From NCBI GenBank assembly GCA_013815385.1, contig JACDGL010000002.1:124001-188000 (forward strand): a stretch of DNA of 64,000 nucleotides. Reading direction: 5' to 3'. The position numbers were made by a program, and so were the translations under genes. Each line of letters opens with the position of its first letter. The first letter of the stretch is position 1. The stretch is from Taibaiella sp. Lineage in GTDB: Bacteria; Bacteroidota; Bacteroidia; Chitinophagales; Chitinophagaceae. Shown in pieces: positions 1-64,000 of this stretch. The notes beneath the pieces are model-generated. The model searched no databases. It saw nothing but the letters and a program-made list of their open reading frames with translations, and had not been told where the DNA came from.

Positions 1-1342
1 TATATTCATTCATGCTCAGGTCTTTAGCTATCACCATATCGGTAACATTACCATAGGCCGTCTTCTGTATCATATTAAGGGTATAGACTGCCCCCAGTAT
101 AACACCCAGACCTGCTATTATCATGTACACCATATGATATTGCGAACTACCCTGGAAGATGCCATTGAACAACATGAACTCACCCACAAAACCATTGGTC
201 AGTGGCAGCGCAATATTGGCCAGCGATATAATTACTAATGCGATGGCCATGAGCGGAGCTGCTGTTGCCATGCCACCCAGCTTACTCATATCGCGTGTGC
301 CCCAGCGGTTTTCGATCAGGCTTACCATCAACCACATGCCCGTAATGTTGATGCCATGATTGAACATTTGTACCATAATGCCGTGCATGCCGATATTATT
401 AGCGGAGAATGCCGCGGCACACATAAGGCCCATGTGGGCAATAGAAGAGTAGGCAACCAGGCGTTTAAGATCGGTCTGCACAATAGCTATAAGCGATGCG
501 TAAACAATACCTATGACAGAAAGAACAATAACCGTATCGGACCAGTAAGCAACACCTGATGGAAGCACCGGCAGCAACCAGCGAAGCACCGCATATAATC
601 CCATCTTCACCATCAGCGCACTGAGGATAATGGTAACGGGGGTAGGCGACTGCTCATAGGTATCGGGCTGCCAGGTATGGAAAGGAAATACCGGCATCTT
701 GATAGCAAAGGCTATAAACAGCAACCAGAACAGCCATTGCTGTGTAGCGGGCGGCAGTGATGCGCCAGCATGCACAATATTGATCCATGAGTAGCTATTA
801 GCACCGGGCGTTTGCTGAGATAAAAAGATAAGTCCCGCCAGCATCATAAGGCTACCAACAAAAGTGTACACAAAAAATTTGAACGTAACCGGAATACGCT
901 TTTCGCCACCCCAGCGGGAACAAAGGAAATAAACCGGCACTAAAGCCAGCTCCCAGAATACATAAAAAACCAGCGCATCATAAGCAAGAAACACGCCCAT
1001 AAGCCCTGCCTGCGATAAAAGCATAAAGCCCCAGAAACTATTGGGTTTCTCGAATTTTTTATTCCAGCTGACTATTACCACAACCAGCAGAACTATTGCC
1101 GTAAGGAGGCACAGCATGCCGGACATACCATCGGCCATAAGGCTGAACTGTGTACCTATATTGGGTATCCAGGGGGCAGTGAAAGAGATGGATGCATTAT
1201 AATTGTTACCACTCACATATGCAGCTATGCCCAGGGTAGCCATAGCGCTGAGCAGCGCAAGTATCTTAACGCCCTCGCCTTTGATAGCAAAAGCCAGGAT
1301 ACCAGCAAGTAATGGAATGGTTATGAGTAATACTAATATCAT
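1..1342 (-). CDS. nuoM: NADH-quinone oxidoreductase subunit M (C-terminus cut by window edge)
   Basis: This is a proton-pumping membrane subunit of respiratory complex I, one of the three antiporter-like subunits. About 447 codons are present and the 3' end lies outside the window. Translating the minus strand from the ATG gives a hydrophobic protein with the family signatures FWELALVPVYFLCSRWGG and KMPVFPFHTWQPDTYEQSPT; the Glu in the first and the Lys in the second belong to the proton channel. Further on, VKMGLYAVLRW and the FNHGINITGMW segment fit transmembrane helices 7 and 8. It follows nuoL by 22 bp and is the last nuo gene visible; nuoN would be expected beyond the edge. Identity is certain, but the true end cannot be seen. 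Confidence 0.95.
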   Translation of the reverse strand, partial: MILVLLITIPLLAGILAFAIKGEGVKILALLSAMATLGIAAYVSGNNYNASISFTAPWIPNIGTQFSLMADGMSGMLCLLTAIVLLVVVIVSWNKKFEKPNSFWGFMLLSQAGLMGVFLAYDALVFYVFWELALVPVYFLCSRWGGEKRIPVTFKFFVYTFVGSLMMLAGLIFLSQQTPGANSYSWINIVHAGASLPPATQQWLFWLLFIAFAIKMPVFPFHTWQPDTYEQSPTPVTIILSALMVKMGLYAVLRWLLPVLPSGVAYWSDTVIVLSVIGIVYASLIAIVQTDLKRLVAYSSIAHMGLMCAAAFSANNIGMHGIMVQMFNHGINITGMWLMVSLIENRWGTRDMSKLGGMATAAPLMAIALVIISLANIALPLTNGFVGEFMLFNGIFQGSSQYHMVYMIIAGLGVILGAVYTLNMIQKTAYGNVTDMVIAKDLSMNEY

Positions 1343-1364
1343 AATGCTAAAGCCGCTATAAATT

Positions 1365-3248
1365 TTATCTTATCCAAAAAAAGCCGAGTGTAAAAAGGGC
1401 TATTATACCCAGCACCATAACAAATATGTAGAAGCCAACCTGGCCGCTCTGTAACAAGCGTACCCTGTCGCCACCCCACCCAACTAACTTACCTACCCCA
1501 TTTACAATACCATCTATACCTGCACGCTCTGCAAAACGATCGAGCAGGCGGGAAATGGCACCTATAGGACGAACAATGACCGCATCATATAACTCATCCA
1601 CATACCACTTATTCTCCAGGAATTTAGCGACACCAGTATTGGGTGCGAACGCCGGTTTCTTATTCCTTACATACGCTACTATTATCATCAATACAGATAC
1701 ACTTACTGATATCCCCATCAACATCCATTCAGTACCTGCCAGCATGTGGTGTTCACCAGTATTTGCAACTACGGGAGCCAGATAAGAGGCCAATGCGTGG
1801 TGCTCGCTGATAACAGCAGGCAAGCCTACATAACCACCTACTACGGACAAAATGGCCAATATGATAAGCGGAATGGTGATAGCCCAGGGGCTCTCGTGGA
1901 GGTGGTGTTCCTGATCGTGTGTGCCGCGGAATATGCCGGTAAAAGCAAGGAAGTAAAGTCGGAACATGTAGAAGGCAGTCATCATTGCTGCAAAAACGCC
2001 CAGATAATATAATATGGGATCGTGTGCATAGGCCATAGCCAGTATCTCATCTTTAGAGAAGAAGCCCGAAAAGCCGGGGATGCCAGAAATAGCGAGGCAA
2101 CCTATAAGGAATGTGATCTGTGTGATGCGCATCTTCTTGCCCAGGCCACCCATGAGGCGGAGATCCTGTTCGCCACCCATTGCATGAATGACACTGCCCG
2201 CGCCAAGGAACAATAAGGCCTTGAAAAACGCATGTGTCATAACATGGAAAACTGCAGTAGTATACGCGCCAACGCCCAGTGCAAGGAACATGAAACCCAA
2301 CTGGCTGACCGTGGAATAAGCCAGTACCTTTTTAATATCATACTGCTTCATAGCTATGGTAGCCGCTACTATAGCTGTTGCTAACCCTATCCATGTAATG
2401 AGTGTCTGCGCCATTGGGGCGAGATTATACAGGGCGCTGCTACGGGCTATCATGTAAATACCTGCCGTAACCATGGTAGCAGCATGTATGAGGGCTGATA
2501 CGGGGGTAGGGCCTGCCATTGCATCGGGCAGCCATGTATAAAGTGGTATCTGTGCGCTCTTACCCATAGCACCAATAAAGAGGCAAATAGCTATCCAGTT
2601 ATAAGTAGAAGTGCTTACTATGACCTGGCCGCCTTTTAACTGACCAAAGAAATCCTGGTAGGAAAGAGTGCCATAGGTATATAATATAAGCAGCATGCCC
2701 ACAAGGAAACCGAGGTCGCCGATGCGGTTCATGACAAAAGCCTTCTTGGCGGCATTGGTATAATCCCGGTTCTTGAACCAAAACCCTATCAATAAATAGG
2801 AGCAAAGACCAACGCCCTCCCAACCAATGAACATTATCAAGTAATTACCGCCGAGTACTAACAGCAGCATGGAGAATATGAACAGATTGAGGTAGGCAAA
2901 ATACTTCACCATGCCTTCATCCTCGTGCATATAAGAGGTGGAATAAACATGTATGAGGAAACCAACACCTGTAATAATAAGGAGGAACAAAGAAGATAAT
3001 GCATCGACCTGGAAGGTAAAAGGAATAGATAGCTTGCCTGAATTAATAAAATCGAACAAATGCACCATTGTGGCAGTACCTGAGTTCTTTACCTCGAAGA
3101 AAATGCCGAGGGAAACTATAAACGATGCCAGTATAGTAAGGGTGCCAATAACACCGCCTGCCGTCTTGGGCATTTTTCGCCAAAAGATACCGTTTATCAG
3201 AAAGCCAATTAACGGGAATAAAGGAACCAGGTAAACTAATTGGGTCAT
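1365..3248 (-). CDS. nuoL: NADH-quinone oxidoreductase subunit L
   Basis: This is the distal antiporter-like subunit of complex I, with the long lateral helix that couples proton pumping along the membrane arm. At 627 residues it is the usual length. It shows GWEGVGLCSYLLIGFW near residue 145 (helix 5 with the conserved Glu), then VSALIHAATMVTAGIYMIAR near 250, the Lys/His helix region, and a C-terminal hydrophobic segment. The ATG start lies one base beyond the nuoK stop, so translation is probably coupled. It is one of the contiguous nuoI-J-K-L-M set that builds the membrane arm. Nothing looks damaged. Confidence 0.97.
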   Translation of the reverse strand: MTQLVYLVPLFPLIGFLINGIFWRKMPKTAGGVIGTLTILASFIVSLGIFFEVKNSGTATMVHLFDFINSGKLSIPFTFQVDALSSLFLLIITGVGFLIHVYSTSYMHEDEGMVKYFAYLNLFIFSMLLLVLGGNYLIMFIGWEGVGLCSYLLIGFWFKNRDYTNAAKKAFVMNRIGDLGFLVGMLLILYTYGTLSYQDFFGQLKGGQVIVSTSTYNWIAICLFIGAMGKSAQIPLYTWLPDAMAGPTPVSALIHAATMVTAGIYMIARSSALYNLAPMAQTLITWIGLATAIVAATIAMKQYDIKKVLAYSTVSQLGFMFLALGVGAYTTAVFHVMTHAFFKALLFLGAGSVIHAMGGEQDLRLMGGLGKKMRITQITFLIGCLAISGIPGFSGFFSKDEILAMAYAHDPILYYLGVFAAMMTAFYMFRLYFLAFTGIFRGTHDQEHHLHESPWAITIPLIILAILSVVGGYVGLPAVISEHHALASYLAPVVANTGEHHMLAGTEWMLMGISVSVSVLMIIVAYVRNKKPAFAPNTGVAKFLENKWYVDELYDAVIVRPIGAISRLLDRFAERAGIDGIVNGVGKLVGWGGDRVRLLQSGQVGFYIFVMVLGIIALFTLGFFWIR

Positions 3249-3249
3249 C

Positions 3250-3549
3250 TTAATGTTTTAACCGATTCAAAATATTTATATCTACCGAATGCACTTTGCG
3301 GTGCATCATTACTATCACTGCAAGGCCTACTGCTACCTCTGCCGCAGCTACTACCATAATAAAGAATACAAATATCTGGGCAGAAGAGTCAACATACATT
3401 TTTGAAAAAGCTACCAACAACAAATTCACTGCATTCAGCATCAGCTCTATGCACATGAAGATGATAATGGCATTGCGACGCATAAGGGTACCCATGATAC
3501 CTATGCTGAACAAGGCCATGCTTAGAAATAAATAATATTGTATCGGCAT
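3250..3549 (-). CDS. nuoK: NADH-quinone oxidoreductase subunit K
   Basis: This is a small three-helix membrane subunit of complex I that lies between NuoJ and the antiporter subunits. It has 99 residues, close to the family's usual 100. The conserved buried glutamate sits in IIFMCIELMLNAVNLLLVAF (second helix), and a second acidic site is in the AAAEVAVGLAV helix. The first helix starts with IQYYLFLSMALFSIGIMGTL. It is separated from nuoJ by about 60 bp that carry a TTTTGAC heptad repeat, so it is the only gene of the J-K-L-M stretch with a visible gap before it. Confidence 0.96.
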   Translation of the reverse strand: MPIQYYLFLSMALFSIGIMGTLMRRNAIIIFMCIELMLNAVNLLLVAFSKMYVDSSAQIFVFFIMVVAAAEVAVGLAVIVMMHRKVHSVDINILNRLKH

Positions 3550-3562
3550 ATAATAAGTTATA

Positions 3563-3585
3563 AGTCAAAAGTCAAAAGTCAAAAA
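3563..3585. repeat. Tandem TTTTGAC heptads upstream of nuoK
   Basis: On the minus strand three consecutive copies of the 7-mer TTTTGAC lie in the nuoJ-nuoK gap, ending about 14 bases before the nuoK ATG. A shorter version of the same heptad ends next to the nuoC ATG. This type of simple heptad repeat is not a promoter or terminator that I recognise. Confidence 0.7.
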
Positions 3586-3612
3586 CCTGAAAAGTTATGA
3601 CTACTAACCTGT

Positions 3613-4158
3613 TTATTTAATATCACTTGTATTTACTGAACCATCAGCCACGGTGCTATGCACTTCCTCCTTCCTACTAATAACAACAGCACCTATTATA
3701 GCGCTCAAAAAAAGCACACTGCTTATCTCGAATGGCAATACATATTGCGTGAACAATACCTTACCAAGATTTTTGATAAGCCCTATATCGTTTGATTGTT
3801 TATCCAATACGGAAAGTGAGGCTGTTCTTAAGGCTGCGAGTATCACCAGAAACAAAACACCGCCTGCTATCATCCCGGCAAGTTGTGCCAACCTGCTTTT
3901 CTGTGGTTCCACATCAGCATTCAGATTCATGAGCATCATAACGAACAGGAAAAGTACCATTATGGCACCCGCATATACTATAATGTTAACCACTGCGAGG
4001 AACTGCGCATTCAGCAAAAGATAATGGCCTGATATGGCAAAAAATGTTGCAATAAGGAACAACACACTATTAACAGGATTACGGCTAAGGATAACGCCCA
4101 ACGCACAGCCTATAGCCATGATAGTGAGGAACCAGAAAAGTACTTCGTACATACCCAT
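3613..4158 (-). CDS. nuoJ: NADH-quinone oxidoreductase subunit J
   Basis: This is a membrane subunit of complex I whose third helix carries the flexible pi-bulge linking quinone chemistry to proton pumping. It has 181 residues and five predicted helices. The third-helix motif is visible as VNIIVYAGAIMVLFLFVMML, with the conserved Gly-Ala after Tyr. The C-terminal tail after VVISRKEEVHS is hydrophilic and probably cytoplasmic. There are two adjacent ATGs (MGMYEV); either could be used. The gene starts two bases beyond the nuoI stop, which fits a single polycistronic message. Confidence 0.96.
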   Translation of the reverse strand: MGMYEVLFWFLTIMAIGCALGVILSRNPVNSVLFLIATFFAISGHYLLLNAQFLAVVNIIVYAGAIMVLFLFVMMLMNLNADVEPQKSRLAQLAGMIAGGVLFLVILAALRTASLSVLDKQSNDIGLIKNLGKVLFTQYVLPFEISSVLFLSAIIGAVVISRKEEVHSTVADGSVNTSDIK

Positions 4159-4160
4159 GA

Positions 4161-4673
4161 TTAGTTGGTGCCTTCCTGTTTTTTAGGATGAGGAATAAGC
4201 ATATCTTCCTTTTTATATATAAAACTCTCCCGATTGTAATTAGCCGGCATTATTGTCTCAGTAAGGTAAACTGCATCCTTAGGGCAGGCTTCTTCACAAA
4301 ACCCGCAGAAGATGCAACGCAGCATATTGATCTCGTATTTAGCCGCATATTTTTCCTCGCGATACAGGCTTTCTTCGCCAGGCTTACGTTCTGCAGCTTC
4401 CATAGTGATGGCTTCCGCAGGACAGGCAAGCGCGCATAGCCCGCAGGCAGTACACCTCTCGCGGCCTTCCTCATCCCTATTAAGCACCTGCAGGCCACGG
4501 AACACCGGGCTGAACGGACGCTTCTCTTCGGGGTAGGAAACAGTAGCTTTCTTTTTGAATATATGCCCTAACGTGATGCTCAGCCCCTTAAGGATAGCGG
4601 GTATGTATATACGCTCACTAAACGTCATCGGGCTGCGGTCTATTGATATTGACCTATTCGTTAATTTTTGCAT
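4161..4673 (-). CDS. nuoI: NADH-quinone oxidoreductase subunit I (two [4Fe-4S] ferredoxin)
   Basis: This is the complex I subunit that carries clusters N6a and N6b and passes electrons from NuoG towards NuoB. It has 170 residues. Two classical ferredoxin motifs are visible: CTACGLCALACP near residue 76 and CIFCGFCEEACP near residue 120. The N-terminal part ISIDRSPMTFSERIYIPAIL is an amphipathic segment that lies on the membrane. Upstream it is separated from nuoH by the MntA-HepT pair, with 28 bp between the hepT stop and this ATG. Expression therefore has to pass through the toxin-antitoxin genes unless an internal promoter exists. Confidence 0.97.
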   Translation of the reverse strand: MQKLTNRSISIDRSPMTFSERIYIPAILKGLSITLGHIFKKKATVSYPEEKRPFSPVFRGLQVLNRDEEGRERCTACGLCALACPAEAITMEAAERKPGEESLYREEKYAAKYEINMLRCIFCGFCEEACPKDAVYLTETIMPANYNRESFIYKKEDMLIPHPKKQEGTN

Positions 4674-4701
4674 TGTTTATTTTCTTCCTTGAATTAATCT
4701 T

Positions 4702-5040
4702 TTAACCAATCTGCGGAATCATTTTTTCAATTTTCACTTTCAAATCAGGTATATACTCACTTAATGTTTCCCAAACGCGCCTCCAGTTTACAAATCCGTA
4801 CGCATGAACATAATAATTACGCGCGGATTTAAGCAGTTGCCATTCTACCTCACTAAACCGAGTTTTTAATTCATTGGATAGTTTGGATGAATATTCACCT
4901 ATTACTACCACTTTCATCATACATGCATCTCTAAGAACGTCGTTTCTAAGAAATAGATCCTCGTCAACATCAACTAAATAGCTCTGCAATATTTCTATCT
5001 GCGACAAGATATATTCTAATAAATCTCTGTCATCACTCAT
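4702..5040 (-). CDS. hepT: HepT-like RNase toxin (DUF86 / HepT domain)
   Basis: This is a probable HEPN-fold ribonuclease toxin of the MntA-HepT family. It has 112 residues, mostly helical. The catalytic R-x4-H-x-Y motif is present as RNYYVHAY at residues 74-81 (Arg74, His79, Tyr81). In characterised members the partner MntA neutralises HepT by adding AMP to the tyrosine of this motif. The start ATG overlaps the mntA end by four bases, which means tight coupling. The DNA is visibly more AT-rich than the surrounding nuo genes, suggesting a later arrival. Family assignment is firm from motif and gene pairing; activity is inferred. Confidence 0.85.
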   Translation of the reverse strand: MSDDRDLLEYILSQIEILQSYLVDVDEDLFLRNDVLRDACMMKVVVIGEYSSKLSNELKTRFSEVEWQLLKSARNYYVHAYGFVNWRRVWETLSEYIPDLKVKIEKMIPQIG

Positions 5041-5336
5041 GCAGAAAATATTTGAATTTTATCTTTGCTAATGTTATTTTTAAAACGTTGGCTCGTAATT
5101 TCTTCTTCTACTAATTCCACCTTTCTTTTAAACTTTTCTTCTAATCCTATTTGGAACCTTAAAGTATCGAACATGGATACTAGTTTTTTGCTATCATCAT
5201 ATTCTACCAAAAGATCTACGTCGCTATTTTCTTTTGCCTCGCCCCGTGCAAACGAACCAAACAGATAAACGTTTTTTACCGGCTTATCTTTAAAGTAGTC
5301 GGCAACTGTAGTTTTTATTTGCTGTATCGTAAGCAT
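5037..5336 (-). CDS. mntA: MntA-like nucleotidyltransferase antitoxin
   Basis: This is a minimal nucleotidyltransferase of the polymerase beta superfamily, the antitoxin partner of HepT. It has 99 residues, the normal length for stand-alone MNT proteins. The signature G-S-x10-D-x-D is intact: FGSFARGE with Gly27-Ser28, and SDVDLLVEY with Asp39 and Asp41 as metal ligands. It lies 10 bp downstream of nuoH and overlaps hepT. The order antitoxin then toxin is the usual one. Known homologues transfer AMP to the toxin; that this pair does so is inference. No mobile-element ends were found next to the pair. Confidence 0.85.
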   Translation of the reverse strand: MLTIQQIKTTVADYFKDKPVKNVYLFGSFARGEAKENSDVDLLVEYDDSKKLVSMFDTLRFQIGLEEKFKRKVELVEEEITSQRFKNNISKDKIQIFSA

Positions 5337-5346
5337 TAATATTTTT

Positions 5347-6417
5347 TCATTTTAAAACCCACAATATTACCCCGCCCGTTATCAGCATGTTCACCAATGC
5401 AAGCGGTATCAGTGATTTCCAGCCCAGGCGCATTAGCTGGTCGTACCGGAAACGTGGCAGTGTCCAGCGAATGAACATAAAAAATAATATCATCATGATG
5501 ACCTTGGTAAGGAGCACCAGTACACATACTATTGTAAACAATAAGGGGCTGACCCCACCTGCAACTTTATCCATGAACGGGAAGTTGTACCCACCCCAGA
5601 ATAACGTGATGATAATGGCAGAGCTGACAAACAGATTAATATATTCTGCAAAAAGATAGAAACCCAGCTTCATGGATGAATACTCCTGGTGGTATCCCAT
5701 GTTCAATTCACTTTCTGCCTCCGGCAGATCAAATGGTGCGCGATTCAGTTCAGCAAACGAGCATATCAGAAAAATGATAAACCCCAGGGGTTGCTTAAAT
5801 ACATTCCATGTAAACCAATGGCCATCCCAGAAGCCATGCTGCTGGCTAACAATATCGCGCAGGCTAAGTGAGCCGGTCATCATAAGCAGGGCAATAAGGC
5901 TGATGCCCATTGCAAGCTCATAAGAAATGGCCTGCGATGCAGCACGTATACTACTAAGAAGTGAGAATTTATTATTAGATGCCCAGCCACCCAGCATGAT
6001 ACCATACACACCAAGGCTGACAACACCGAATACAAACAGGATACCTATATTAATATCTGCTACCTGAAGCGAAATAACACGGCCTGCGGAAGTAACATAA
6101 TCTGGCCCCCAAGGAACCACTGTACTGGTCATACAGGCGGTAAGCATAGCCAGGCAAGGCCCGAGAATAAAAAGGAAACGGGTAGACCTATCCGGGATTA
6201 TCTCTTCTTTGAAAAACAGTTTTAACCCATCGGCCAATGGCTGGAACAGGCCAAAAGGACCTGCACGGTTTGGGCCTATACGATCCTGCATAATTGCAGC
6301 AACCTTGCGTTCGGCCCAGGTAGCATACATAGCTACGCCCAGCGAACCCATGAGTATCACTGAAATGAGAATAACTTTCTCTATAATAAAAGCTGTATTA
6401 ATCTGCATTAACAGCAT
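5347..6417 (-). CDS. nuoH: NADH-quinone oxidoreductase subunit H
   Basis: This is the membrane subunit of complex I that forms the quinone entry channel at the junction of the two arms. It has 356 residues with about eight helices. The cytoplasmic loop that lines the quinone cavity is well preserved: RAPFDLPEAESELNMGYHQE near residue 230, and WAERKVAAIMQDRIGPNRAG near residue 30. Two in-frame ATGs are possible; the second (codon 4, MQINTAF) leaves a short leader after a TACTTTTG box that may be an internal promoter. The MntA-HepT pair follows directly downstream. Confidence 0.97.
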   Translation of the reverse strand: MLLMQINTAFIIEKVILISVILMGSLGVAMYATWAERKVAAIMQDRIGPNRAGPFGLFQPLADGLKLFFKEEIIPDRSTRFLFILGPCLAMLTACMTSTVVPWGPDYVTSAGRVISLQVADINIGILFVFGVVSLGVYGIMLGGWASNNKFSLLSSIRAASQAISYELAMGISLIALLMMTGSLSLRDIVSQQHGFWDGHWFTWNVFKQPLGFIIFLICSFAELNRAPFDLPEAESELNMGYHQEYSSMKLGFYLFAEYINLFVSSAIIITLFWGGYNFPFMDKVAGGVSPLLFTIVCVLVLLTKVIMMILFFMFIRWTLPRFRYDQLMRLGWKSLIPLALVNMLITGGVILWVLK

Positions 6418-6424
6418 AATGGCG

Positions 6425-6432
6425 CAAAAGTA
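6425..6432 (-). promoter_or_regulatory. Possible internal -7 box before nuoH
   Basis: TACTTTTG matches the Bacteroidota -7 consensus TAnnTTTG and ends 7 bases before the first nuoH ATG. No TTG or TTTG is seen at the expected -33 distance, so this is a weak call. If used, the message would have almost no leader. Confidence 0.3.
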
Positions 6433-6498
6433 GTTAGTTAGTTTAAAAAATCAGCCTCTTTCTTTGCCCGCACGCACTTTTTGGTGCAGAGGGGATCG

Positions 6499-7590
6499 TC
6501 AATTATTCAAATCAGTAGTCTTAAAATCTTCTGAGTGTGCGGGGCCCTCTATTTTAGAAAGATCTACTTCCCGGCGGTTCACATCACTAACAGTATGGAT
6601 ATTCATCAACAGTTTAGGTTGCTTGCCTATTACCTTGTCAATAAGCACCGGGGCTTTATGTGTATTTACATAATGACCCTGAGATATAACACTCATACGG
6701 CTGATCTTTGAAGGCCCTTCTATTACCCAGTCTTTTACCTCTTTCTTGTGAAAGCGGCACTCGTTACAGATCCATTCTTCTACTTCGCCAAACTTGTTCT
6801 TACGGGCTGTAACACGGAATACCTCATCACCACGCATCCACAGGCGCACCTTACTGGTACACGTAGGGCAGTCGCGGTGGGCATCTACCGGTTTGGTAAA
6901 CCATACCCGATTCTTAAAGCGGAATGTCTTATCAGTTAATGCACCTACGGGGCATACATCTATTACATTGCCTATAAATTCGTTATCAAGAGATTTACCT
7001 AAGTAGGTACTGATGGCTGAGTGATCGCCACGGTCCAGTACGCCATGCTGGCGACAACCGGTAACTTCATCGGCAGTAAATACACAACGATAGCATAGGA
7101 TGCAACGTGTCATGTGCAACTGAATGAACGGGCCAATATCTTCCTTCTCGAAGGTGCGGCGGTCAAACTCGTAACGGGTTTTTTCAGAGCCATGCTGGTA
7201 ACTCAGATCTTGCAGGTCGCACTCGCCGGCCTGGTCACAAACCGGGCAATCGAGTGGATGGTTGAGCAGCAGAAACTCTACCACACCCTTTCGGGCATCA
7301 ATTACTTTATCTGAAGTAATATTCTTTACCTCCATGCCATCCATTACAGTGGTACGGCAGCTTGCTACCAGCTTGGGCATAGGGCGGGGATCTTTATCAG
7401 AACCCTTGCTTACCTCTACCAGGCATGTGCGGCATTTACCACCACTCTCCTTCAGATTTGTGTAATAGCACATAGCAGGCGGCGTAACATCGCCCCCTAT
7501 CATGCGTGCAGCATTAAGTATAGTAGTACCGGCAGGCACTTCTATTTGTATGTTATCTACAGTTACTTTGAACTTTGGTTGCTCAGACAT
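6499..7590 (-). CDS. nuoG: Short-form NADH-quinone oxidoreductase subunit G
   Basis: This is the peripheral-arm subunit that relays electrons from NuoE/F to NuoI. It has 363 residues, far shorter than the roughly 700-900 residues of proteobacterial NuoG, because the C-terminal molybdopterin-like domain is absent. What remains is ordered: a [2Fe-2S] domain (Cys41, Cys53, Cys56, Cys78), the His-Cys3 cluster (His111, Cys115, Cys118, Cys124), and a [4Fe-4S] site (Cys163, Cys166, Cys169, Cys213). A residual CPTC...CNEC region lies near residues 240-280. All relay ligands are intact and the frame ends cleanly, so it is a short functional form, known in Bacteroidota, not a pseudogene. Confidence 0.93.
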   Translation of the reverse strand: MSEQPKFKVTVDNIQIEVPAGTTILNAARMIGGDVTPPAMCYYTNLKESGGKCRTCLVEVSKGSDKDPRPMPKLVASCRTTVMDGMEVKNITSDKVIDARKGVVEFLLLNHPLDCPVCDQAGECDLQDLSYQHGSEKTRYEFDRRTFEKEDIGPFIQLHMTRCILCYRCVFTADEVTGCRQHGVLDRGDHSAISTYLGKSLDNEFIGNVIDVCPVGALTDKTFRFKNRVWFTKPVDAHRDCPTCTSKVRLWMRGDEVFRVTARKNKFGEVEEWICNECRFHKKEVKDWVIEGPSKISRMSVISQGHYVNTHKAPVLIDKVIGKQPKLLMNIHTVSDVNRREVDLSKIEGPAHSEDFKTTDLNN

Positions 7591-7593
7591 AAT

Positions 7594-7632
7594 CTTTGCG
7601 GTTCCTTTGCGTCAAACTTTGCGTTCTTAGCG
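7594..7632 (-). repeat. Left CGCWAAG array (four units)
   Basis: Plus-strand units CTTTGCG at 7594, 7605 and 7617 and CTTAGCG at 7626. It lies between the nuoG ATG and the stop of the GxxExxY gene. It is the inverted counterpart of the array at 8022-8058. Confidence 0.75.
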
Positions 7633-7635
7633 GTT

Positions 7636-8013
7636 TTATAAGTTATTTACTACTCTTCTTATTCCATCCTTCATTCTAACCACATTAAAATTCATCAGCA
7701 ATCCCAATTTTATTCCTGTCAATTTTAAATAGGTCAATACTTGTGCTAGGTGTACCTCATTTAATGCTTCTACTGCCTTTACCTCTAATATTAATTTCCC
7801 TTCTACCATAATATCACATCGAAACCCACACTCTAATTTTATATCTTCAAAAACTAATGGTATCGGTTTTTGTCGCTCTACATATAATCCTGTCTTTATT
7901 AATCTATGTACCAGGCACATTTCATATACTGATTCTAAAAGACCTGGTCCTAATTGTTTATGAACATTTATCGCTTCACCAATTATTATATTTGATAATT
8001 CATTTTCTGTCAT
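7636..8013 (-). CDS. GxxExxY family protein (PD-(D/E)xK nuclease-like fold)
   Basis: This is a 125-residue protein of the GxxExxY family, which is related to PD-(D/E)xK nucleases; its cellular role is not established. The name-giving motif is GLLESVY at residues 24-30. A nuclease-like core is visible, with Asp67 (CDIMVEG) followed by EVK at residues 77-79, the D...ExK pattern of metal-dependent nucleases. It interrupts the nuo operon, is AT-rich compared with its neighbours, and is enclosed by two facing CGCWAAG arrays. Members of this family are often found singly and scattered in genomes. Nuclease activity here is inference from the motif only. Confidence 0.85.
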   Translation of the reverse strand: MTENELSNIIIGEAINVHKQLGPGLLESVYEMCLVHRLIKTGLYVERQKPIPLVFEDIKLECGFRCDIMVEGKLILEVKAVEALNEVHLAQVLTYLKLTGIKLGLLMNFNVVRMKDGIRRVVNNL

Positions 8014-8021
8014 AATTTAAC

Positions 8022-8058
8022 CGCAAAGGGCGCTAAGATTTCGCAAAGAGCCGCTAAG
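8022..8058 (+). repeat. Right CGCWAAG array (four units)
   Basis: Units CGCAAAG at 8022 and 8042 and CGCTAAG at 8031 and 8052 lie between the start of the GxxExxY gene and the nuoF stop. The orientation is opposite to the left array. Confidence 0.75.
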
Positions 8059-8065
8059 ATGATCT

Positions 8066-9421
8066 TTATATTGCCACAGGTACGTGAATAGGGTCAGCAT
8101 AATGAGCTAATCCATAATTACGCTCCTGAGATTCTGCGGGATTCAGTACATGCCATTCAAACTCATCCCTGAAATGCCTGATGGCTGCTGCAACCGGCCA
8201 TGCGGCAGCATCGCCTAGCGGGCATATGGTGTTCCCTTCTATCTTGCGCTGTATATCCCAAAGCAGGTCTATATCGCTTATCTTTCCTTTCCCGTACTCT
8301 ATGTTCTTTAATATCTTGTACATCCAGCCGGTGCCCTCCCGACAAGGGCTGCACTGCCCACAACTTTCATGATTGTAAAACCGGGCAAGCGTCATTGTAT
8401 GGCGCACTACGCACTGGTCCTCATCAAACACCTCGAAACCGCCAGAACCCATCATGGAGCCAGTAGTAAAGCCCCCATCTGCAAGACCTTCGTAACTCAT
8501 GATGCGCGTTTCGCCTTTTGCAGTTTTCAGCAATAGGTTAGCCGGAAGAATGGGTACCGATGATCCACCGGGTATACAGGCCTTCAGTTTTTTACCTTTT
8601 GGTATACCGCCACAATATTCATCGCTGTAGATAAACTCCTCGACAGAAATGGTCATATCAATTTCGTAAATGCCGGGCTTGTTTATATTGCCACAGGCAG
8701 ATAACAACTTAGTACCGGTAGATTTACCAATGCCAATTTTAGCATACTCTGCACCGCCCATGTTAATAATAGGCACTACTGCTGCCAGTGTTTCCACATT
8801 GTTCACTACTGTAGGGCGCATCCATACACCTTGTATGGCAGGGAAAGGAGGCTTGATACGCGGATTGCCACGCTTGCCTTCCAGACTCTCTATCAAGGCT
8901 GTTTCTTCTCCGCATATATATGCTCCTGCACCGCGGTGCACGTATATCTCACAATCGAAACCTGTACCCAGTATGTTTTTACCAAGCCAGCCGTTCAGTT
9001 TTGCTTCGGCTATGGCCTGTTCCAATATTTCTGCTACCCACACATATTCTCCACGGATGTATATATAGGTATGGTGGCTACCCAATGCAAAACTACTGAC
9101 GATAAGACCCTCTATAAGCAAGTGCGGAAGAAACTCCATCAGGTACCTGTCTTTAAATGTACCTGGCTCTGATTCGTCTGCATTACAAACCAGGTGGCGA
9201 GGCACACCTTCGGGCTTAGCGAGAAAGCCCCACTTCATACCCGTAGGGAAGCCTGCACCGCCGCGACCACGTAAGCCGCTTTTCTTTACCTCTTCTACTA
9301 TTTCTTCCGGTGTCATTTTCAACGCCTTCTCAACAGACCGGTAACCGCCATTTTTGCGGTAGGCATCGTAAAAACGGATACCTTCTATATGTGCGTGCTC
9401 TAATAAAAGTTTTACTCCCAT
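8066..9421 (-). CDS. nuoF: NADH-quinone oxidoreductase subunit F (NADH/FMN-binding)
   Basis: This is the complex I subunit that oxidises NADH, holding FMN and cluster N3. It has 451 residues, the usual size. The glycine-rich nucleotide site is GRGGAGFPTGMKWGF near residue 53, followed by CNADESEPGTFKDRYLME, the FMN/NADH pocket. The C-terminal [4Fe-4S] ligands are in ESCGQCSPCREGTGWM near residue 356 and the later NTICPLGDAAAWP. It is one of three nuo genes with a small GC palindrome just upstream of its ATG. Upstream lies the NlpE-like lipoprotein gene and downstream the GxxExxY cassette. Confidence 0.97.
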   Translation of the reverse strand: MGVKLLLEHAHIEGIRFYDAYRKNGGYRSVEKALKMTPEEIVEEVKKSGLRGRGGAGFPTGMKWGFLAKPEGVPRHLVCNADESEPGTFKDRYLMEFLPHLLIEGLIVSSFALGSHHTYIYIRGEYVWVAEILEQAIAEAKLNGWLGKNILGTGFDCEIYVHRGAGAYICGEETALIESLEGKRGNPRIKPPFPAIQGVWMRPTVVNNVETLAAVVPIINMGGAEYAKIGIGKSTGTKLLSACGNINKPGIYEIDMTISVEEFIYSDEYCGGIPKGKKLKACIPGGSSVPILPANLLLKTAKGETRIMSYEGLADGGFTTGSMMGSGGFEVFDEDQCVVRHTMTLARFYNHESCGQCSPCREGTGWMYKILKNIEYGKGKISDIDLLWDIQRKIEGNTICPLGDAAAWPVAAAIRHFRDEFEWHVLNPAESQERNYGLAHYADPIHVPVAI

Positions 9422-9429
9422 ACCCTAAA

Positions 9430-9441
9430 TCCCTGAAGGGA
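9430..9441 (-). repeat. Short palindrome before nuoF
   Basis: TCCCttcaGGGA (minus strand) lies 8 bases upstream of the nuoF ATG. Similar CCC/GGG palindromes precede nuoE and nuoD. There is no T-run, so it is not a terminator. Confidence 0.5.
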
Positions 9442-9455
9442 CTAGTTTTAAATTA

Positions 9456-9908
9456 TTATTGTTTCTTTAAAATGAACTTGTCCGCGATAGGGCCTGTTAT
9501 CTTCTCGCCATTCATATCCAGCTGCACAAGAGATTCGTCTTCTATTTTATACCTATGCGGCCTCATGCCTTTCAGGCTATCAAGTGTCAGTATGCTATCC
9601 GTTACTGTCCAATGTGTTCCTATTGTCTTATTCGTTTCTTTTCTGCCGGCATATTGCTCATCTATCTCGTAGCTCTTGTCATCATTTAAGATAAGCGTTG
9701 TCTTTATCCCATCACAATCCGTACAGGGCAAATTGCCGGTATAGGTGCCAGATATTCCAGATAAAGATTCTGCCGCTTCCACTACTGCTGCGAGGCCAGG
9801 TGTGCCAGGCATCTCTGTATTGTTGTTACTTTCATTCTTGCTATGATTACCACAGCTGACGAAAAGCAAAGAACTAAACACTGTTAAAATAATAAGCTTG
9901 CTTTTCAT
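9456..9908 (-). CDS. NlpE-like copper resistance/envelope-stress lipoprotein
   Basis: This is a probable outer-membrane or periplasm-facing lipoprotein with an NlpE N-terminal domain. In E. coli NlpE senses copper and surface stress through the Cpx system; no Cpx partner is seen here. It has 150 residues: a signal peptide ending in the lipobox LLFVSC (Cys19), a low-complexity Asn/Glu linker, then the NlpE domain with GTYTGNLPCTDCDGIKTTL containing the conserved C-x2-C (Cys62, Cys65). The second OB-fold domain of E. coli NlpE is absent, as in many short homologues. It lies between nuoE and nuoF, 9 bp from nuoE, so it is probably co-transcribed with complex I. Confidence 0.82.
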   Translation of the reverse strand: MKSKLIILTVFSSLLFVSCGNHSKNESNNNTEMPGTPGLAAVVEAAESLSGISGTYTGNLPCTDCDGIKTTLILNDDKSYEIDEQYAGRKETNKTIGTHWTVTDSILTLDSLKGMRPHRYKIEDESLVQLDMNGEKITGPIADKFILKKQ

Positions 9909-9916
9909 AATGTAAA

Positions 9917-10411
9917 TTAATTAGCTGCTGCCCTTGTACACTCTTCTACTATGCTATCAATCTTCTCTTTTGTCAGGTGTTCGCGATAAGTTTTGCCCAA
10001 CTGCATCATAGGTGCATATCCACATGCGCCCAGGCACTCTACCGGTTTTAATGTAAACAACCCATCGGCAGTTGTCTGCCCTTCCTGTACACCCAGCTTT
10101 ACCTTGATGTACTCTATTATATCATCGCTGCCATTGAGCATACACGGCCCTGTTCGGCATACCTCAAAGAGATATTTGCCAACCGGCTTCAGATTGAACA
10201 TGCTGTAAAAGCTAGCTACTTCATACACTTCAATAGGGGTAATATGCAGCAACTCTGCAACATAATCCATCACCGGTACATCAAGCCAGCCATCAAATGT
10301 ATCCTGGGCCAGATGCAATACAGGTATCAATGCGCTCTTCTGCTTCCCCTCAGGGTAGCGAGCCATCAGCTCCTCTACTTTATTCAGTTTATCCTCCGAA
10401 AATTTTATCAT
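9917..10411 (-). CDS. nuoE: NADH-quinone oxidoreductase subunit E ([2Fe-2S])
   Basis: This is a thioredoxin-like subunit of the NADH dehydrogenase module, carrying cluster N1a. It has 164 residues from the ATG chosen here; a TTG two codons further up is possible but less likely. The four cluster ligands are visible as CRTGPCMLNG and VECLGACGYAPMMQ in the C-terminal half, and the N-terminal helical part LMARYPEGKQKSALIPVLHL is typical. A short CCC-AAA-GGGG palindrome touches the start codon on its upstream side. nuoD follows upstream by 33 bp and the NlpE-like gene follows downstream. Confidence 0.96.
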   Translation of the reverse strand: MIKFSEDKLNKVEELMARYPEGKQKSALIPVLHLAQDTFDGWLDVPVMDYVAELLHITPIEVYEVASFYSMFNLKPVGKYLFEVCRTGPCMLNGSDDIIEYIKVKLGVQEGQTTADGLFTLKPVECLGACGYAPMMQLGKTYREHLTKEKIDSIVEECTRAAAN

Positions 10412-10412
10412 A

Positions 10413-10422
10413 CCCAAAGGGG
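10413..10422 (-). repeat. Short palindrome before nuoE
   Basis: GCCCCTTTGGG (minus strand) directly abuts the nuoE ATG. It belongs to the same informal set as the palindromes before nuoF and nuoD. Confidence 0.4.
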
Positions 10423-10444
10423 CTATATTATTTAATAATCTTTA

Positions 10445-11698
10445 CTACGCATCCAGTTCACCTGCTATCACATTCAAGCTGCTCAATGCTATTATCGCAT
10501 CGCTCAGCAAACCACCTTTTATTATTTCAGTATATGCCTGGTAATATATAAAACACGGCCTGCGGAAGTGCAGGCGATAAGGTGCACGCCCACCATCGCT
10601 TATCAGGTAAAAGCCCAATTCACCATTACCACCCTCTACCGCGTGATAAACTTCACCCGGCAGGGCATCTATCTCGCCCATCACTATCTTAAAATGATAG
10701 ATGAGTGCTTCCATTTTTGTATAAACATCTTCCTTAGCGGGCAAATGGAAATTATCTGCTTCCTTAGCATAGAAAACGTGCTTCTGATCGGGAAATTCCC
10801 TTTCCAGCTTTTCTATCTTTTCTATAGCCTGGCGAATGATGCTATAGCTTTCCCATATTTCATCATTGCGCACCATGTAGCGATCGTAAACATCGCCGGT
10901 GGTGCCGACAGGTATCTTAAAATCAAAATCTTCGTAAGAGCAATAAGGCTGTGCTACGCGTACATCATAATCTACTCCTGCTGCCCGCAGGTTAGGCCCG
11001 GTAAAGCTATAGCTCAGCGCACGATCGGCACTGATAGGACCTGCCCCTATACAACGCTCCATAAAAATACGGTTACGATTCAGGAGGGTTTCATATTCCT
11101 TCATAGCCTTCGGGAATGTACTCATAAACTTATGCAGCTTGGTAAAAGAAGCTGCACTGAAATTGCGCTCGAAGCCACCTACACGACCAATATTGGTAGT
11201 AAGGCGGGAGCCGCACACCTCTTCCCATATTTCATATATCAGCTCACGATACTGGAAAACATAGGTAAACCCTGTAAGTGCCCCGGTATCTACCGCTACT
11301 ACAGAATTGCACACCAGGTGATCGGCTATACGTGCCAGCTCCATAATAATAATGCGCAGATAATCTACACGCTTAGGGGTTTTAATGCCCAGGAGCTTTT
11401 CTACAGTCATATGCCAGCCCATATTATTAATGGGGGCCGAGCAATAGTTAAGCCTGTCTGTAAGTGGAGTGATCTGGTAGTATGGCCTCCGTTCTGCAAT
11501 TTTCTCAAATGCACGGTGTATGTAGCCCACCGTCTGGGTAGCATCTAGCACACGCTCGCCATCTATCTCCAGTATATTCTGAAACACACCATGGGTAGCA
11601 GGGTGTGTAGGTCCCAGATTGAGCGTAGTGGTCTGCTTCTGAAGAGATTCTTCAGAAAGCTTTATGTGGTGTTGCTGATGATGTTCCAGTTCCGTCAT
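10445..11698 (-). CDS. nuoD: NADH-quinone oxidoreductase subunit D
   Basis: This is the 49-kDa-type subunit that builds the quinone reduction site together with NuoB. It has 417 residues and is not fused to NuoC. LGPTHPATHGVFQNILEIDG near residue 28 carries the conserved His pair of the quinone pocket; RVGGFERNFS and GPNLRAAGVDYDVR are also typical of the family. The C-terminus ends in the usual acidic AGELDA. The N-terminal MTELEHHQQHHIKL is His-rich and variable. nuoC lies 69 bp upstream and is separated by a palindrome-bearing gap. Confidence 0.97.
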   Translation of the reverse strand: MTELEHHQQHHIKLSEESLQKQTTTLNLGPTHPATHGVFQNILEIDGERVLDATQTVGYIHRAFEKIAERRPYYQITPLTDRLNYCSAPINNMGWHMTVEKLLGIKTPKRVDYLRIIIMELARIADHLVCNSVVAVDTGALTGFTYVFQYRELIYEIWEEVCGSRLTTNIGRVGGFERNFSAASFTKLHKFMSTFPKAMKEYETLLNRNRIFMERCIGAGPISADRALSYSFTGPNLRAAGVDYDVRVAQPYCSYEDFDFKIPVGTTGDVYDRYMVRNDEIWESYSIIRQAIEKIEKLEREFPDQKHVFYAKEADNFHLPAKEDVYTKMEALIYHFKIVMGEIDALPGEVYHAVEGGNGELGFYLISDGGRAPYRLHFRRPCFIYYQAYTEIIKGGLLSDAIIALSSLNVIAGELDA

Positions 11699-11703
11699 AT
11701 CAA

Positions 11704-11720
11704 AACCCCCTGTGGGGCTT
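11704..11720 (-). repeat. Short palindrome before nuoD
   Basis: AAGCCCCacaGGGGGTT (minus strand) lies 5 bases upstream of the nuoD ATG. It is similar in form and position to the elements before nuoE and nuoF. Confidence 0.5.
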
Positions 11721-11767
11721 AATTAAATATTTTCAAAATAATAGAGCAAACTCAATGATCTAACTTC

Positions 11768-12289
11768 CTATTGTGCCACAGTGCCGCCGCGGCCAAACAT
11801 TTCATCATCCTTATCAATACGCGTAGGGTCTTCCATCTGGTATTCTTTACGCATGGGGAAGTAATCCATTTCATCCACATTAAGGATACGTATGAGATTA
11901 GGATGGCCTACAAAATTGACTCCAAAAAAATCATATGTTTCGCGCTCCATCCAGTTAGCCCCTGCAAACAGTTGTGTGGCGGTAAATACATCCGGCTTAT
12001 CAACAGGAACGTACACCTTCATACGTACACGTACATTATTGGTGAGGCTATGCAGGTGATAAACTACACAAAGCTCCTCGCCAGTCCTGTCAGGAAAATG
12101 CACTGCCGTAAGATCTGTAAGAAACTGAAACTGCAATTCCTGTTGATCAAAAAGAAACTGCATTACCTTCAGATTGGCAGCAGCAGGCGCTGTAAATGTG
12201 AGCAACCCATAAGGCTCCTCCCATACGGACAACTGCTCGCCGAATTTTTCTATTAAATGTTGTTTTACAATATCGTTGGTCAAAGACAT
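11768..12289 (-). CDS. nuoC: NADH-quinone oxidoreductase subunit C
   Basis: This is the 30-kDa-type subunit of complex I, a stabilising partner of NuoD in the hydrophilic arm. It has 173 residues. The signature region ANWMERETYDFFGVNFVGHP near residue 125 and the following ILNVDEMDYFPMRKEYQ are the highly conserved C-terminal part of the family. It is unfused, unlike the NuoCD of enterobacteria. Its ATG is directly preceded by a TTTTGAC heptad repeat. It lies 45 bp downstream of nuoB. Confidence 0.96.
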   Translation of the reverse strand: MSLTNDIVKQHLIEKFGEQLSVWEEPYGLLTFTAPAAANLKVMQFLFDQQELQFQFLTDLTAVHFPDRTGEELCVVYHLHSLTNNVRVRMKVYVPVDKPDVFTATQLFAGANWMERETYDFFGVNFVGHPNLIRILNVDEMDYFPMRKEYQMEDPTRIDKDDEMFGRGGTVAQ

Positions 12290-12290
12290 A

Positions 12291-12306
12291 AGTCAAAAGT
12301 CGAAAA
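12291..12306. repeat. TTTTGAC-type heptad repeat before nuoC
   Basis: On the minus strand TTTTCGACTTTTGACT ends one base before the nuoC ATG. It is a degenerate copy of the three-unit heptad upstream of nuoK. Confidence 0.55.
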
Positions 12307-12334
12307 GCTAAAGCTGTAGCAGCGATGGCTATAA

Positions 12335-12898
12335 TTATTGTATTCCGTAACTCTGCATTAAGGCCTTATACTGTTCTCCATTCCTGCGGCGAAGGCTTTC
12401 ACTCCCCACCAGATCCTGCAATTTTAATATACCATCTAGGATACCTTCCGGGCGTGGGGGGCAACCTGGAACATACACATCTACCGGTATCACCTGGTCT
12501 ATACCCTGCAATACAGGATAAGAATCGAAGATACCCCCGGTACATGCACAGGCGCCTATGGCAACTACCCAGCGTGGCTCGGCCATCTGCAGGTATACCT
12601 GGCGCAAAATAGGCCCCATCTTCTTAGCTATGGTACCTGCAACCAGCAGCATATCGCACTGCCGGGGGGTAAAGCCCATACGCTCTGACCCGAAACGGGC
12701 AAGATCATAATTGGACCCCATAGTAGCCATAAACTCAATACCACAGCAGGAAGTAGCAAAAGGCAAAGGCCACAAAGAATTTTTTCGGGCCAGCCCTACC
12801 ACCTTACTGAAAGAAGTAGCAAAAAATCCTTCTCCGATATGCCCTTCGGGCATCTTTACCAACTTCACATTTGTATTATACTGAACCGGACGAGGCAT
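12335..12898 (-). CDS. nuoB: NADH-quinone oxidoreductase subunit B
   Basis: This subunit holds the terminal cluster N2 that reduces quinone. The chosen start (MPRPVQYNTN) gives 187 residues, in the family range. An ATG 36 codons upstream would overlap nuoA by about 50 bp and add an unrelated stretch, so it was not used. The N2 ligands are present: the tandem cysteines in ATSCCGIEFMA, the single Cys in GACACTGGIF, and the Cys in VPGCPPRPEGILDGI. The usual RYDLARFG-type segment appears as NYDLARFGSERMGFTPRQCD. Adjacent to nuoA, it is the second gene of the operon. Confidence 0.96.
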   Translation of the reverse strand: MPRPVQYNTNVKLVKMPEGHIGEGFFATSFSKVVGLARKNSLWPLPFATSCCGIEFMATMGSNYDLARFGSERMGFTPRQCDMLLVAGTIAKKMGPILRQVYLQMAEPRWVVAIGACACTGGIFDSYPVLQGIDQVIPVDVYVPGCPPRPEGILDGILKLQDLVGSESLRRRNGEQYKALMQSYGIQ

Positions 12899-12954
12899 AA
12901 TTGTTACTTTTAAATTTTTGATGTATGATTGCTCACACCCAACGTCAATCATTC

Positions 12955-13347
12955 TTAATCTTCCCACTCCAGGGCACCTTTCTTTACTATGTATATAAAC
13001 CCACACAAAAAGAACGCCACAAACATTATAACTGCATAAAAACCATCCTTACCCAACTCCCTGAAATTGACAGCGTATGGGTAAAAGAATATTACCTCTA
13101 CATCAAATAGGACAAACAGGATAGCTACCAGGAAATACTTGATGCCCATAGGCTGGCGGGCATTGCCGACAGATGGCACACCACTTTCGAAATTGATGAG
13201 CTTATCGTGCGTTTTTCGGCGCGGACCCAGCAGGTGTGTTGCCAACATCATTACTACCACAAAACCAACAGCGATCACCAATTGCAGCGCTACAGGAAAA
13301 TAATTGAATGGTGTATTTTGCTGCGCTACCAGTAATAATGGGTTCAT
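12955..13347 (-). CDS. nuoA: NADH-quinone oxidoreductase subunit A
   Basis: This is the three-helix membrane subunit at the junction of the complex I arms. It has 130 residues. The conserved segments are FESGVPSVGNARQPMGIKYF in the cytosolic loop (the loop also contains a Cys in many species, here Ser) and FVLFDVEVIFFYPYAVNFRE, with the acidic residues of helix 2. It is the promoter-proximal gene of the operon, and a consensus Bacteroidota promoter lies about 40 bp upstream. Confidence 0.95.
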   Translation of the reverse strand: MNPLLLVAQQNTPFNYFPVALQLVIAVGFVVVMMLATHLLGPRRKTHDKLINFESGVPSVGNARQPMGIKYFLVAILFVLFDVEVIFFYPYAVNFRELGKDGFYAVIMFVAFFLCGFIYIVKKGALEWED

Positions 13348-13386
13348 AAAGTATTTACCTGCTTAGACCGTTATTTTTAGAATTCA

Positions 13387-13417
13387 CAAAGTTACGGTTA
13401 TCAGATAAAATAGCAAT
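13387..13417 (-). promoter_or_regulatory. Promoter of the nuo operon
   Basis: On the minus strand ATTG is followed by a 19-base spacer and TAACTTTG, matching the Bacteroidota sigma consensus (TTTG or TTG, N19, TAnnTTTG). The -7 box lies about 39 bases before the nuoA ATG. This is one of the two best promoter matches in the window. Confidence 0.75.
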
Positions 13418-13505
13418 GATGAAAAAAGGATGCTTTCTCCGAGACGTTAAAATCATATTCACCATATGTCATATTTATTTATTTTAAGCCATAACTACCC
13501 GTTCG

Positions 13506-13531
13506 TCGGATGAAAAGGGACTTTCATCCGA
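13506..13531. repeat. 10-bp perfect inverted repeat in the nuoA/T9SS gap
   Basis: TCGGATGAAA and TTTCATCCGA are separated by six bases. No T-run follows on either strand, so a terminator is unlikely. It lies about 75 bp upstream of the following plus-strand gene and could be a leader hairpin or a protein-binding site. Confidence 0.55.
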
Positions 13532-13604
13532 TAAAGGATTATAAGGATGTATCATGTTCGTATTTTTATTTATTGCGAACATTCGTAATTTCACAGCACA
13601 TTTT

Positions 13605-15404
13605 ATGAGAAAATACCCAGTATTGGTAGTAAGCACTTTATGTGCGCTATTGAGTTGTTATGGCCCTTCATTTGGACAATGTACCACTATCAGCCTGCCT
13701 GATAGCATAAAAATATGCAAAGGAAGTAATGTAAATATTACGGCAACACTAACCGTACCAACCGGATATAACGTGATAGATACAGGCTGGGTACCGGCCG
13801 CAGGTTTTTCTGATACCAATTCGCTGACACCTACAATTACCGGGGTTACCTCATCTGGCTACTACAGGCTGCATACGGTAACGGTGACTAATACCGAACT
13901 AATTGTGAATGGGGATTTCAGCTCGGGCAATACAGGCTTTACGAGCAGCTATACCTACAATCCATCCAGTGTGTATGCTGCTGGGGTATATGCGGTAGAT
14001 TATAACCCTTCATCAGTTCATCCATTGGCTGTTTCTTATAGAGACCATACAACAGGTACAGGTAAGATGATGATCATTAACGGAGCCTCCACAGCTGTAG
14101 ATGTGTGGTGTGAGAGTATAGCGGTAACACCTAATACAAATTATGCATTTTCTGCATGGTTTGCTAACTGGTCTGTTGATGATGTAGGCGCCGCAACTCC
14201 CGACCTGCAATTTAAAATTAATGGAGTGTTACTTGGCAGCCCTACGCTTATTTCTGCCAGCCCGGGCACCTGGCTTCACTTTTACCAGGTCTGGAATAGT
14301 GGCCCCAGTACCACCGCAAGCATTTGTATCTATGATCTTACTACAGCTGCCACAGGTAACGACTTTTCTATAGATGACATCAGTTTCCGGCCTATGTGCA
14401 GGTCTAATGATAGCGTGTATGTAAAAGTAGATGTAAAAGTAGATGTACCTGTTATAAAGGCAAGTAACGATACAGGCATATGCAACGGTAAATCAGCAAC
14501 ATTAAATGCCACAGGCTCTTTGCATTATAAATGGACACCAAATACAGGCCTGTCCTGCGATACCTGCGCCAGCCCAGTAGCCTCCCCCGCTGTAAGCATG
14601 ACCTACATAGTAACCGGAACCGATGCTATAGGATGCACAGCTGTTGATACCGTAAATGTAAGTGTGGGCAGACTGACAGTAAGTGTAAGTGGTAAAAACG
14701 GTATATGCCCCGATAGCAGCACCTCGCTGACCGCATCGGGTGCCACAAATTATGTATGGAGCCCCGCAGCTACCTTATCTTGCGATACCTGCAGCACTAT
14801 CACCGCCACGCCTGCCAGCACTACTACCTATACTGTTACCGGCAGTGATAGTGGCGGCTGTACCGGTACCAGCTCTATTACAGTAACGGCTTATCCGGCA
14901 CCTGCTATCTCCATAAGTAAAAACGCATTGGTGTGCAAGGGTTCCACAATAGTATTAAGCGCTACCGGAGCCCATAGTTACTCGTGGACACCAACTGCTA
15001 ACCTGAACGACCCAACTATACCTAACCCAACGGCTACATTGGCTGGCAAGGCCACCACTTATTATGTTGCAGGTACTGATGCCAATGGTTGTATTGGTTA
15101 CGACTCTGTGCTGGTAGACCCGTTAAAAAATTCAGCAGTAGGTATCCCCAATGCATTTAGCCCTAATGGGGATGGTGTAAATGACATATTATATGTAAGG
15201 GGCAGTAACATAGCTACACTGGAGTATCACGTATATAACCGATGGGGACAAATAGTATTTGAAACAAACAATATAAATACCGGCTGGGATGGCAAAGCAT
15301 CGGGCACGCCCCAACCTATGGATAATTATGCTATTGTAATAAAGGTAACAACCAATGATGGTTGTAAATTTGAAAAGAAAGGAAATGTTACCTTGCTGAG
15401 GTAA
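13605..15404 (+). CDS. T9SS type B surface protein with three four-Cys Ig/PKD-like repeats
   Basis: This is an exported protein, probably attached to or released from the cell surface by type IX secretion. From the chosen ATG (MRKYPVLVVS, which opens a good signal peptide) it has 599 residues; an upstream ATG adds 17 residues without signal character. Order: signal peptide; an N-terminal region with NGDFSSGNTGFTSSYTY, resembling a jelly-roll carbohydrate-binding module (roughly residues 90-260); three repeats of about 75 residues; and a C-terminal gliding-motility/T9SS type B domain with IPNAFSPNGDGVNDILYV and NVTLLR. The first two repeats carry LSC-x2-C and a later GC; the third lacks the C-x2-C. 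Ligand unknown. Confidence 0.85.
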   Translation: MRKYPVLVVSTLCALLSCYGPSFGQCTTISLPDSIKICKGSNVNITATLTVPTGYNVIDTGWVPAAGFSDTNSLTPTITGVTSSGYYRLHTVTVTNTELIVNGDFSSGNTGFTSSYTYNPSSVYAAGVYAVDYNPSSVHPLAVSYRDHTTGTGKMMIINGASTAVDVWCESIAVTPNTNYAFSAWFANWSVDDVGAATPDLQFKINGVLLGSPTLISASPGTWLHFYQVWNSGPSTTASICIYDLTTAATGNDFSIDDISFRPMCRSNDSVYVKVDVKVDVPVIKASNDTGICNGKSATLNATGSLHYKWTPNTGLSCDTCASPVASPAVSMTYIVTGTDAIGCTAVDTVNVSVGRLTVSVSGKNGICPDSSTSLTASGATNYVWSPAATLSCDTCSTITATPASTTTYTVTGSDSGGCTGTSSITVTAYPAPAISISKNALVCKGSTIVLSATGAHSYSWTPTANLNDPTIPNPTATLAGKATTYYVAGTDANGCIGYDSVLVDPLKNSAVGIPNAFSPNGDGVNDILYVRGSNIATLEYHVYNRWGQIVFETNNINTGWDGKASGTPQPMDNYAIVIKVTTNDGCKFEKKGNVTLLR

Positions 15405-15472
15405 GAGAGATATAATCCATAATTGATATAGTATTTATTTATTTTCGCCGCGGTATTCATCCCAATAAAGTT

Positions 15473-16351
15473 ATGTTTAGAATAATAAAACGGCGGTTCC
15501 TAAAATATCTCACTAAACTGTACGATCCTGTAACTAATATACAGATAGGTAATAAAACAATTAAGATATCATTATCTCACCATCTGAATGAGATTTTAAA
15601 ATTATACCCTGATTATAACTTTAACCTGCCCCGTATTATAAAATATGCCAGTAACTATTACAAAGAAATACGGGTAATAGATATAGGTGCAAATATCGGT
15701 GATACAGTTGCATTCATAAAGAACCTGACTGATGTACCTATACTATGTATAGATGGCGAGAAGAAATACATAAAACTGCTTAAAGAAAACATAGCTGAGT
15801 ACAATAATGTATATATATGCGAAACACTTGTTGGCGCTGAGAATACAGAATCTAATGTGAAGCTAAAGGTAGAAAAAGGAACAGCCCACCTGGAAGAGGC
15901 GACTGAAAAGACTACCATCAGAACTTTAGAAAACATACTGGACGAATATCCCGATTTTAAGAATAGCAAAATACTGAAGTCTGATACGGACGGTTTTGAT
16001 ACAATTATACTTAGGTCGTGTTCCGCTTTTTTGAAAAAAGCAGAGCCCATTCTGTTCTTTGAATTTGATCCTCATTTTATAAAAATGAATAATGACGACC
16101 CGTTCAGCTTTATAGAATACCTGAAGGATTGCGGTTATTATTATTTCATTTTTTATGTAAACAACGGCGATTTTCTAATCTCGTGCAGCATAGAGGAACC
16201 TGAAATAATAGACCAGGTTATTCATTACTTCTCCGGAAGATATATAGAGACCTTTACAGATATATGCGCCTTTACTAAGACAGATGAAAAGCTTTACAAC
16301 TACAGCGTAGCGCAGGAAATTGCACATTTTAAGAAAGCACGGAACTATTAA
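15473..16351 (+). CDS. FkbM family methyltransferase
   Basis: This is a probable SAM-dependent methyltransferase of the FkbM family; members methylate sugars, polyketides or glycan ends. It has 292 residues. The SAM-binding motif I is RVIDIGANIGDTVAFIKN near residue 65, followed by ILCIDGEKKYIKLLKEN (motif II acidic residue). SDTDGFDTIILRSC near 165 and EPILFFEFDPHF near 190 are the FkbM-type downstream motifs. The DNA is AT-rich and uses codons unlike the nuo genes. It sits between two T9SS proteins and ahead of the glycosyltransferases, so methylation of a surface glycan is a reasonable guess. No substrate can be read from the sequence. Confidence 0.8.
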   Translation: MFRIIKRRFLKYLTKLYDPVTNIQIGNKTIKISLSHHLNEILKLYPDYNFNLPRIIKYASNYYKEIRVIDIGANIGDTVAFIKNLTDVPILCIDGEKKYIKLLKENIAEYNNVYICETLVGAENTESNVKLKVEKGTAHLEEATEKTTIRTLENILDEYPDFKNSKILKSDTDGFDTIILRSCSAFLKKAEPILFFEFDPHFIKMNNDDPFSFIEYLKDCGYYYFIFYVNNGDFLISCSIEEPEIIDQVIHYFSGRYIETFTDICAFTKTDEKLYNYSVAQEIAHFKKARNY

Positions 16352-16352
16352 T

Positions 16353-19136
16353 ATGAAACTATTATTTACCTCTATCTTTATTCTGGTCACATATTGTGTG
16401 GCAGCGCAGATACCCACCAGTGGGCTGGTAGCATTTTATCCTTTCTGCGGCAATGCAAATGATGTAAGTGGGAATGGGCACCATTTACGAGACAGTGGTG
16501 CTACATTAACAACAGATAGATATGGCATATCTAATGCGGCCTACCAATTTAATGGCATTGATAATATGCTCTATAAGGATACTGCATTCCCCTTATCTTC
16601 CGATTTCACATATACTTTCTGGATGCTCGCTGACACTATTCAGGATGGTGTTGTTGTATATAATGGCAATGGGAATATTAATGGGAATGGCATTGTCTTT
16701 GACGATGGCGCAGCTGTTATAGGAACCAAAGTAACAATGATGGAGGGAGGGATTTGTTTTTGTATGGCAGTAACATCAACCTTGCACAAATGGCATTTTA
16801 TTACTTCCAGGCGGTCTTCCGGAACTTTTAATTTGTTTATAGATACAGTAAAGGTTGCTACTACCACATCTGTATTTAATACTCCTTGCTGTAAATTCGC
16901 TTTAGGACTTGACTATACTGATGGAACCAATCCCTATAAAGGTAAAATTGACGATGTAGCTATTTACAACCGGGCACTTAGCGATTCAGAAATAAAATTA
17001 ATATACCGTACGCAACTTCCCACTACAGTTACACTTTCTATTTGTTCAGGATCATCAGGTGTTACATTAAGTGTGCTTGGTGTAAAATCATATACATGGG
17101 CACCGAGTAGTACACTATCATGCGCCAACTGCGCCAACCCAGTGGCTACACCCACCATCAAAACAACATATACAGTAAGTGGAGTAGACACTTATGGCTG
17201 TAGCATCATTGATACTTTTATAGTAAAAGTAGGTAACCCTCCTCCACTAATGAAGGGACCGAATAAAACAGTATGTAAAGGTACCTCTGCCTCCATCTCT
17301 GCATCGGGTGCTTCTTCTTATTCATGGTCACCAGCGGGTAGCCTTTCCTGTACAGCCTGCAGCACTCCTACTGCTACACCCACTGTTACAACAAGATATA
17401 TCGTGATCGGTTCTGATACTTCGGGATGTACAAAAACCGATTCGGTGACAGTGAACGTATTAACCCTGCCTACAGTAAGTACAGGCACTGATAAGATCAT
17501 CTGTAAGGGCGATAGCGTTTTGCTATCAGCTACCGGAGCTAAAACATATAGCTGGACACCTACTACAGGTTTATCCTGCGGCACCTGCTATAATCCTGTA
17601 GCAAAGCCCACAACTACCACCAACTATATTGTAACAGGAACAGACAGCAATGGCTGTACGAATACCGCTACGGTACGGGTGACGGTAAACCCACTACCTA
17701 CAGTAAGCGCAGGGTCCGCAATCTCCATCTGCTCCGGAATATCAGCTACATTATCCGCCACCGGGGCTTCTTCTTATATCTGGAGCCCGTCTACGGGGTT
17801 AAGCTGTGCTACCTGTGGCAGCACTATAGCTATGCCAGTTACTACAACTAAGTATATTGTAACAGGAACGGACATTAATGGCTGCATTAATAAAGACAGT
17901 GTTACTATAACGGTAAAACCATTGCCGCTGGTAACAGCCACAGGAAGTAAAAGTATTTGCTATGGCGATAGGGCCCCTTTGCGTGCAACCGGCGCTGTTA
18001 GCTATAAATGGGCACCCCCAGCAGGCCTAACCTGTGCGACATGCGACACCACTACAGCCACACCCGGGGCCACTACTATCTACACTGTAACCGGTACCGC
18101 TGCTAATAGCTGTACAGATACTGCATCTGTAACTATAACAGTAAACCCGCTCCCGGTGTTAATAACTACTCCGGATACGACGATCTGTAGTGGCCAGACA
18201 TTTACATTGGCAGTTAGCGGTGCAAACACCTACACGTGGACGCCACCTGCCGGTTTAAGTTGCACTAACTGCACCAATCCGGTTGCCAGCCCGGCTAAAA
18301 CCATAACTTATACTGTAACTGGTAAAGATAATAATGGGTGCAGTGCCCAAAGAAATGTTGCGGTTACTGTGATCCCTAAAAATCCTGTAACTATAAATGC
18401 TGGGGCTACAATATGTGCCGGAACCACTTACCAGCTATTAGCAACTGGTGGGGATGCCTATACATGGTACCCGTCTTATGCCTTGTCTAATACTGCAATC
18501 TCTGATCCGGTAGCCCATCCTGATACTACTGTAACCTATAGCGTATCCATAAAACAGGCTAATTGTTTTGCCGACACACTAACAACAACAATAAAAGTAA
18601 ATGCATTACCCACTTTGCATGTCAGCGGCGGGCAAACAGTGCTGGCTGGCAGCACGGTACAGCTTTTTGCCACAGGCACGGGAATACTAAAATACCAGTG
18701 GTCGCCGCCAGAAGGGCTTGATTGCACGGATTGCGAAAGTCCTCAGGCAACCCCTTTAAAAACCACTACTTACATGGTAAAAGTAACAGGAGTAGGTGGT
18801 TGTGAAGCAAACGGAGAGGCTACAGTTACTATCAGTTGCGATAACAGCAGAGTATTTATACCCAATACGTTTACTCCTAACGGAGATGGGAATAATGACC
18901 GATTCTACCCCAGCGGCAAAGGGCTATCCTCTATAAAGCGTTTCAGTATCTATGACCGTTGGGGAGAAGAAATATATCATGTTGAGAATATTTTACTTAA
19001 CGACCAGCTGCATGGCTGGGATGGCAGCTTTAATGGCAAACAGTTGAAGCCTGATGTATTTGTCTATATGATAGAAGCTACCTGCGATTTCAACGAACCA
19101 GTTTTATTAAAAGGTGCAGTAACATTGATGCGGTAA
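16353..19136 (+). CDS. T9SS type B surface protein with LamG-like domain and eight Ig/PKD-like repeats
   Basis: This is a large exported protein. From the ATG that opens the signal peptide MKLLFTSIFILVTYCVAAQ it has 927 residues; an ATG 11 codons earlier overlaps the FkbM gene. After the signal peptide comes a concanavalin/LamG-like domain (about residues 20-220) beginning GLVAFYPFCGNANDVSGNG and including DDVAIYNRALSDSEIK. Eight tandem repeats of about 76 residues follow. Most contain a first Cys (ICxG), a paired LSC-x2-C and a third-site GC; repeat 7 lacks the C-x2-C and repeat 8 the first Cys. The protein ends with a T9SS type B domain (FTPNGDGNNDRFYP). Likely an adhesin or matrix protein; binding partner unknown. 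Confidence 0.87.
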   Translation: MKLLFTSIFILVTYCVAAQIPTSGLVAFYPFCGNANDVSGNGHHLRDSGATLTTDRYGISNAAYQFNGIDNMLYKDTAFPLSSDFTYTFWMLADTIQDGVVVYNGNGNINGNGIVFDDGAAVIGTKVTMMEGGICFCMAVTSTLHKWHFITSRRSSGTFNLFIDTVKVATTTSVFNTPCCKFALGLDYTDGTNPYKGKIDDVAIYNRALSDSEIKLIYRTQLPTTVTLSICSGSSGVTLSVLGVKSYTWAPSSTLSCANCANPVATPTIKTTYTVSGVDTYGCSIIDTFIVKVGNPPPLMKGPNKTVCKGTSASISASGASSYSWSPAGSLSCTACSTPTATPTVTTRYIVIGSDTSGCTKTDSVTVNVLTLPTVSTGTDKIICKGDSVLLSATGAKTYSWTPTTGLSCGTCYNPVAKPTTTTNYIVTGTDSNGCTNTATVRVTVNPLPTVSAGSAISICSGISATLSATGASSYIWSPSTGLSCATCGSTIAMPVTTTKYIVTGTDINGCINKDSVTITVKPLPLVTATGSKSICYGDRAPLRATGAVSYKWAPPAGLTCATCDTTTATPGATTIYTVTGTAANSCTDTASVTITVNPLPVLITTPDTTICSGQTFTLAVSGANTYTWTPPAGLSCTNCTNPVASPAKTITYTVTGKDNNGCSAQRNVAVTVIPKNPVTINAGATICAGTTYQLLATGGDAYTWYPSYALSNTAISDPVAHPDTTVTYSVSIKQANCFADTLTTTIKVNALPTLHVSGGQTVLAGSTVQLFATGTGILKYQWSPPEGLDCTDCESPQATPLKTTTYMVKVTGVGGCEANGEATVTISCDNSRVFIPNTFTPNGDGNNDRFYPSGKGLSSIKRFSIYDRWGEEIYHVENILLNDQLHGWDGSFNGKQLKPDVFVYMIEATCDFNEPVLLKGAVTLMR

Positions 19137-19189
19137 TTATTTTTGAAATTCTTAATTTCTATGTATACATTGAGTACTTAATTATACGT

Positions 19190-19225
19190 ATGAAAAAAAT
19201 TCTGTCATTGCTACAAAAAAGATAA
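19190..19225 (+). other. Possible 11-codon leader ORF upstream of the GT9 gene
   Basis: An ATG opens MKKILSLLQKR and stops after 11 codons, in the gap before the glycosyltransferase gene. A terminator hairpin follows about 35 bases later. The small ORF could be chance. It is listed because the arrangement of short ORF, hairpin and gene resembles an attenuator. Confidence 0.2.
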
Positions 19226-19260
19226 GCGTTCAGTAATCATAATCAGAAGAATATTAATTT

Positions 19261-19287
19261 ACACCGCCCTATGGCGGTGTTTTTTTA
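19261..19287 (+). terminator. Intrinsic terminator just before the GT9 start codon
   Basis: ACACCGCC-ctat-GGCGGTGT forms a perfect 8-bp stem and is followed by a run of seven T. It ends only about six bases before the GT9 ATG. It may simply end transcription of the preceding T9SS gene, or act within the leader of the glycosyltransferase gene. Confidence 0.75.
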
Positions 19288-19292
19288 TAGAA

Positions 19293-20441
19293 ATGAAATC
19301 CTTTAAAGAGAAAATAGCTTTTATCGTTTATGGGTTGATCGTATTTTTGGTCAAACTCGTACCTGTTAGAAAAAAAGAAAACCATCTGCTACTTATTAAA
19401 ACAGATGAAATAGGTGACTATATCCTTTTCAGAAATTATTTAAAAGACATTTCGACTAACAAAAAATATAAGAACGACAAGATCGTGCTACTTGGTAATA
19501 TAATATGGAAGCAACTTTTTGATGTATTTGATTCCCATATAGTATCTGACAGCGTCTGGATTGATAAAAAAAGATTTAATAAAAATCTTTTTTACCGCTT
19601 CCAGATACTATTTAAGATTCATGCTTATGGGTTTTCAGAAGTAATAAATTGCATTTATTCACGTAGCGCAATAACCGATGATTGTTTTACTGAAGTTGTG
19701 AATTGCAGTACCAAAACTGCGATGAAAGCGGACTTATCTAACAGAAAAATAAGGGAAGAGAAATCTGACAACAAAGTATATAATAATATCATTTCTGCAG
19801 GTGATAGTAGACTATTTGATCTTATCAGAAATAAACATTTTATCAGCAATTTACTAAAAGAGTCACCCGAAAAATTAAATAATACAGTATTAATGCAGCC
19901 TGTAAATGCTATTAATATCTCAAAAGAATATGTTGTAATTTTTTCCGGAGCTGGAAAACAATCAAAGAAATGGCGACCTGATTACTTTGCTACTGTTATA
20001 CTCTATCTGGTAGAAAAATATAATTACACTATTTATTTAGCGGGGGGAAAAGGAGATATTAGTGATAGTAAAGCAATAAGTGATCTGTTATCTGTACCAG
20101 TTATAGATGTAACCGGTAAAACAACAATGCTTGAATCTTTAGAATTGTTAAAAGGAGCAAAATTTGCATTAAGCGTTGATACAGGCTCGGTACATATGGC
20201 CGCAGGTGTTAATTGCCCTGTTATAGCTTTGTATAGTGGCGTACATTATGGAAGATTTGCCCCATATCCAACAGAAGTGTTCAATCATTTTTATGATATT
20301 TATCCTGACTTTGTTGATAAAATGATTGAAAAAAATGATCCTGAATTATATAACCCTACTTACTTATCTTATAATATTATAAAAGAAATAAGGCCTGAAA
20401 AAGTAATAGCTCAAATTGACAAATTATATACTTCTATTTAA
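19293..20441 (+). CDS. Glycosyltransferase family 9 (heptosyltransferase-like)
   Basis: This is a probable sugar transferase of the GT9 family (heptosyltransferase fold, two Rossmann domains). It has 382 residues. LLIKTDEIGDYILFRNYL near residue 32 matches the N-terminal GDxxL-type motif; VIFSGAGKQSKKWRPDYFA near 210 is the C-terminal domain start; and ALSVDTGSVHMAAGVNCPVI near 290 is the conserved nucleotide-sugar site. The DNA is markedly AT-rich, suggesting transfer. It starts six bases after a terminator hairpin and is followed five bases later by a GT2 gene, so the two form a unit. Acceptor and donor cannot be read from sequence. Confidence 0.85.
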   Translation: MKSFKEKIAFIVYGLIVFLVKLVPVRKKENHLLLIKTDEIGDYILFRNYLKDISTNKKYKNDKIVLLGNIIWKQLFDVFDSHIVSDSVWIDKKRFNKNLFYRFQILFKIHAYGFSEVINCIYSRSAITDDCFTEVVNCSTKTAMKADLSNRKIREEKSDNKVYNNIISAGDSRLFDLIRNKHFISNLLKESPEKLNNTVLMQPVNAINISKEYVVIFSGAGKQSKKWRPDYFATVILYLVEKYNYTIYLAGGKGDISDSKAISDLLSVPVIDVTGKTTMLESLELLKGAKFALSVDTGSVHMAAGVNCPVIALYSGVHYGRFAPYPTEVFNHFYDIYPDFVDKMIEKNDPELYNPTYLSYNIIKEIRPEKVIAQIDKLYTSI

Positions 20442-20446
20442 TATAA

Positions 20447-21229
20447 ATGTCCACCATTTCCATTATCACCATTTGCTTTAATAACCTGGAAGAGGTAATA
20501 AAAACCTGTGCTTCGGTAGATGCACAGGGAGTAAAGCCTTTTGAGCATATTGTTATTGATGGTTCGAGCAAAGAGGATATAAGGAAATACCTGGGGCATA
20601 ATCCGCAACCTGCCTACAGGAGCTGGGTGTGCGAGCGGGATAAGGGGATAGGGGATGCTTTTAACAAAGGGGTGCTGAAAGCTAAGGGTGAGATCGTGTA
20701 CCTGCTCAATTCCGGCGATACAATTTATGATGCTACGGTATTGCAGCGGGTGCAAGATACCTTTGATAAAGACCCGCAGCTGATGTGGTGCAATGGCAAG
20801 CTGAATACGTTGCGCGGGGGTATATGGGTGCTGGTAGGTAAGCCGTTTGAGAAGCGTAAACTGTATCGCGGTATGCGCGCTGTTTTCCACCCAACTATGT
20901 ATGTAAAAAAGGAAGTGTATAAGCGGCATGGACTATATGATAATGATATAAAGTACGCTATGGACTACGACTTTATGTGCCGGATAGCGAACGAGAAAAA
21001 TACATTCATAAACTACCCATTGGCTACTTTTGACCCTACAGGCATCAGCTCGGTTAATTACCTGAAAGCCATGAAAGAAAGCCACATAGTGTACCGGAAG
21101 TACTACGGCAATTCTATACTGCAAACCCTATGGGGTATACGGCAAACAATGCTGCACTATACCTTACAAAGCAAGGCAGGTAAAATACTTTACCGAATTA
21201 AAAAAGGCCTTGGGCTGGAGAATATGTAG
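20447..21229 (+). CDS. Glycosyltransferase family 2
   Basis: This is a probable inverting GT-A sugar transferase acting in glycan assembly at the cytoplasmic face. It has 260 residues. The N-terminus MSTISIITICFNNLEEV is the usual first strand, HIVIDGSS gives the nucleotide-binding Asp, and GEIVYLLNSGDTIYD near residue 80 holds the metal-binding acidic motif (GD in place of the common DxD). The FHPTMYVKKEVYKRHGLYDN segment is typical of colanic-type WcaE-like transferases. It is co-directional with the GT9 gene and meets fcl tail to tail with two bases between stops. Confidence 0.87.
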   Translation: MSTISIITICFNNLEEVIKTCASVDAQGVKPFEHIVIDGSSKEDIRKYLGHNPQPAYRSWVCERDKGIGDAFNKGVLKAKGEIVYLLNSGDTIYDATVLQRVQDTFDKDPQLMWCNGKLNTLRGGIWVLVGKPFEKRKLYRGMRAVFHPTMYVKKEVYKRHGLYDNDIKYAMDYDFMCRIANEKNTFINYPLATFDPTGISSVNYLKAMKESHIVYRKYYGNSILQTLWGIRQTMLHYTLQSKAGKILYRIKKGLGLENM

Positions 21230-21231
21230 CG

Positions 21232-22176
21232 CTATTTCGCTCTTACTGTTTCTTCGTGCTCTTTAAATATCTTGTATGTAATCGCTAACCCTTCCTCAAG
21301 GGATGTTTTATGTTTCCAGCCCATAGCGTGCAGCTTGGTGTTGTCCATCAGCTTGCGTGGTGTGCCATCAGGCTTGGTAGCATCATATTTTATCTCGCCC
21401 GTATAGCCTGTGATCTTTTTTATCAGGAGCGCCAGGCCGCCAATAGTTACTTCTTCGCCTGTACCTATGTTCACAAATAAGGCATTGTTATATTCCTTCA
21501 TAAGGAATACACAGCCATCGGCCAGATCATCTACATACATAAATTCCCGCAGCGGAGTACCGCTACCCCACAATTCTACAAAGGGTGCGTTGGCAACCTT
21601 CGCCTGATGAAATTTACGCAGCATTGCCGGTATTACATGCGAATGCTGAAGATGATAGTTATCGCCTAATCCATATAGATTGGTAGGCATAGCTGCTATA
21701 AAGTTGCATCCATATTGATATCTGTATGCTTCACAAAGCTTTATGCCGGCAATTTTTGCTACGGCATAAGGCTCATTTGTAGGTTCTAATAACCCGGTGA
21801 GCAGGTACTCTTCTTTGAGTGGCTGCGGCGCCAGCTGGGGATATATGCAGGAACTGCCAAGGAACAATAATTTTTTTACCCCGGTAGTATATGCTGCATG
21901 TATTATATTGGCTTCTATTAGCAGGTTATCGTAAAGGAAATCGGCTTTATAGGTATTGTTTGCCAGTATGCCGCCTACCTTTGCTGCTGCAAGAAACACA
22001 TATTCAGGCATGGTATGCGAAAAGAAATCATTAACCGCCTGCTGATTGCGTAAGTCCAGTTCTGCTGACCGCCGGATAGTAATATTATCGAATCCCTGGT
22101 GCTGTAGCTGCCGTACAATAGCGCTGCCTACCATGCCTCCGTGGCCAGCTACATAAATTTTACTGGTTTTCTCCAT
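21232..22176 (-). CDS. fcl: GDP-L-fucose synthase
   Basis: This enzyme epimerises and reduces GDP-4-keto-6-deoxymannose to GDP-L-fucose with NADPH. It has 314 residues, the normal length. The Rossmann glycine motif is [16 protein letters not shown] at the N-terminus. The catalytic Ser-Tyr-Lys is visible as FLGSSCIYP near residue 107 and [10 protein letters not shown] near 136 (YxxxK). [20 protein letters not shown] is the typical C-terminus. Its ATG overlaps the gmd stop by one base (TAATG), so the two are translated together. Together they make the fucose donor for the neighbouring glycosyltransferases. Confidence 0.95.
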
Positions 22177-23294
22177 TATTCAAACTGGTTCACGGTCTTA
22201 AAACCTGATTCCTTTAAAACTATGTTCCTCCTGAAAAGCTCTATATCGTTATCGACCATTTCCTTTACTATCCTGTCAAGGGTGTATTTTGGCTGCCAGC
22301 CCAGCTTTTCCTTTGCTTTGGTAGCATCGCCCAGGAGTAAGTCTACCTCCGTAGGCCGGAAATACCTTGCGTCTATCTCCACCACTACATCTCCCACTGC
22401 CACTTTGCAATCAGGGTTACTGATACTTTCCACTATTCCTTTTTCGCCCTCATCCTTTCCTTCAAATCGCAGATGCACCCCTGCATGGGCGAATGCCATT
22501 TTTACGAAATCGCGCACCGGTGTAGTGATACCTGTAGCTATTACAAAATCTTCCGCTACAGGCTGCTGCAGCATCAGCCACATAGCTTCCACGTAGTCTT
22601 TGGCGTGTCCCCAGTCGCGCTGAGCGTCCAGGTTGCCCAGGTATAGCTTTTTTTTCAGGCCCAGCGTTATCTCCGCCACGCCTCTTGTTATCTTACGGGT
22701 TACGAATGTTTCCCCCCTCAGCGGGCTTTCGTGGTTGAACAGGATGCCATTGCACGCGTACATATTATATGCTTCCCTGTAGTTCACCGTTATCCAGTAA
22801 GCATACAGCTTTGCCACGCCATAAGGGGAGCGCGGATAGAATGGAGTAGTTTCGTTTTGCGGCACTGCCTGCACCTTACCATACAACTCTGAGGTGGATG
22901 CCTGGTATATCCTTGTCTTTTTTTCTAAACCAAGTATCCTTATCGCCTCCAGTATGCGCAGGGTGCCCAGCCCATCTACATTGGCGGAGTATTCGGGTTC
23001 TTCAAAGCTAACAGCCACATGGCTCATAGCCCCCAGGTTATATATTTCGTCTGGTTGCACTTCCTGTATTATCCTTATGATGTTGGTAGAGTCTGCCAGG
23101 TCGCCATAGTGCAGTTTCAGCTTCACATTCCTTTCATGCGGGTCCTGGTATAAATGATCTATCCTATCTGTATTGATAAGTGAGGTGCGTCGTTTGATAC
23201 CATGCACTTCATATCCCTTATTAAGCAATAGCTCAGCAAGATAGGCACCGTCCTGTCCCGTAATACCTGTGATGAGCGCTATTTTAGTTTTCAT
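22176..23294 (-). CDS. gmd: GDP-mannose 4,6-dehydratase
   Basis: This enzyme converts GDP-D-mannose to GDP-4-keto-6-deoxy-D-mannose, the first step to GDP-L-fucose. It has 372 residues. The NADP-binding motif is [19 protein letters not shown], and the R-R motif [16 protein letters not shown] follows. The active-site region [10 protein letters not shown] and the YxxxK in [15 protein letters not shown] are intact, as is the [18 protein letters not shown] segment. It precedes fcl in a two-gene operon running opposite to the flippase gene. A TATATTTG box sits five bases before the ATG. Confidence 0.97.
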
Positions 23295-23299
23295 TGGGG

Positions 23300-23307
23300 C
23301 AAATATA
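23300..23307 (-). promoter_or_regulatory. -7 box before gmd
   Basis: TATATTTG (minus strand) matches TAnnTTTG and ends five bases before the gmd ATG. No clear -33 element is seen. The predicted message would be leaderless or nearly so. Confidence 0.4.
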
Positions 23308-23374
23308 ATCTTTCATTACCTTATTAATGATATGAGGTTATGAGCGGCAACGTAAGATTTCTTTTTATTAAAAT

Positions 23375-23382
23375 TATATTTG
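23375..23382 (+). promoter_or_regulatory. -7 box before the flippase gene
   Basis: TATATTTG on the plus strand ends four bases before the ATG, mirroring the box of the divergent gmd gene. No clear -33 element is seen. Confidence 0.4.
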
Positions 23383-23386
23383 CAGC

Positions 23387-24874
23387 ATGGGTATTGTTTT
23401 CAGGCAATCTGTAAAAACAACATTAGTAGTATTTTGCGGTGCCGTATTAGGGGCATTGGTTATATTCTTCTCTACCCGCCTTATACCTAAGCAACAATTA
23501 GGCTTTACCCGCACCCTTACTAACCAGGCATTAGTGGCCGGGCAGCTATTGCTTTTTGGTATGCACGGCACCCTGGCAGTATTTATACAACGCTATGATT
23601 ATAATGATAAAAGGCGGCAATCGCTCATTACGTTGTCTTTATTAATACCTGCGATACTCGTAGCATTCTTCTCCATCTTGTATTTTATTTTCAGCCATTC
23701 CATAATCCATCTTTTTCAGCCCCAGGATATCCCTTATATGCAGCGATATTTTATGTGGTTGCCAGTATTTACCCTTTTTTTTATATACCAGATAATTTTA
23801 GAGCAGTATCTAAGTTCGCAGATGAAAGTAGCCCTCTCTACATTTATGAGAGAGATAGTATTGCGCGTGCTCAACATCACCCTTATTGTTCTATTCGGAT
23901 ATGGCTATATAGGATTTGATGTACTGGTAGCCGGTACTGTACTGGTGTACCTTATACCTATTCTTTTCCTGCTCATATTTTCAACAAAAACCAAAGGATT
24001 TGGATTTTCTTTGGATTTTAAGGTTTTCACACGGCAGGAATATAAAGAAATAATACATTTCAGCTGGTATCATGCATTACTGGGCATATCGATAAATCTG
24101 ATGGGCTTCCTGGATGCGCTAATGATACCCTTATTGGATAAAAATGGGCTTAGCTCTATAGCCATCTATGGCAATGCAGTATTTATTATGTCATTGTTAC
24201 AGATACCCTATAAAGCAATGTCTACCGCTACCTTTCCTATATTGACCATTGCTTTTAAGAATAACAACCGGGCAGAAGTGGCGGATATTTTTAAAAGATC
24301 GGGCATCAATATATTTATTGCCTCTGTAGGTATGGCGCTATTGATAGCATGTAACCTTAACAATGCAGTAATGATAATGAAAAACGGGTACGGCCCGGTA
24401 GTAGCCTTGGTGCTGATAATGATGATAGGCAGATTAACAGATGCAGCTACCGGCATGAACGACCAAACACTATCGGTATCTCAATACTATAAAGCCAATT
24501 TTTACATGTCTATTGGATTAGTGATATTTATGGTGATCTTCAATTTAATATTAATACCCAAGTATGGGATATATGGAGCAGCATGGAGTACCTCAGTGGC
24601 CTTAATGCTTTATAATATTGCCAAATGCCTGTATATATGGAAAAAGTTAGACCTACAGCCTTTCTCTATCAATACACTCAAAACAATATTGATCGGCGTT
24701 GTTGTTGTAATTATAGGGTATAGCATACCATATATTTTAAATCCTTACTTAGATACTCTAATACGCAGTAGTATTATAATAAGCGTCTATGTATTACTAC
24801 TATTCTGGCTTAAGCCTTCTCCTGATATTAGCAGCTACATTTCCAGTATTAGCAACAATAGGAGGTTATTTTAG
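23387..24874 (+). CDS. Oligosaccharide flippase (Wzx-type, MATE/MOP superfamily)
   Basis: This is a probable inner-membrane exporter that flips lipid-linked glycan repeat units to the periplasm. It has 495 residues with about 14 hydrophobic segments and short charged loops, the layout of the polysaccharide biosynthesis protein family. The N-terminal RQSVKTTLVVFCGAVLGALV and the ISTRLIPKQQLGFTRTL-type first loop fit. There is no single catalytic motif in this family; identity rests on overall hydropathy, length and its place between GDP-fucose genes and glycosyltransferases. A murein-type flippase is less likely in this context. Confidence 0.82.
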   Translation: MGIVFRQSVKTTLVVFCGAVLGALVIFFSTRLIPKQQLGFTRTLTNQALVAGQLLLFGMHGTLAVFIQRYDYNDKRRQSLITLSLLIPAILVAFFSILYFIFSHSIIHLFQPQDIPYMQRYFMWLPVFTLFFIYQIILEQYLSSQMKVALSTFMREIVLRVLNITLIVLFGYGYIGFDVLVAGTVLVYLIPILFLLIFSTKTKGFGFSLDFKVFTRQEYKEIIHFSWYHALLGISINLMGFLDALMIPLLDKNGLSSIAIYGNAVFIMSLLQIPYKAMSTATFPILTIAFKNNNRAEVADIFKRSGINIFIASVGMALLIACNLNNAVMIMKNGYGPVVALVLIMMIGRLTDAATGMNDQTLSVSQYYKANFYMSIGLVIFMVIFNLILIPKYGIYGAAWSTSVALMLYNIAKCLYIWKKLDLQPFSINTLKTILIGVVVVIIGYSIPYILNPYLDTLIRSSIIISVYVLLLFWLKPSPDISSYISSISNNRRLF

Positions 24875-24929
24875 TTTGAGGATCAGGTAAATATCAATCA
24901 AGTATTTAACGTTATATTAAGAAATGGTT

Positions 24930-24937
24930 TAGCTTTG
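24930..24937 (+). promoter_or_regulatory. Possible -7 box before the SprB-repeat gene
   Basis: TAGCTTTG matches TAnnTTTG about 100 bases before the ATG. No -33 match is seen at the normal spacing. The remaining gap between flippase and adhesin genes shows nothing else. Confidence 0.3.
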
Positions 24938-25038
24938 TATGTATTTTTTGCCACTATCAGTATAGCATTATTTTCTAACCTGGTAATGGTTTAATACGTC
25001 TTTACCATATCAGTGAATAAACTCTATAAAAACCTATT

Positions 25039-28000
25039 ATGAGGAAGAATATTTTTATTTCTCTGCGATTAGCATTCCTATTTGTAAGCTGTTTTATTTT
25101 TTCGAATAAAAGTTTTGCTTCCCATATATTCGGCGCGGATTTTTATTACACTTGGGTAAGTGGCAATACCTATAAATTTACGGTGGTTATTTATGGTGAT
25201 TGTAGCGGTTCTTCATTTCCGTCATTGTCTAGCTCTAGTCCCAGGATCATCATCTACAATACTACGCCGGTAGATTCTTTTAATCTTCCACTTCAGGCAC
25301 CCACATCTGGTGTAGAGGTAACTCCTGTATGCGCTGCTCAAAAGGACAGTACTACATGTACTTCAGGAACCATTATAGGTGTAAAAAAGTTTGTTTATTC
25401 GGCTAACCGTACGCTTAGCGGCACATCAGCCAACTGGAAATTCTGGTTTAACGGAACTATGGGCAGTGGCGCAGCCGCAGGAAGGAGTGCCCTAATATCT
25501 AATATATCCTCTCCACCGCCATACACCACTACCGGGCTAATAGCAACGCTTGATAACCGAGGCGGGCCTAACTCATCAGCAACTTACACTACAATACCAA
25601 CACCTTTCTTTTGCGTCAATAAACCTGCAAATTACAATCCCGGCGCAGTAGACCCCAATAATGATAGTTTGGCTTTTGGACTAGTTGCGGGATTAGATGC
25701 GGTGAGTGGTATAGCAGCAACTGTAACGTATAACGCCGGGTATTCGGCCACTGCCCCTATAAAAGCAACTGCAGGAACATTTTCATTTGGCCGCACCACG
25801 GGCCAACTTAGCTTCACCCCAAGCATTACCCAGCGTTCGCTTGTTGTAGAAAGAGATTCTGAGTACCGGCATGATACCCTTGTTGGTACCAGCATGCGTG
25901 AAATGGTTGTGGTAGTATTGAATTGTAACAACCCGCCACCCGTAGGTAAGATAAGTGCAGCATCGGCAGGAACTATTATAGATAGTACTGATTACAAAGT
26001 ATGCCAGTCAGCGGATAGTATTTACTTCAGTGTAAACCCTACCAGCGCAGATAGCGCTAAAATGACCATCAGCGTTGCGGGATTACCCGCTGGCTCCACT
26101 TATACAATAACAAACAATGGTACTAAAGTGCCAAAAGGGGTCTTTGCATGGAAAGTAAAAGGCGTGAACCCGGGTACCTACACCTTTTTCCTCACCTTCC
26201 AGGATAGTGCATGTCCCTTATCGAGCAAGCAAACCCAGGCCTATTCGGTAATAATATTAGGCAATCCCGGCATGTTCTACTCCCTGCAATCAGCAGCAAC
26301 GTGCGTGAAGAAAGCAGTATTCCAGATATCGCCTACAGGTGGCAGCCCATGGGTGTATAAGGTATTGCAGGGCAGCACTACGGTACATTCCGTAAGCAGT
26401 GTTACCAGTACCATAACGGATAGCTTATCCCCCGGCACCTACACGTTCCGGATAATAAATGCGGATAGCTGTTTTAGAGATACCTCTATTACAATAGACG
26501 ATCCGCCTAAAATATACCCAACAGTTTCGTTTGTGCTTCCCACCTGTGTGGGCGGCAGCGACGGAAGCATTACCATAACAGGCGCTAACGGAGTAAGTCC
26601 CTATCAATATGCTTTAGGCAGTGGCGGTTTCTCCAGCACTAATACTTTTACAGGATTATCAGCAGGCACTTATCTATTTCATGTTATAGATGCTAATTCC
26701 TGTACCAAGGATACCAGTGTAGTGCTGCCAGACCCGGTGCCTATAAAAGCCAATGTTACTTTTGCGAAACCACCCTGCAACCATTTTAATAATGGCGCAA
26801 TATACATTACCGCATATAATAGCGTAGGCCCTTACCAGTATGCGCTAGGATTGGGAGCATACACTGGTACCGGCACATTTACCGGCTTATATTCAGGTAG
26901 CTATATCGTACACATAAAGAATGGACTTGGTTGCATAAAAGATACAATTGTGGTAGTACCCGATTCCTTAAAAATAAGCGCTTCACTGGCACTGACCAAT
27001 ATTTTGTGCAACAGCGACAGCACCGGTGTGATAACTATAACTGCCTCCGGCGCGTACGGGCCTCCTTACACTTACTTCCTTAACTCGGGCACACCGGGCA
27101 GCAGCAATACCTTTACTACATTAAAGGCAGGAACCTATTCTGTGCATGTACGGGATTCAGAACAATGCTATTTTGATACCACAGTAGCATTAACAGAACC
27201 CACACTGCTTGTAAAAAGCCATAGCATTACCAATGTAGATTGCTATGGCAATGCTACGGGCAGCATTGCCGAATCGCCGACAGGCGGCACTTCGCCCTAT
27301 ACCTATAATAAAAATGGCGGTGTTTTTGTTTCATCGCCCGTATTCAGTGGCCTGACAGCGGGTACCTATATTATAGGCATTAAAGACAATAACGGCTGTA
27401 TTAAATACGATACCATGGTTGTAACACAACCTAACCTGCTGACAATAGCATCGCTAACGTTAGTAATGCCCAACTGTAATGGATCATCCGATGGATCATA
27501 TACGCTGACACCAGCGGGTGGTACTACCCCTTATAGCTATGCGGCAGATGGCGGTACGTTTGGGGCCAGTTCTACGCTTAGCGGGCTTGCGGCCGGTGCA
27601 CATACGCTGCATATAAAAGATGCTAATGACTGTACAAAAGACACAAATGTGACCCTTGCGCAACCCGCACCGATAGTGCCCACCGCGGTAGTCACCAAAT
27701 CTATCTGCAAAACACTGGGTAATGGTAAGGTGGTATTAACAGCTACCGGCGGCACTTCGCCCTATACCTATGCGCAGGGCGTTGGCACTTATTCCGCATC
27801 AGGTACTTTTTCGCCCCTTGTAGCCGGCACTTATACTTTTCATATAAAGGATGCACACTCGTGTATCAAGGATACCATCATTACTATAGCTGATTCCTTC
27901 AGGATATCTGAAACCTCTGTTATTATAGATGCTAATTGCTACAATGAGTTCAGCGGGATTGTAGTTGTAACCCCAGCTGGAGGAACAAGCATCTATACCT

Positions 28001-29616
28001 ATGCGCTCGGAGCAGGTCCTTACCAAACTAATGATTCGCTTAAAAATATACATGCCGGCACCTATACCGTACATGTAAAAGACAACAATGGCTGCATTAA
28101 TGATACTACAGTAACTGTAGGCCAGCCTACCAATATTATCCCTGCTGTGGCTATTGTTATACCCAACTGTTTTGGCTTTAGCGATGGCACCATAACGCTT
28201 ACTGCTACCGGCGGAACAGCGGGCTATACCTATGCGAGGGGTGCAGGCGCATTTGTTACTACCACGTTATTTACCGGTATACCAGCCGGTGCTATAACCA
28301 TGCATGTAAAAGATGCCCACGGTTGCCCGCACGATACCGCATTTACTGTAACACAACCAACCCCATTAGTTTATGATAGTCTGAAGCTATCGAACGTGAA
28401 GTGTTTTGGGGATAGTTCAGGCTTTGTAACAGTATATGCCAATGGCGCTACCCCGCCTTACAAATATGCCGCAAATGTCTCTGCTTACCAGACAACCAGC
28501 GTGCTTACCAACCTGAAAGTTGGCGTGCAGGCTATACACGTAAAGGACAAAAACGGCTGCCAGAAAGATACCAGTGTGGCGCTGATCCAGCCTACCCAGC
28601 TATACCTGAAGGTGGACTCGCTGCTAAACCCCACGTGCGAAAAATACAAGGATGGCTACCTGCATGTACAAGGCACCGGTGGTACCCCTTCCTATACATT
28701 TGCTATCAATACCAATGCATTTGATACCGGAAGAGCTTATCCCGGACTGCCTGAAGCCCCCTACGCATTGCATATTAAAGATGCAAATGGCTGTATACAT
28801 GATACCAGCGTAACGCTTGTTGGCTATCCGCATATAATAGTAAATAATGTATCAGTACAGAATGTGAGTTGCTTCAGCCTAAGAAATGGCGCTATTACGC
28901 TGAATATAACAGGCGGAGTGCAGCCACTTAAGTACCAGATAGTCGGCGACCTGTATCCACCCAAATACTTATTTGATACATCGGCATATAGTGCAGTAAG
29001 TGCCTGGGATAGCCTGATAGCCGGTGAGTACATAGTGGTAACTACTGACAGTAAGAATTGCCAGAAGGATACAACAGTAGATGTAGCACAACCAGACAAA
29101 TTATTATTGAATGCTGTTGCTACGCCTAATGAATGTGTAGGGCCTGATACCAGCGGTATAGTGAAAATAGAAGTAGCAGGTGGTACAGCGCCCTATAAAT
29201 ATCTGTGGAGCACCAATCCCCCTGAAACACAACCACGTGTAAGCCACCTGCAGAATGGCCGCTACATGATATGGGTGAATGATGCTAATAATTGCTACGA
29301 CTCAGTAATAACAAATGTAGTATATGACGATTGCTGCAAACCATATGTACCTAGTGCATTTACACCTAATGGAGATGGTCTGAATGACCTCTTCCGTGTT
29401 CGCTTTAAAGGTGATATGACCTTGCTTGACCTTTCGGTATATAACCGGTTTGGTACCCGTGTATATCATACGGTGTATATAGACCAGGGATGGGATGGTA
29501 AATGGAATGGCGTAGACCAGGAAATAGGTTCCTATTTCTACTTGATAAAAGCCCTATGCGGTAATAAGGGAGACCATCAGATAGAGATGAAGGGAGATGT
29601 AACGCTGATAAGGTAA
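25039..29616 (+). CDS. Giant T9SS type B adhesin with about 13 SprB-like repeats
   Basis: This is a 1525-residue exported protein, a candidate surface adhesin related to the SprB gliding filament. A signal peptide comes first (MRKNIFISLR..., ending near FASHIFGADF). A unique region follows to about residue 410, with beta-rich segments and LSFTPSITQRSLVVERDSEY. About 13 repeats of 72-80 residues then follow, each with the pattern C-x4-6-DGxIxxxxxGGxxPYxY...GxYxxHxKDxxGCxxDT, i.e. two Cys per repeat. The C-terminus is a T9SS type B domain (VPSAFTPNGDGLNDLF, ending GDVTLIR). SprB family proteins carry cells over surfaces; a gliding role here is inference. It lies alone after the glycan genes and ends at a strong terminator. 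Confidence 0.88.
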   Translation: MRKNIFISLRLAFLFVSCFIFSNKSFASHIFGADFYYTWVSGNTYKFTVVIYGDCSGSSFPSLSSSSPRIIIYNTTPVDSFNLPLQAPTSGVEVTPVCAAQKDSTTCTSGTIIGVKKFVYSANRTLSGTSANWKFWFNGTMGSGAAAGRSALISNISSPPPYTTTGLIATLDNRGGPNSSATYTTIPTPFFCVNKPANYNPGAVDPNNDSLAFGLVAGLDAVSGIAATVTYNAGYSATAPIKATAGTFSFGRTTGQLSFTPSITQRSLVVERDSEYRHDTLVGTSMREMVVVVLNCNNPPPVGKISAASAGTIIDSTDYKVCQSADSIYFSVNPTSADSAKMTISVAGLPAGSTYTITNNGTKVPKGVFAWKVKGVNPGTYTFFLTFQDSACPLSSKQTQAYSVIILGNPGMFYSLQSAATCVKKAVFQISPTGGSPWVYKVLQGSTTVHSVSSVTSTITDSLSPGTYTFRIINADSCFRDTSITIDDPPKIYPTVSFVLPTCVGGSDGSITITGANGVSPYQYALGSGGFSSTNTFTGLSAGTYLFHVIDANSCTKDTSVVLPDPVPIKANVTFAKPPCNHFNNGAIYITAYNSVGPYQYALGLGAYTGTGTFTGLYSGSYIVHIKNGLGCIKDTIVVVPDSLKISASLALTNILCNSDSTGVITITASGAYGPPYTYFLNSGTPGSSNTFTTLKAGTYSVHVRDSEQCYFDTTVALTEPTLLVKSHSITNVDCYGNATGSIAESPTGGTSPYTYNKNGGVFVSSPVFSGLTAGTYIIGIKDNNGCIKYDTMVVTQPNLLTIASLTLVMPNCNGSSDGSYTLTPAGGTTPYSYAADGGTFGASSTLSGLAAGAHTLHIKDANDCTKDTNVTLAQPAPIVPTAVVTKSICKTLGNGKVVLTATGGTSPYTYAQGVGTYSASGTFSPLVAGTYTFHIKDAHSCIKDTIITIADSFRISETSVIIDANCYNEFSGIVVVTPAGGTSIYTYALGAGPYQTNDSLKNIHAGTYTVHVKDNNGCINDTTVTVGQPTNIIPAVAIVIPNCFGFSDGTITLTATGGTAGYTYARGAGAFVTTTLFTGIPAGAITMHVKDAHGCPHDTAFTVTQPTPLVYDSLKLSNVKCFGDSSGFVTVYANGATPPYKYAANVSAYQTTSVLTNLKVGVQAIHVKDKNGCQKDTSVALIQPTQLYLKVDSLLNPTCEKYKDGYLHVQGTGGTPSYTFAINTNAFDTGRAYPGLPEAPYALHIKDANGCIHDTSVTLVGYPHIIVNNVSVQNVSCFSLRNGAITLNITGGVQPLKYQIVGDLYPPKYLFDTSAYSAVSAWDSLIAGEYIVVTTDSKNCQKDTTVDVAQPDKLLLNAVATPNECVGPDTSGIVKIEVAGGTAPYKYLWSTNPPETQPRVSHLQNGRYMIWVNDANNCYDSVITNVVYDDCCKPYVPSAFTPNGDGLNDLFRVRFKGDMTLLDLSVYNRFGTRVYHTVYIDQGWDGKWNGVDQEIGSYFYLIKALCGNKGDHQIEMKGDVTLIR

Positions 29617-29653
29617 ATCCAGAAAATAGATAAAAAGGTTAATCCATACTTAT

Positions 29654-29688
29654 AATTGGGGTGAGCAATTGCCCCAATTATTTTTTTT
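29654..29688 (+). terminator. Intrinsic terminator after the giant adhesin gene
   Basis: AATTGGGG and CCCCAATT form an 8-bp stem around a 10-base loop, followed by a run of eight T. It lies 38 bases after the stop codon. Confidence 0.85.
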
Positions 29689-30131
29689 GGTTAGAATAGG
29701 GCGATAAAACGCTGTAAAATCTATGCATCTCATTGCCGGGCATCATTTATGGGTATTTACCTAATGTAACATTGTCGCCCATTTACTACCCATTATCACC
29801 CTACTATGACCATAGGTAGGGTGTGTTATTAAGTATAGAAGTGTCCACACCCAGACACTCCAACATCATTAGTAATCCAAATTTCAAAGAACTAAAATTT
29901 CCAAACCGAAACGGGCCAGTTTGGAAATTTAATAAGGCAGGTTCAATAACAGCGAGCCTTGGGGTGCAATATACTATTCCGGAAAAGGCGTTTCCAAATA
30001 AACATATCCACATCAGGTGCTATCCTAGAATGCCAGGTATAAAGAGGAGAAAGTAATAAGGAGATATTTCATAATTTTTTAAATAAGACCATATTTCTGC
30101 AACCAGAAAGCGGATTACTCATTAAAACAGT
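29689..30131. other. Non-coding gap, possible remnant
   Basis: About 440 bp between the adhesin terminator and the DUF5606 gene hold no gene I can support. Open frames of about 70 codons exist on both strands, but their products match nothing I know and lack signal or domain features. A 12-bp perfect inverted repeat is present at 29895-29930. The segment could be a decayed element or a regulatory region. Confidence 0.4.
29895..29930. repeat. 12-bp perfect inverted repeat in a gene-free gap
   Basis: AAATTTCCAAAC and GTTTGGAAATTT are separated by 12 bases. No T-run follows. It is too long to expect by chance in a few hundred bases, but its role is unknown. Confidence 0.6.
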
Positions 30132-30139
30132 TATTTTTG
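30132..30139 (+). promoter_or_regulatory. -7 box before the DUF5606 gene
   Basis: TATTTTTG matches TAnnTTTG and ends 19 bases before the ATG. A -33 element is not evident. Confidence 0.4.
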
Positions 30140-30158
30140 CTGCCCGATAGAGCATAAT

Positions 30159-30800
30159 ATGGAATACAGAGAAATAGTTGCAGTTACCGGTTTAGGAGGC
30201 CTTTTCCAATTGCTGGCCACAAAAAGCGATGGCGCCATAGTGCGCAACCTGGCAGATAAAACGACTAAGTTTATTTCTGCGCGCCTGCATAATGTAACAC
30301 CGCTGGAAAGTATAGAGGTATACACTACAGGGGAGAATGTGCGCCTGCACCAGGTGTTCGAAAAAATGAAGGAAACAGAGGATAGTGTTGATAAAACCAA
30401 CCTGAAAGGCGCGGATAATAACAGCATCAAAAAATATTTTAAGGGCATATTTCCCGAAGTGGATGATGATCGCGTGTATGTTAGCGACATGAAAAAAATG
30501 CTGAAATGGTACGAACTGCTGAAGGAAAATGACCTGCTGAATTTTGACAAGCAAAATGAAGCAACTGCAGATGCCGAACAGCCTGAAGCAGCGGAAACAG
30601 AAAAAAAAGAAGCAGCAGCAATACAAGAAAAACCCGTTAAAAAAGCAGCTAAAAAGACTGCAGCACCAGAAGCCAGCGCAGATGACGAAGAGAAGCCGGT
30701 AAAGAAAGCGCGCGCCAAAAAAGCAGTAGAACCTGCTGATGGAGAAGAAAAGCCGGTAAAGAAAACTGCAGCAAAAAAGAAAAAAACAGAAGAAGAATAG
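30159..30800 (+). CDS. DUF5606 domain protein with Lys/Ala-rich tail
   Basis: This is a conserved Bacteroidota protein of unknown function. It has 213 residues. The DUF5606 domain fills residues 1-130: the start MEYREIVAVTGLGGLFQLLA, then SARLHNVTPLESIEVYT, and VYVSDMKKMLKWYELLKEN with NDLLNFD at the end. The remaining 80 residues are a low-complexity tail rich in Lys, Ala, Glu and Pro (EEKPVKKAAKK-type repeats), probably disordered and able to bind nucleic acid or acidic partners. It stands alone and ends at a strong bidirectional terminator shared with rnz. I am sure of the family, not of any function. Confidence 0.82.
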   Translation: MEYREIVAVTGLGGLFQLLATKSDGAIVRNLADKTTKFISARLHNVTPLESIEVYTTGENVRLHQVFEKMKETEDSVDKTNLKGADNNSIKKYFKGIFPEVDDDRVYVSDMKKMLKWYELLKENDLLNFDKQNEATADAEQPEAAETEKKEAAAIQEKPVKKAAKKTAAPEASADDEEKPVKKARAKKAVEPADGEEKPVKKTAAKKKKTEEE

Positions 30801-30820
30801 CTATACCATCTATTTAGAAT

Positions 30821-30862
30821 ATAATCAGAAAGCCGGTTCTAAAGAACCGGCTTTCTGATTAT
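30821..30862. terminator. Bidirectional terminator between the DUF5606 gene and rnz
   Basis: A perfect 19-bp stem with a four-base loop (ATAATCAGAAAGCCGGTTC paired with its complement) lies between two convergent genes. The last two bases of the stem overlap the rnz stop codon. It lacks a long T-run, but the stem is very stable and symmetric. Confidence 0.75.
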
Positions 30863-31761
30863 ATCTCATACGTAGTACCTTCTACAGTTACATGTACATT
30901 AGGGAAAATAGCTGCAGCCTCTGCCTGAAAAGCGTCCAGCTCTTTATAGCGCGAAGAGAAATGACCCAAAAGTAATTGTTTAGCCCCTGCTATAACCGCT
31001 ATGCGGGCAGCCTGTGCTGTAGTACTGTGAAAGCGCAAAGTGGCACGCACTTCATCTTCCTGTAAATAGGTACATTCATGATAAATAGTATCGGCACCCC
31101 TTATCACATCCATAAATGATTCTGTAAATCTGGTATCAGCGCAATATGCGTAGCGGGTAGGCGATAGGCCATCGGCAGTTAGCAGTTCATTTTTAATGAT
31201 TGTTCCATCAGCATGCATATAGTCCTGCCCCATCTTTAGCTTATCGTAGAAATCAACGGGTATATGAAACTCCGCACAACGCTCCGGCAATAGTTTGCGC
31301 CCTTTGGTCTTCTGTTCTATAAGAAAGCCATGACAAGTAATGCGGTGCTCCACCCCAAACGCAGTAACGCGAAATCGATCATTATCGACAAGGATGTTGG
31401 TGCCTTCCAGCAATGGGTGAAAATAGAATTCATATGCAAGGTGGCTATCGGCTGCAATAGTTATCTGGTCTATGATGCCCTTTAGTGCCGGCGGTGCATA
31501 TAAATGAAGCGGCTCTGTGCGGCCAAGCAGGCTCATGCTGTTTACCAGGCCAAACAAACCAAAATAATGATCGCCATGCATATGGCTGATAAAAATATGG
31601 TTGATCTTACCCCACTTTATACCATAATGCTGCATTTGCACCTGCGTACCTTCCCCACAGTCTAATAGAATAGTTTCACCGGTAAGCGATAAGGCCTGTG
31701 CTGTAGGATGTCTTCCAAAAGCAGGCAAAGCAGAATTATTCCCCAGTATGGTTACATTCAT
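30859..31761 (-). CDS. rnz: Ribonuclease Z (tRNase Z)
   Basis: This metallo-beta-lactamase endonuclease removes the 3' trailer of tRNA precursors. From the chosen ATG (MNVTILGNN) it has 300 residues, the usual size; an ATG nine codons up would overlap the STAS gene. The zinc motif is ISHMHGDHYFGLFGL near residue 60 (HxHxDH), followed by LDCGEGTQVQMQ in front of it and YHECTYLQEDE near 210. The AHxSSxx-type C-terminal motif appears as LGHFSSRYK. It lies four bases after the STAS gene and is probably co-transcribed with it. Confidence 0.92.
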   Translation of the reverse strand: MNVTILGNNSALPAFGRHPTAQALSLTGETILLDCGEGTQVQMQHYGIKWGKINHIFISHMHGDHYFGLFGLVNSMSLLGRTEPLHLYAPPALKGIIDQITIAADSHLAYEFYFHPLLEGTNILVDNDRFRVTAFGVEHRITCHGFLIEQKTKGRKLLPERCAEFHIPVDFYDKLKMGQDYMHADGTIIKNELLTADGLSPTRYAYCADTRFTESFMDVIRGADTIYHECTYLQEDEVRATLRFHSTTAQAARIAVIAGAKQLLLGHFSSRYKELDAFQAEAAAIFPNVHVTVEGTTYEI

Positions 31762-31765
31762 TCTA

Positions 31766-32128
31766 TTATTCTTCTTTAAAAAGGTCACGCTCCAGTATTT
31801 CCATGCTTATTATATCTATTGCTTCCACAAGGGTTGGGGCAATATTGAGCAAAAGATCAGTGTCTTTTTCTTTTAACTGCTCCATTACCACCGTACCTAT
31901 ACCCGTAAAAACCAGCGAGTTATCTGCGCTGTACATCTCTTCATGCAGGGTTACCAGATCAGGAAATGCCGTAGTGTCTGCTTCTACGCAGTTACGAAGG
32001 TCAATAATCATATTTTGCGCCAAATCGGTGCATTTATCCGTGATCGCCGCTGTCAAAGAGGCATCAAGATGGGCAGCATGGGGCGTTATTTGCGTATAAT
32101 TATCTTTGGTATCAATTTTGAATTCCAT
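31766..32128 (-). CDS. STAS domain protein (anti-sigma factor antagonist-like)
   Basis: This is a small STAS-fold protein of 120 residues from the ATG chosen (MEFKIDTKDNYTQI); an upstream ATG adds 42 residues with no domain. Helix and strand pattern fit STAS: IIDLRNC near residue 50, then a loop in which the usual phospho-acceptor Ser/Thr region reads EADTTAFPDLVTLHEEM, and SLVFTGIGTVVMEQL. Family members can act as partner-switching regulators or as binding modules; no cognate anti-sigma factor is adjacent. It is the first gene of a two-gene unit with rnz. Confidence 0.7.
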   Translation of the reverse strand: MEFKIDTKDNYTQITPHAAHLDASLTAAITDKCTDLAQNMIIDLRNCVEADTTAFPDLVTLHEEMYSADNSLVFTGIGTVVMEQLKEKDTDLLLNIAPTLVEAIDIISMEILERDLFKEE

Positions 32129-32328
32129 TAGTACATTGTATAAAGGGATAGTGAAGGATAGGGGTGTTGGGAGATTAAAAATAACAATTCCCTCCGATAG
32201 TTTCTTTCGTATATTTAAGAAAGGAAACAGGGAAAAGATTATTGAATGATACAACCATAGTTAAACACAATAAACCTTCGTATCCTCTTTATCGTAACTT
32301 TAATAATTAAACATAAGGAACTCAATAC

Positions 32329-34872
32329 ATGGATTCTAATTTCTCACCAAAAGTAAAAGAGATCATCTCGTACAGCAGGGAAGAAGCACTGCGCCTCGGG
32401 AATGATTTTATCGGTACAGAGCACCTGCTATTAGGCCTGATACGCGAAGGCGACGGGCTGGCTGTGCGTGTATTGCAGACGATGCAGGTGGACCTCTTCG
32501 AACTGCGCAAAGAGCTGGAAATGGCCATTAAAGACAAGAATAACAAGCCTTTGGCCAATATTAACAGCCTGCCACTTACCAAGCAGGCAGAAAAAGTGAT
32601 ACGCATTACCGTACTGGAAGCCAAGGCACTGAAAAGCGGCACTGTGGAAACAGAACACCTGATGCTTTCTATACTTAAAAATAAAGAAAATGTGGCTACC
32701 CAGATATTAGGACAGCATGAGGTAGACTACGAACGCTTTAAAAATGAACTGAGCATATTGCAGGGCGACAGCCCACGCGCAGACTATGGCAGTGATCCCG
32801 GATCTGAAGAATTTGAAGACGATGATGAGCGCCGCCAGTTTCAGCAGCAGAAACGTACCGCGGGTAGTACTAAATCCAAAACCCCTGTGCTTGACAACTT
32901 TGGACGCGACATTACCAAGCTTGCTGAGATGGGCAACCTAGACCCCATAGTGGGACGCGAAGAAGAAATAGAGCGTGTATCGCAGATACTCTCCCGCAGA
33001 AAGAAAAACAACCCGATACTGATAGGTGAACCGGGTGTGGGTAAGACCGCAATAGTAGAAGGCCTGGCACTGCGTATAGTACAGCGCAAAGTATCGCGTG
33101 TACTGTTTGACAAACGCGTCATCAGCCTGGATCTTGCTGCACTGGTAGCTGGTACCAAGTACCGCGGACAGTTTGAAGAAAGGATGAAAGCCATCATGAA
33201 TGAGCTGGAGAAGAACCGCGACGTGATCCTGTTCATAGATGAGATACATACAATAGTAGGTGCCGGTGGCGCATCGGGCTCACTGGATGCCTCCAATATA
33301 TTTAAGCCTGCACTGGCAAGAGGCGACCTGCAATGTATAGGTGCATCTACACTGGATGAGTACCGTATGTACATTGAGAAAGATGGCGCGCTTGACCGCC
33401 GTTTCCAGAAGGTACTGATAGAACCGCCAAGCGTGGAAGAAACGATAATAATACTGAATAATATAAGGCCTAAATACGAAGATTTCCATAACGTAGCTTA
33501 TGACCAGGAAGCGATAGACGCCTGCGTGAAGCTGAGCGACCGGTATATGACCGACCGCCTGCTGCCCGACAAAGCGATAGACGTACTGGATGAGGTAGGC
33601 GCACGTGTGCACCTGAAGAATATAAATGTACCCCAGAACATACTGGAGCTGGAGAAAAAGATAGAAGACATAAAGCAAGAAAAGAATAAGGTGGTAAAGA
33701 GCCAGCGCTTTGAAGAAGCGGCTGCACTGCGCGACCGTGAAAAACGCCTGGGAGAAGAACTGGAACGCGCTAAAGCAGAATGGGAAGAGGAAGCGAAAAA
33801 CAAACGCTACCCTATACACGAAGAGGACATAGCGGAGGTGGTGAGCATGATGACCGGCATACCTGTAATGCGCATGGTAGAAGCGGAAAGCGACAAGTTG
33901 CGCCGCATGGGTGAAGACCTGCAGGGAGCGGTAATAGGCCAGAAAGAAGCAATAAGTAAAGTAGTAAAAGCCATACAGCGTAACCGTGTGGGCCTGAAAG
34001 ACCCACGCAAGCCGATAGGTTCTTTTATATTCCTTGGGCCCACGGGTGTTGGTAAAACAGAACTGGCACGTGCACTTGCACGCCACATGTTTGACAGCGA
34101 CGAGGCACTGATAAGGGTAGATATGAGTGAGTACATGGAAAAATTCTCACTGAGCAGGCTGATAGGTGCACCTCCCGGATATGTAGGCTATGAAGAAGGG
34201 GGACAGCTTACCGAAAAAGTACGCCGCAAGCCTTATTCCGTAGTACTGCTGGATGAAATAGAAAAAGCACACCCGGATATCTTCAACATACTATTGCAGG
34301 TACTGGATGATGGACAGCTTACTGATGGCCTGGGCCGTAAGGTGGATTTTAAGAATACACTCATCATTATGACCTCTAACATTGGCGTACGCCAACTGAA
34401 AGACTTTGGTGCCGGTGTAGGGTTTACCACAGCTACCAAAACAACCAATTCGGAAGAGCTGAACAGGGGTGTAATAGAAAAAGCACTGAAACGTACCTTC
34501 TCTCCAGAATTCCTGAACCGTATAGATGATGTGGTTATATTTAACAGCCTTACCGAAGCGGACATAAACCTGATCATAGACATCATAATGAAAGATGTAC
34601 TGAAGAGACTGGATAGTCTGGGCTTTACTTTACAGCTTACCGAGTCTGCAAAGAAATTTATTGCAGAAAAAGGATATGACCAGGAGTTTGGAGCCCGTCC
34701 GCTGCACCGAGCTATACAGAGGTACCTGGAAGACCCGCTTGCAGAGGAAATACTGAACCACCGTATAAAAGGCGGTGATACAGTACAGGCAGACTATAAT
34801 GAAGAAGAAAAGAAAATAGTATTTGCCATAGACCACCCGGCAAAGATAGAAGCGAAAGAAAAACCTGAATAG
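32329..34872 (+). CDS. clpC: ClpC-type AAA+ ATPase of the Clp protease
   Basis: This is a protein-unfolding ATPase that feeds substrates to ClpP. It has 847 residues. Order: ClpN double repeat (about 1-150), first AAA+ module with Walker [10 protein letters not shown] near residue 232 and [14 protein letters not shown], a coiled/UVR-type linker around residues 440-470 ([20 protein letters not shown]), second AAA+ module with [18 protein letters not shown] near 570 and Walker [17 protein letters not shown], and a ClpB D2-type C-terminus. The linker length and UVR-type motif favour ClpC over ClpA or ClpB. clpP is not in the window. Confidence 0.93.
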
Positions 34873-34890
34873 AAAGCAGGGCTAACAATA

Positions 34891-34932
34891 AAAAGAAAAG
34901 CGGCAGATGATATCATCTGCCGCTTTTCTTTT
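34891..34932. terminator. Bidirectional terminator after clpC
   Basis: A perfect 42-base palindrome whose arms begin with AAAAGAAAAGCGGCAG lies between convergent clpC and the GDSL lipoprotein gene. The T-rich arm supplies a T-run for both directions. Confidence 0.8.
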
Positions 34933-34947
34933 TTATAAATTATGTGA

Positions 34948-36267
34948 TCAAGGGAACTGGACGCCCTGGTATTTATTAACATCAACAGATGGAACAGTAG
35001 AACCGTACTTGCCATTGATAACGGATATTATATAGTTAGCCACCAGCGCGTATCCGCGTGGTGTAAGGTGTACCCCATCAAGAGAAAAGGCACCGCCCGT
35101 TACAAACTGTGCATTGTATTTAACACCATTGTATTGTATGCCGGTAGATATTGTTCTGAGATAGTTGTTGATATCTACATAACCAAGGTTGTGTTTTGAA
35201 GCAGCATCCTGGATAATGTTATTATATGCACTGGTAGCACTCCTTACGTTAGCTATTTCAGTTCTGGTGAGTATATATTTGCTAGGTATAGGCACCTGGC
35301 TACCCCAGCCATAGCATATGATACTATCCTGCGGTATGGTAAGCAGCACCAACTCATCATCATACATCTGCCTGAAACCGTAAGTTGCCGTGGGATCTGC
35401 AATAACAAAATTGTTTGGACCCTTTGTGAAATTCAGGAAAAATATACCTGCATGCGCATATCCAGCGTTCAGCGAATCAGCCTGCCCCTGACGCAATACC
35501 AGCGCATTGTGCGGTACAGTTGTAAAAAAGGGTATAGCCGTTACATCGGGTATGTTTACTACTACGCCCTTGGCGCCATGCGCAAAAAGAGCATTGATCA
35601 CAGAGTCGTATATGGTTTGAAAAAGACCTGTTGGCGTAATATCTTCCGGTCGCGGAACAAATGGCGTGGGGTTGCCAACGCCGCCACCGGTAGCATAGCC
35701 CAGTACATCATTGGCACCTAACCAAACTGTATAAAAAGTAGCAGGCAGCTTCAACGCTTCATCAAGCGGTGTTTCCCCGATTGGATTGCTATAGAAACGG
35801 GAAGCATAAGGATTCACATATCCGTAGCCCTGCTGCAGGTAGTCAACACAACGTATGCCCGGTACCCCCACATTATTGAATGGCCCCTGGCTGCTGATGT
35901 TGGCACCATTGCCAACAGATGAACTATCGAAAGAGAATACAGGACCCAGGGAAACAGATCCATTGCAGGAGGTACTAAGACCAAGAACCAGGCGTGGATA
36001 GGGAAACCCTGCTGTGGATGGTAACAAAGGCTGTACAAAATTACCGCCGCCTACCAGCCTGAACTGCTCGGAAAGGCGTAGCGGATAAGAATTTTGCTGC
36101 CCTGCCCTGTAAAGGCTGTTATCTGCATATCCTGCTGTGAGCGAATTACCAACTGCCACATACACCGAAAAATCTGCTGTTCCCTTGCCGGGAGCAGTGG
36201 TAGAAAGGTTGGGCTTGCATGAGGCAAACATCAATGCCAAAAGCCCTATACTATATATCTTCTTCAT
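34948..36267 (-). CDS. SGNH/GDSL hydrolase lipoprotein
   Basis: This is a probable outer-membrane-associated esterase or lipase. It has 439 residues. The signal peptide ends in the lipobox FASC (Cys17). The GDSL-type nucleophile block is VAVGNSLTAGYADN (Ser42; Asn in place of the second residue of GDSL, as in many SGNH enzymes), the Gly/Asn block is WLGANDVLGYATGG near residue 175, and the catalytic Asp-His is DGVHLTPRGYALVANYI near 400. It follows the OmpP1 gene by 20 bp, a pairing common in Bacteroidota, which suggests that it acts on lipid or fatty-acyl substrates moved through the porin. Substrate not known. Confidence 0.87.
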   Translation of the reverse strand: MKKIYSIGLLALMFASCKPNLSTTAPGKGTADFSVYVAVGNSLTAGYADNSLYRAGQQNSYPLRLSEQFRLVGGGNFVQPLLPSTAGFPYPRLVLGLSTSCNGSVSLGPVFSFDSSSVGNGANISSQGPFNNVGVPGIRCVDYLQQGYGYVNPYASRFYSNPIGETPLDEALKLPATFYTVWLGANDVLGYATGGGVGNPTPFVPRPEDITPTGLFQTIYDSVINALFAHGAKGVVVNIPDVTAIPFFTTVPHNALVLRQGQADSLNAGYAHAGIFFLNFTKGPNNFVIADPTATYGFRQMYDDELVLLTIPQDSIICYGWGSQVPIPSKYILTRTEIANVRSATSAYNNIIQDAASKHNLGYVDINNYLRTISTGIQYNGVKYNAQFVTGGAFSLDGVHLTPRGYALVANYIISVINGKYGSTVPSVDVNKYQGVQFP

Positions 36268-36287
36268 GCTTGTCTTTTTAAAATGAG

Positions 36288-37514
36288 TTAGAAATGGTAA
36301 CAGATACCTATTGCCGGAGTGATCGCCTTGGTTTGATATGTACCGCTGAAATTTGCATAATCATAACTCCTGTTATCCATTTTTTTGGTGGTCACATATT
36401 CTACTGCTGCTAAAATGGTAACCCTGTTGCAAGGCATATAGGTAACACCGCCTGTAAGCACAATACGGTCAGCATCGGGCAGTACGGGGGATACGAAGCC
36501 ATCAGTAACCGGTGTAGGATCCCATGCGCCGCCGGCCATTAAACCTATTTTGCTATTCACCTGGTAAGATGCGCCTAACCTATAAGTAACTGTATTCTTG
36601 TACTTGAAAGGCAGATGGGTATTAGAGAGAGCAGAGGTTGTCTGCGCATAATCAAAATTCAACGAATCGAAAGCGCTCCATTGTGTAAAATTCACATCGG
36701 CCTGGAAGGACCACTTAGCAGAGGGCTTGTAACCGATACCTACAGAAAATACTGCAGGTAAAGGCAGTCGGCTGTTGAATGTTGTATTAGGAAACTGGGT
36801 TGTAAGCGATTGTGGTACAGTGAAAGTGGCATTACCGCCATTCAATTTCAAATTGACCCGCGAACGGTAGGTAACCCCAAACTGCCACTGGTCGCTGGCG
36901 CGCACATGAATGCCAGCGTTGAAGCCGGTACCATTACCTCCGCCTTTCAGCTCTCCATGTGCATCAGTGCCATCTGCCATCTGCACAGGCAAGGCTTGTT
37001 TCAGAACTACATTACCTGTGGCGTATATGAAGCCAATGCCCGCTGATATGTAGTCATTGAGCTTATAGCTGACGGTAGGTTGTATAAATATAGTCTGCAG
37101 GTATATCTTCTGTATCACATAACGTCCCAGCCAGTTGTTGTCCCATGTAAGGCCATCACCAAACGGGGTGTACACGCCTATACCCAGGCCTACCTTACTA
37201 TCCTTTTGCAAAGGACCGCCCAGATATACATTGAATGAAGTAAATGTTTGCGACTGGGTATTGGTTGTATAGGTAGATTGCGCATACCCTGTAGAGGGCA
37301 TTATAAACTGTGCACTGCCATAAGCCTGAATGCCATTTATCAATGATAAGCCCGCAGGATTATAGAACAACGTAGATACATCCCATGGTGTAGCGGTACC
37401 GGTGCCACCCATAGCCAGTTGCCGCAGCCCCTGCAGGTTTAGCTGGTACGCTGCACCATAAGATAACGATGTGGCAAGCAGTGCAGATGCCGTAAGCAAT
37501 GTAAGCTTTCTCAT
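36288..37514 (-). CDS. OmpP1/FadL/TodX family outer-membrane transporter
   Basis: This is an outer-membrane beta-barrel for long-chain fatty acids or other hydrophobic compounds. It has 408 residues. A signal peptide (LTASALLATSLSYGAAY) precedes the plug-like N-terminus NLQGLRQLAMGGTGTATPWD, the conserved start of the family; the STLFYNPAGLS motif follows. The rest shows alternating aromatic/polar strands, and the C-terminus ends AITPAIGICYHF with the terminal Phe expected of barrel substrates of BAM. It is the first gene of a two-gene unit with the GDSL lipoprotein. Confidence 0.9.
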   Translation of the reverse strand: MRKLTLLTASALLATSLSYGAAYQLNLQGLRQLAMGGTGTATPWDVSTLFYNPAGLSLINGIQAYGSAQFIMPSTGYAQSTYTTNTQSQTFTSFNVYLGGPLQKDSKVGLGIGVYTPFGDGLTWDNNWLGRYVIQKIYLQTIFIQPTVSYKLNDYISAGIGFIYATGNVVLKQALPVQMADGTDAHGELKGGGNGTGFNAGIHVRASDQWQFGVTYRSRVNLKLNGGNATFTVPQSLTTQFPNTTFNSRLPLPAVFSVGIGYKPSAKWSFQADVNFTQWSAFDSLNFDYAQTTSALSNTHLPFKYKNTVTYRLGASYQVNSKIGLMAGGAWDPTPVTDGFVSPVLPDADRIVLTGGVTYMPCNRVTILAAVEYVTTKKMDNRSYDYANFSGTYQTKAITPAIGICYHF

Positions 37515-37618
37515 AAGCAGGAATTTTTGTGATAACAGTTATGATAACAATTAATTAATACCGATTCAGAATGTTAAGGTAGGGAGGATATTTTCTAAAT
37601 CCAATAGCGCGTTCAATT

Positions 37619-38299
37619 TTATACAGCTATCGCTGCTGTAGCAATACTTACCTGTACGCCGGCAACTGAAAGCAAAGCAAGTGCACACGCTTCTAATGTA
37701 GCGCCGGTAGTTACCACATCATCTACCAGCAAAATGTGCTTCCCTATTATTTTTTCAGGTTGCACCACTTTAAAGGCAGCTTCCATATTCATTATTCTTT
37801 CTTCGCGGGTCATATGTGTCTGGCTTTCTGTATACTTTACGCGGCAGAGTGCATCACTGTGTATTTGCAAGCCGGTAATCTCCGCTATTCCTTTACACAA
37901 TACCAGGCTCTGGTTGTATCCACGCAAAGCCTCCTTACGTTGATGCAGCGGAACCGGAATTAAAGCCTCTATATCATCTGCCCACCCCGCTTCATTCAGG
38001 GCATCTCCAATTAACCTACCGATATGCAAGCCATTTTTCTTTTTACCGGTATATTTCAACCCATGCAGTAAATGCTGCATCAGCCCGTCGTTTGTAAACC
38101 ACGCCAGCGACATAGCATTAGCGAGATGTACACGCCCCGCAAAACGCATTGCTGTTTCATTATCAGGTATAGTGGCAAATCCGGTAAGGGGTAATTCAGC
38201 AGAACAGCCGATGCACAAAACTATACTATCACCTACAGGTTTCCCGCACCCCTCGCATAGGGTAGGATAAAAGAGGTTTATTAATGATTTGAGTGCCAC
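37619..38299 (-). CDS. comF: ComF family phosphoribosyltransferase-fold protein
   Basis: This is a ComF-type protein needed for natural transformation in several bacteria, where it is thought to help single-stranded DNA reach the recombination machinery. It has 226 residues. An N-terminal zinc-finger-like region has four Cys (CEGCGKPVGDSIVLCIGC), and the PRPP-binding motif is HILLVDDVVTTGATLEAC near residue 190. LIPVPLHQRKEALRGYNQ near 110 is the typical middle block. The start is GTG; no better ATG is seen. It lies alone upstream of OmpP1 with a 104-bp gap. Enzymatic activity has not been shown for the family in general. Confidence 0.87.
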   Translation of the reverse strand: MALKSLINLFYPTLCEGCGKPVGDSIVLCIGCSAELPLTGFATIPDNETAMRFAGRVHLANAMSLAWFTNDGLMQHLLHGLKYTGKKKNGLHIGRLIGDALNEAGWADDIEALIPVPLHQRKEALRGYNQSLVLCKGIAEITGLQIHSDALCRVKYTESQTHMTREERIMNMEAAFKVVQPEKIIGKHILLVDDVVTTGATLEACALALLSVAGVQVSIATAAIAV

Positions 38300-38801
38300 T
38301 TATTGCAGAGATTTTGGCTCTTTTGACTGTTTACCAATGTAATACAAATAACAAAATCAAAAGAATATTGTCATTTTGTTTAATAAATTTTATAGTTTCT
38401 TAAGCAATATAAATGTGATTGGATATGGTTTTCCACATATTTGTATACGATTGCCAATTATTTATGTGGAATATGCGCCCCAAAATTCCACACTTTTGTT
38501 TAAGTTTAATGATAATAAAGCCACTAAACTATAAATATCAACTAAAAATAATAATATAATTATATCTAAATAAACTCGCTTTGTATTGCCAGCAAAGCAT
38601 TTCAATCAACTCGCCCCTATTAACCTGTTGATTATGAGGTAGTTACTAAAAATATTTTAAAATAATTTTTAAAATCGGTCTGATTATTGACAATATAGCG
38701 TGTCGGTAGGGATAATATTACCAACATTATCCGCTCAATGAAAGCAATTTTTAAACCCTTCTCCATTTCTTTTTTTTAAACCCCATGAAAAACGAATCAT
38801 T
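38300..38801. other. AT-rich 500-bp gene-free region
   Basis: No gene is supported here. The region is strongly AT-rich and contains three TTCCACA-type words: TTTTCCACA at 38429, the reverse TGTGGAA near 38465, and AATTCCACA at 38484. They resemble degenerate DnaA boxes (consensus TTATNCACA) but none is exact. It lies directly upstream of the HU/IHF gene and of comF on the other strand, so both promoters are probably in it. No clean -33/-7 pair was found. Confidence 0.4.
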
Positions 38802-39128
38802 ATGAGAAAAGCTGATGTGGTAAGCAGTATTGCAGAGAAGACCGGAATACCAAAGGTGGATATACTGGTAGCGTTGGAAGCGTTCTTTAAGGAAGTAAAG
38901 ATATCGCTGATTGAGGGTGAACCCGTGTATGTAAGGGGTTTTGGAAGTTTTATACTGAAGAAACGTGCTGCTAAAGTAGGCCGTAATATAAAAAAGAATA
39001 TTGCTGTTGAAATTCCTGAACATTTTATACCTGCCTTTAAACCAGCCAAGGAATTTGTACAGGCAGTAAAAGACACTCCCCATGAACTGGTGGAGCAAAG
39101 TGAAAAAGATCTTATAAATCAGGATTAA
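38802..39128 (+). CDS. HU/IHF family DNA-binding protein
   Basis: This is a small histone-like protein that bends DNA as a dimer. It has 108 residues, about 15 longer than E. coli HU because of the C-terminal tail. The N-terminal MRKADVVSSIAEKTGIPKVD is the helical dimerisation part. YVRGFGSFILKKRAAKVGRN near residue 46 is the conserved GFG(S/T)F block leading to the beta-arm, and IPEHFIPAFKPAKEF corresponds to the usual P-x-F-K-P-x-K end. The acidic tail ELVEQSEKDLINQD is unusual. It may be followed by the TPR gene as a unit. Confidence 0.92.
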   Translation: MRKADVVSSIAEKTGIPKVDILVALEAFFKEVKISLIEGEPVYVRGFGSFILKKRAAKVGRNIKKNIAVEIPEHFIPAFKPAKEFVQAVKDTPHELVEQSEKDLINQD

Positions 39129-39151
39129 AACAATACGCGTGCGGTTTTTGT

Positions 39152-39159
39152 TACCTTTG
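39152..39159 (+). promoter_or_regulatory. -7 box before the TPR gene
   Basis: TACCTTTG matches TAnnTTTG and ends 16 bases before the TTG start. The upstream -33 position is not TTG-like. It could also be fortuitous within the end of the HU gene region. Confidence 0.35.
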
Positions 39160-39175
39160 CGCAAATCTGAACCCT

Positions 39176-40027
39176 TTGCGTCCGGTACAATACATCACAC
39201 TAATAGCAGCAGTAGCTCTTATAGCATTTTTATACTGGGGAGGTAATACGACACCACCACCTAAGAAAACAACTAAATCGCCAGCAATGGCGGGTGGTAT
39301 GTCTCCAGGCCCTAACACCGTGAAGCCTGCCTCTTTTGACTCTATAATAAATGCTTCCCGCCGTCAGCTCTTACCGGCAGCAGCGGATGAAGTAAAAACC
39401 ATCGAAAATGAACTTGCAGCCATCCGTGATTCGTCACAGATGGCTGCTGTTTTTTTGCGCCTTGCCCATGTATGGGAGAAAAACAAAGAGCTGCCTGTAG
39501 CAGGTTTTTACAGTGCAAAAGCAGCTAAATTGGAAAAGTCGCGAAAAATGCTCAATTTTGCAGGCCAATTCTTTCTGGAGCGCGTAAACGAGACTACCTC
39601 GCAGCCCGTGCAACAGTGGGAGCTGGACCAGGCGGCGGACTGCTACCAGCGGGCGCTAGACCTGGACAAAGACAATGATACTGCGAAGATAGGCCTTGCC
39701 ACAATATATGTAGCTACCGGCGAAACGATGAAAGGTGTAGGGATGCTGAGGGACATAACCCAGAAGGAACCGGACAACGTACCAGCCAATATGCTACTGG
39801 GAAGGTTATCAATACAATCGGGACAGCTTGATAAAGCGATCACCCGTTTTGAGCAGATACTGAAGAAGGAACCCGGCAATGTAGATGCAATGCTATACCT
39901 GGCAGAAGCCTATGAGCAAAAGGGACAAAAGGAGAAAGCGCTGGAGATATACCAACAGTGTAAACAACTGGTCAACAATCCTGAGTTTAACAGGAGTATA
40001 GACCAACATATAAATTCATTGAAGTAA
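39176..40027 (+). CDS. Tetratricopeptide-repeat membrane-anchored protein
   Basis: This is a protein with an N-terminal membrane segment (ITLIAAVALIAFLYWGG) and periplasmic TPR repeats. It has 283 residues from the TTG start chosen; no ATG or GTG is present in a better place. After a Pro/Lys-rich linker (TTPPPKKTTKSP) two helical parts follow; the second half holds clear TPRs, such as AADCYQRALDLDKDNDTAKI, NVPANMLLGRLSIQSGQLDK and VDAMLYLAEAYEQKGQKEKA. TPR arrays bind protein partners, which are not identifiable here. It lies 47 bp after the HU gene and just before the small basic protein gene. Confidence 0.8.
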   Translation: MRPVQYITLIAAVALIAFLYWGGNTTPPPKKTTKSPAMAGGMSPGPNTVKPASFDSIINASRRQLLPAAADEVKTIENELAAIRDSSQMAAVFLRLAHVWEKNKELPVAGFYSAKAAKLEKSRKMLNFAGQFFLERVNETTSQPVQQWELDQAADCYQRALDLDKDNDTAKIGLATIYVATGETMKGVGMLRDITQKEPDNVPANMLLGRLSIQSGQLDKAITRFEQILKKEPGNVDAMLYLAEAYEQKGQKEKALEIYQQCKQLVNNPEFNRSIDQHINSLK

Positions 40028-40050
40028 CAATTTTTAAAACTATTTGTACT

Positions 40051-40146
40051 ATGCCGTGCGGTAAAAAAAGAAAAAGACATAAGATCGCTACCCACAAACG
40101 TAAAAAACGTTTGAGAAAGAACCGTCATAAGAAAAAGAACAAATAG
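40051..40146 (+). CDS. 31-residue basic protein, AURKAIP1/COX24-type (probable ribosomal protein)
   Basis: The peptide starts MPCGKKRKRHKIATHKRKKR and ends in LRKNRHKKKNK, with 20 of 31 residues Lys, Arg or His. Short proteins of this sequence are conserved throughout Bacteroidota and are annotated as AURKAIP1/COX24 domain proteins, the family of mitochondrial ribosomal protein mS38, so a ribosomal role is likely. Its position between the TPR gene and the RNase E/G gene is typical for the phylum as far as I recall. The frame has an ATG start and a TAG stop. Family assignment is from recall; the ribosomal role is inferred. Confidence 0.8.
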   Translation: MPCGKKRKRHKIATHKRKKRLRKNRHKKKNK

Positions 40147-40198
40147 GCCTGGTTATTAACCGGCCGGTTATCCTCTCTTTTTTCTGTTTTAGCTCCCT

Positions 40199-40247
40199 CA
40201 CTCCTTTTGCTGTATAGTATACCTACGGTGTAACAGCAAAAGGTGTG
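40199..40247. repeat. 15-bp imperfect inverted repeat between the small basic gene and rng
   Basis: CACTCCTTTTGCTGT and ACAGCAAAAGGTGTG pair with one mismatch around a 19-base spacer that contains the palindrome GTATAC. No T-run follows at once. It lies about 100 bp upstream of the RNase gene and could be a leader hairpin controlling it. Confidence 0.55.
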
Positions 40248-40343
40248 GGTTTTGCTATTTTATATTATTTACTGGTAATACACTATAATTCAACAGGGAA
40301 AATAGGTATTGTATAACTGCGCCTCAAAGAAAAAAGTGGCAGC

Positions 40344-41903
40344 ATGAACAAAGAACTTATTATTAATTCATCCGGTGAAGGCGTAGAAATAGCCCTCCTG
40401 GAAAATAAAAAGCTGGTAGAGCTCCATTACGAGCGTGGCCAGGACAATTTTGCGGTTGGTGATCTGTACCTGGGCAAGATAAAGAAATTAATGCCCGGCC
40501 TCAATGCCGTATTTGTAGATGTGGGTTTTGAGAAAGATGCCTTCCTGCACTATACTGATCTGAGCCCTCACTTCCGTTCGCTCCTGAAGTTTACCAAACA
40601 ATCTATGGATGGCAGCATACCATGGGGCAATGACTTTGGTAAATTCCATAATGAGCAGGAAATACAGAAGGCAGGCAAAATAACAGAAGTGATACAGGGC
40701 AAGCCTGATGTACTGGTACAGATACTAAAGGAACCCATTTCTTCTAAAGGGCCCCGCCTTAGCTGCGAAATATCTTTACCGGGCCGCTTTGTAGTAGTCA
40801 CTCCGTTTAATGATGTAGTAGCTATATCGCGCAAGATACATTCTGCTGATGAGCGTAAACGCCTGCAGCGAATAGTGGAAAGCATAAAGCCAAAGAACCT
40901 GGGCGTAATAGTACGTACAGCAGCAGAAGGGAAGAATACCGCCGAGCTGCATACTGATATTATGGAGCTGACGGAGATGTGGCAGAAGATACAGGACAAT
41001 ATGAAGGGTGCCAAAGCCCCACAGATAATACTGGGTGAGCGCGATAAGACCACCTCTATCCTTCGCGACCTGCTGAGCGAAAGTTTTCAACGCATAGTGG
41101 TGAACGATAAGAAGCTGATGAGCGAAACCAAGGAGTACGTAGCCCGTATAGCTCCTGAAAAAGAAGAGATAGTTACCTTCCATAATAATCAACAGGCAAT
41201 ATTTGATACCTACGGGATCAATAAGCAAGTGAAATCATCGTTTGGCAAAACGGTGAATATGAGCAGCGGTGCCTACCTGATAATAGAACATACCGAGGCC
41301 CTGCATGTAATAGACGTGAACAGTGGTACACGAAGCGCAGACAGCGGGCAGGAGCAAAGTGCCCTGGCTACCAATATGGAAGCTGCCGCAGAAATAGCGC
41401 GCCAACTTCGTTTGCGAGACCTGGGTGGCATCATCATCATTGACTTTATAGACATGAAACTTCCTGAGCACAGGAGGATACTGCATGAAGAGATGGAGAA
41501 GCTGATGACGCTGGACAGGGCAAGGCATACCTTGCTGCCCATATCCAAATTCGGGCTGATGCAGATAACCCGCCAGCGCCTGCGCCCGGAACTGAATATA
41601 GCTACCGCTGAACTATGCCCTACCTGCAAGGGTACCGGCAAAATAGGCCCATCGATACTGCTTGCCGATGATATAGAGAACGACCTGGGATACCTTGTAA
41701 ACCAGGGCCATAAACAACTGGCACTACATGTACACCCAATGATGGAAGCCTACCTTACAAAAGGTACATTGATGAAGCCATCTATAGCAAAGAAATGGTA
41801 CAAACAGTATAAAGTGAAGCTGAAACTGGTAATGGATAACAATGCACCATTAACTGAATATAACTTCTACGATACCAAGACAGAAGAGCTGATAAAACTC
41901 TGA
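40344..41903 (+). CDS. rng: RNase E/G family endoribonuclease (RNase G-type)
   Basis: This is an endoribonuclease for rRNA maturation and mRNA turnover. It has 519 residues, the RNase G length, lacking the long C-terminal scaffold of E. coli RNase E. An S1-like domain holds GDLYLGKIKKLMPGLNAVFV near residue 40, and the catalytic DNase I-like part holds ALHVIDVNSGTRSADSG near 320 and GGIIIIDFIDM near 367 (metal-binding Asp residues). The zinc-link is CPTCKGTGKIG near 430. It is monocistronic with a strong terminator. Confidence 0.93.
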   Translation: MNKELIINSSGEGVEIALLENKKLVELHYERGQDNFAVGDLYLGKIKKLMPGLNAVFVDVGFEKDAFLHYTDLSPHFRSLLKFTKQSMDGSIPWGNDFGKFHNEQEIQKAGKITEVIQGKPDVLVQILKEPISSKGPRLSCEISLPGRFVVVTPFNDVVAISRKIHSADERKRLQRIVESIKPKNLGVIVRTAAEGKNTAELHTDIMELTEMWQKIQDNMKGAKAPQIILGERDKTTSILRDLLSESFQRIVVNDKKLMSETKEYVARIAPEKEEIVTFHNNQQAIFDTYGINKQVKSSFGKTVNMSSGAYLIIEHTEALHVIDVNSGTRSADSGQEQSALATNMEAAAEIARQLRLRDLGGIIIIDFIDMKLPEHRRILHEEMEKLMTLDRARHTLLPISKFGLMQITRQRLRPELNIATAELCPTCKGTGKIGPSILLADDIENDLGYLVNQGHKQLALHVHPMMEAYLTKGTLMKPSIAKKWYKQYKVKLKLVMDNNAPLTEYNFYDTKTEELIKL

Positions 41904-41918
41904 TGTATAAAAGACAGT

Positions 41919-41956
41919 GATCCGGTGGTGCATATGCACCACCGGATCTTTTATTA
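41919..41956 (+). terminator. Intrinsic terminator after rng
   Basis: A perfect 30-base palindrome beginning GATCCGGTGGTGCAT is followed by TTTTATTATTTA. It lies 15 bases after the rng stop. Confidence 0.85.
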
Positions 41957-42024
41957 TTTAATGGAAAATCTTAAAATAATAACTGTTTGCTACTTAAAAA
42001 TTACCTCCTGTATATAAATATGCC

Positions 42025-42032
42025 TACCTTTG
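42025..42032 (+). promoter_or_regulatory. -7 box of mgtE with a long leader
   Basis: TACCTTTG matches TAnnTTTG. The ATG is 87 bases further on, so the message has a leader of about 80 bases, which starts with a small hairpin (ATGCC...GGGCAT). No -33 match is seen. No known magnesium riboswitch could be recognised in the leader. Confidence 0.4.
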
Positions 42033-42119
42033 CATGCCTTTAAAAGGGCATATTGAGAGGCTCCGCGCTACTCTTATCCGAAACTAATTGTTCACTTAAA
42101 TTAAAATTAATGGATAACG

Positions 42120-43505
42120 ATGCTGGCATACTTAAGAGAAAAGATCCTCGAAGGAGATCTGAGCGAATTACTGCAGCACAGCAAAGATGAAGATTATCCT
42201 GCTGAGGTTGCCAAGCTGTTCGAGACTCTCCCGATAGAGGACACCGTAAAGGCATTTCTCGCATTCCCTGAAAAATTACAATTAAAGATATTCTCGTTCC
42301 TCGATCACGTGGTGCAGGGAAGGATCATGGATACCCTTACCCGTGTACAGGCATCTTATATCCTTAACAATCTGGATTCGAATGACCGCCTCTCCTTTTT
42401 CGATTCGCTGAAGGCGTGGGAGGTACAGGACTACCTTGGCTACCTGAATGATAAGAACAAGAAAGCCACCTTTGACCTCATGGGCTATCCTGAGAAAAGC
42501 GTGGCCCGCCTTATCAATACCAACTTCACCGCTATACGCAAGGAGATGACCGTAGGGGAGGCACAGGAGCACCTGCGCCGCTACCATCAGGACTCAGAAG
42601 TGGCTAACATGATCTATGTTGTGGATAAGGATGGCAAGCTGGTGGATGATATACCGGTAAGACGGCTTGTATTGAATGACCAGTCGAAGACCATCAGTGA
42701 CATAATGGATGGCTTCTATGTGAAGCTGAATATAAAGGACAGTATAGAAGAGGCGATAGACCGCTTTAAAGAATACGATCGCATAGCGCTGCCTGTAACC
42801 AACCCGGATAATATACTGGTAGGAGTGGTAACGATAGATGATGTAATAGATGAGGCTGAAGAAAAAGATACCAAAGACATGCAGCAGTTTGGTGGTATGG
42901 AATCACTGGATCTGCCCTATGTCAAAACTTCTTTTTTCACTCTGATACAAAAACGCTCCGGTTGGCTGATAATCTTGTTCCTGAGTGAAATGCTTACTGC
43001 TACGGCAATGACACATTTCCAAAGCGAAATAAACAGGCTTACATTTTTATCCATATTTGTGCCTCTTATTATTTCTAGCGGTGGTAACAGTGGATCTCAG
43101 GCCGCGACACTTATAATACGTGCAATGGCTCTTAAAGAACTGAGCCCGCGTAACTGGTGGTATGTAATGCGCCGCGAAATAATGGCAGGATTGACACTTG
43201 GATTAATATTAGGCACTATAGGTTTTCTGCGTATTACTGTTTGGCACTATTCAAATTGGGATCCGGTAACTACAAATGGTGTTTACCACACTCACTGGTA
43301 CCTGGTAGCTATTACCATATTCTTCTCCCTGATAGGTACAGTAATGTGGGGGACGATAAGCGGAGCAATGATACCAGTATTATTAAAGCGACTTAAGCTT
43401 GATCCTGCTACTTCTTCCGCACCATTTGTAGCCACATTGGTAGATGTAACCGGTATAATTATTTATTTTACAGTAGCCCTTTCCATATGGAAAGGCATAT
43501 TATAA
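42120..43505 (+). CDS. mgtE: Magnesium transporter MgtE
   Basis: This is a Mg2+-gated inner-membrane channel. It has 461 residues: N domain with helical repeats (LFETLPIEDTVKAFLAFPEK), tandem CBS domains (about 135-260, e.g. EYDRIALPVTNPDNILVGVV), a plug helix, and five membrane helices. The selectivity motif region is visible as IISSGGNSGSQAATLIIRAM near residue 320 and the last helices hold VATLVDVTGIIIYF. The ATG used is the first in frame after a stop; an out-of-frame ATG 10 bases earlier opens a 26-codon ORF that overlaps the gene start. The next gene starts directly after the stop. Confidence 0.94.
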   Translation: MLAYLREKILEGDLSELLQHSKDEDYPAEVAKLFETLPIEDTVKAFLAFPEKLQLKIFSFLDHVVQGRIMDTLTRVQASYILNNLDSNDRLSFFDSLKAWEVQDYLGYLNDKNKKATFDLMGYPEKSVARLINTNFTAIRKEMTVGEAQEHLRRYHQDSEVANMIYVVDKDGKLVDDIPVRRLVLNDQSKTISDIMDGFYVKLNIKDSIEEAIDRFKEYDRIALPVTNPDNILVGVVTIDDVIDEAEEKDTKDMQQFGGMESLDLPYVKTSFFTLIQKRSGWLIILFLSEMLTATAMTHFQSEINRLTFLSIFVPLIISSGGNSGSQAATLIIRAMALKELSPRNWWYVMRREIMAGLTLGLILGTIGFLRITVWHYSNWDPVTTNGVYHTHWYLVAITIFFSLIGTVMWGTISGAMIPVLLKRLKLDPATSSAPFVATLVDVTGIIIYFTVALSIWKGIL

Positions 43506-44672
43506 ATGCTTGATAAAAACACGATAGTAGGCGTTATTGGTTCAGGAGCTATGGGTGCAGGCATAGCGCAGGTAGCTGCTATGGCCGGCCACAAGGTTGT
43601 ATTGTATGATAATAATGCAACTGCGCTTGGCAAGGCAAAGAGCAGTCTTACGACTACATTGCAAAAGCTACAGGAAAAAGGGAAAGTAACGAGCGCAGAA
43701 GAAATAACTGATCGACTTACCTATGCCCCGGACGTGAACCAATTAGCTCCCTGCGGTCTTGTAATAGAAGCAATAGTGGAGCGGTTGGATATAAAGAAAA
43801 CTGTATTTGCAGATGTAGAGAAAATAGTGAGTGATGACTGTGTACTGGCGAGCAATACATCCTCACTATCTATTACGTCTATTGCTGCGGCATGTACAAG
43901 GCCACAGCGTGTTTTAGGGCTGCACTTCTTCAACCCTGCGCCACTTATGGCACTGGTGGAAGTGATACCTGCCGTGCAAACAGCTAATGAACTGGTTGTT
44001 GCCGCAAAGGAATTAATGCAGCAATGGGGTAAGATACCTGTGATAGCAAAAGATACCCCGGGCTTTATTGTTAACAGGGTTGCACGTCCCTTTTACGGCG
44101 AGGCAATACGCATATATGAAGAAGGCATAGCCGACATAGCAACTATAGACTGGGCTATGACCGAAATAGGCGGCTTCAGGATGGGTCCCTTCACATTAAT
44201 GGATTACATAGGGCACGATGTGAACTATGTAGTTACAGAAACAGTGTTCACTTCTTTTTTTTATGACCCGCGTTACAAACCATCATTCTCACAAAAGCGA
44301 TTATTAGAAGCCGGATGGCTTGGACGCAAAACCGGAAAGGGGTTTTATAACTACGCTGAAAATACGCCACAACCATTACCGAATAAGGATAACGAGCTTG
44401 GCAATAAAATAGCAGAGCGTATAGTAGCAATGCTGATAAATGAAGCAGCAGAAGCGCTGCACCTGAATGTAGCTACAGCGCACGACCTGGAGACTGCAAT
44501 GACAAAGGGTGTTAACTACCCGAAAGGATTATTGCAATGGTGCGATGAATTGGGAGCTGATAAAACATTGTCTATACTGGACGATCTATATCACCACTAC
44601 CACGAAGACCGCTACCGCGCCAGTGTGCTGCTGAGAAAATACGCTTCGGGAAATAAAAAGATGGTGAGCTAA
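43506..44672 (+). CDS. 3-hydroxyacyl-CoA (3-hydroxybutyryl-CoA) dehydrogenase
   Basis: This NAD-dependent enzyme oxidises L-3-hydroxyacyl-CoA. It has 388 residues: the Rossmann motif IGSGAMGAGIAQVAAMAGHK at the N-terminus, the catalytic block VLGLHFFNPAPLMALVEVIP near residue 135 (His in HFFNP), KDTPGFIVNRVARPFYGEAI near 185, and two C-terminal 3HCDH domains, the second ending near RASVLLRKYA. The duplicated C-terminal domain resembles PaaH-type proteins. Its ATG directly follows the mgtE stop codon, so the two are co-transcribed although functionally unrelated. It overlaps the opposite lipoprotein gene by four bases. Confidence 0.9.
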   Translation: MLDKNTIVGVIGSGAMGAGIAQVAAMAGHKVVLYDNNATALGKAKSSLTTTLQKLQEKGKVTSAEEITDRLTYAPDVNQLAPCGLVIEAIVERLDIKKTVFADVEKIVSDDCVLASNTSSLSITSIAAACTRPQRVLGLHFFNPAPLMALVEVIPAVQTANELVVAAKELMQQWGKIPVIAKDTPGFIVNRVARPFYGEAIRIYEEGIADIATIDWAMTEIGGFRMGPFTLMDYIGHDVNYVVTETVFTSFFYDPRYKPSFSQKRLLEAGWLGRKTGKGFYNYAENTPQPLPNKDNELGNKIAERIVAMLINEAAEALHLNVATAHDLETAMTKGVNYPKGLLQWCDELGADKTLSILDDLYHHYHEDRYRASVLLRKYASGNKKMVS

Positions 44673-44959
44673 GGATTAGTTTTCTTACCCATCACTTCTT
44701 CCTTACAGCTTCTTAATTCCGGATCATTGATGACGGTGTCTATTTTTTCCAGGGCGTCATTCACACTCGGATATTTTTTGATCATTTTATCCTGCATACA
44801 ATCGCAGTATGCCTTAGCTTTTACAGGCGACCCGGCCCAGCTATTGGCATCATCTATACATGCCTGGTAAAACATATCCTTATCATCCTGTGTCCACGTA
44901 TTTTTACAGGACGCCAGAAGTAAAATAACAGGTAAGAGAAAAAGGATGTAATTTTTCAT
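44669..44959 (-). CDS. Small lipoprotein of unknown function
   Basis: This is a 96-residue protein with a signal peptide ending in the lipobox LLASC (Cys18). The mature part is helical and has four further Cys: CIDDANSWAG, YCDCMQDKMIKKYPS and LRSCKEEVMG. It resembles small lipoproteins with cysteine-stabilised helices that are common in Bacteroidota, but I recognise no named family. It faces the FMN-reductase gene divergently and meets the dehydrogenase gene tail to tail. Confidence 0.65.
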   Translation of the reverse strand: MKNYILFLLPVILLLASCKNTWTQDDKDMFYQACIDDANSWAGSPVKAKAYCDCMQDKMIKKYPSVNDALEKIDTVINDPELRSCKEEVMGKKTNP

Positions 44960-44996
44960 TGTAAACCAGAGTTGCTGTTATTTAAAGCTACCGATT

Positions 44997-45569
44997 ATGT
45001 ACAACATTACCATACTCTATGGCGCGGTGCGCAATGGCAGGCTGAGCATACGGGCCGCACGGGCTGTGGAGCGTTCGCTACAGGCTACAGGAAAGGCGCA
45101 GGTTACCTTTATAGATATAAAGGATTACAACCTACCTGTGATGGAAGACCGCCTGAAGGATATGAAAGAACCCCACCCAGGCGCTGAAGCTATAAGTAAG
45201 ACGCTGTGGCATGCAGATGGTATAGTGCTGGTAACGCCAGAATATAATAACAGCTACAGCGGCGCGCTGAAGAATGCGGTAGATTACTTTACCAAAGAGT
45301 GGTACCGCAAGCCGATAGGCATTGTTACGGCATCAGATGGGGTGCAGGGTGGCCTCAATGCATCTAACCTGATGCAACTATTGGTACTGGCGATAGATGC
45401 TTATGCATCGCCTAATAAACTGCTGGTGCCGGAAGTGCATAAGAACCTGGATGAGCATGGTGTGCCGCAGACCGAAAAGATGAAAGGCGCTATAGAGAGT
45501 TTTGTGAAAGATTATCTGTGGCTTGTGGAGGCTATAACTAAACAGAAGAAATCAAACCCACTGTTTTAA
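44997..45569 (+). CDS. NAD(P)H-dependent FMN reductase family protein
   Basis: This is a flavodoxin-fold oxidoreductase of the NADPH-dependent FMN reductase family. It has 190 residues. GAVRNGRLSIRAARAVERSL near the N-terminus is the phosphate-binding loop of FMN, VTPEYNNSYSGALKNAVDYF near residue 80 is the family signature (PEYN), and GIVTASDGVQGGLNASNLMQL follows near 115. The substrate may be FMN, quinone or azo compounds; not decidable from sequence. It stands alone; a hairpin overlaps its stop codon, just upstream of mfd. Confidence 0.87.
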   Translation: MYNITILYGAVRNGRLSIRAARAVERSLQATGKAQVTFIDIKDYNLPVMEDRLKDMKEPHPGAEAISKTLWHADGIVLVTPEYNNSYSGALKNAVDYFTKEWYRKPIGIVTASDGVQGGLNASNLMQLLVLAIDAYASPNKLLVPEVHKNLDEHGVPQTEKMKGAIESFVKDYLWLVEAITKQKKSNPLF

Positions 45570-45593
45570 CCTTCTTCTTATCCGAAGAAGGTT
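45568..45593 (+). terminator. Hairpin at the end of the FMN reductase gene
   Basis: AACCTTCTTC-ttatcc-GAAGAAGGTT is a perfect 10-bp stem starting within the stop codon. The following sequence is only moderately T-rich, so termination is probably weak. It lies directly upstream of the mfd -7 box. Confidence 0.5.
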
Positions 45594-45602
45594 ACTTTCC
45601 CT

Positions 45603-45610
45603 TACCTTTG
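45603..45610 (+). promoter_or_regulatory. -7 box before mfd
   Basis: TACCTTTG matches TAnnTTTG and ends seven bases before the mfd ATG, so the transcript would be leaderless or almost so. The -33 position shows no TTG. Confidence 0.45.
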
Positions 45611-45617
45611 CCCCCGC

Positions 45618-48600
45618 ATGAACCTGGAGGTGTTGCTGGGAAAGTACCTTGAAGATATCCGCTTAAAACAAATAGCGGCGGGCATCTCATTGCCATCACC
45701 TAAAGTACGTATAGAGCTGGATAACCTGCGTGGCTCCGCGATCAACTTCATAGCTACCGCTGTATGGAAACTGAGTGATGCCAATCACGTATTCATTCTG
45801 AATGACCGTGAAGAAGCTGCCTACTTTCATAATGATATGGAGCATCTTACCGATGCCCTGGATATCTGCTTTTACCCTGACTCCTTTAAGCGCACCGGCA
45901 ATTTTCATGAGCTGAACAGCAGTCACATAATGCTGCGCACGGAAGCGCTCAGCAAATTCCGCGGCGAGCAAGTGCATAAGAAAGTGCTGGTCACGTATCC
46001 CGAGGCATTGTTCGAGCGGGTGGTAAATGCCGCATCGCTATCTAAGAACATGATCAGCATACGGGTAGGTGAAAACCTGAAGGTAGATGCGCTGCTGGAA
46101 CGATTTGTAGGATTAGGTTTCCATAAAGAAGATTTTGTTTACGAACCCGGGCAGTTTGCCATGCGCGGTGGTATACTCGATATTTATTCATTTGGTAATG
46201 AGCACCCATACCGTATAGAGCTTTTTGGCAACGAGGTAGATAGCATCCGCTTGTTCGATCCGGAAACGCAGCTTTCCCAAAGGAAGCTGCTACAGGTATC
46301 TATACTGCCCAATATTGAAACCAAATTTGACACACAAGAAAAAATATCGTTGCTGGATTACCTGCCTGCCAATACGGTGATATGGGCCAAGGACCTTGAT
46401 TTCTGTATCAGCAGGCTTTCCAAACTGGAAGCCGACCTGCCTGAAAATCTGAATGCAGGACAGGTAGCCGCCGACCATGAGGAAGACTGGCTGCGCACAA
46501 TAACCCGCGCTGATTTTGAATACGCGGAACAGTGGAAGGAAAAAATAAAGCAACGCCACCTGCTGGAATGGTATAACCATTCGCTGGAGAAGATAACCGG
46601 CGATACTGTTACTGCTACGTTACAATTTGCTACCGATGAGCAGCCTGTCTTTAACCGCCAGTTCAATCTATTAATAGACGATCTGCAAAAGCGGGGCGCG
46701 CACCAGTATGTACCCTATATTTTCGGTGATAACCCGAGGCAGCTGGAGCGTTTGCGCAGCATATTTGAAGACCTGCGTGCAGAGATCAATTTTGTACCTG
46801 TACCCACTGCCATCAGCAAGGGCTTTATAGACCACGAGAAGAAAGTATTGTGCTATACCGACCACCAGATATTTCAGCGGTATCATAAGTACAAAGTAAA
46901 GCAGGCCTATAGCAAGGGAAAGGCACTTACCCTGCGCGCACTACGCGAGCTGCAGCCGGGAGATTATGTAACGCATATAGACCATGGCGTAGGGCTGTAC
47001 AGCGGCCTGCAGAAAATAGATGTAAACGGTAATATGCAGGAAGCCATCCGCATACTGTACAAGGATAACGATGTACTATATGTGAACATCAACTCGCTGC
47101 ATAAAATTAGCAAGTACACCGGCAAGGAAGGGACTACCCCACGTGTGAACAAGCTGGGCAGCGATGCATGGGAAAAGCTGAAGAACAAGACCAAGAAGCA
47201 TGTAAAAGATATAGCCGCCGACCTGATAAGGTTATATGCCCGCCGTAAAGCATCGGAAGGATTTTCGCATTCGCCGGATAGCTATTTACAAACTGAACTG
47301 GAGGCGTCATTTTTCTATGAGGACACACCCGACCAGAGCAAGGCGACAATAGATGTGAAGCGCGATATGGAATCGCCATCGCCTATGGACAGGCTGGTGT
47401 GTGGTGATGTAGGATTTGGAAAGACAGAGATAGGTATACGTGCCGCATTTAAGACGGTAGGAGATAGCAAGCAGGCTGCCATACTGGTACCCACCACTAT
47501 ACTTGCCTTCCAGCACTACCAGACATTTAGCGACAGGCTGAAAGATTTTCCCTGTACAGTTGATTACATCAACCGTTTTAAATCAGCAAAAGAGAAAAAA
47601 GAAATATTCAAACGTCTTGAAGAAGGTAAGATAGATATCATAATAGGTACCCATGCGCTGCTGGGTAAGGATGCAAAATTTAAAGACCTGGGGCTGCTGG
47701 TAATAGATGAGGAACAAAAATTCGGGGTAGCCGCTAAAGAAAAATTGCGCGACCTGAAGGCCAATGTTGATACCTTGACGCTTACGGCTACTCCTATACC
47801 ACGCACCCTGCAATTCTCGCTGATGAATGCCCGCGACCTGAGCATCATCAATACCCCGCCCCCAAACAGGCAGCCGGTGCAAACAGAGGTGATGGTATTT
47901 GATGAATATGCCATCCGCGAAGCATTGTATTTTGAAGCGGAGCGTGGCGGACAGGTTTACTTTATACACAATCGTGTGGGCAGCCTGCCCGATATGGTAA
48001 CACTGCTACGCAACCTATGCCCGGACCTGAGCATAGGCATGGCACATGGACAGATGGAAGGCCACAAGCTGGAAGAAGCACTATTCAAGTTCATAGAGAA
48101 AGAATACGATGTACTCTGCTGCACCAATATAGTAGAGAGCGGTGTGGATATACCCAATGCCAATACCATTATCATTAATAATGCCCACCAGTTTGGCCTC
48201 AGCGATCTGCACCAGCTAAGGGGGCGCGTGGGCCGCAGTAACAAGAAAGCATTTTGCTACCTGATGGCGCCACCTATGAGCACCCTGCCTAATGACAGCC
48301 GTAAACGCCTCCAGACACTGGAGCAATTCAACGAACTGGGCAGTGGTTTCCAGATATCCATGCGCGACCTGGATATACGTGGCGCCGGGAACCTGCTGGG
48401 AGGCGAACAAAGTGGCTTTATAGCAGAGATAGGGTTTGAGATGTACCAGAAGATACTTGCCGAGGCCATGCGCGAACTGAAGACAACCGACTTTAAAGAA
48501 GTGTTTGCAGAAGAGCTGGAACGCAAAAAAGATTTCGTTAGCGACTGCACCATAGATACCGACCTGGAAATACTGATACCGGATAGCTATGTAGAAAGCA

Positions 48601-49001
48601 TTACTGAACGCCTGGCCCTATACACACAACTGGACGATACCGACGATGAGGAAAAACTAAATGCATTCGCCACCGAGCTTAAAGACCGTTTTGGCCCGCT
48701 GCCAACGCAGGTAGAAGAATTATTTACCACCATACGCTGCCGTCGTATGGCCTGCGAACTGGGCTTTGAAAAACTGATACTCAAGAACGAGCAAATGCGC
48801 CTGTACTTTGTGAGCAACCCGGAATCGCCTTATTTTGAGTCGCCTACCTTTAATCATATACTGGATTATATACAGAAGCACGCCAGTAAAGCCAGGCTAA
48901 AGCAGACCGGTAAAAACTTTATACTGGTAGTGGATAAAATAAAAACAATGGGCGATGTGCAATGGTTTTTGGAGGGGGTATTAGCTGCGAAATCTAATTA
49001 A
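45618..49001 (+). CDS. mfd: Transcription-repair coupling factor
   Basis: This ATP-dependent translocase removes stalled RNA polymerase from DNA lesions and recruits UvrA. It has 1127 residues. In order: UvrB-homology modules (LGKYLEDIR..., GGILDIYSFGNEHPYRIEL near 180), the CarD-like polymerase-interaction domain (LQPGDYVTHIDHGVGLYSGL near 450), the RecG-like helicase with Walker A GDVGFGKTEIGIRAA near 595 and DEEQKFG near 695, the ATPIPRTLQFSLMN block, LRGRVGRSNKKAFCYL near 866, the translocation motif GSGFQISMRDLDIRGAGNLL near 910, and the C-terminal D7 domain. It is complete and stands alone. Confidence 0.96.
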   Translation: MNLEVLLGKYLEDIRLKQIAAGISLPSPKVRIELDNLRGSAINFIATAVWKLSDANHVFILNDREEAAYFHNDMEHLTDALDICFYPDSFKRTGNFHELNSSHIMLRTEALSKFRGEQVHKKVLVTYPEALFERVVNAASLSKNMISIRVGENLKVDALLERFVGLGFHKEDFVYEPGQFAMRGGILDIYSFGNEHPYRIELFGNEVDSIRLFDPETQLSQRKLLQVSILPNIETKFDTQEKISLLDYLPANTVIWAKDLDFCISRLSKLEADLPENLNAGQVAADHEEDWLRTITRADFEYAEQWKEKIKQRHLLEWYNHSLEKITGDTVTATLQFATDEQPVFNRQFNLLIDDLQKRGAHQYVPYIFGDNPRQLERLRSIFEDLRAEINFVPVPTAISKGFIDHEKKVLCYTDHQIFQRYHKYKVKQAYSKGKALTLRALRELQPGDYVTHIDHGVGLYSGLQKIDVNGNMQEAIRILYKDNDVLYVNINSLHKISKYTGKEGTTPRVNKLGSDAWEKLKNKTKKHVKDIAADLIRLYARRKASEGFSHSPDSYLQTELEASFFYEDTPDQSKATIDVKRDMESPSPMDRLVCGDVGFGKTEIGIRAAFKTVGDSKQAAILVPTTILAFQHYQTFSDRLKDFPCTVDYINRFKSAKEKKEIFKRLEEGKIDIIIGTHALLGKDAKFKDLGLLVIDEEQKFGVAAKEKLRDLKANVDTLTLTATPIPRTLQFSLMNARDLSIINTPPPNRQPVQTEVMVFDEYAIREALYFEAERGGQVYFIHNRVGSLPDMVTLLRNLCPDLSIGMAHGQMEGHKLEEALFKFIEKEYDVLCCTNIVESGVDIPNANTIIINNAHQFGLSDLHQLRGRVGRSNKKAFCYLMAPPMSTLPNDSRKRLQTLEQFNELGSGFQISMRDLDIRGAGNLLGGEQSGFIAEIGFEMYQKILAEAMRELKTTDFKEVFAEELERKKDFVSDCTIDTDLEILIPDSYVESITERLALYTQLDDTDDEEKLNAFATELKDRFGPLPTQVEELFTTIRCRRMACELGFEKLILKNEQMRLYFVSNPESPYFESPTFNHILDYIQKHASKARLKQTGKNFILVVDKIKTMGDVQWFLEGVLAAKSN

Positions 49002-49030
49002 TTTTATTTTCTAAGAAACAATGTTTTATT

Positions 49031-49870
49031 TCAGAATTTGACACTACTAATCAGTTTCCCATTTATGAATATTTCTTGTTCTTCAATTTGCCCATCTTCT
49101 TTATAAAACAATTGGTTCCCATCTAACTTTCGATTTTTTATTAATCCCTTTGTTTTAATTTTTCCAGTTTCAAACCATTCATAAAAGAAACCATTGTTGT
49201 TAAATAAGTATGTACTGTCTTTGGGATTACCATTCTGAAAATAATAATTTACTGTAGTGCCATTATTGATGTCCCATGTAAGATTTATAATTGATGAGTT
49301 TTCTCTGTTAGGCATATACCTCATAGTAAAATTGCCTATCCTTTTTTCTTCCTTATTGCCGTTTTGATAATAATAAACTATAAAACCTGTGTCTGAGTGG
49401 GTATTATCTGAATAAATAATATTGCTTTCGCTCAATATTTTACCATCATCGCTATAGTCTTTCCAAATGCCACCTGGATAATGATTCTTTACAACACCTT
49501 TAGAACAAATTTTACCATCTTGGTAGTAAGTCATCCTGTTTCCATCTTCTAAGAAATAAGTGAGAATTGTATCATTTTTAATGATTTTGAGAAGTTCTAA
49601 ATTCCCATTTATATCATAGTAATTAATCGTATCTCCATACTTTCCATCTTTTTTCTTTCCATTGGAAAATCTGTTACCGTTAAAATAAAATGTCGTAAAA
49701 ATGCCATTTTGCATTTTGCTTTCGTCATTTAATAAAATCTTTTTCACACTATTTGTAGAAGCATCTCTCCAGCAAACAAAGTTTTCATTGTATTTTTCTG
49801 TATGATGGCATCCTTCAAAAAAGGCAAGAATACTAAAAGTCAATATTTTTAGAATTAGCTTCACTGGCAT
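49031..49870 (-). CDS. MORN-variant (YwqK-like) lipoprotein
   Basis: This is an exported lipoprotein made mostly of short repeats. It has 279 residues. The signal peptide ends in a lipobox-like FFEGC (Cys21). The rest is built of MORN-variant repeats of the kind G-x-x-x-x-YY-x-x-G, such as NYYDINGNLELL, YYQDGKICSKGVVKN, YYQNGNKEEKRIGN, EWFETGKIKTKGLI and FYKEDGQIEEQEIF. These occur in the YwqK family, where function is unclear despite the name antitoxin. The DNA is strongly AT-rich compared with mfd, with many Asn, Lys and Ile codons, suggesting transfer. No partner toxin is next to it. Confidence 0.72.
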   Translation of the reverse strand: MPVKLILKILTFSILAFFEGCHHTEKYNENFVCWRDASTNSVKKILLNDESKMQNGIFTTFYFNGNRFSNGKKKDGKYGDTINYYDINGNLELLKIIKNDTILTYFLEDGNRMTYYQDGKICSKGVVKNHYPGGIWKDYSDDGKILSESNIIYSDNTHSDTGFIVYYYQNGNKEEKRIGNFTMRYMPNRENSSIINLTWDINNGTTVNYYFQNGNPKDSTYLFNNNGFFYEWFETGKIKTKGLIKNRKLDGNQLFYKEDGQIEEQEIFINGKLISSVKF

Positions 49871-49975
49871 AAAACTATTGTATTACCCTTACATTTGATA
49901 GCCATATTTTTGATTTTTACAGCACATAATATTGACAGATTTCCTATAACTCTACCTAAGACAATAAAAATTATT

Positions 49976-49983
49976 TAGATTTG
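49976..49983 (+). promoter_or_regulatory. -7 box before the 50,017 barrel gene
   Basis: TAGATTTG matches TAnnTTTG and ends 33 bases before the ATG. No -33 match at normal spacing. Confidence 0.35.
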
Positions 49984-50016
49984 GAGTTATATTTACCAAA
50001 ACAAGCGCATTTACCT

Positions 50017-50709
50017 ATGAGAGCACTTTTATTCGCGGCTTTCGCATTGCTGGTTACCGGCAGCACTTATGGACAATATTATGAAGTAGGATTGGGTGGC
50101 GGCTATGGCACCATCAGCACCCCCGAAGGCCTTCCAAAGCAATACCAGGGCACTAAGAGCGACTGGAACGGGCTGGCCAACGTACACTTCAATTATAACT
50201 TCAGCGACTACTGGCAGCTGGGTGGCTCTGTTGACATGATCAACTGGTCGCGCACAGGCAACTGGGTAATATCGGGGCCTGCAGGTACTACACAGGGCAC
50301 CAAAAATGTAAATTACTCAATAGCCAACCCTGCGGTTTGTGTTGCGATACATGGCAATGCGGTAGTTCCGTTCTATTCTGAATTTAATCCGGACCGGATA
50401 AAGTCAGAAATATACTTTGGCGTATCCGTAGGAGCTGTATTTACTGCAAATGATGGAGTAACCAGCCAATACCCTGATGGCAATGTACAACAGGTAGACC
50501 TGCAAAACGGCAAGGGCTATATGATAGGCATACAGGCTGGCTATGCCTACTATATAAAGCGCCACTTTGGCTTTTTTGGTGAAATAGCACCCCGTTATGT
50601 GAATGTGCGTTCGAGCGATGCGCAGGATGCCCATGCGCTGGAACATTACCACCTCTTCAATTTCAATGCGCTGGTGGGTATACGATACCGCTTCGGCTAC
50701 TACCAGTAA
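50017..50709 (+). CDS. Outer-membrane beta-barrel protein
   Basis: This is a probable outer-membrane barrel of unknown cargo. From the ATG that opens the signal peptide MRALLFAAFALLVTGSTYGQ it has 230 residues; a TTG 12 codons earlier gives no signal. The mature part alternates aromatic and polar residues (YYEVGLGGGYGTIS, NVHFNYNFSDYWQLGGSVDM, YMIGIQAGYAYYIKRHFGFF), and ends NALVGIRYRFGYYQ, with the aromatic C-terminus of barrels. It is one of four barrel genes in 3.3 kb. A terminator follows at once. Confidence 0.75.
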   Translation: MRALLFAAFALLVTGSTYGQYYEVGLGGGYGTISTPEGLPKQYQGTKSDWNGLANVHFNYNFSDYWQLGGSVDMINWSRTGNWVISGPAGTTQGTKNVNYSIANPAVCVAIHGNAVVPFYSEFNPDRIKSEIYFGVSVGAVFTANDGVTSQYPDGNVQQVDLQNGKGYMIGIQAGYAYYIKRHFGFFGEIAPRYVNVRSSDAQDAHALEHYHLFNFNALVGIRYRFGYYQ

Positions 50710-50726
50710 ATAACCGATTTTCTTTT

Positions 50727-50757
50727 AAAATGCGCCCTGCTGATAGGGCGCATTTTT
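50727..50757 (+). terminator. Intrinsic terminator after the 50,017 barrel gene
   Basis: AAAATGCGCCC and GGGCGCATTTT form an 11-bp stem around an eight-base loop, followed by a T-run. It lies 18 bases after the stop. Confidence 0.85.
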
Positions 50758-50759
50758 GT

Positions 50760-50899
50760 GTTACCCCAATTGGCACGACCTTTTTAATCTATATGTTGTA
50801 TTCCGCGTGTGGATGTATGTACGATGAGGATTGAAGACGGAATACATACACGTTAGATCTTAAGGCTACCCTGAAAAGGGTAGCCTTATTTATTTTTTA
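50760..50899 (+). ncRNA. Candidate structured small RNA between two terminators
   Basis: About 100 bp without a gene lie between the preceding terminator and a second intrinsic terminator. They hold a 9-bp stem TGTATTCCG/CGGAATACA (50797-50805 with 50838-50846) and an alternative 7-bp pairing TGTATGT/ACATACA (50814-50820 with 50844-50850) that competes for bases 50844-50846. A weak promoter (TTG at 50770, TATATGTTG at 50790) is possible. A stand-alone terminator with nothing to end otherwise suggests a transcript. It matches no RNA family I can recall. Confidence 0.35.
50861..50899 (+). terminator. Second intrinsic terminator, downstream of no recognised gene
   Basis: TAAGGCTACCC and GGGTAGCCTTA form an 11-bp stem with a six-base loop, followed by TTTATTTTTT. 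The gene it ends is not apparent. Confidence 0.8.
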
Positions 50900-51012
50900 G
50901 TTCCCCTTCGCTCCATATTCTATAACGGATACTTGCTTTAGTAATTATTGTTTTATATACTTGTAGATTATTTTACAGGCAGACCTTTGCTGCAACCAAC
51001 TGCAATAACCTT

Positions 51013-51786
51013 ATGAAGAAATTACTGATCACTCTACTGGCATCTGTGTCATTACTGGGTGCAACTGCACAACCCAATACCGTATTAGTATATGGCAACG
51101 TATCTGTAAGCAATGACAATCAGGAATACGGTAACGGGGTAACTACCCAAAACCTGGAATGGAGCATCAATCCGGGCCTAGGTTATCAATTCAGCCGGCA
51201 CTGGACGGTAGGGGTACAGGGTGGCTATGGCTATAATAGTATGCCCAATACAGCTTTCAGTATTAACCAGACAGTTATAAAGACAGACTGGACTGCGGGT
51301 GTTTTTCTTAGATATACCAAATATCTTGGCCCGGTCTTCTTTATGTATGCCCAACTTGATGGAAGCAATGCAGAAGGATCTACAGAAGTAGAAGATATTA
51401 ACGGAACAAAGGCTACTTATATGGGCTTTCAGGGTTCACTCTATCCTGCTATTGGCGCCTTTGTATGCAGGGGCTTAGCTGTAAATATGAATTTTGGCGG
51501 CATAGGCTATCGTAATATAAACTGGACGGGCAGTGCTATAAATAGCGAAGATAAATTCACTTTCAATTTTGGCAGGGTGCTTAACATTGGCATCTCCAAG
51601 AATTTTGGTTGCGGCCATCGCAGAATGCACGGCCATGCAGAACCGGGAGCCGATACGCGCCATATAGATACCAGCGATGATGACGAGGATGATGCGCCAA
51701 AAGCCAAAAGCGATAAACACGTAGAGAAAAAAGTGGAAATAAAAAAGGTGAAAGTGAAGAGACGCCGGGATGATGACGATGATTAG
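51013..51786 (+). CDS. Outer-membrane beta-barrel protein with charged C-terminal tail
   Basis: This is a probable outer-membrane barrel of 257 residues. A signal peptide (MKKLLITLLASVSLLGATAQ) is followed by about 180 residues with strand-like pattern (GYQFSRHWTVGVQGGYGYNS, FNFGRVLNIGISKNFGCGHR). The barrel ends near residue 205; after that a tail of about 50 residues has separated charge blocks: an acidic SDDDEDD, a Lys/Val block KKVEIKKVKVKRRR, and a final DDDDD. Barrel proteins normally end with an aromatic residue, so the tail is unusual. It is followed by a terminator. Function unknown. Confidence 0.72.
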   Translation: MKKLLITLLASVSLLGATAQPNTVLVYGNVSVSNDNQEYGNGVTTQNLEWSINPGLGYQFSRHWTVGVQGGYGYNSMPNTAFSINQTVIKTDWTAGVFLRYTKYLGPVFFMYAQLDGSNAEGSTEVEDINGTKATYMGFQGSLYPAIGAFVCRGLAVNMNFGGIGYRNINWTGSAINSEDKFTFNFGRVLNIGISKNFGCGHRRMHGHAEPGADTRHIDTSDDDEDDAPKAKSDKHVEKKVEIKKVKVKRRRDDDDD

Positions 51787-51808
51787 TACTTATTTATAAA
51801 CGTTCCTG

Positions 51809-51833
51809 AAAACGCTCCTTATGGGGCGTTTTT
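51809..51833 (+). terminator. Intrinsic terminator after the charged-tail barrel gene
   Basis: AAAACGCTCC and GGGGCGTTTT pair around ttat with one G-T pair, ending in five T. Confidence 0.8.
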
Positions 51834-51885
51834 CATTATACGCAGATGATGTGTACCTGAATATATTTTGTAATTTAGTATCACC

Positions 51886-52542
51886 ATGCCCTACAAGCAC
51901 ATAACCCTGTTTCTGTTGCTGCTTTACTCATCCGCCACCTGGGCACAGAAAAATTATGACAAGGAAGACCGTGGCACCAGTAAAAAATGGTCTTACTCCC
52001 GACATAATACTATTGTAACCCTTTCTATTGGCGTCTATGACTGGCAACGGAATAATTACCAGCTTGCCGATAGCTACAAGCATCAATACACACAAGGGTT
52101 TAGCCCTATATACCTGCATGTAGAGCATGCTATAACGGGCAGCATAGGCCTTACGGCTAATCTCGTGTTTGACCAGTTTCACTACAACTATACCAAATTA
52201 AAGGGCTTTGCCAATGCTGACTATGTACACTATGATAAAGTGGTAGTGTGGAGTGCAGGACTGGCGGCCTACTATCATTTCAGGAAGCTATTCTCTAATC
52301 CAAAAGTAGATCCCTTTGCCGGTGTTGGGGTTTCATTCAGCCAGGTAAGCCACCACTATGGCCTTACAGATACTGTTACTATTGCTGATGTTAATCCTCC
52401 AAATGGTACAGAGACCACGATTGCGCCTATTATCAAAGTGGGTATCCGGTATTACCTTGACAGGAACTTTAGCCTGTATGCAGATGCGGGATATGATAAA
52501 GCCAGCATCGTGGGTGTAGGCTTGTCTTACAGGTTCTGGTAA
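51886..52542 (+). CDS. Outer-membrane beta-barrel protein (paralogue A)
   Basis: This is a 218-residue probable barrel. The signal peptide is ITLFLLLLYSSATWAQ. Mature features are SRHNTIVTLSIGVYDWQRNN, YLHVEHAITGSIGLTANLVF and the terminal strand ASIVGVGLSYRFW with aromatic end. The next gene has the same blocks in the same order (RHTSIITVSFGLADWNKQNY, YLKLERAIGKHISITASLAY, ISLISLGFSYRIF), so the two arose by tandem duplication. They are 55 bp apart and probably co-transcribed. Function unknown. Confidence 0.75.
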   Translation: MPYKHITLFLLLLYSSATWAQKNYDKEDRGTSKKWSYSRHNTIVTLSIGVYDWQRNNYQLADSYKHQYTQGFSPIYLHVEHAITGSIGLTANLVFDQFHYNYTKLKGFANADYVHYDKVVVWSAGLAAYYHFRKLFSNPKVDPFAGVGVSFSQVSHHYGLTDTVTIADVNPPNGTETTIAPIIKVGIRYYLDRNFSLYADAGYDKASIVGVGLSYRFW

Positions 52543-52597
52543 CAGACTAAAATACCTTCACTTGCGTTATTGTATATTGCATCACTAACCTGCATCT

Positions 52598-53239
52598 ATG
52601 AAGGCGTACATACTTCCTGTTATTGTTTTTATGGCTTCCTGTAGCTGCCATGCTCAGGACACTACCAGTACCCAAACACCATATAGTTCTTTCCAGCGCC
52701 ATACTTCGATCATTACGGTTTCCTTTGGCCTTGCAGACTGGAACAAGCAAAACTATAAGAAACCGGATAGCACCACATTTGGTTCCGGGTCTACATCGCT
52801 GCCTGTATACCTAAAGCTGGAACGGGCTATAGGTAAGCATATCAGTATTACGGCCTCACTGGCGTATGATGTGTTTTACTATAATTATTCCCACCCGGAG
52901 GTAAGCAATGGCAAGAGCTATTATCTGCAATACAGCGATAAGGTGCGTATAGTAAGCCCCGGGCTACAGCTTAGTTACCATTTCAATGATCTGATACCTA
53001 TACGCAACCTGGATGTATTTATTACAGCCGGTGGTGCAGCCAATTTTGTACACCATGATAGCTACCTGCATGCAGATACATCATCGCATGTTACCAGGCC
53101 TACTATTGACCCTTTAGTGAGACTGGGAGCCAGGTATTATATCAATAAGCATGCGGCATTCTTTGGCGATGTAGGGTATGACAGGATAAGTCTTATAAGC
53201 CTTGGCTTTAGTTACCGGATCTTTGGTAAGCTATTGTAA
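52598..53239 (+). CDS. Outer-membrane beta-barrel protein (paralogue B)
   Basis: This is a 213-residue tandem paralogue of the preceding barrel protein. Signal peptide MKAYILPVIVFMASCSCHAQ; a Cys-rich ASCSC near its end could be read as a lipobox but the barrel context and the AQ cleavage site argue against it. Conserved blocks shared with paralogue A are the N-terminal RHTSIITVSFG and the last strand GFSYRIFGKLL. Between them the sequence has diverged strongly (about a third identical by eye), so the duplication is old or under fast evolution. A strong terminator follows. Confidence 0.73.
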   Translation: MKAYILPVIVFMASCSCHAQDTTSTQTPYSSFQRHTSIITVSFGLADWNKQNYKKPDSTTFGSGSTSLPVYLKLERAIGKHISITASLAYDVFYYNYSHPEVSNGKSYYLQYSDKVRIVSPGLQLSYHFNDLIPIRNLDVFITAGGAANFVHHDSYLHADTSSHVTRPTIDPLVRLGARYYINKHAAFFGDVGYDRISLISLGFSYRIFGKLL

Positions 53240-53287
53240 TGGAAGTTATGTTGGTACATTAAGCTGGCCGGTTTCCTAATATAGAGA

Positions 53288-53338
53288 TGCATTATAATAA
53301 AAGAGCCACTCAATTAGTGGCTCTTTTATTATAATGCA
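53288..53338. terminator. Bidirectional terminator between convergent genes
   Basis: A 23-bp stem (arm containing AATAAAAGAGCCACT) with a five-base loop lies between the barrel paralogue and the type A sorting protein. A/T-rich arms supply T-runs both ways. Confidence 0.85.
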
Positions 53339-53355
53339 GCGATGCTGCGGTTATA

Positions 53356-54327
53356 TTATTGCTTTACAATAGAGATGTTGTGCATATCTCCATCTTTCTG
53401 TAGCTGTACCTGATAAACTCCAGGCATCCAGCTTGCGGTGTTCAGCTGTACTTTATAAGAGCTGCTGTTTACCAGGATGCTTTGGGCGACTACACGGCGG
53501 CCTGTAAGGTCATAAGCGTTCAGTGTATAAGAACCAGTAGCAAGGTTGCTCATTTCTATATTCAGCGCACTGCTAACAGGGTTAGGGTATGTGCTGAAGG
53601 ATGCGTTTTTAAATACATTGTTGACAGCAGTAGTATTGCGCCCAATGATTAGTCCCCCTGTTTGTTTCCCAGGAGGAGTAAGAGGTATGCCTGTATAGTC
53701 CATTGCTGAACTGCCCAGTCCATCTACGGCACACATAACGCCAAATATACCAATAGAATCCTGACCAGATTTTGGAGTCCACGGTACAGCTATTTTAAAA
53801 TTGTTTGGAGTAGCAGTAGCATCAATTGTATTTAATTGCTCAATAACATTTGCACCGGAAGCTTTAAATGATCTTGTATTTGCAGGTAAAGTTAACGATG
53901 CGACATCAAGGCTATCAAACGATCCAAATCTATCGGTTGCTGCCCCCCATTGTGTAAGGCCTAACTGGAAACCGAACTTTGTTAGTGTAGCAGGGCCACC
54001 TGTAGTAGGGGTATAAACACCTATGATCACTATCTTATATGGATGTCCTATAACGTAACCGCTATCAACAGGCACAATTGCTCCAGTAGAAACATCCTGC
54101 AAATAAGTAACAACACCAAGGTCTGGAGTAATAGGCTGGTGACAACCAATACCACCGGTAGAGCAGTCGTGCTGAGGAAAATAACCACCACCGGGTATCT
54201 GGCTACCAGTCCTGTTAGAACTGGCGGTACCGGTACCTGCAAAGGGCTTCATACCATTATGATAGCTGGATAAGGTCAGCGAGCATATACCTGCAATAGC
54301 TGTAAAGAGTACAATTTTACGTTTCAT
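53356..54327 (-). CDS. T9SS type A protein with choice-of-anchor V/Reeler-like domain
   Basis: This is an exported 323-residue protein. A signal peptide (MKRKIVLFTAIAGICSLTLS) is followed by SSNRTGSQIPGGGYFPQHDC and GIGCHQP, the cysteine-containing start of the choice-of-anchor V family; the usual CxxCH haem-like motif is here C-x6-CH. A beta-sandwich of about 170 residues follows (ATLTKFGFQLGLTQW, SIGIFGVMCAVDGLG). The last 80 residues are a T9SS type A sorting domain, with FSTYPNPVSSALNIEMS and the end VYQVQLQKDGDMHNISIVKQ. The role is unknown. Confidence 0.82.
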   Translation of the reverse strand: MKRKIVLFTAIAGICSLTLSSYHNGMKPFAGTGTASSNRTGSQIPGGGYFPQHDCSTGGIGCHQPITPDLGVVTYLQDVSTGAIVPVDSGYVIGHPYKIVIIGVYTPTTGGPATLTKFGFQLGLTQWGAATDRFGSFDSLDVASLTLPANTRSFKASGANVIEQLNTIDATATPNNFKIAVPWTPKSGQDSIGIFGVMCAVDGLGSSAMDYTGIPLTPPGKQTGGLIIGRNTTAVNNVFKNASFSTYPNPVSSALNIEMSNLATGSYTLNAYDLTGRRVVAQSILVNSSSYKVQLNTASWMPGVYQVQLQKDGDMHNISIVKQ

Positions 54328-54369
54328 GAGCTCTTGTTTTAATGTTTTTTAAAAACTTTTTGTTTGAAT

Positions 54370-54377
54370 TACTTTTG
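54370..54377 (+). promoter_or_regulatory. -7 box before trmB
   Basis: TACTTTTG matches TAnnTTTG and ends six bases before the trmB ATG, again giving an almost leaderless message. Confidence 0.42.
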
Positions 54378-54383
54378 TAAAAT

Positions 54384-55094
54384 ATGGGTCATAAAAAATT
54401 AATCCGCTTCAACGCTATCAATTCTTATCGTAATGTACTGCAAAATCCCGAAAATATAAAAGGAAACTGGGGAAATTTTTTCAAAAACACTAACCCGCTT
54501 GTTTTGGAACTGGCGTGCGGAAAAGGGGAATATAGCGTGAACCTGGGGCGGGAGCACAATGACCATAACTATATAGGGGTAGATATAAAAGGTAACCGGA
54601 TGTATACGGGCGCCACCACCGCGCTTGCTGAAAACCTTAATAATGTAGCATTCCTGCGTATTAACATAGGGCAGATATTGAATTACTTTGAAAAAGATGA
54701 AGTGTCGGAGATATGGATCATTTTCCCAGATCCCTTCCTGCGTAAAGGGAAAGCGAAGAACCGGCTCACACATCCACGCTTTTTGCATCTGTATCAGCAG
54801 CTATTGAAAAAGGGCGGGCGCATCAACTTAAAGACCGATTCAAAGGAACTATACGATTTTACTCTGGAAACGATACTGGCGCAAAGCTGCACCATACACG
54901 AAAATATAGCTGATATATACGGAGAAGGGAAGGCTACCGGCGCACTTGCGATACAAACCTTTTATGAGAAAATGCACCTTGCCGATAACCGTACTATTTA
55001 TTTTATCTCATTCTCGCTGCCTGATAGGGAAATCACTATACCGGAACGCTTTATGAAAGACGAAGAAGGGGATACTGAAGATGCAGCAGGATGA
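54384..55094 (+). CDS. trmB: tRNA (guanine-N7)-methyltransferase
   Basis: This enzyme methylates G46 of the tRNA variable loop using SAM. It has 236 residues. The SAM motif is VLELACGKGEYSVNLGREHN near residue 37, followed by YIGVDIKGNRMYTGAT, and the catalytic block is EIWIIFPDPFLRKGKAKNRL near 112, the P-D-P-x-x-K-x-x-(H/N)xxR-type signature of the family. LKTDSKELYDFTLETI near 152 is the conserved C-terminal motif. It starts an operon with the DUF5522 gene, which overlaps its end by 14 bases. Confidence 0.95.
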   Translation: MGHKKLIRFNAINSYRNVLQNPENIKGNWGNFFKNTNPLVLELACGKGEYSVNLGREHNDHNYIGVDIKGNRMYTGATTALAENLNNVAFLRINIGQILNYFEKDEVSEIWIIFPDPFLRKGKAKNRLTHPRFLHLYQQLLKKGGRINLKTDSKELYDFTLETILAQSCTIHENIADIYGEGKATGALAIQTFYEKMHLADNRTIYFISFSLPDREITIPERFMKDEEGDTEDAAG

Positions 55095-55269
55095 TTATTA
55101 TATATTGCCCGACGGCCGTCTGGTATTTACAGCCACCTACCTCTTAAAAAGAGGGTGGTGCTGTGGTAATGGTTGCGTTAACTGCCCTTACGATTATATA
55201 AATGTAGCAGAACCACAGCGTACAGAACTGTTAGTAAAACGTGCTAAGGATGAGCGAAAAGCCCACTGA
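55081..55269 (+). CDS. DUF5522 domain protein
   Basis: This is a 62-residue conserved Bacteroidota protein of unknown function. The signature is TATYLLKRGWCCGNGCVNCP near residue 17, a cluster of four Cys (CCxNxC..C) that could bind a metal, followed by YDYINVAE. It overlaps trmB at its start and the alkyltransferase-like gene at its end, so the three are translated as one unit. That link to tRNA or DNA modification is context only. Confidence 0.82.
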   Translation: MQQDDYYILPDGRLVFTATYLLKRGWCCGNGCVNCPYDYINVAEPQRTELLVKRAKDERKAH

Positions 55270-55597
55270 ACAAAACATATACGATATCATTTACCAGGTG
55301 GTGCGCCTAGTGCCACGTGGCAGGGTTACCAGCTATGGGGCCATCGCGGCTGCGGTGGGAGCCAGGTCCGGAGCGCGTATGGTAGGCTATGCAATGAATG
55401 CATGCAAGAATATAAAGCCTAAAGTGCCTGCCCATAGGGTGCTTAACCGCAACGGCCAGCTAACGGGCAAGCATCATTTCAGCACGCCGGATGAAATGCA
55501 GCGCCTGCTGGAGAAGGAAGGGATAACAGTAAAGAGAGATAAGGTGATGGATCTTGAAAAACTTTTCTGGGATCCGCTTATAGAACTGGGAATATAG
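55250..55597 (+). CDS. Alkyltransferase-like (ATL) protein, MGMT family without the active Cys
   Basis: This is a DNA-binding protein related to O6-methylguanine-DNA methyltransferase. It has 115 residues from the ATG chosen inside the preceding gene (GTG three codons earlier is possible). The helix-turn-helix RVTSYGAIAAAVGARSGARM holds the Arg finger region. The active PCHR motif of true methyltransferases reads PAHR at residues 60-63, so no alkyl transfer to Cys is possible. Known ATL proteins have PWHR and bind alkylated bases to pass them to nucleotide excision repair. The reading frame and fold motifs are otherwise intact. Confidence 0.88.
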   Translation: MSEKPTEQNIYDIIYQVVRLVPRGRVTSYGAIAAAVGARSGARMVGYAMNACKNIKPKVPAHRVLNRNGQLTGKHHFSTPDEMQRLLEKEGITVKRDKVMDLEKLFWDPLIELGI

Positions 55598-55658
55598 CTG
55601 GAATAGTTTTTGTTTAAAGATTGGATAAGGATGGGTATTAAGCCGGTCTTACATATAT

Positions 55659-57275
55659 ATGAAAGGAAAGAAAATTGGGTTAATTACTATTCTTACAGCA
55701 CTTATATTTTGCTCATCGCTGCTTGCCGCATGCCATTCAAAAAAACATGTGGTAGTAAGCACAGCCACGGATAGCAAAGATTTTGCCGAGTCGTTAAGCA
55801 CGCTGTATACACCCATTGATACGGATAATCATACCCGTCCGAAGACCATATCGGAAAACATGTATCTGGCCTACCAGGATAATGAATATGCGCCTATATG
55901 GCTATCGGGTGGCAAGCCCTCTGATAATGCGAAAAAGCTGGTCGATGAGCTTGACGGTATTAGATACGATGGCATAGACCCTGAGCGTTATCATGTGGCT
56001 AGCCTAAAGAATATGCTGGCTGGTTTTCACAAAACTAACGATGTGAATAACCTGATCGCTTTTGATACTGTGTTTACCCTCGCCTATCTTGCTGCCGCGC
56101 ACGACCTGCTTATGGGATTGATACACCCCAATAGTGCGGATACCGTATGGTATCATCCTAATGACTCAACCTGGAATGCGCCGGAAATGATTGCTGCAAA
56201 AAGTAATGGCTTCCCATCGCTGGATGCCTACAGAAGCCAGGTGCCTGCCTACAAACTGTTGCGTAATGAGTATGAGCTGGTCTACAAGCTGCGGACCGAC
56301 TCTGCTCTGCTAGCTGCCATAACTGGCGCTGCGGCAAAAAACAAAGAAAGCATAGATTATGTTGCTAAGACGGAGATGCCCTGGATAAGTAACGAGGAAG
56401 GCTCCTCACCTAACGCCTTGCTGAGTGCTTACCAGTATTATAACGATATACAGGCAACAGGCCGTGTAGATAGCTTTACTACTGCCGTTCTTACCCGCTC
56501 ACCCGACCAGATATTACAAGTGCTGGCCCGTAATATGGAACGTATGCGCTGGATGCCCCGCGAAACCGGCAGCCTGTATATAGTAGTGAACGTACCACTG
56601 GCTGAATTATTTTTTATAAAGGATGACAACCAGGTTATGCATATGCGCACCGTAGTAGGCAAGCCGGAAAGGCAAACACCCTCTATAGGCGCCAGTATGG
56701 CTAATGTCGTATTAAACCCACCATGGGGAGTACCGCCTACTATATTGAAGAAAGATGTATTGCCAGGAATGGATAAATCCGGGGTTAGTTACCTTAATAA
56801 GAAAGGCCTGAAGGTATACGACCAGAAAGGTAATCAGGTAGACCCGAGTAGGGTTAATGACCAGAACTACAAGCATTTTACGTTCAAGCAGGATCCGGGA
56901 GATGATAATTCCCTTGGATATGTGAAATTCAACCTGCCTAATAAATGGGATATATACCTGCACGATACCCCGCACCGGGGCGATTTCCCCCGCCGTAACC
57001 GTACACTCAGCTCAGGCTGTGTGCGACTGGAAAAGCCACAGGAGATGGCGCTCTATATCTTATCTGAACTGGAAAATAAACGGTATGACCAGGAACGCCT
57101 TGATTCTGTGATACAAACCCACAAAACACGCTGGGAGATATTAAAAACGAAGATACCTGTTCATATCGTGTACCTTACTGCCTATGAAGACAGTACTGCT
57201 ACGCACCTTCGTTTCGCCCGCGATGTGTATCACCGCGATGCCCTGCTGGATGAAATGCTGCAAAAAGCTAACTGA
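55659..57275 (+). CDS. Murein L,D-transpeptidase (YcbB/LdtD-like) lipoprotein
   Basis: This enzyme cross-links or anchors peptidoglycan stem peptides through a catalytic Cys. It has 538 residues. A signal peptide ends in the lipobox LLAAC. The N-terminal scaffold domain (about 60-290; YLAYQDNEYAPIWLSGGKPS, LDGIRYDGIDPERYHVASL) precedes the YkuD catalytic domain. The latter shows MRTVVGKPERQTPSIGASMA near 330 and the active site HDTPHRGDFPRR...LSSGCVRLEKP near 433-455 (His and Cys). It meets yidD tail to tail with directly adjacent stop codons in a shared TGATCA. Confidence 0.92.
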   Translation: MKGKKIGLITILTALIFCSSLLAACHSKKHVVVSTATDSKDFAESLSTLYTPIDTDNHTRPKTISENMYLAYQDNEYAPIWLSGGKPSDNAKKLVDELDGIRYDGIDPERYHVASLKNMLAGFHKTNDVNNLIAFDTVFTLAYLAAAHDLLMGLIHPNSADTVWYHPNDSTWNAPEMIAAKSNGFPSLDAYRSQVPAYKLLRNEYELVYKLRTDSALLAAITGAAAKNKESIDYVAKTEMPWISNEEGSSPNALLSAYQYYNDIQATGRVDSFTTAVLTRSPDQILQVLARNMERMRWMPRETGSLYIVVNVPLAELFFIKDDNQVMHMRTVVGKPERQTPSIGASMANVVLNPPWGVPPTILKKDVLPGMDKSGVSYLNKKGLKVYDQKGNQVDPSRVNDQNYKHFTFKQDPGDDNSLGYVKFNLPNKWDIYLHDTPHRGDFPRRNRTLSSGCVRLEKPQEMALYILSELENKRYDQERLDSVIQTHKTRWEILKTKIPVHIVYLTAYEDSTATHLRFARDVYHRDALLDEMLQKAN

Positions 57276-57497
57276 TCAGGGTACCGGGTCGTAGCCATGG
57301 CCACCCCATGGATTGCAGGAAAGGAATCTTTTGAATGCCATCCAGCCTCCTTTTAATGGGCCATACTTCTTTACGACCTCCAGCCCATAGGCACTGCACG
57401 TAGGTGTGTAGCGGCATTTGGCGCCTAATAACGGCGATATGGCCCCCTGGTAAAAGCGGATCAGCCCGATCACAATAAATGTCATTACCCTACGCAT
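57276..57497 (-). CDS. yidD: Membrane protein insertion efficiency factor YidD
   Basis: This is a small amphipathic protein that helps YidC insert membrane proteins. It has 73 residues. The family block is LIRFYQGAISPLLGAKCRYT, then PTCSAYGLEVVKKYGPLKGG and FKRFLSCNPWGGHGYDPVP at the end. All three conserved Cys are present. It overlaps the rnpA end by eight bases, in the common rpmH-rnpA-yidD order; yidC itself is not adjacent here. Confidence 0.95.
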   Translation of the reverse strand: MRRVMTFIVIGLIRFYQGAISPLLGAKCRYTPTCSAYGLEVVKKYGPLKGGWMAFKRFLSCNPWGGHGYDPVP

Positions 57498-57882
57498 CCG
57501 GAGAAAGCATTTGTACCAGCTTTGCTATGCTGCCTGTTACTGCACTGTGTACAGCAGGCATAGCAGGCATGGTGGTATCGGTGAACATAAAGAAAAGGTG
57601 AACTTGCTTATCGGGTGGTACTGCTTCGTAGACAAGATGCTTATTCAGCCGCCAAACTTCCCGCATCAGGCGGGCTATACGGTGGCGGTCTACCGACTTG
57701 CGGAACTTCTTTTTGGGTACGGAGAAACCCACCCGCACAGGCGATTCCTCGCCCACTGCCATAGGCACTATATGATAAATGGCCCTGACGGGAAAAACAG
57801 AAAACGCTTTCCCGGTGCGGAAAAGCGTATCAATATTTTGCTCACGTTTGAGCCGTTCGTATGCCTTGAAAGTATAGCGAAT
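57490..57882 (-). CDS. rnpA: Ribonuclease P protein component, with probable non-canonical start
   Basis: This is the protein part of RNase P, which trims the 5' leader of pre-tRNA. From an ATT at the coordinate used here the product has 130 residues, the usual size, with MRYTFKAYERLKREQN as N-terminus. The RNA-binding block is VDRHRIARLMREVWRLNK near 65-85. Between the in-frame rpmH stop codon and the conserved N-terminus there is no ATG, GTG or TTG; only ATA (57891) or ATT (57882) could serve. The first in-frame GTG (57768) would remove about 38 conserved residues. The frame is open throughout and shows no frameshift. Start site remains inferred. Confidence 0.85.
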   Translation of the reverse strand: MRYTFKAYERLKREQNIDTLFRTGKAFSVFPVRAIYHIVPMAVGEESPVRVGFSVPKKKFRKSVDRHRIARLMREVWRLNKHLVYEAVPPDKQVHLFFMFTDTTMPAMPAVHSAVTGSIAKLVQMLSPDA

Positions 57883-57903
57883 GGCGTATATGGTTTTATA
57901 AGA

Positions 57904-58059
57904 TTATTTCAAACGGCGCTCGTCGGACACTGTAAGCTTGTGGCGTCCTTTTTCACGGCGCGATGCCAGTACTTTACGGCCGCTGGCCGATTCCATACGC
58001 TTACGGAAACCATGTACAGTTTTGCGGCGTTTGCGGTGTGGTTGGTACGTACGTTTCAT
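57904..58059 (-). CDS. rpmH: 50S ribosomal protein L34
   Basis: This is a small basic protein of the large ribosomal subunit. It has 51 residues: [20 protein letters not shown] at the start, followed by [20 protein letters not shown], then the tail [11 protein letters not shown]. That is the usual bL34 signature with the R-x-A-S-R-R-x-K-G core. It is the first gene of rpmH-rnpA-yidD and lies 41 bases behind a consensus promoter. Its stop is in frame with the rnpA reading frame. Confidence 0.97.
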
Positions 58060-58107
58060 ATCTATAATTTTTCGCCCATGAAGAGCTTATTATCTGAATT
58101 GGGAGTG

Positions 58108-58138
58108 CAAAGGTAATAGAATAACAGAAAAACACAAA
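58108..58138 (-). promoter_or_regulatory. Promoter of rpmH-rnpA-yidD
   Basis: On the minus strand TTTG, a 19-base spacer and TACCTTTG give an exact match to the Bacteroidota consensus. The -7 box ends about 48 bases before the rpmH ATG. It is the best promoter match in the window. Confidence 0.85.
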
Positions 58139-58238
58139 ATAATTATCAGTCTATTTAGTACTATGGCCTTAGTGTTGATAATAAAGGTAGGATTATATGT
58201 TAATTTAATTAATAAATTCGATTTATGGTATTGCAAAG

Positions 58239-58760
58239 TTAACACTTCCTCTTCATTAGAAGATCGGTCTGCGCTTCGGTGCCAAGCTGGAAGATATGGT
58301 CACCAAATATTTCAAACCCCCAGCGTTTATAAAAGTTGATAGCCCGTTCATTGCTTTCCCACACCCCCAGCCACAGCATATCGTAGCCGTGTGTTATAGA
58401 ATAGCTGATGCTATAGCTTAGCAAGGCAGACCCTATCTTTTGGTCGTGGTATTTTTTGAGAACGTATATGCGTTCTATCTCAATGGCCGTGGCTTTTTTC
58501 AGCGCAGCGGGCTGCTTATTGACACTCAGCTTTATATATCCTGCTATTTCGTCATCTATATAGGCAAAGAAGAAAACATTCCGATCGTCTTCTATTTCCT
58601 CCTTTAGCCGCTCCGGGTTGAAATATTCATCCATATAGAGCTCCATATTCTCAGGCGTATTATGCTCCGTATAGGTTTCCTTAAATGTAGTAATGCTTAC
58701 GTCCGATAGTGCGTCAATGTCTGCGGGAGTAACCTTACGTATGGTAAGCTGTTCGCTCAT
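58239..58760 (-). CDS. GNAT family N-acetyltransferase
   Basis: This is a probable acetyl-CoA-dependent acetyltransferase. From the ATG chosen (MSEQLTIRKVTP) it has 173 residues; an ATG 17 codons up is less likely. Motif A with the pyrophosphate-binding pattern is IERIYVLKKYHDQKIGSALL near residue 100 (Q/R-x-x-G-x-G/A), and motif B is ERAINFYKRWGFEIFGDHIF near 140. The acceptor cannot be told from sequence. It stands alone, divergent from the SPFH gene. Confidence 0.87.
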   Translation of the reverse strand: MSEQLTIRKVTPADIDALSDVSITTFKETYTEHNTPENMELYMDEYFNPERLKEEIEDDRNVFFFAYIDDEIAGYIKLSVNKQPAALKKATAIEIERIYVLKKYHDQKIGSALLSYSISYSITHGYDMLWLGVWESNERAINFYKRWGFEIFGDHIFQLGTEAQTDLLMKRKC

Positions 58761-58888
58761 ATGGGTTAAAAAGGCGGGGAACTGCCCTTTATAATTTATA
58801 AAGCTAAACATTTTGCATGAAGGATACCTATTAAGAAAGAAGGGGGAGTTAATACAGGTGTTGTATCTTTCTGAATAATTATATTAAC

Positions 58889-59824
58889 ATGACCCCACAA
58901 TCTACCATACCATTAATTCTACTTGGTGTATTTATTGCCATCCTAATGATGTGCTTTGTAACCGTGCAGCAGGGCACTATAGGAGTTATTACCGTATTTG
59001 GTAAATTTAAAAGGATAATGAGACCGGGACTAAACTTCCGCATACCATTTATAGAAGCTATATACAGGCGCATATCTTACCAGAATAGGTCACTGGAGTT
59101 GAAATTCCAGGCAATTACGCAAGACCAGGCTAATGTTTATTTTTCGGCCATGCTGCTGTACTCTGTACTAAATGAGGAGAGCGAAACGATACAGAATGTG
59201 GCCTTCAAATTTATGGACGAGCAGAACTTTATGCAGGCGCTGGTGCGCAGTGTAGAAGGTGCAGTGCGCGCGTTTGTGGCTACCAAGAAACAAAGCGAGA
59301 TACTACAGCTGCGCACCGAAATAATACTGCATGTAAAAGAACAACTGGATACGCAACTGGAAGGCTGGGGTTACCACCTGCTGGACCTGCAGATAAACGA
59401 TATCACCTTTGATGAAGTAATAGTAAGATCGATGGCGCAGGTAGTAGCCTCTAACAATCTGAAAGCGGCTGCTGAAAATGAAGGGCAGGCGCTATTGATC
59501 ACAAAGACCAAGGCAGCAGAGGCAGAAGGTAACGCAATCAAAATATCGGCCGAGGCAGAACGCCAGGCAGCGCAAATGCGTGGACAAGGTGTAGCCCTTT
59601 TCCGCGAAGAAGTGGCCCGTGGTATGGCCGTTGCCGCCCGCGAGATACAGGATGCTAACCTGGATGCCTCGTTCATCCTGTTCTCTATGTGGACAGATGC
59701 CATCAAGCACTTTGCTGAAACAGGCAAGGGCAATACCATCTTCCTGGATGGCTCGGCGGAGAATTTTCAGCGCACATTACAGCAGATGATGAGCACATTG
59801 CAGGGGGGAGGGAAGAAGCAATAG
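58889..59824 (+). CDS. SPFH/Band 7 domain membrane protein
   Basis: This is a stomatin/HflC-type scaffold protein anchored in the inner membrane. It has 311 residues. A single N-terminal membrane segment (LILLGVFIAILMMCFVTVQQ) precedes the SPFH domain (GVITVFGKFKRIMRPGLNFR near residue 33, RSLELKFQAITQDQANVYFS near 67). A long Ala/Glu-rich coiled-coil follows (KAAAENEGQALLITKTKAAE, AEGNAIKISAEAERQAAQM), and ends near LQQMMSTLQGG. Proteins of this type form ring assemblies and organise membrane microdomains or proteases. No NfeD partner is adjacent. Confidence 0.87.
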   Translation: MTPQSTIPLILLGVFIAILMMCFVTVQQGTIGVITVFGKFKRIMRPGLNFRIPFIEAIYRRISYQNRSLELKFQAITQDQANVYFSAMLLYSVLNEESETIQNVAFKFMDEQNFMQALVRSVEGAVRAFVATKKQSEILQLRTEIILHVKEQLDTQLEGWGYHLLDLQINDITFDEVIVRSMAQVVASNNLKAAAENEGQALLITKTKAAEAEGNAIKISAEAERQAAQMRGQGVALFREEVARGMAVAAREIQDANLDASFILFSMWTDAIKHFAETGKGNTIFLDGSAENFQRTLQQMMSTLQGGGKKQ

Positions 59825-59878
59825 GTAGAGTTGTATTATAAAATACTTGTTAGTATTTTTATAGTAAATATACCCTAC

Positions 59879-60823
59879 GTGAAAGCAGCAATACTTTTAT
59901 CAGCGATTTTGTTGTCATTTTCTGCAAACGCACAAATACGTGATGACACAACATATGGAGGAACCTATGCTACAATAAATTTTTCAAAAAGCATTTCTCG
60001 CTTTATTATTCCTGATACGAGTTCTATCCATTTATGGCAGCATGGATATACAGTGAAGCCCATCTTTAGCCCTGCTGATACAGTTAGGTCGTTCGGATTA
60101 ATGACGGATACTTTAGGGTATTATCCTGTCCGCGCTAACAATTCATTCATATTAAAAATAGATAGCGCATCGCCACCTAATATGATAATTGAAGTATGGC
60201 ATGAATACCAGACAGATAGCGGAAAGGATGGAGGTGTCATAGAGTTTTCTGTAGATTCAGGATTGACATGGACGAATGTGATAAGCTGTACTAACTACTT
60301 TCCAATGATAGCGACGGATAATATTTATGATACAACCATGAAGCTATGGAATGGGGAGTTTGGATTTACTGGTACAAGCAAACACCAACAATTGTCAAGA
60401 TTTCAATTTTATGACTGCATACCGGTAAAACCCTCTGGTACCGGCTGTCATTTTCGCCCAAACGATGCATTCTTGATAAGGTTCAGATTTATAAGCGATT
60501 CATTAGCTGATACATTATCCGGCTGGAAAATTGACTCAATAAAAGTAATAAATACGGGATGCTGCTGCGGAGGTGTTTATTCTGTAACAACTGCTCCAAC
60601 TATAAAACCATATCCCAACCCATCAACAGATGGCCACTTTCATTTTAATGCACTGGATGATGAAAGGAATTATACTATTGCCGTATATAATGCTATAGGG
60701 CAAAAACTGTTATCTATTCCATATACTCATCTGGTAGATATATCTCACTACCCTAATGGAATGTATTTCTATAACGTCAGCAATGGCAGAGAAACGGATA
60801 CGGGTAAGCTGCTTTACTACTAA
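59879..60823 (+). CDS. T9SS type A sorting-domain protein
   Basis: This is an exported protein of 314 residues from the GTG start, which opens a good signal peptide (KAAILLSAILLSFSANAQ); an earlier TTG adds 16 residues. The mature part has a beta-sandwich look with FIIPDTSSIHLWQHGYTVKP, NMIIEVWHEYQTDSGKDGGV and GKDGGVIEFSVDSGLTWTNV, reminiscent of immune-inhibitor-A-like or jelly-roll modules. The last 75 residues are a T9SS type A domain (PYPNPSTDGHFHFNA, DISHYPNGMYFYNV). It lies between the SPFH gene and the beta-oxidation gene without clear link. No catalytic motif is seen. Confidence 0.75.
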   Translation: MKAAILLSAILLSFSANAQIRDDTTYGGTYATINFSKSISRFIIPDTSSIHLWQHGYTVKPIFSPADTVRSFGLMTDTLGYYPVRANNSFILKIDSASPPNMIIEVWHEYQTDSGKDGGVIEFSVDSGLTWTNVISCTNYFPMIATDNIYDTTMKLWNGEFGFTGTSKHQQLSRFQFYDCIPVKPSGTGCHFRPNDAFLIRFRFISDSLADTLSGWKIDSIKVINTGCCCGGVYSVTTAPTIKPYPNPSTDGHFHFNALDDERNYTIAVYNAIGQKLLSIPYTHLVDISHYPNGMYFYNVSNGRETDTGKLLYY

Positions 60824-60903
60824 CTATCAATAACATTTATACTACCTGTAAGGACTGCGGTTATTTTTTCGATAACTTGTAGTGTTTTAAAATTATTAGT
60901 TCC

Positions 60904-63423
60904 ATGAATCGTCCTATTCGTAAGGTAGCTGTAGTGGGCAGCGGGGTAATGGGCAGCCGTATTGCGTGCCATTTTGCAGGCATTGGCATGCAGGTATTGC
61001 TGCTGGATATCGTACCACCTGCATTAACCCCGGCAGAGCAGGCAAAGGGCCTCACCCCCGACAGCAAGCAGGTGCGCAACCGGATAGTGAACGACGCGCT
61101 GCAGGCAACACTGAAAGCCAAACCATCGGCCACGTTTACAAAGAGTGTAGCAGCTTTGATACAAACAGGCAACATAACCGATGACCTCCACAAGATCGCC
61201 GATTGCGACTGGGTTATGGAAGTGGTAATGGAACGCCTGGACATAAAGCAACAAGTATTTGAAGAGATAGAAAAATACCGCAAGCCGGGCACGTTAATAA
61301 CCACCAATACATCGGGCATACCCATACACCTGATGAGCGAAGGACGCAGCGAGGATTTCCAGCAAAACTTTTGCGGTACCCATTTTTTTAATCCACCACG
61401 TTACCTGCGGTTATTAGAAATAATACCTGCTCCAAAAACCAAACCGGAGGTCATCAGCTTCCTTCTGGATTATGGCGACCGTTTCCTGGGTAAGACGACT
61501 GTGCTGTGTAAAGACACCCCGGCATTTATAGCTAATCGTGTAGGGGTATTTGGGTTCATGGCCGTTTTCAAAGCCATGCAGGAACTAGGTCTGAATGTAG
61601 ATGAAGTGGATGCACTGACCGGCCCTGTGCTGGGCAGGCCCAAGAGCGCGACCTTTCGCACGGGCGATGTGGTAGGGCTGGATACACTGGTGCATGTGGC
61701 GAAAGCATTGCCTGAGAATGCGCCACATGATGAGGCTAAAGATATTTTCAAGCTGCCGCCCTTCCTGGAGACGATGATCGCCAACAAATGGCTGGGTGAT
61801 AAAACAGGACAGGGTTTCTATAAAAAAGTGACGGTCAGCGCTGCCCAGGCAGATGCTGCTAAAGCGACTTTTACCGCAAGTCCGGAAGCAAGAGGGGATG
61901 AAAAGAAAATAGCTACCACAGAACAAAATGCAGAGAAGACTGCACAGATCCCGGCGAAAGGAAAATCGGAGATACTGACGCTTAATCTGCAAACCATGGA
62001 ATATGGGACTAAGCAGAAATCTAAATTCGCGACAATAGAAGCTGCGAAACAAATAGACGACCTGGCGCAGCGACTGAAAGTACTGTATGCAGGAAAGGAT
62101 AAGGCAGGGGATTTTTACCGTATGTTCCATCACCTTTTGTTTGCCTATGTCTCGCACCGTATACCCGAAATAGCAGATGAACTATACAAGATAGATGACG
62201 CACTAAAGGCAGGATTCGGTTGGGAGATAGGCGCATTTGAAAGCTGGGATACACTTGGTGTGCAAAAGGTGCTAGACAATATGAAAAATACAAGCTCCGC
62301 GGTAGCCAGTTGGGTGCCGCAGATGCTGGAAAAAGGCTACACCACGTTTTACAAAACAGAGAATGGGCAACGCAAGTATTATGATGTACGCACACAAAGC
62401 TACCAACCCATACCCGGCACCGGCACCTTCATACTGCTGGAGCATATGGACGAAAAAGTGGTTTGGCAAAATAGCGCCTGCAAGCTGTATGATATAGGCG
62501 ATGATGTGGTAGCCTTGCGCTGGAACACCAAGATGAACAGCATAGGAGGCGAGGTGCTGGAAGGGGTGCAAAAAAGTATTGCACAGGCAGAGCAGCAATA
62601 CAAAGGACTGGTAATAGCCAATGGCGGCGCCAACTTTAGCGCGGGTGCCAATGTGGGGCTGATATTCATGTATGCATCAGAGCAGGAGTATGATGAGCTG
62701 GATTTTGCCGTACGGCAGTTTCAGGCTACTACTATGCGCATGCGCTACAGCAGCATACCTGTGGTGGTAGCACCGCACGGCATGACACTGGGGGGCGGCT
62801 GCGAGATGTGCCTGCATGCTGATGCAGTGCAAGCCGCAGCAGAAAGCTATATAGGCCTCGTGGAAGTAGGCGTAGGCCTGATACCCGGCGGCGGTGGCAG
62901 CAAAGAAATGGCACTGCGCGCCAGCGACCGAAATATAAAAGAAGACGTAGAGATAAATTACCTGCAGCAGCTATTCATCAACCTTGGTACGGCTAAGGTA
63001 TCTACATCAGCACATGAGGCTTTTGAAAACGCTGTACTGCGGCATGGGGTGGATAGCATTTCCGTTAATCCGGACAGGCGAATAGCAGATGCAAAACGAA
63101 AAGTTTTATTAATAAGCGAACAAGGGTACACACAGCCTGTGCCCCGCAATGATATAAAGGTGCAGGGCCGCGGTGGCCTGGGGGGATTACTTGCGGGCAT
63201 ACACAGCATGTGGCGGGGAAACTACATAAGCGAGTACGACAAATTGATAACTGAAAAGCTGGCTTATGTAATGTGCGGCGGCGACCTTACACAAGCGACA
63301 TTGGTGAGTGAACAATACCTGCTTGACCTGGAACGCGAGGCATTCCTGAGCCTGTGTGGACAACGCAAAACCCTTGAGCGGCTGCAAAGTATTTTACAGA
63401 CAGGAAAACCACTAAGGAATTAA
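60904..63423 (+). CDS. Bifunctional 3-hydroxyacyl-CoA dehydrogenase/enoyl-CoA hydratase
   Basis: This is a FadB/FadJ-type beta-oxidation enzyme with reversed domain order. It has 839 residues. The N-terminal Rossmann motif is VAVVGSGVMGSRIACHFAGI, followed by CGTHFFNPPRYLRLLEIIPA near residue 156 (catalytic His) and CKDTPAFIANRVGVFGFMAV near 200. A long linker of low complexity lies at about 310-370. The enoyl-CoA hydratase/isomerase domain occupies about 520-720, with VIANGGANFSAGANVGLIFM near 568 and PHGMTLGGGCEMCLHADAVQ near 620, whose Gly pair forms the oxyanion hole. The thiolase partner is not in the window. Confidence 0.92.
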   Translation: MNRPIRKVAVVGSGVMGSRIACHFAGIGMQVLLLDIVPPALTPAEQAKGLTPDSKQVRNRIVNDALQATLKAKPSATFTKSVAALIQTGNITDDLHKIADCDWVMEVVMERLDIKQQVFEEIEKYRKPGTLITTNTSGIPIHLMSEGRSEDFQQNFCGTHFFNPPRYLRLLEIIPAPKTKPEVISFLLDYGDRFLGKTTVLCKDTPAFIANRVGVFGFMAVFKAMQELGLNVDEVDALTGPVLGRPKSATFRTGDVVGLDTLVHVAKALPENAPHDEAKDIFKLPPFLETMIANKWLGDKTGQGFYKKVTVSAAQADAAKATFTASPEARGDEKKIATTEQNAEKTAQIPAKGKSEILTLNLQTMEYGTKQKSKFATIEAAKQIDDLAQRLKVLYAGKDKAGDFYRMFHHLLFAYVSHRIPEIADELYKIDDALKAGFGWEIGAFESWDTLGVQKVLDNMKNTSSAVASWVPQMLEKGYTTFYKTENGQRKYYDVRTQSYQPIPGTGTFILLEHMDEKVVWQNSACKLYDIGDDVVALRWNTKMNSIGGEVLEGVQKSIAQAEQQYKGLVIANGGANFSAGANVGLIFMYASEQEYDELDFAVRQFQATTMRMRYSSIPVVVAPHGMTLGGGCEMCLHADAVQAAAESYIGLVEVGVGLIPGGGGSKEMALRASDRNIKEDVEINYLQQLFINLGTAKVSTSAHEAFENAVLRHGVDSISVNPDRRIADAKRKVLLISEQGYTQPVPRNDIKVQGRGGLGGLLAGIHSMWRGNYISEYDKLITEKLAYVMCGGDLTQATLVSEQYLLDLEREAFLSLCGQRKTLERLQSILQTGKPLRN

Positions 63424-63454
63424 TGTGGCGCCAGGGGTTAACACATGCAACCAA

Positions 63455-63487
63455 AACGAAAAGGCTCGCAATGCAAGCCTTTTCGTT
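63455..63487. terminator. Bidirectional terminator after the beta-oxidation gene
   Basis: AACGAAAAGGCT and AGCCTTTTCGTT form a 12-bp stem around a nine-base loop, between two convergent genes. The T-rich arm supplies the T-run. Confidence 0.8.
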
Positions 63488-63503
63488 ACAATGATTTAAG
63501 TTG

Positions 63504-63962
63504 TTAGCGGAATGCAGACAAACCTACCATCAATGCGATAAAGAAGACGAGATAGATACCAATAACAACTATGAGAAGAATACCGTTGTATTTAAAGAAC
63601 CCCTTTATAGCGCGCAATCCTTCATTAAACGAATACTGATCATTATGCTGAATACCCTTCTTCATTTTACCGGAATATCTGAGCAAAGAATATACGGGAT
63701 AAACCATCAACCCCATAACTATCAGCAGGTATAATCCTGAAATGAGCCCACTACCGATCATGGGAGATGCGGCCCCATATTGCTGTACCATAGCGCGGTT
63801 CAATACACTGCCCATAGCTATAGCGCAGAGCATGATCAACACCATGAAAATAATATAAATGATACCTAAGAATTTTGTCCATCGGCCAGCTTCCAGTAGC
63901 TGGGCTTTGGCTAGGTCATCTACAACCAGTTGGGGTGCGTTGTTGTCTTCTAAAAAGCTCAT
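63504..63962 (-). CDS. DUF5362 family membrane protein
   Basis: This is a small integral membrane protein of unknown function, 152 residues with an N-terminal helix and four membrane segments: FLGIIYIIFMVLIMLCAIAM, LISGLYLLIVMGLMVYPVYS, and two at the C-terminus (ILLIVVIGIYLVFFIALMVG and a shorter one). The segment AQLLEAGRWTKFLGIIYI is typical of the DUF5362 family as recalled from Bacteroidota genomes. It stands alone at the right edge of the window. No function is known. Confidence 0.7.
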   Translation of the reverse strand: MSFLEDNNAPQLVVDDLAKAQLLEAGRWTKFLGIIYIIFMVLIMLCAIAMGSVLNRAMVQQYGAASPMIGSGLISGLYLLIVMGLMVYPVYSLLRYSGKMKKGIQHNDQYSFNEGLRAIKGFFKYNGILLIVVIGIYLVFFIALMVGLSAFR

Positions 63963-64000
63963 AATATTACTTTTCCGAAAGATAAAATATCTGTAGGACT

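Follow-up and report, generated by a model that had tools for sequence, protein, structure and literature searches.

The stretch of DNA analysed here (the window, 64 kb at its full length) carries a nuo operon in which nuoF and nuoG are separated by a compact cassette. The cassette consists of the gene of a GxxExxY nuclease, whose reading frame is intact, between two facing four-unit arrays of the word CGCWAAG. The units are spaced 9–12 nt from start to start, and arrays and gene occupy the entire junction, from the edge of the nuoG start codon at 7590 to the end of the nuoF ORF at 8066. This arrangement had been described in an earlier note, and the positions of the units are exactly as claimed there (Table 1).

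Table 1. Positions in the window of the cassette, its components and the adjoining host genes.
Feature	Position	Strand	Remarks
Whole cassette, both arrays and gene	7591..8065	-	Fills the nuoF-nuoG junction
GxxExxY nuclease gene, 125 aa	7636..8013	-	E27, D67, E77, K79, Q91 and Y95 present
3′ array, four CGCWAAG units	7594..7632	-	Reads CTTWGCG on the + strand
Units of the 3′ array	7594-7600, 7605-7611, 7617-7623, 7626-7632	-	Word positions
5′ array, four CGCWAAG units	8022..8058	+	Word positions
Units of the 5′ array	8022-8028, 8031-8037, 8042-8048, 8052-8058	+	Word positions
Codons of residues 122-125, C-terminal tail	7639..7650	-	Covary with base 2 of the word; protein ends RRVVNNL
Codons of residues 7-8 (S, N)	7990..7995	-	Covary, more weakly, with base 5 of the word
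nuoF, upstream host gene	8066..9421	-	ORF end at 8066
nuoG (short form), downstream host gene	6499..7590	-	ORF start at 7590

Single CGCWAAG words are common in the window (23 matches against 15.7 expected, with as many in 9 of 100 shuffles), and counting them as evidence was dropped since the number is not above chance. The exact three-unit pattern with spacers of 1–8 nt was found twice forward and twice in reverse in the 3.25 Mb genome, all at the cassette; this search covered the exact word pattern, and its backward control gave no match. In the 64 kb, the cassette is the sole inverted-repeat pair scoring at least 32 around a gene-sized loop (score 33), and the genome holds one GxxExxY match. 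The ORF listing contains no transposase inside the cassette, none of the PADLOC defence models matches up to E 0.01, and Rfam gives no match at 7400-8250 up to E 1.

The window protein scores 144.7 bits against TIGR04256 (cut-off 35) and 141.5 against PF13366 (cut-off 22), the latter being the only family found at E 0.001 or better. It has every conserved GxxExxY and PD-(D/E)XK residue tested. Across the elements these are G24 (151/151), E27 (151/151) and Y30 (150/151) for the first set, and D67 (150/151), E77 (149/150), K79 (150/150), Q91 (147/149) and Y95 (146/149) for the second. A structure was predicted with a pLDDT of 95.8. The nearest fold is 4ic1 (SSO0001; Z 9.7, rmsd 4.6 over 101 residues), followed by BpuSI (Z 8.3); a Z of 9.7 is modestly above the 7–8 that is typical of models without a clear relative. 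Foldseek gave nothing below E 0.001 for this model, and its matches, which include lambda and LHK exonuclease, are restriction-endonuclease-like. According to the model, the window protein is thus of restriction-endonuclease-like fold and nearest to SSO0001, which we take to be a Cas4 protein, the match being one at the superfamily level. By sequence, solved relatives amounted to one at E 0.51 with the protein as query and none with a profile. The protein shares with the Cas4/lambda exonuclease branch of PD-(D/E)XK enzymes both the fold and the layout D..ExK..QxxxY, as its motifs are usually named. However, it has 125 residues against 202 in SSO0001, and it is encoded inside its own repeat arrays. 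Matches to GxxExxY genes occur in 150 of the 244 genomes of the host family, with up to 15 per genome.

A census of the family comprised 156 GxxExxY genes from 154 loci. When 7-mers were counted de novo in the 5′ flanks of 155 elements, CACAGAG (47 against 1 in the far flanks) and CGCAAAG (35 against 4) were recovered, together with CACAAAG and CGCAGAG. The reverse complements of these words are enriched in the 3′ flanks, and at a further distance of 700 nt the words are seldom seen. In 116 of 151 elements the inverted repeats between the flanks score above the 95th percentile of the far flanks; scores of at least 32, a threshold that misses many elements with visible arrays, were reached near the gene in 71/151 and in the far flanks in 0/143. 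Around gene-sized loops, four pairs with such scores were found in 864 kb, one of them the window cassette, and one in the reversed control. Three consecutive units of the pattern CRC[ATG]RAG gave 178 matches in the 122 kb that lie no more than 400 nt from the gene versus 38 in 554 kb beyond (overlapping matches included), and three in 800 kb of an unselected contig; at least one such match was present in 66 of 153 elements. Other words, of the types CACAGAT, ATTAAG, GATT/TCTGAAC and CGGATT, occupy separate parts of the protein tree, and 33 of 151 elements have no classified word.

The census supports the earlier proposal of a small cassette that has no transposase and uses the repeats as its ends. 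It is not a one-off element but belongs to a large family in which CGCWAAG is one of several words, and the suggestion that it is domesticated found no support. The proposed linkage of arrays to GxxExxY genes holds insofar as the density of arrays is about 20 times higher up to 400 nt from such a gene than farther away; a few gene-less arrays exist.

Most cassettes share the direction of the operon. Both neighbours could be called at 113 of 155 elements; of these, 96 run in the same direction as both neighbours, 5 run against both and 12 are mixed. At tandem junctions (n = 101), 96 cassettes are co-directional and 5 antisense. Of 63 cases measured, 24 have the first exact unit starting 1–10 nt downstream of the host stop codon. 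The idea of a fixed TTAA target site was considered and rejected: TTAAC often precedes the first unit (in 79 elements, 51–62% per column at the 5′ side), but it could not be told apart from the word or linked to an empty site.

The two arms look like inverted copies in which the spacers have drifted and the words have been retained. Spacer lengths are mirrored between the arms (43 of 81 equal, against 15.4 expected), and in the minimum-energy fold of the cassette RNA the arms pair around the gene (z -2.28; 3 of 100 shuffles as good). These features, and the co-directionality of the cassette with the operon, would suit an RNA-level element comparable to the intervening sequences (IVS) of 23S rRNA. 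Under this explanation the arrays pair in the polycistronic transcript and RNase III cuts the stem; the cassette is tolerated as it leaves the nuo mRNA, and the arrays are kept for pairing. IVS anatomy, as given in PMC4990558, is in its favour. Both have a small ORF of some 120 aa that is flanked by inverted ends and lies within a transcribed unit, and the likeness extends to the protein family PF05635 (23S_rRNA_IVP), whose genes also occur in intergenic cassettes bounded by arrays, one of them at the nuoF-nuoG junction of L022. Thirty PF05635 loci were fetched, of which 13 passed the motif filter. Ten of these share the anatomy: their facing repeats, made of other words, exceed the threshold used for the GxxExxY elements (far flanks 0/13). 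The similar anatomy of this unrelated family qualifies the earlier interpretation and counts against the selfish-cassette reading given below. Since the architecture is not limited to nucleases, this finding favours either the RNA-level explanation or a way of life common to two protein families.

Nevertheless, the window protein belongs to PF13366 and lies between protein genes of an operon, outside rRNA, and its ends are word arrays whose units show no special match between pairing partners. Units in mirror positions resemble each other no more than units that are not paired (0.869 versus 0.868 at base 2 in 65 elements; 0.507 between elements), so pairing alone does not explain why the words match. 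The letters of the spacers agree between the arms little more often than when shuffled (43% against 36%, with a shuffle maximum of 47%). Moreover, an RNA-level element gives no reason for the protein tail to track the word, as described below, and we regard this explanation as unlikely. Four-helix PF05635 genes outside rRNA (L185-L214, e.g., L192, L193 and L196) have facing arrays of other words, such as GGATGACGGATG or GTATTAAG.

Comparison of the sequences shows that the words vary among elements, agree between the two arms and track the lineage of the protein rather than the host genome. The arms share base 2 in 89 of 97 elements and base 5 in 84 of 97 (48.9 when shuffled, in both cases). 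On the protein tree the word classes change 20 times, against a shuffled mean of 52.7, and none of 200 shuffles was as low. A scan of the protein columns for information on base 2 singled out L125 (0.79 bits), N124 (0.55) and V122 (0.45), the column median being 0.08. These residues form part of a tail motif, R-x-[V/A]-N-x-[L/F/M/Y], near the end of the protein: with the motif the words are of the CGC type, otherwise CAC. A motif placed anywhere in the final 14 residues predicts base 2 (A or G) in 94 of 97 elements (tail with CGC 41, tail with CAC 0, no tail with CAC 53, no tail with CGC 3). The strict motif at the very end predicts 92 of 97 (39, 0, 53 and 5, respectively). The last-14 version was adopted after the exceptions to the strict motif had been seen, and the rule was derived from the same 97 elements on which it is scored. 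Split by sampling half, it fits 36/36 and 58/61, which is a consistency check, as the rule was drawn from all 97.

The 5′ arm, which lies about 375 nt from the tail codons, agrees with the adjacent 3′ arm. With the strict motif, the 5′ arm alone gives 37 elements with tail and CGC, 2 with tail and CAC, 52 without tail and CAC and 6 without tail and CGC; for the 3′ arm alone the numbers are 38, 1, 49 and 6. Among disjoint nearest pairs of at least 40% identity, the tail differs in 41 of 43 when base 2 differs and in 2 of 47 when it is the same. Four of the sampled genomes have at least two such elements; each of the four contains both words, and in all nine of their elements the word matches the tail. 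Eight later loci were also read, one of which (L337) was set aside as broken. The three with two-sided arrays (L335, L336 and L339) are all CAC, lack the motif and fit the rule, giving a test of the CAC side. In L338 the CGC units are confined to the 5′ side; its RIVNDY stands at the homologous place and the protein extends beyond it, so that this locus fits the rule by alignment position and fails the last-14 version. L340-L343 have no such arrays. These comparisons show that base 2 of the word goes with tail residues 122–125.

It could be argued that the repeats homogenise by slippage and hairpin-templated copying, are merely linked to the gene, and covary with the protein through shared ancestry. 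The words do cluster on the protein tree, and their spacing persists while the spacers drift. Well-supported independent contrasts are also few: a tree built without the tail has three for base 2 on well-supported branches, 2.8 in the same direction and none contrary, too few for a sign test to reach significance; the tree itself is poorly resolved. However, tail and word switch together in 12 of 13 close pairs (at least 70% identity in the protein body), the tail tracks not just the 3′ arm next to it but also the remote 5′ arm, residues 122–125 give the strongest base-2 signal, and locus G+C does not differ (0.405 versus 0.415). Passive co-inheritance is accordingly a rather improbable explanation. 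That the arrays are host regulatory sites or operon insulators bound by a host factor is very improbable: the cassettes do sit in core operons (nuo, the annotated fabD-fabG, and, by our own reading of flanking translations, suf and a split metH), but two or more word classes coexist in 13 sampled genomes, the exact three-unit array occurs nowhere else in the window's genome, and the arrays concentrate at GxxExxY genes.

A second link is suggestive and weaker than that of base 2: base 5 of the word may be connected with residues 7–8. K, N or R at residue 8 pairs with A at base 5, and other residues with G, in 73 of 89 elements (39 and 34, with 6 and 10 exceptions); this residue class was picked after the letters had been seen, and of the 97 elements seven were not anchored and one had no majority base. 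In the nearest-pair comparison, a difference at base 5 comes with one at residue 8 in 32 of 40 pairs, but residue 8 also differs in 28 of the 47 pairs that share base 5; for residue 7 the numbers are 31 of 40 and 13 of 47. Read by hand in the later loci, residue 8 fits base 5 in L335, L336 and L339 and not in L338. In the last of these, a Sphingomonas parapaucimobilis plasmid record, the GxxExxY gene lies between fabD and fabG of a fatty-acid operon, and its units, present at the 5′ side alone, read CGCGAAG.

The nuoF-nuoG junction was surveyed in 23 genomes of the host family with a close NuoF, the window's own included. A GxxExxY gene is present in five (the window, L015, L016, L023 and L025) and no gene in 11, where the gaps reach up to 113 bp (L020 was judged by eye, and L028 has an apparent array remnant). 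L022 carries the PF05635 gene, L012 what appears by eye to be a decayed relative of it, and L027 another gene; in four genomes the motif search did not find nuoG within the flank. The arrangement is thus absent from some relatives, contrary to the outcome that the earlier note named as refuting its reading. Further GxxExxY genes occupy this junction in L055, L059, L065 and L165 and, by reading of the flanks, in L170. The protein tree unites the window protein with L055, L059, L065 and L165 (support 99); the arrays of this clade are all oriented ‘out’, and its five members are all located at nuoF-nuoG. L015, L016, L023, L025 and L170 form a separate clade (support 98); the arrays of L015 and L016 are classified as ‘in’, and those of the other three, with too few exact units to classify, are ‘in’ by eye. 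Since two GxxExxY clades occupy it, the junction was probably filled at least twice. No empty site carrying the words was found at nuoF-nuoG. In L014, of another genus, the junction is filled by a gene-less tandem array of GTGAATGA-like units.

Our preferred reading, held with moderate confidence, is that the block is a copy of a selfish cassette that lacks a transposase and encodes a Cas4-like nuclease able to recognise the arrays at its ends. Recognition of the words by the encoded protein is probable on the covariation of protein and word, and to this extent the earlier idea that the repeats are binding sites of the cassette's own product probably holds. That such recognition also drives movement is a more tentative proposition. 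The cassette, which sits co-directionally between operon genes, would probably be read through from the host operon. The protein would then bind the word units on double-stranded DNA, as units lie on both strands in every facing pair, and might cut or nick the arrays or their vicinity. Recombination by the host at such a break could copy the cassette, or gene-less palindromic derivatives of it, into new or allelic junctions.

Several observations bear indirectly on movement. Two clades share one junction, and sites are filled or empty in different relatives, the contrast lying between genera. The cassettes of L090 and L093 are 97–99% identical, against 63–86% per 100 bp in their flanks, and the high identity extends about 70 bp into the next gene. 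Gene-less arrays, palindromic and by eye between genes, were seen in two carrier genomes, with seven overlapping matches at five places in 1.6 Mb of three carriers; there were none in 0.8 Mb of two non-carriers, but one of the carriers likewise had none in its 400 kb. The 2.4 Mb sampled for them contained no GxxExxY ORF. These gene-less palindromes look like derivatives of the cassette. A transposition event, a target duplication or a sharp pair of empty and filled sites was not seen, the nuoF-nuoG junctions being too diverged to reveal duplications. Because several Flavobacterium-like sets and the window's own clade are co-located relatives, many copies appear to be vertically inherited. Individual palindromes of such words lie at about 13271 in L282, about 9760-9830 in L247 and about 2900-3060 in L228, by eye between host genes and in two cases close to a stop codon. 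Transport by phages or plasmids was considered and dropped: there was no match among 50,697 phage records, whereas 72,556 plasmid records gave 8 and viral contigs one locus.

Among known systems, REPIN/RAYT is similar in that a nuclease-type gene lies beside short repeats, and its gene-less inverted pairs elsewhere may have a counterpart here. RAYTs are HUH/Y1 enzymes, whereas the cassette protein is of the PD-(D/E)XK type and the window protein has no HUH/Y1 match. The repeats here are tandem 7-nt words, not one REP hairpin, and gene-less copies are rare: such pairs were found in two other genomes, and none of the exact word in the window's genome. According to PMC3116915, which also describes the gene-less pairs of REPIN/RAYT, repeat types associate with particular RAYTs and RAYTs are single-copy, unlike the up to 15 gene matches per genome here. 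Homing endonuclease genes are likewise small, free-standing nuclease genes found at the same junction in different lineages, and the L090/L093 tract is reminiscent of co-conversion. Homing sites are normally destroyed by insertion, whereas the words of the cassette flank the gene and remain after insertion. No description of such cassettes was found in the literature covered, with most subscription journals outside its scope; in its text the repeat words were not found, nor were four-helix, inverted repeat and Bacteroidetes found together. The covariation of protein tail and repeat letters in many related elements suggests an undescribed kind of selfish DNA cassette whose protein would read the cassette's ends.

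A wider reading, which we put forward as a tentative possibility, is that these are widespread transposase-free mobile elements, in which a Cas4-like nuclease of 125 residues with a two-part code (the C-terminal tail for base 2, the start of the first helix for base 5) for the 7-nt words on either side of its gene moves itself and gene-less palindromes. The unrelated PF05635 genes with their own words would be a parallel, the same layout having arisen with two protein families. If the selfish-cassette reading is true, a large orphan nuclease family, the one matched in 150 of 244 genomes, would gain a function, and the reading would account for repeats of the ACCACAGAGGCACAGAG kind beside GxxExxY genes. 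It would also offer natural word-protein pairs with which a compact DNA-recognition code can be tested by exchange of the last residues.

Two other genes were noted in the nuo operon of the window, both on the minus strand. An NlpE-domain gene (PF04170) lies at 9456-9908 between nuoE and nuoF. A HepT-like/nucleotidyltransferase pair resembling MntA-HepT lies at 4702-5336, between nuoH and the gene of a nuoI-looking 4Fe-4S protein; being co-directional, it is a second possible insertion in this operon.
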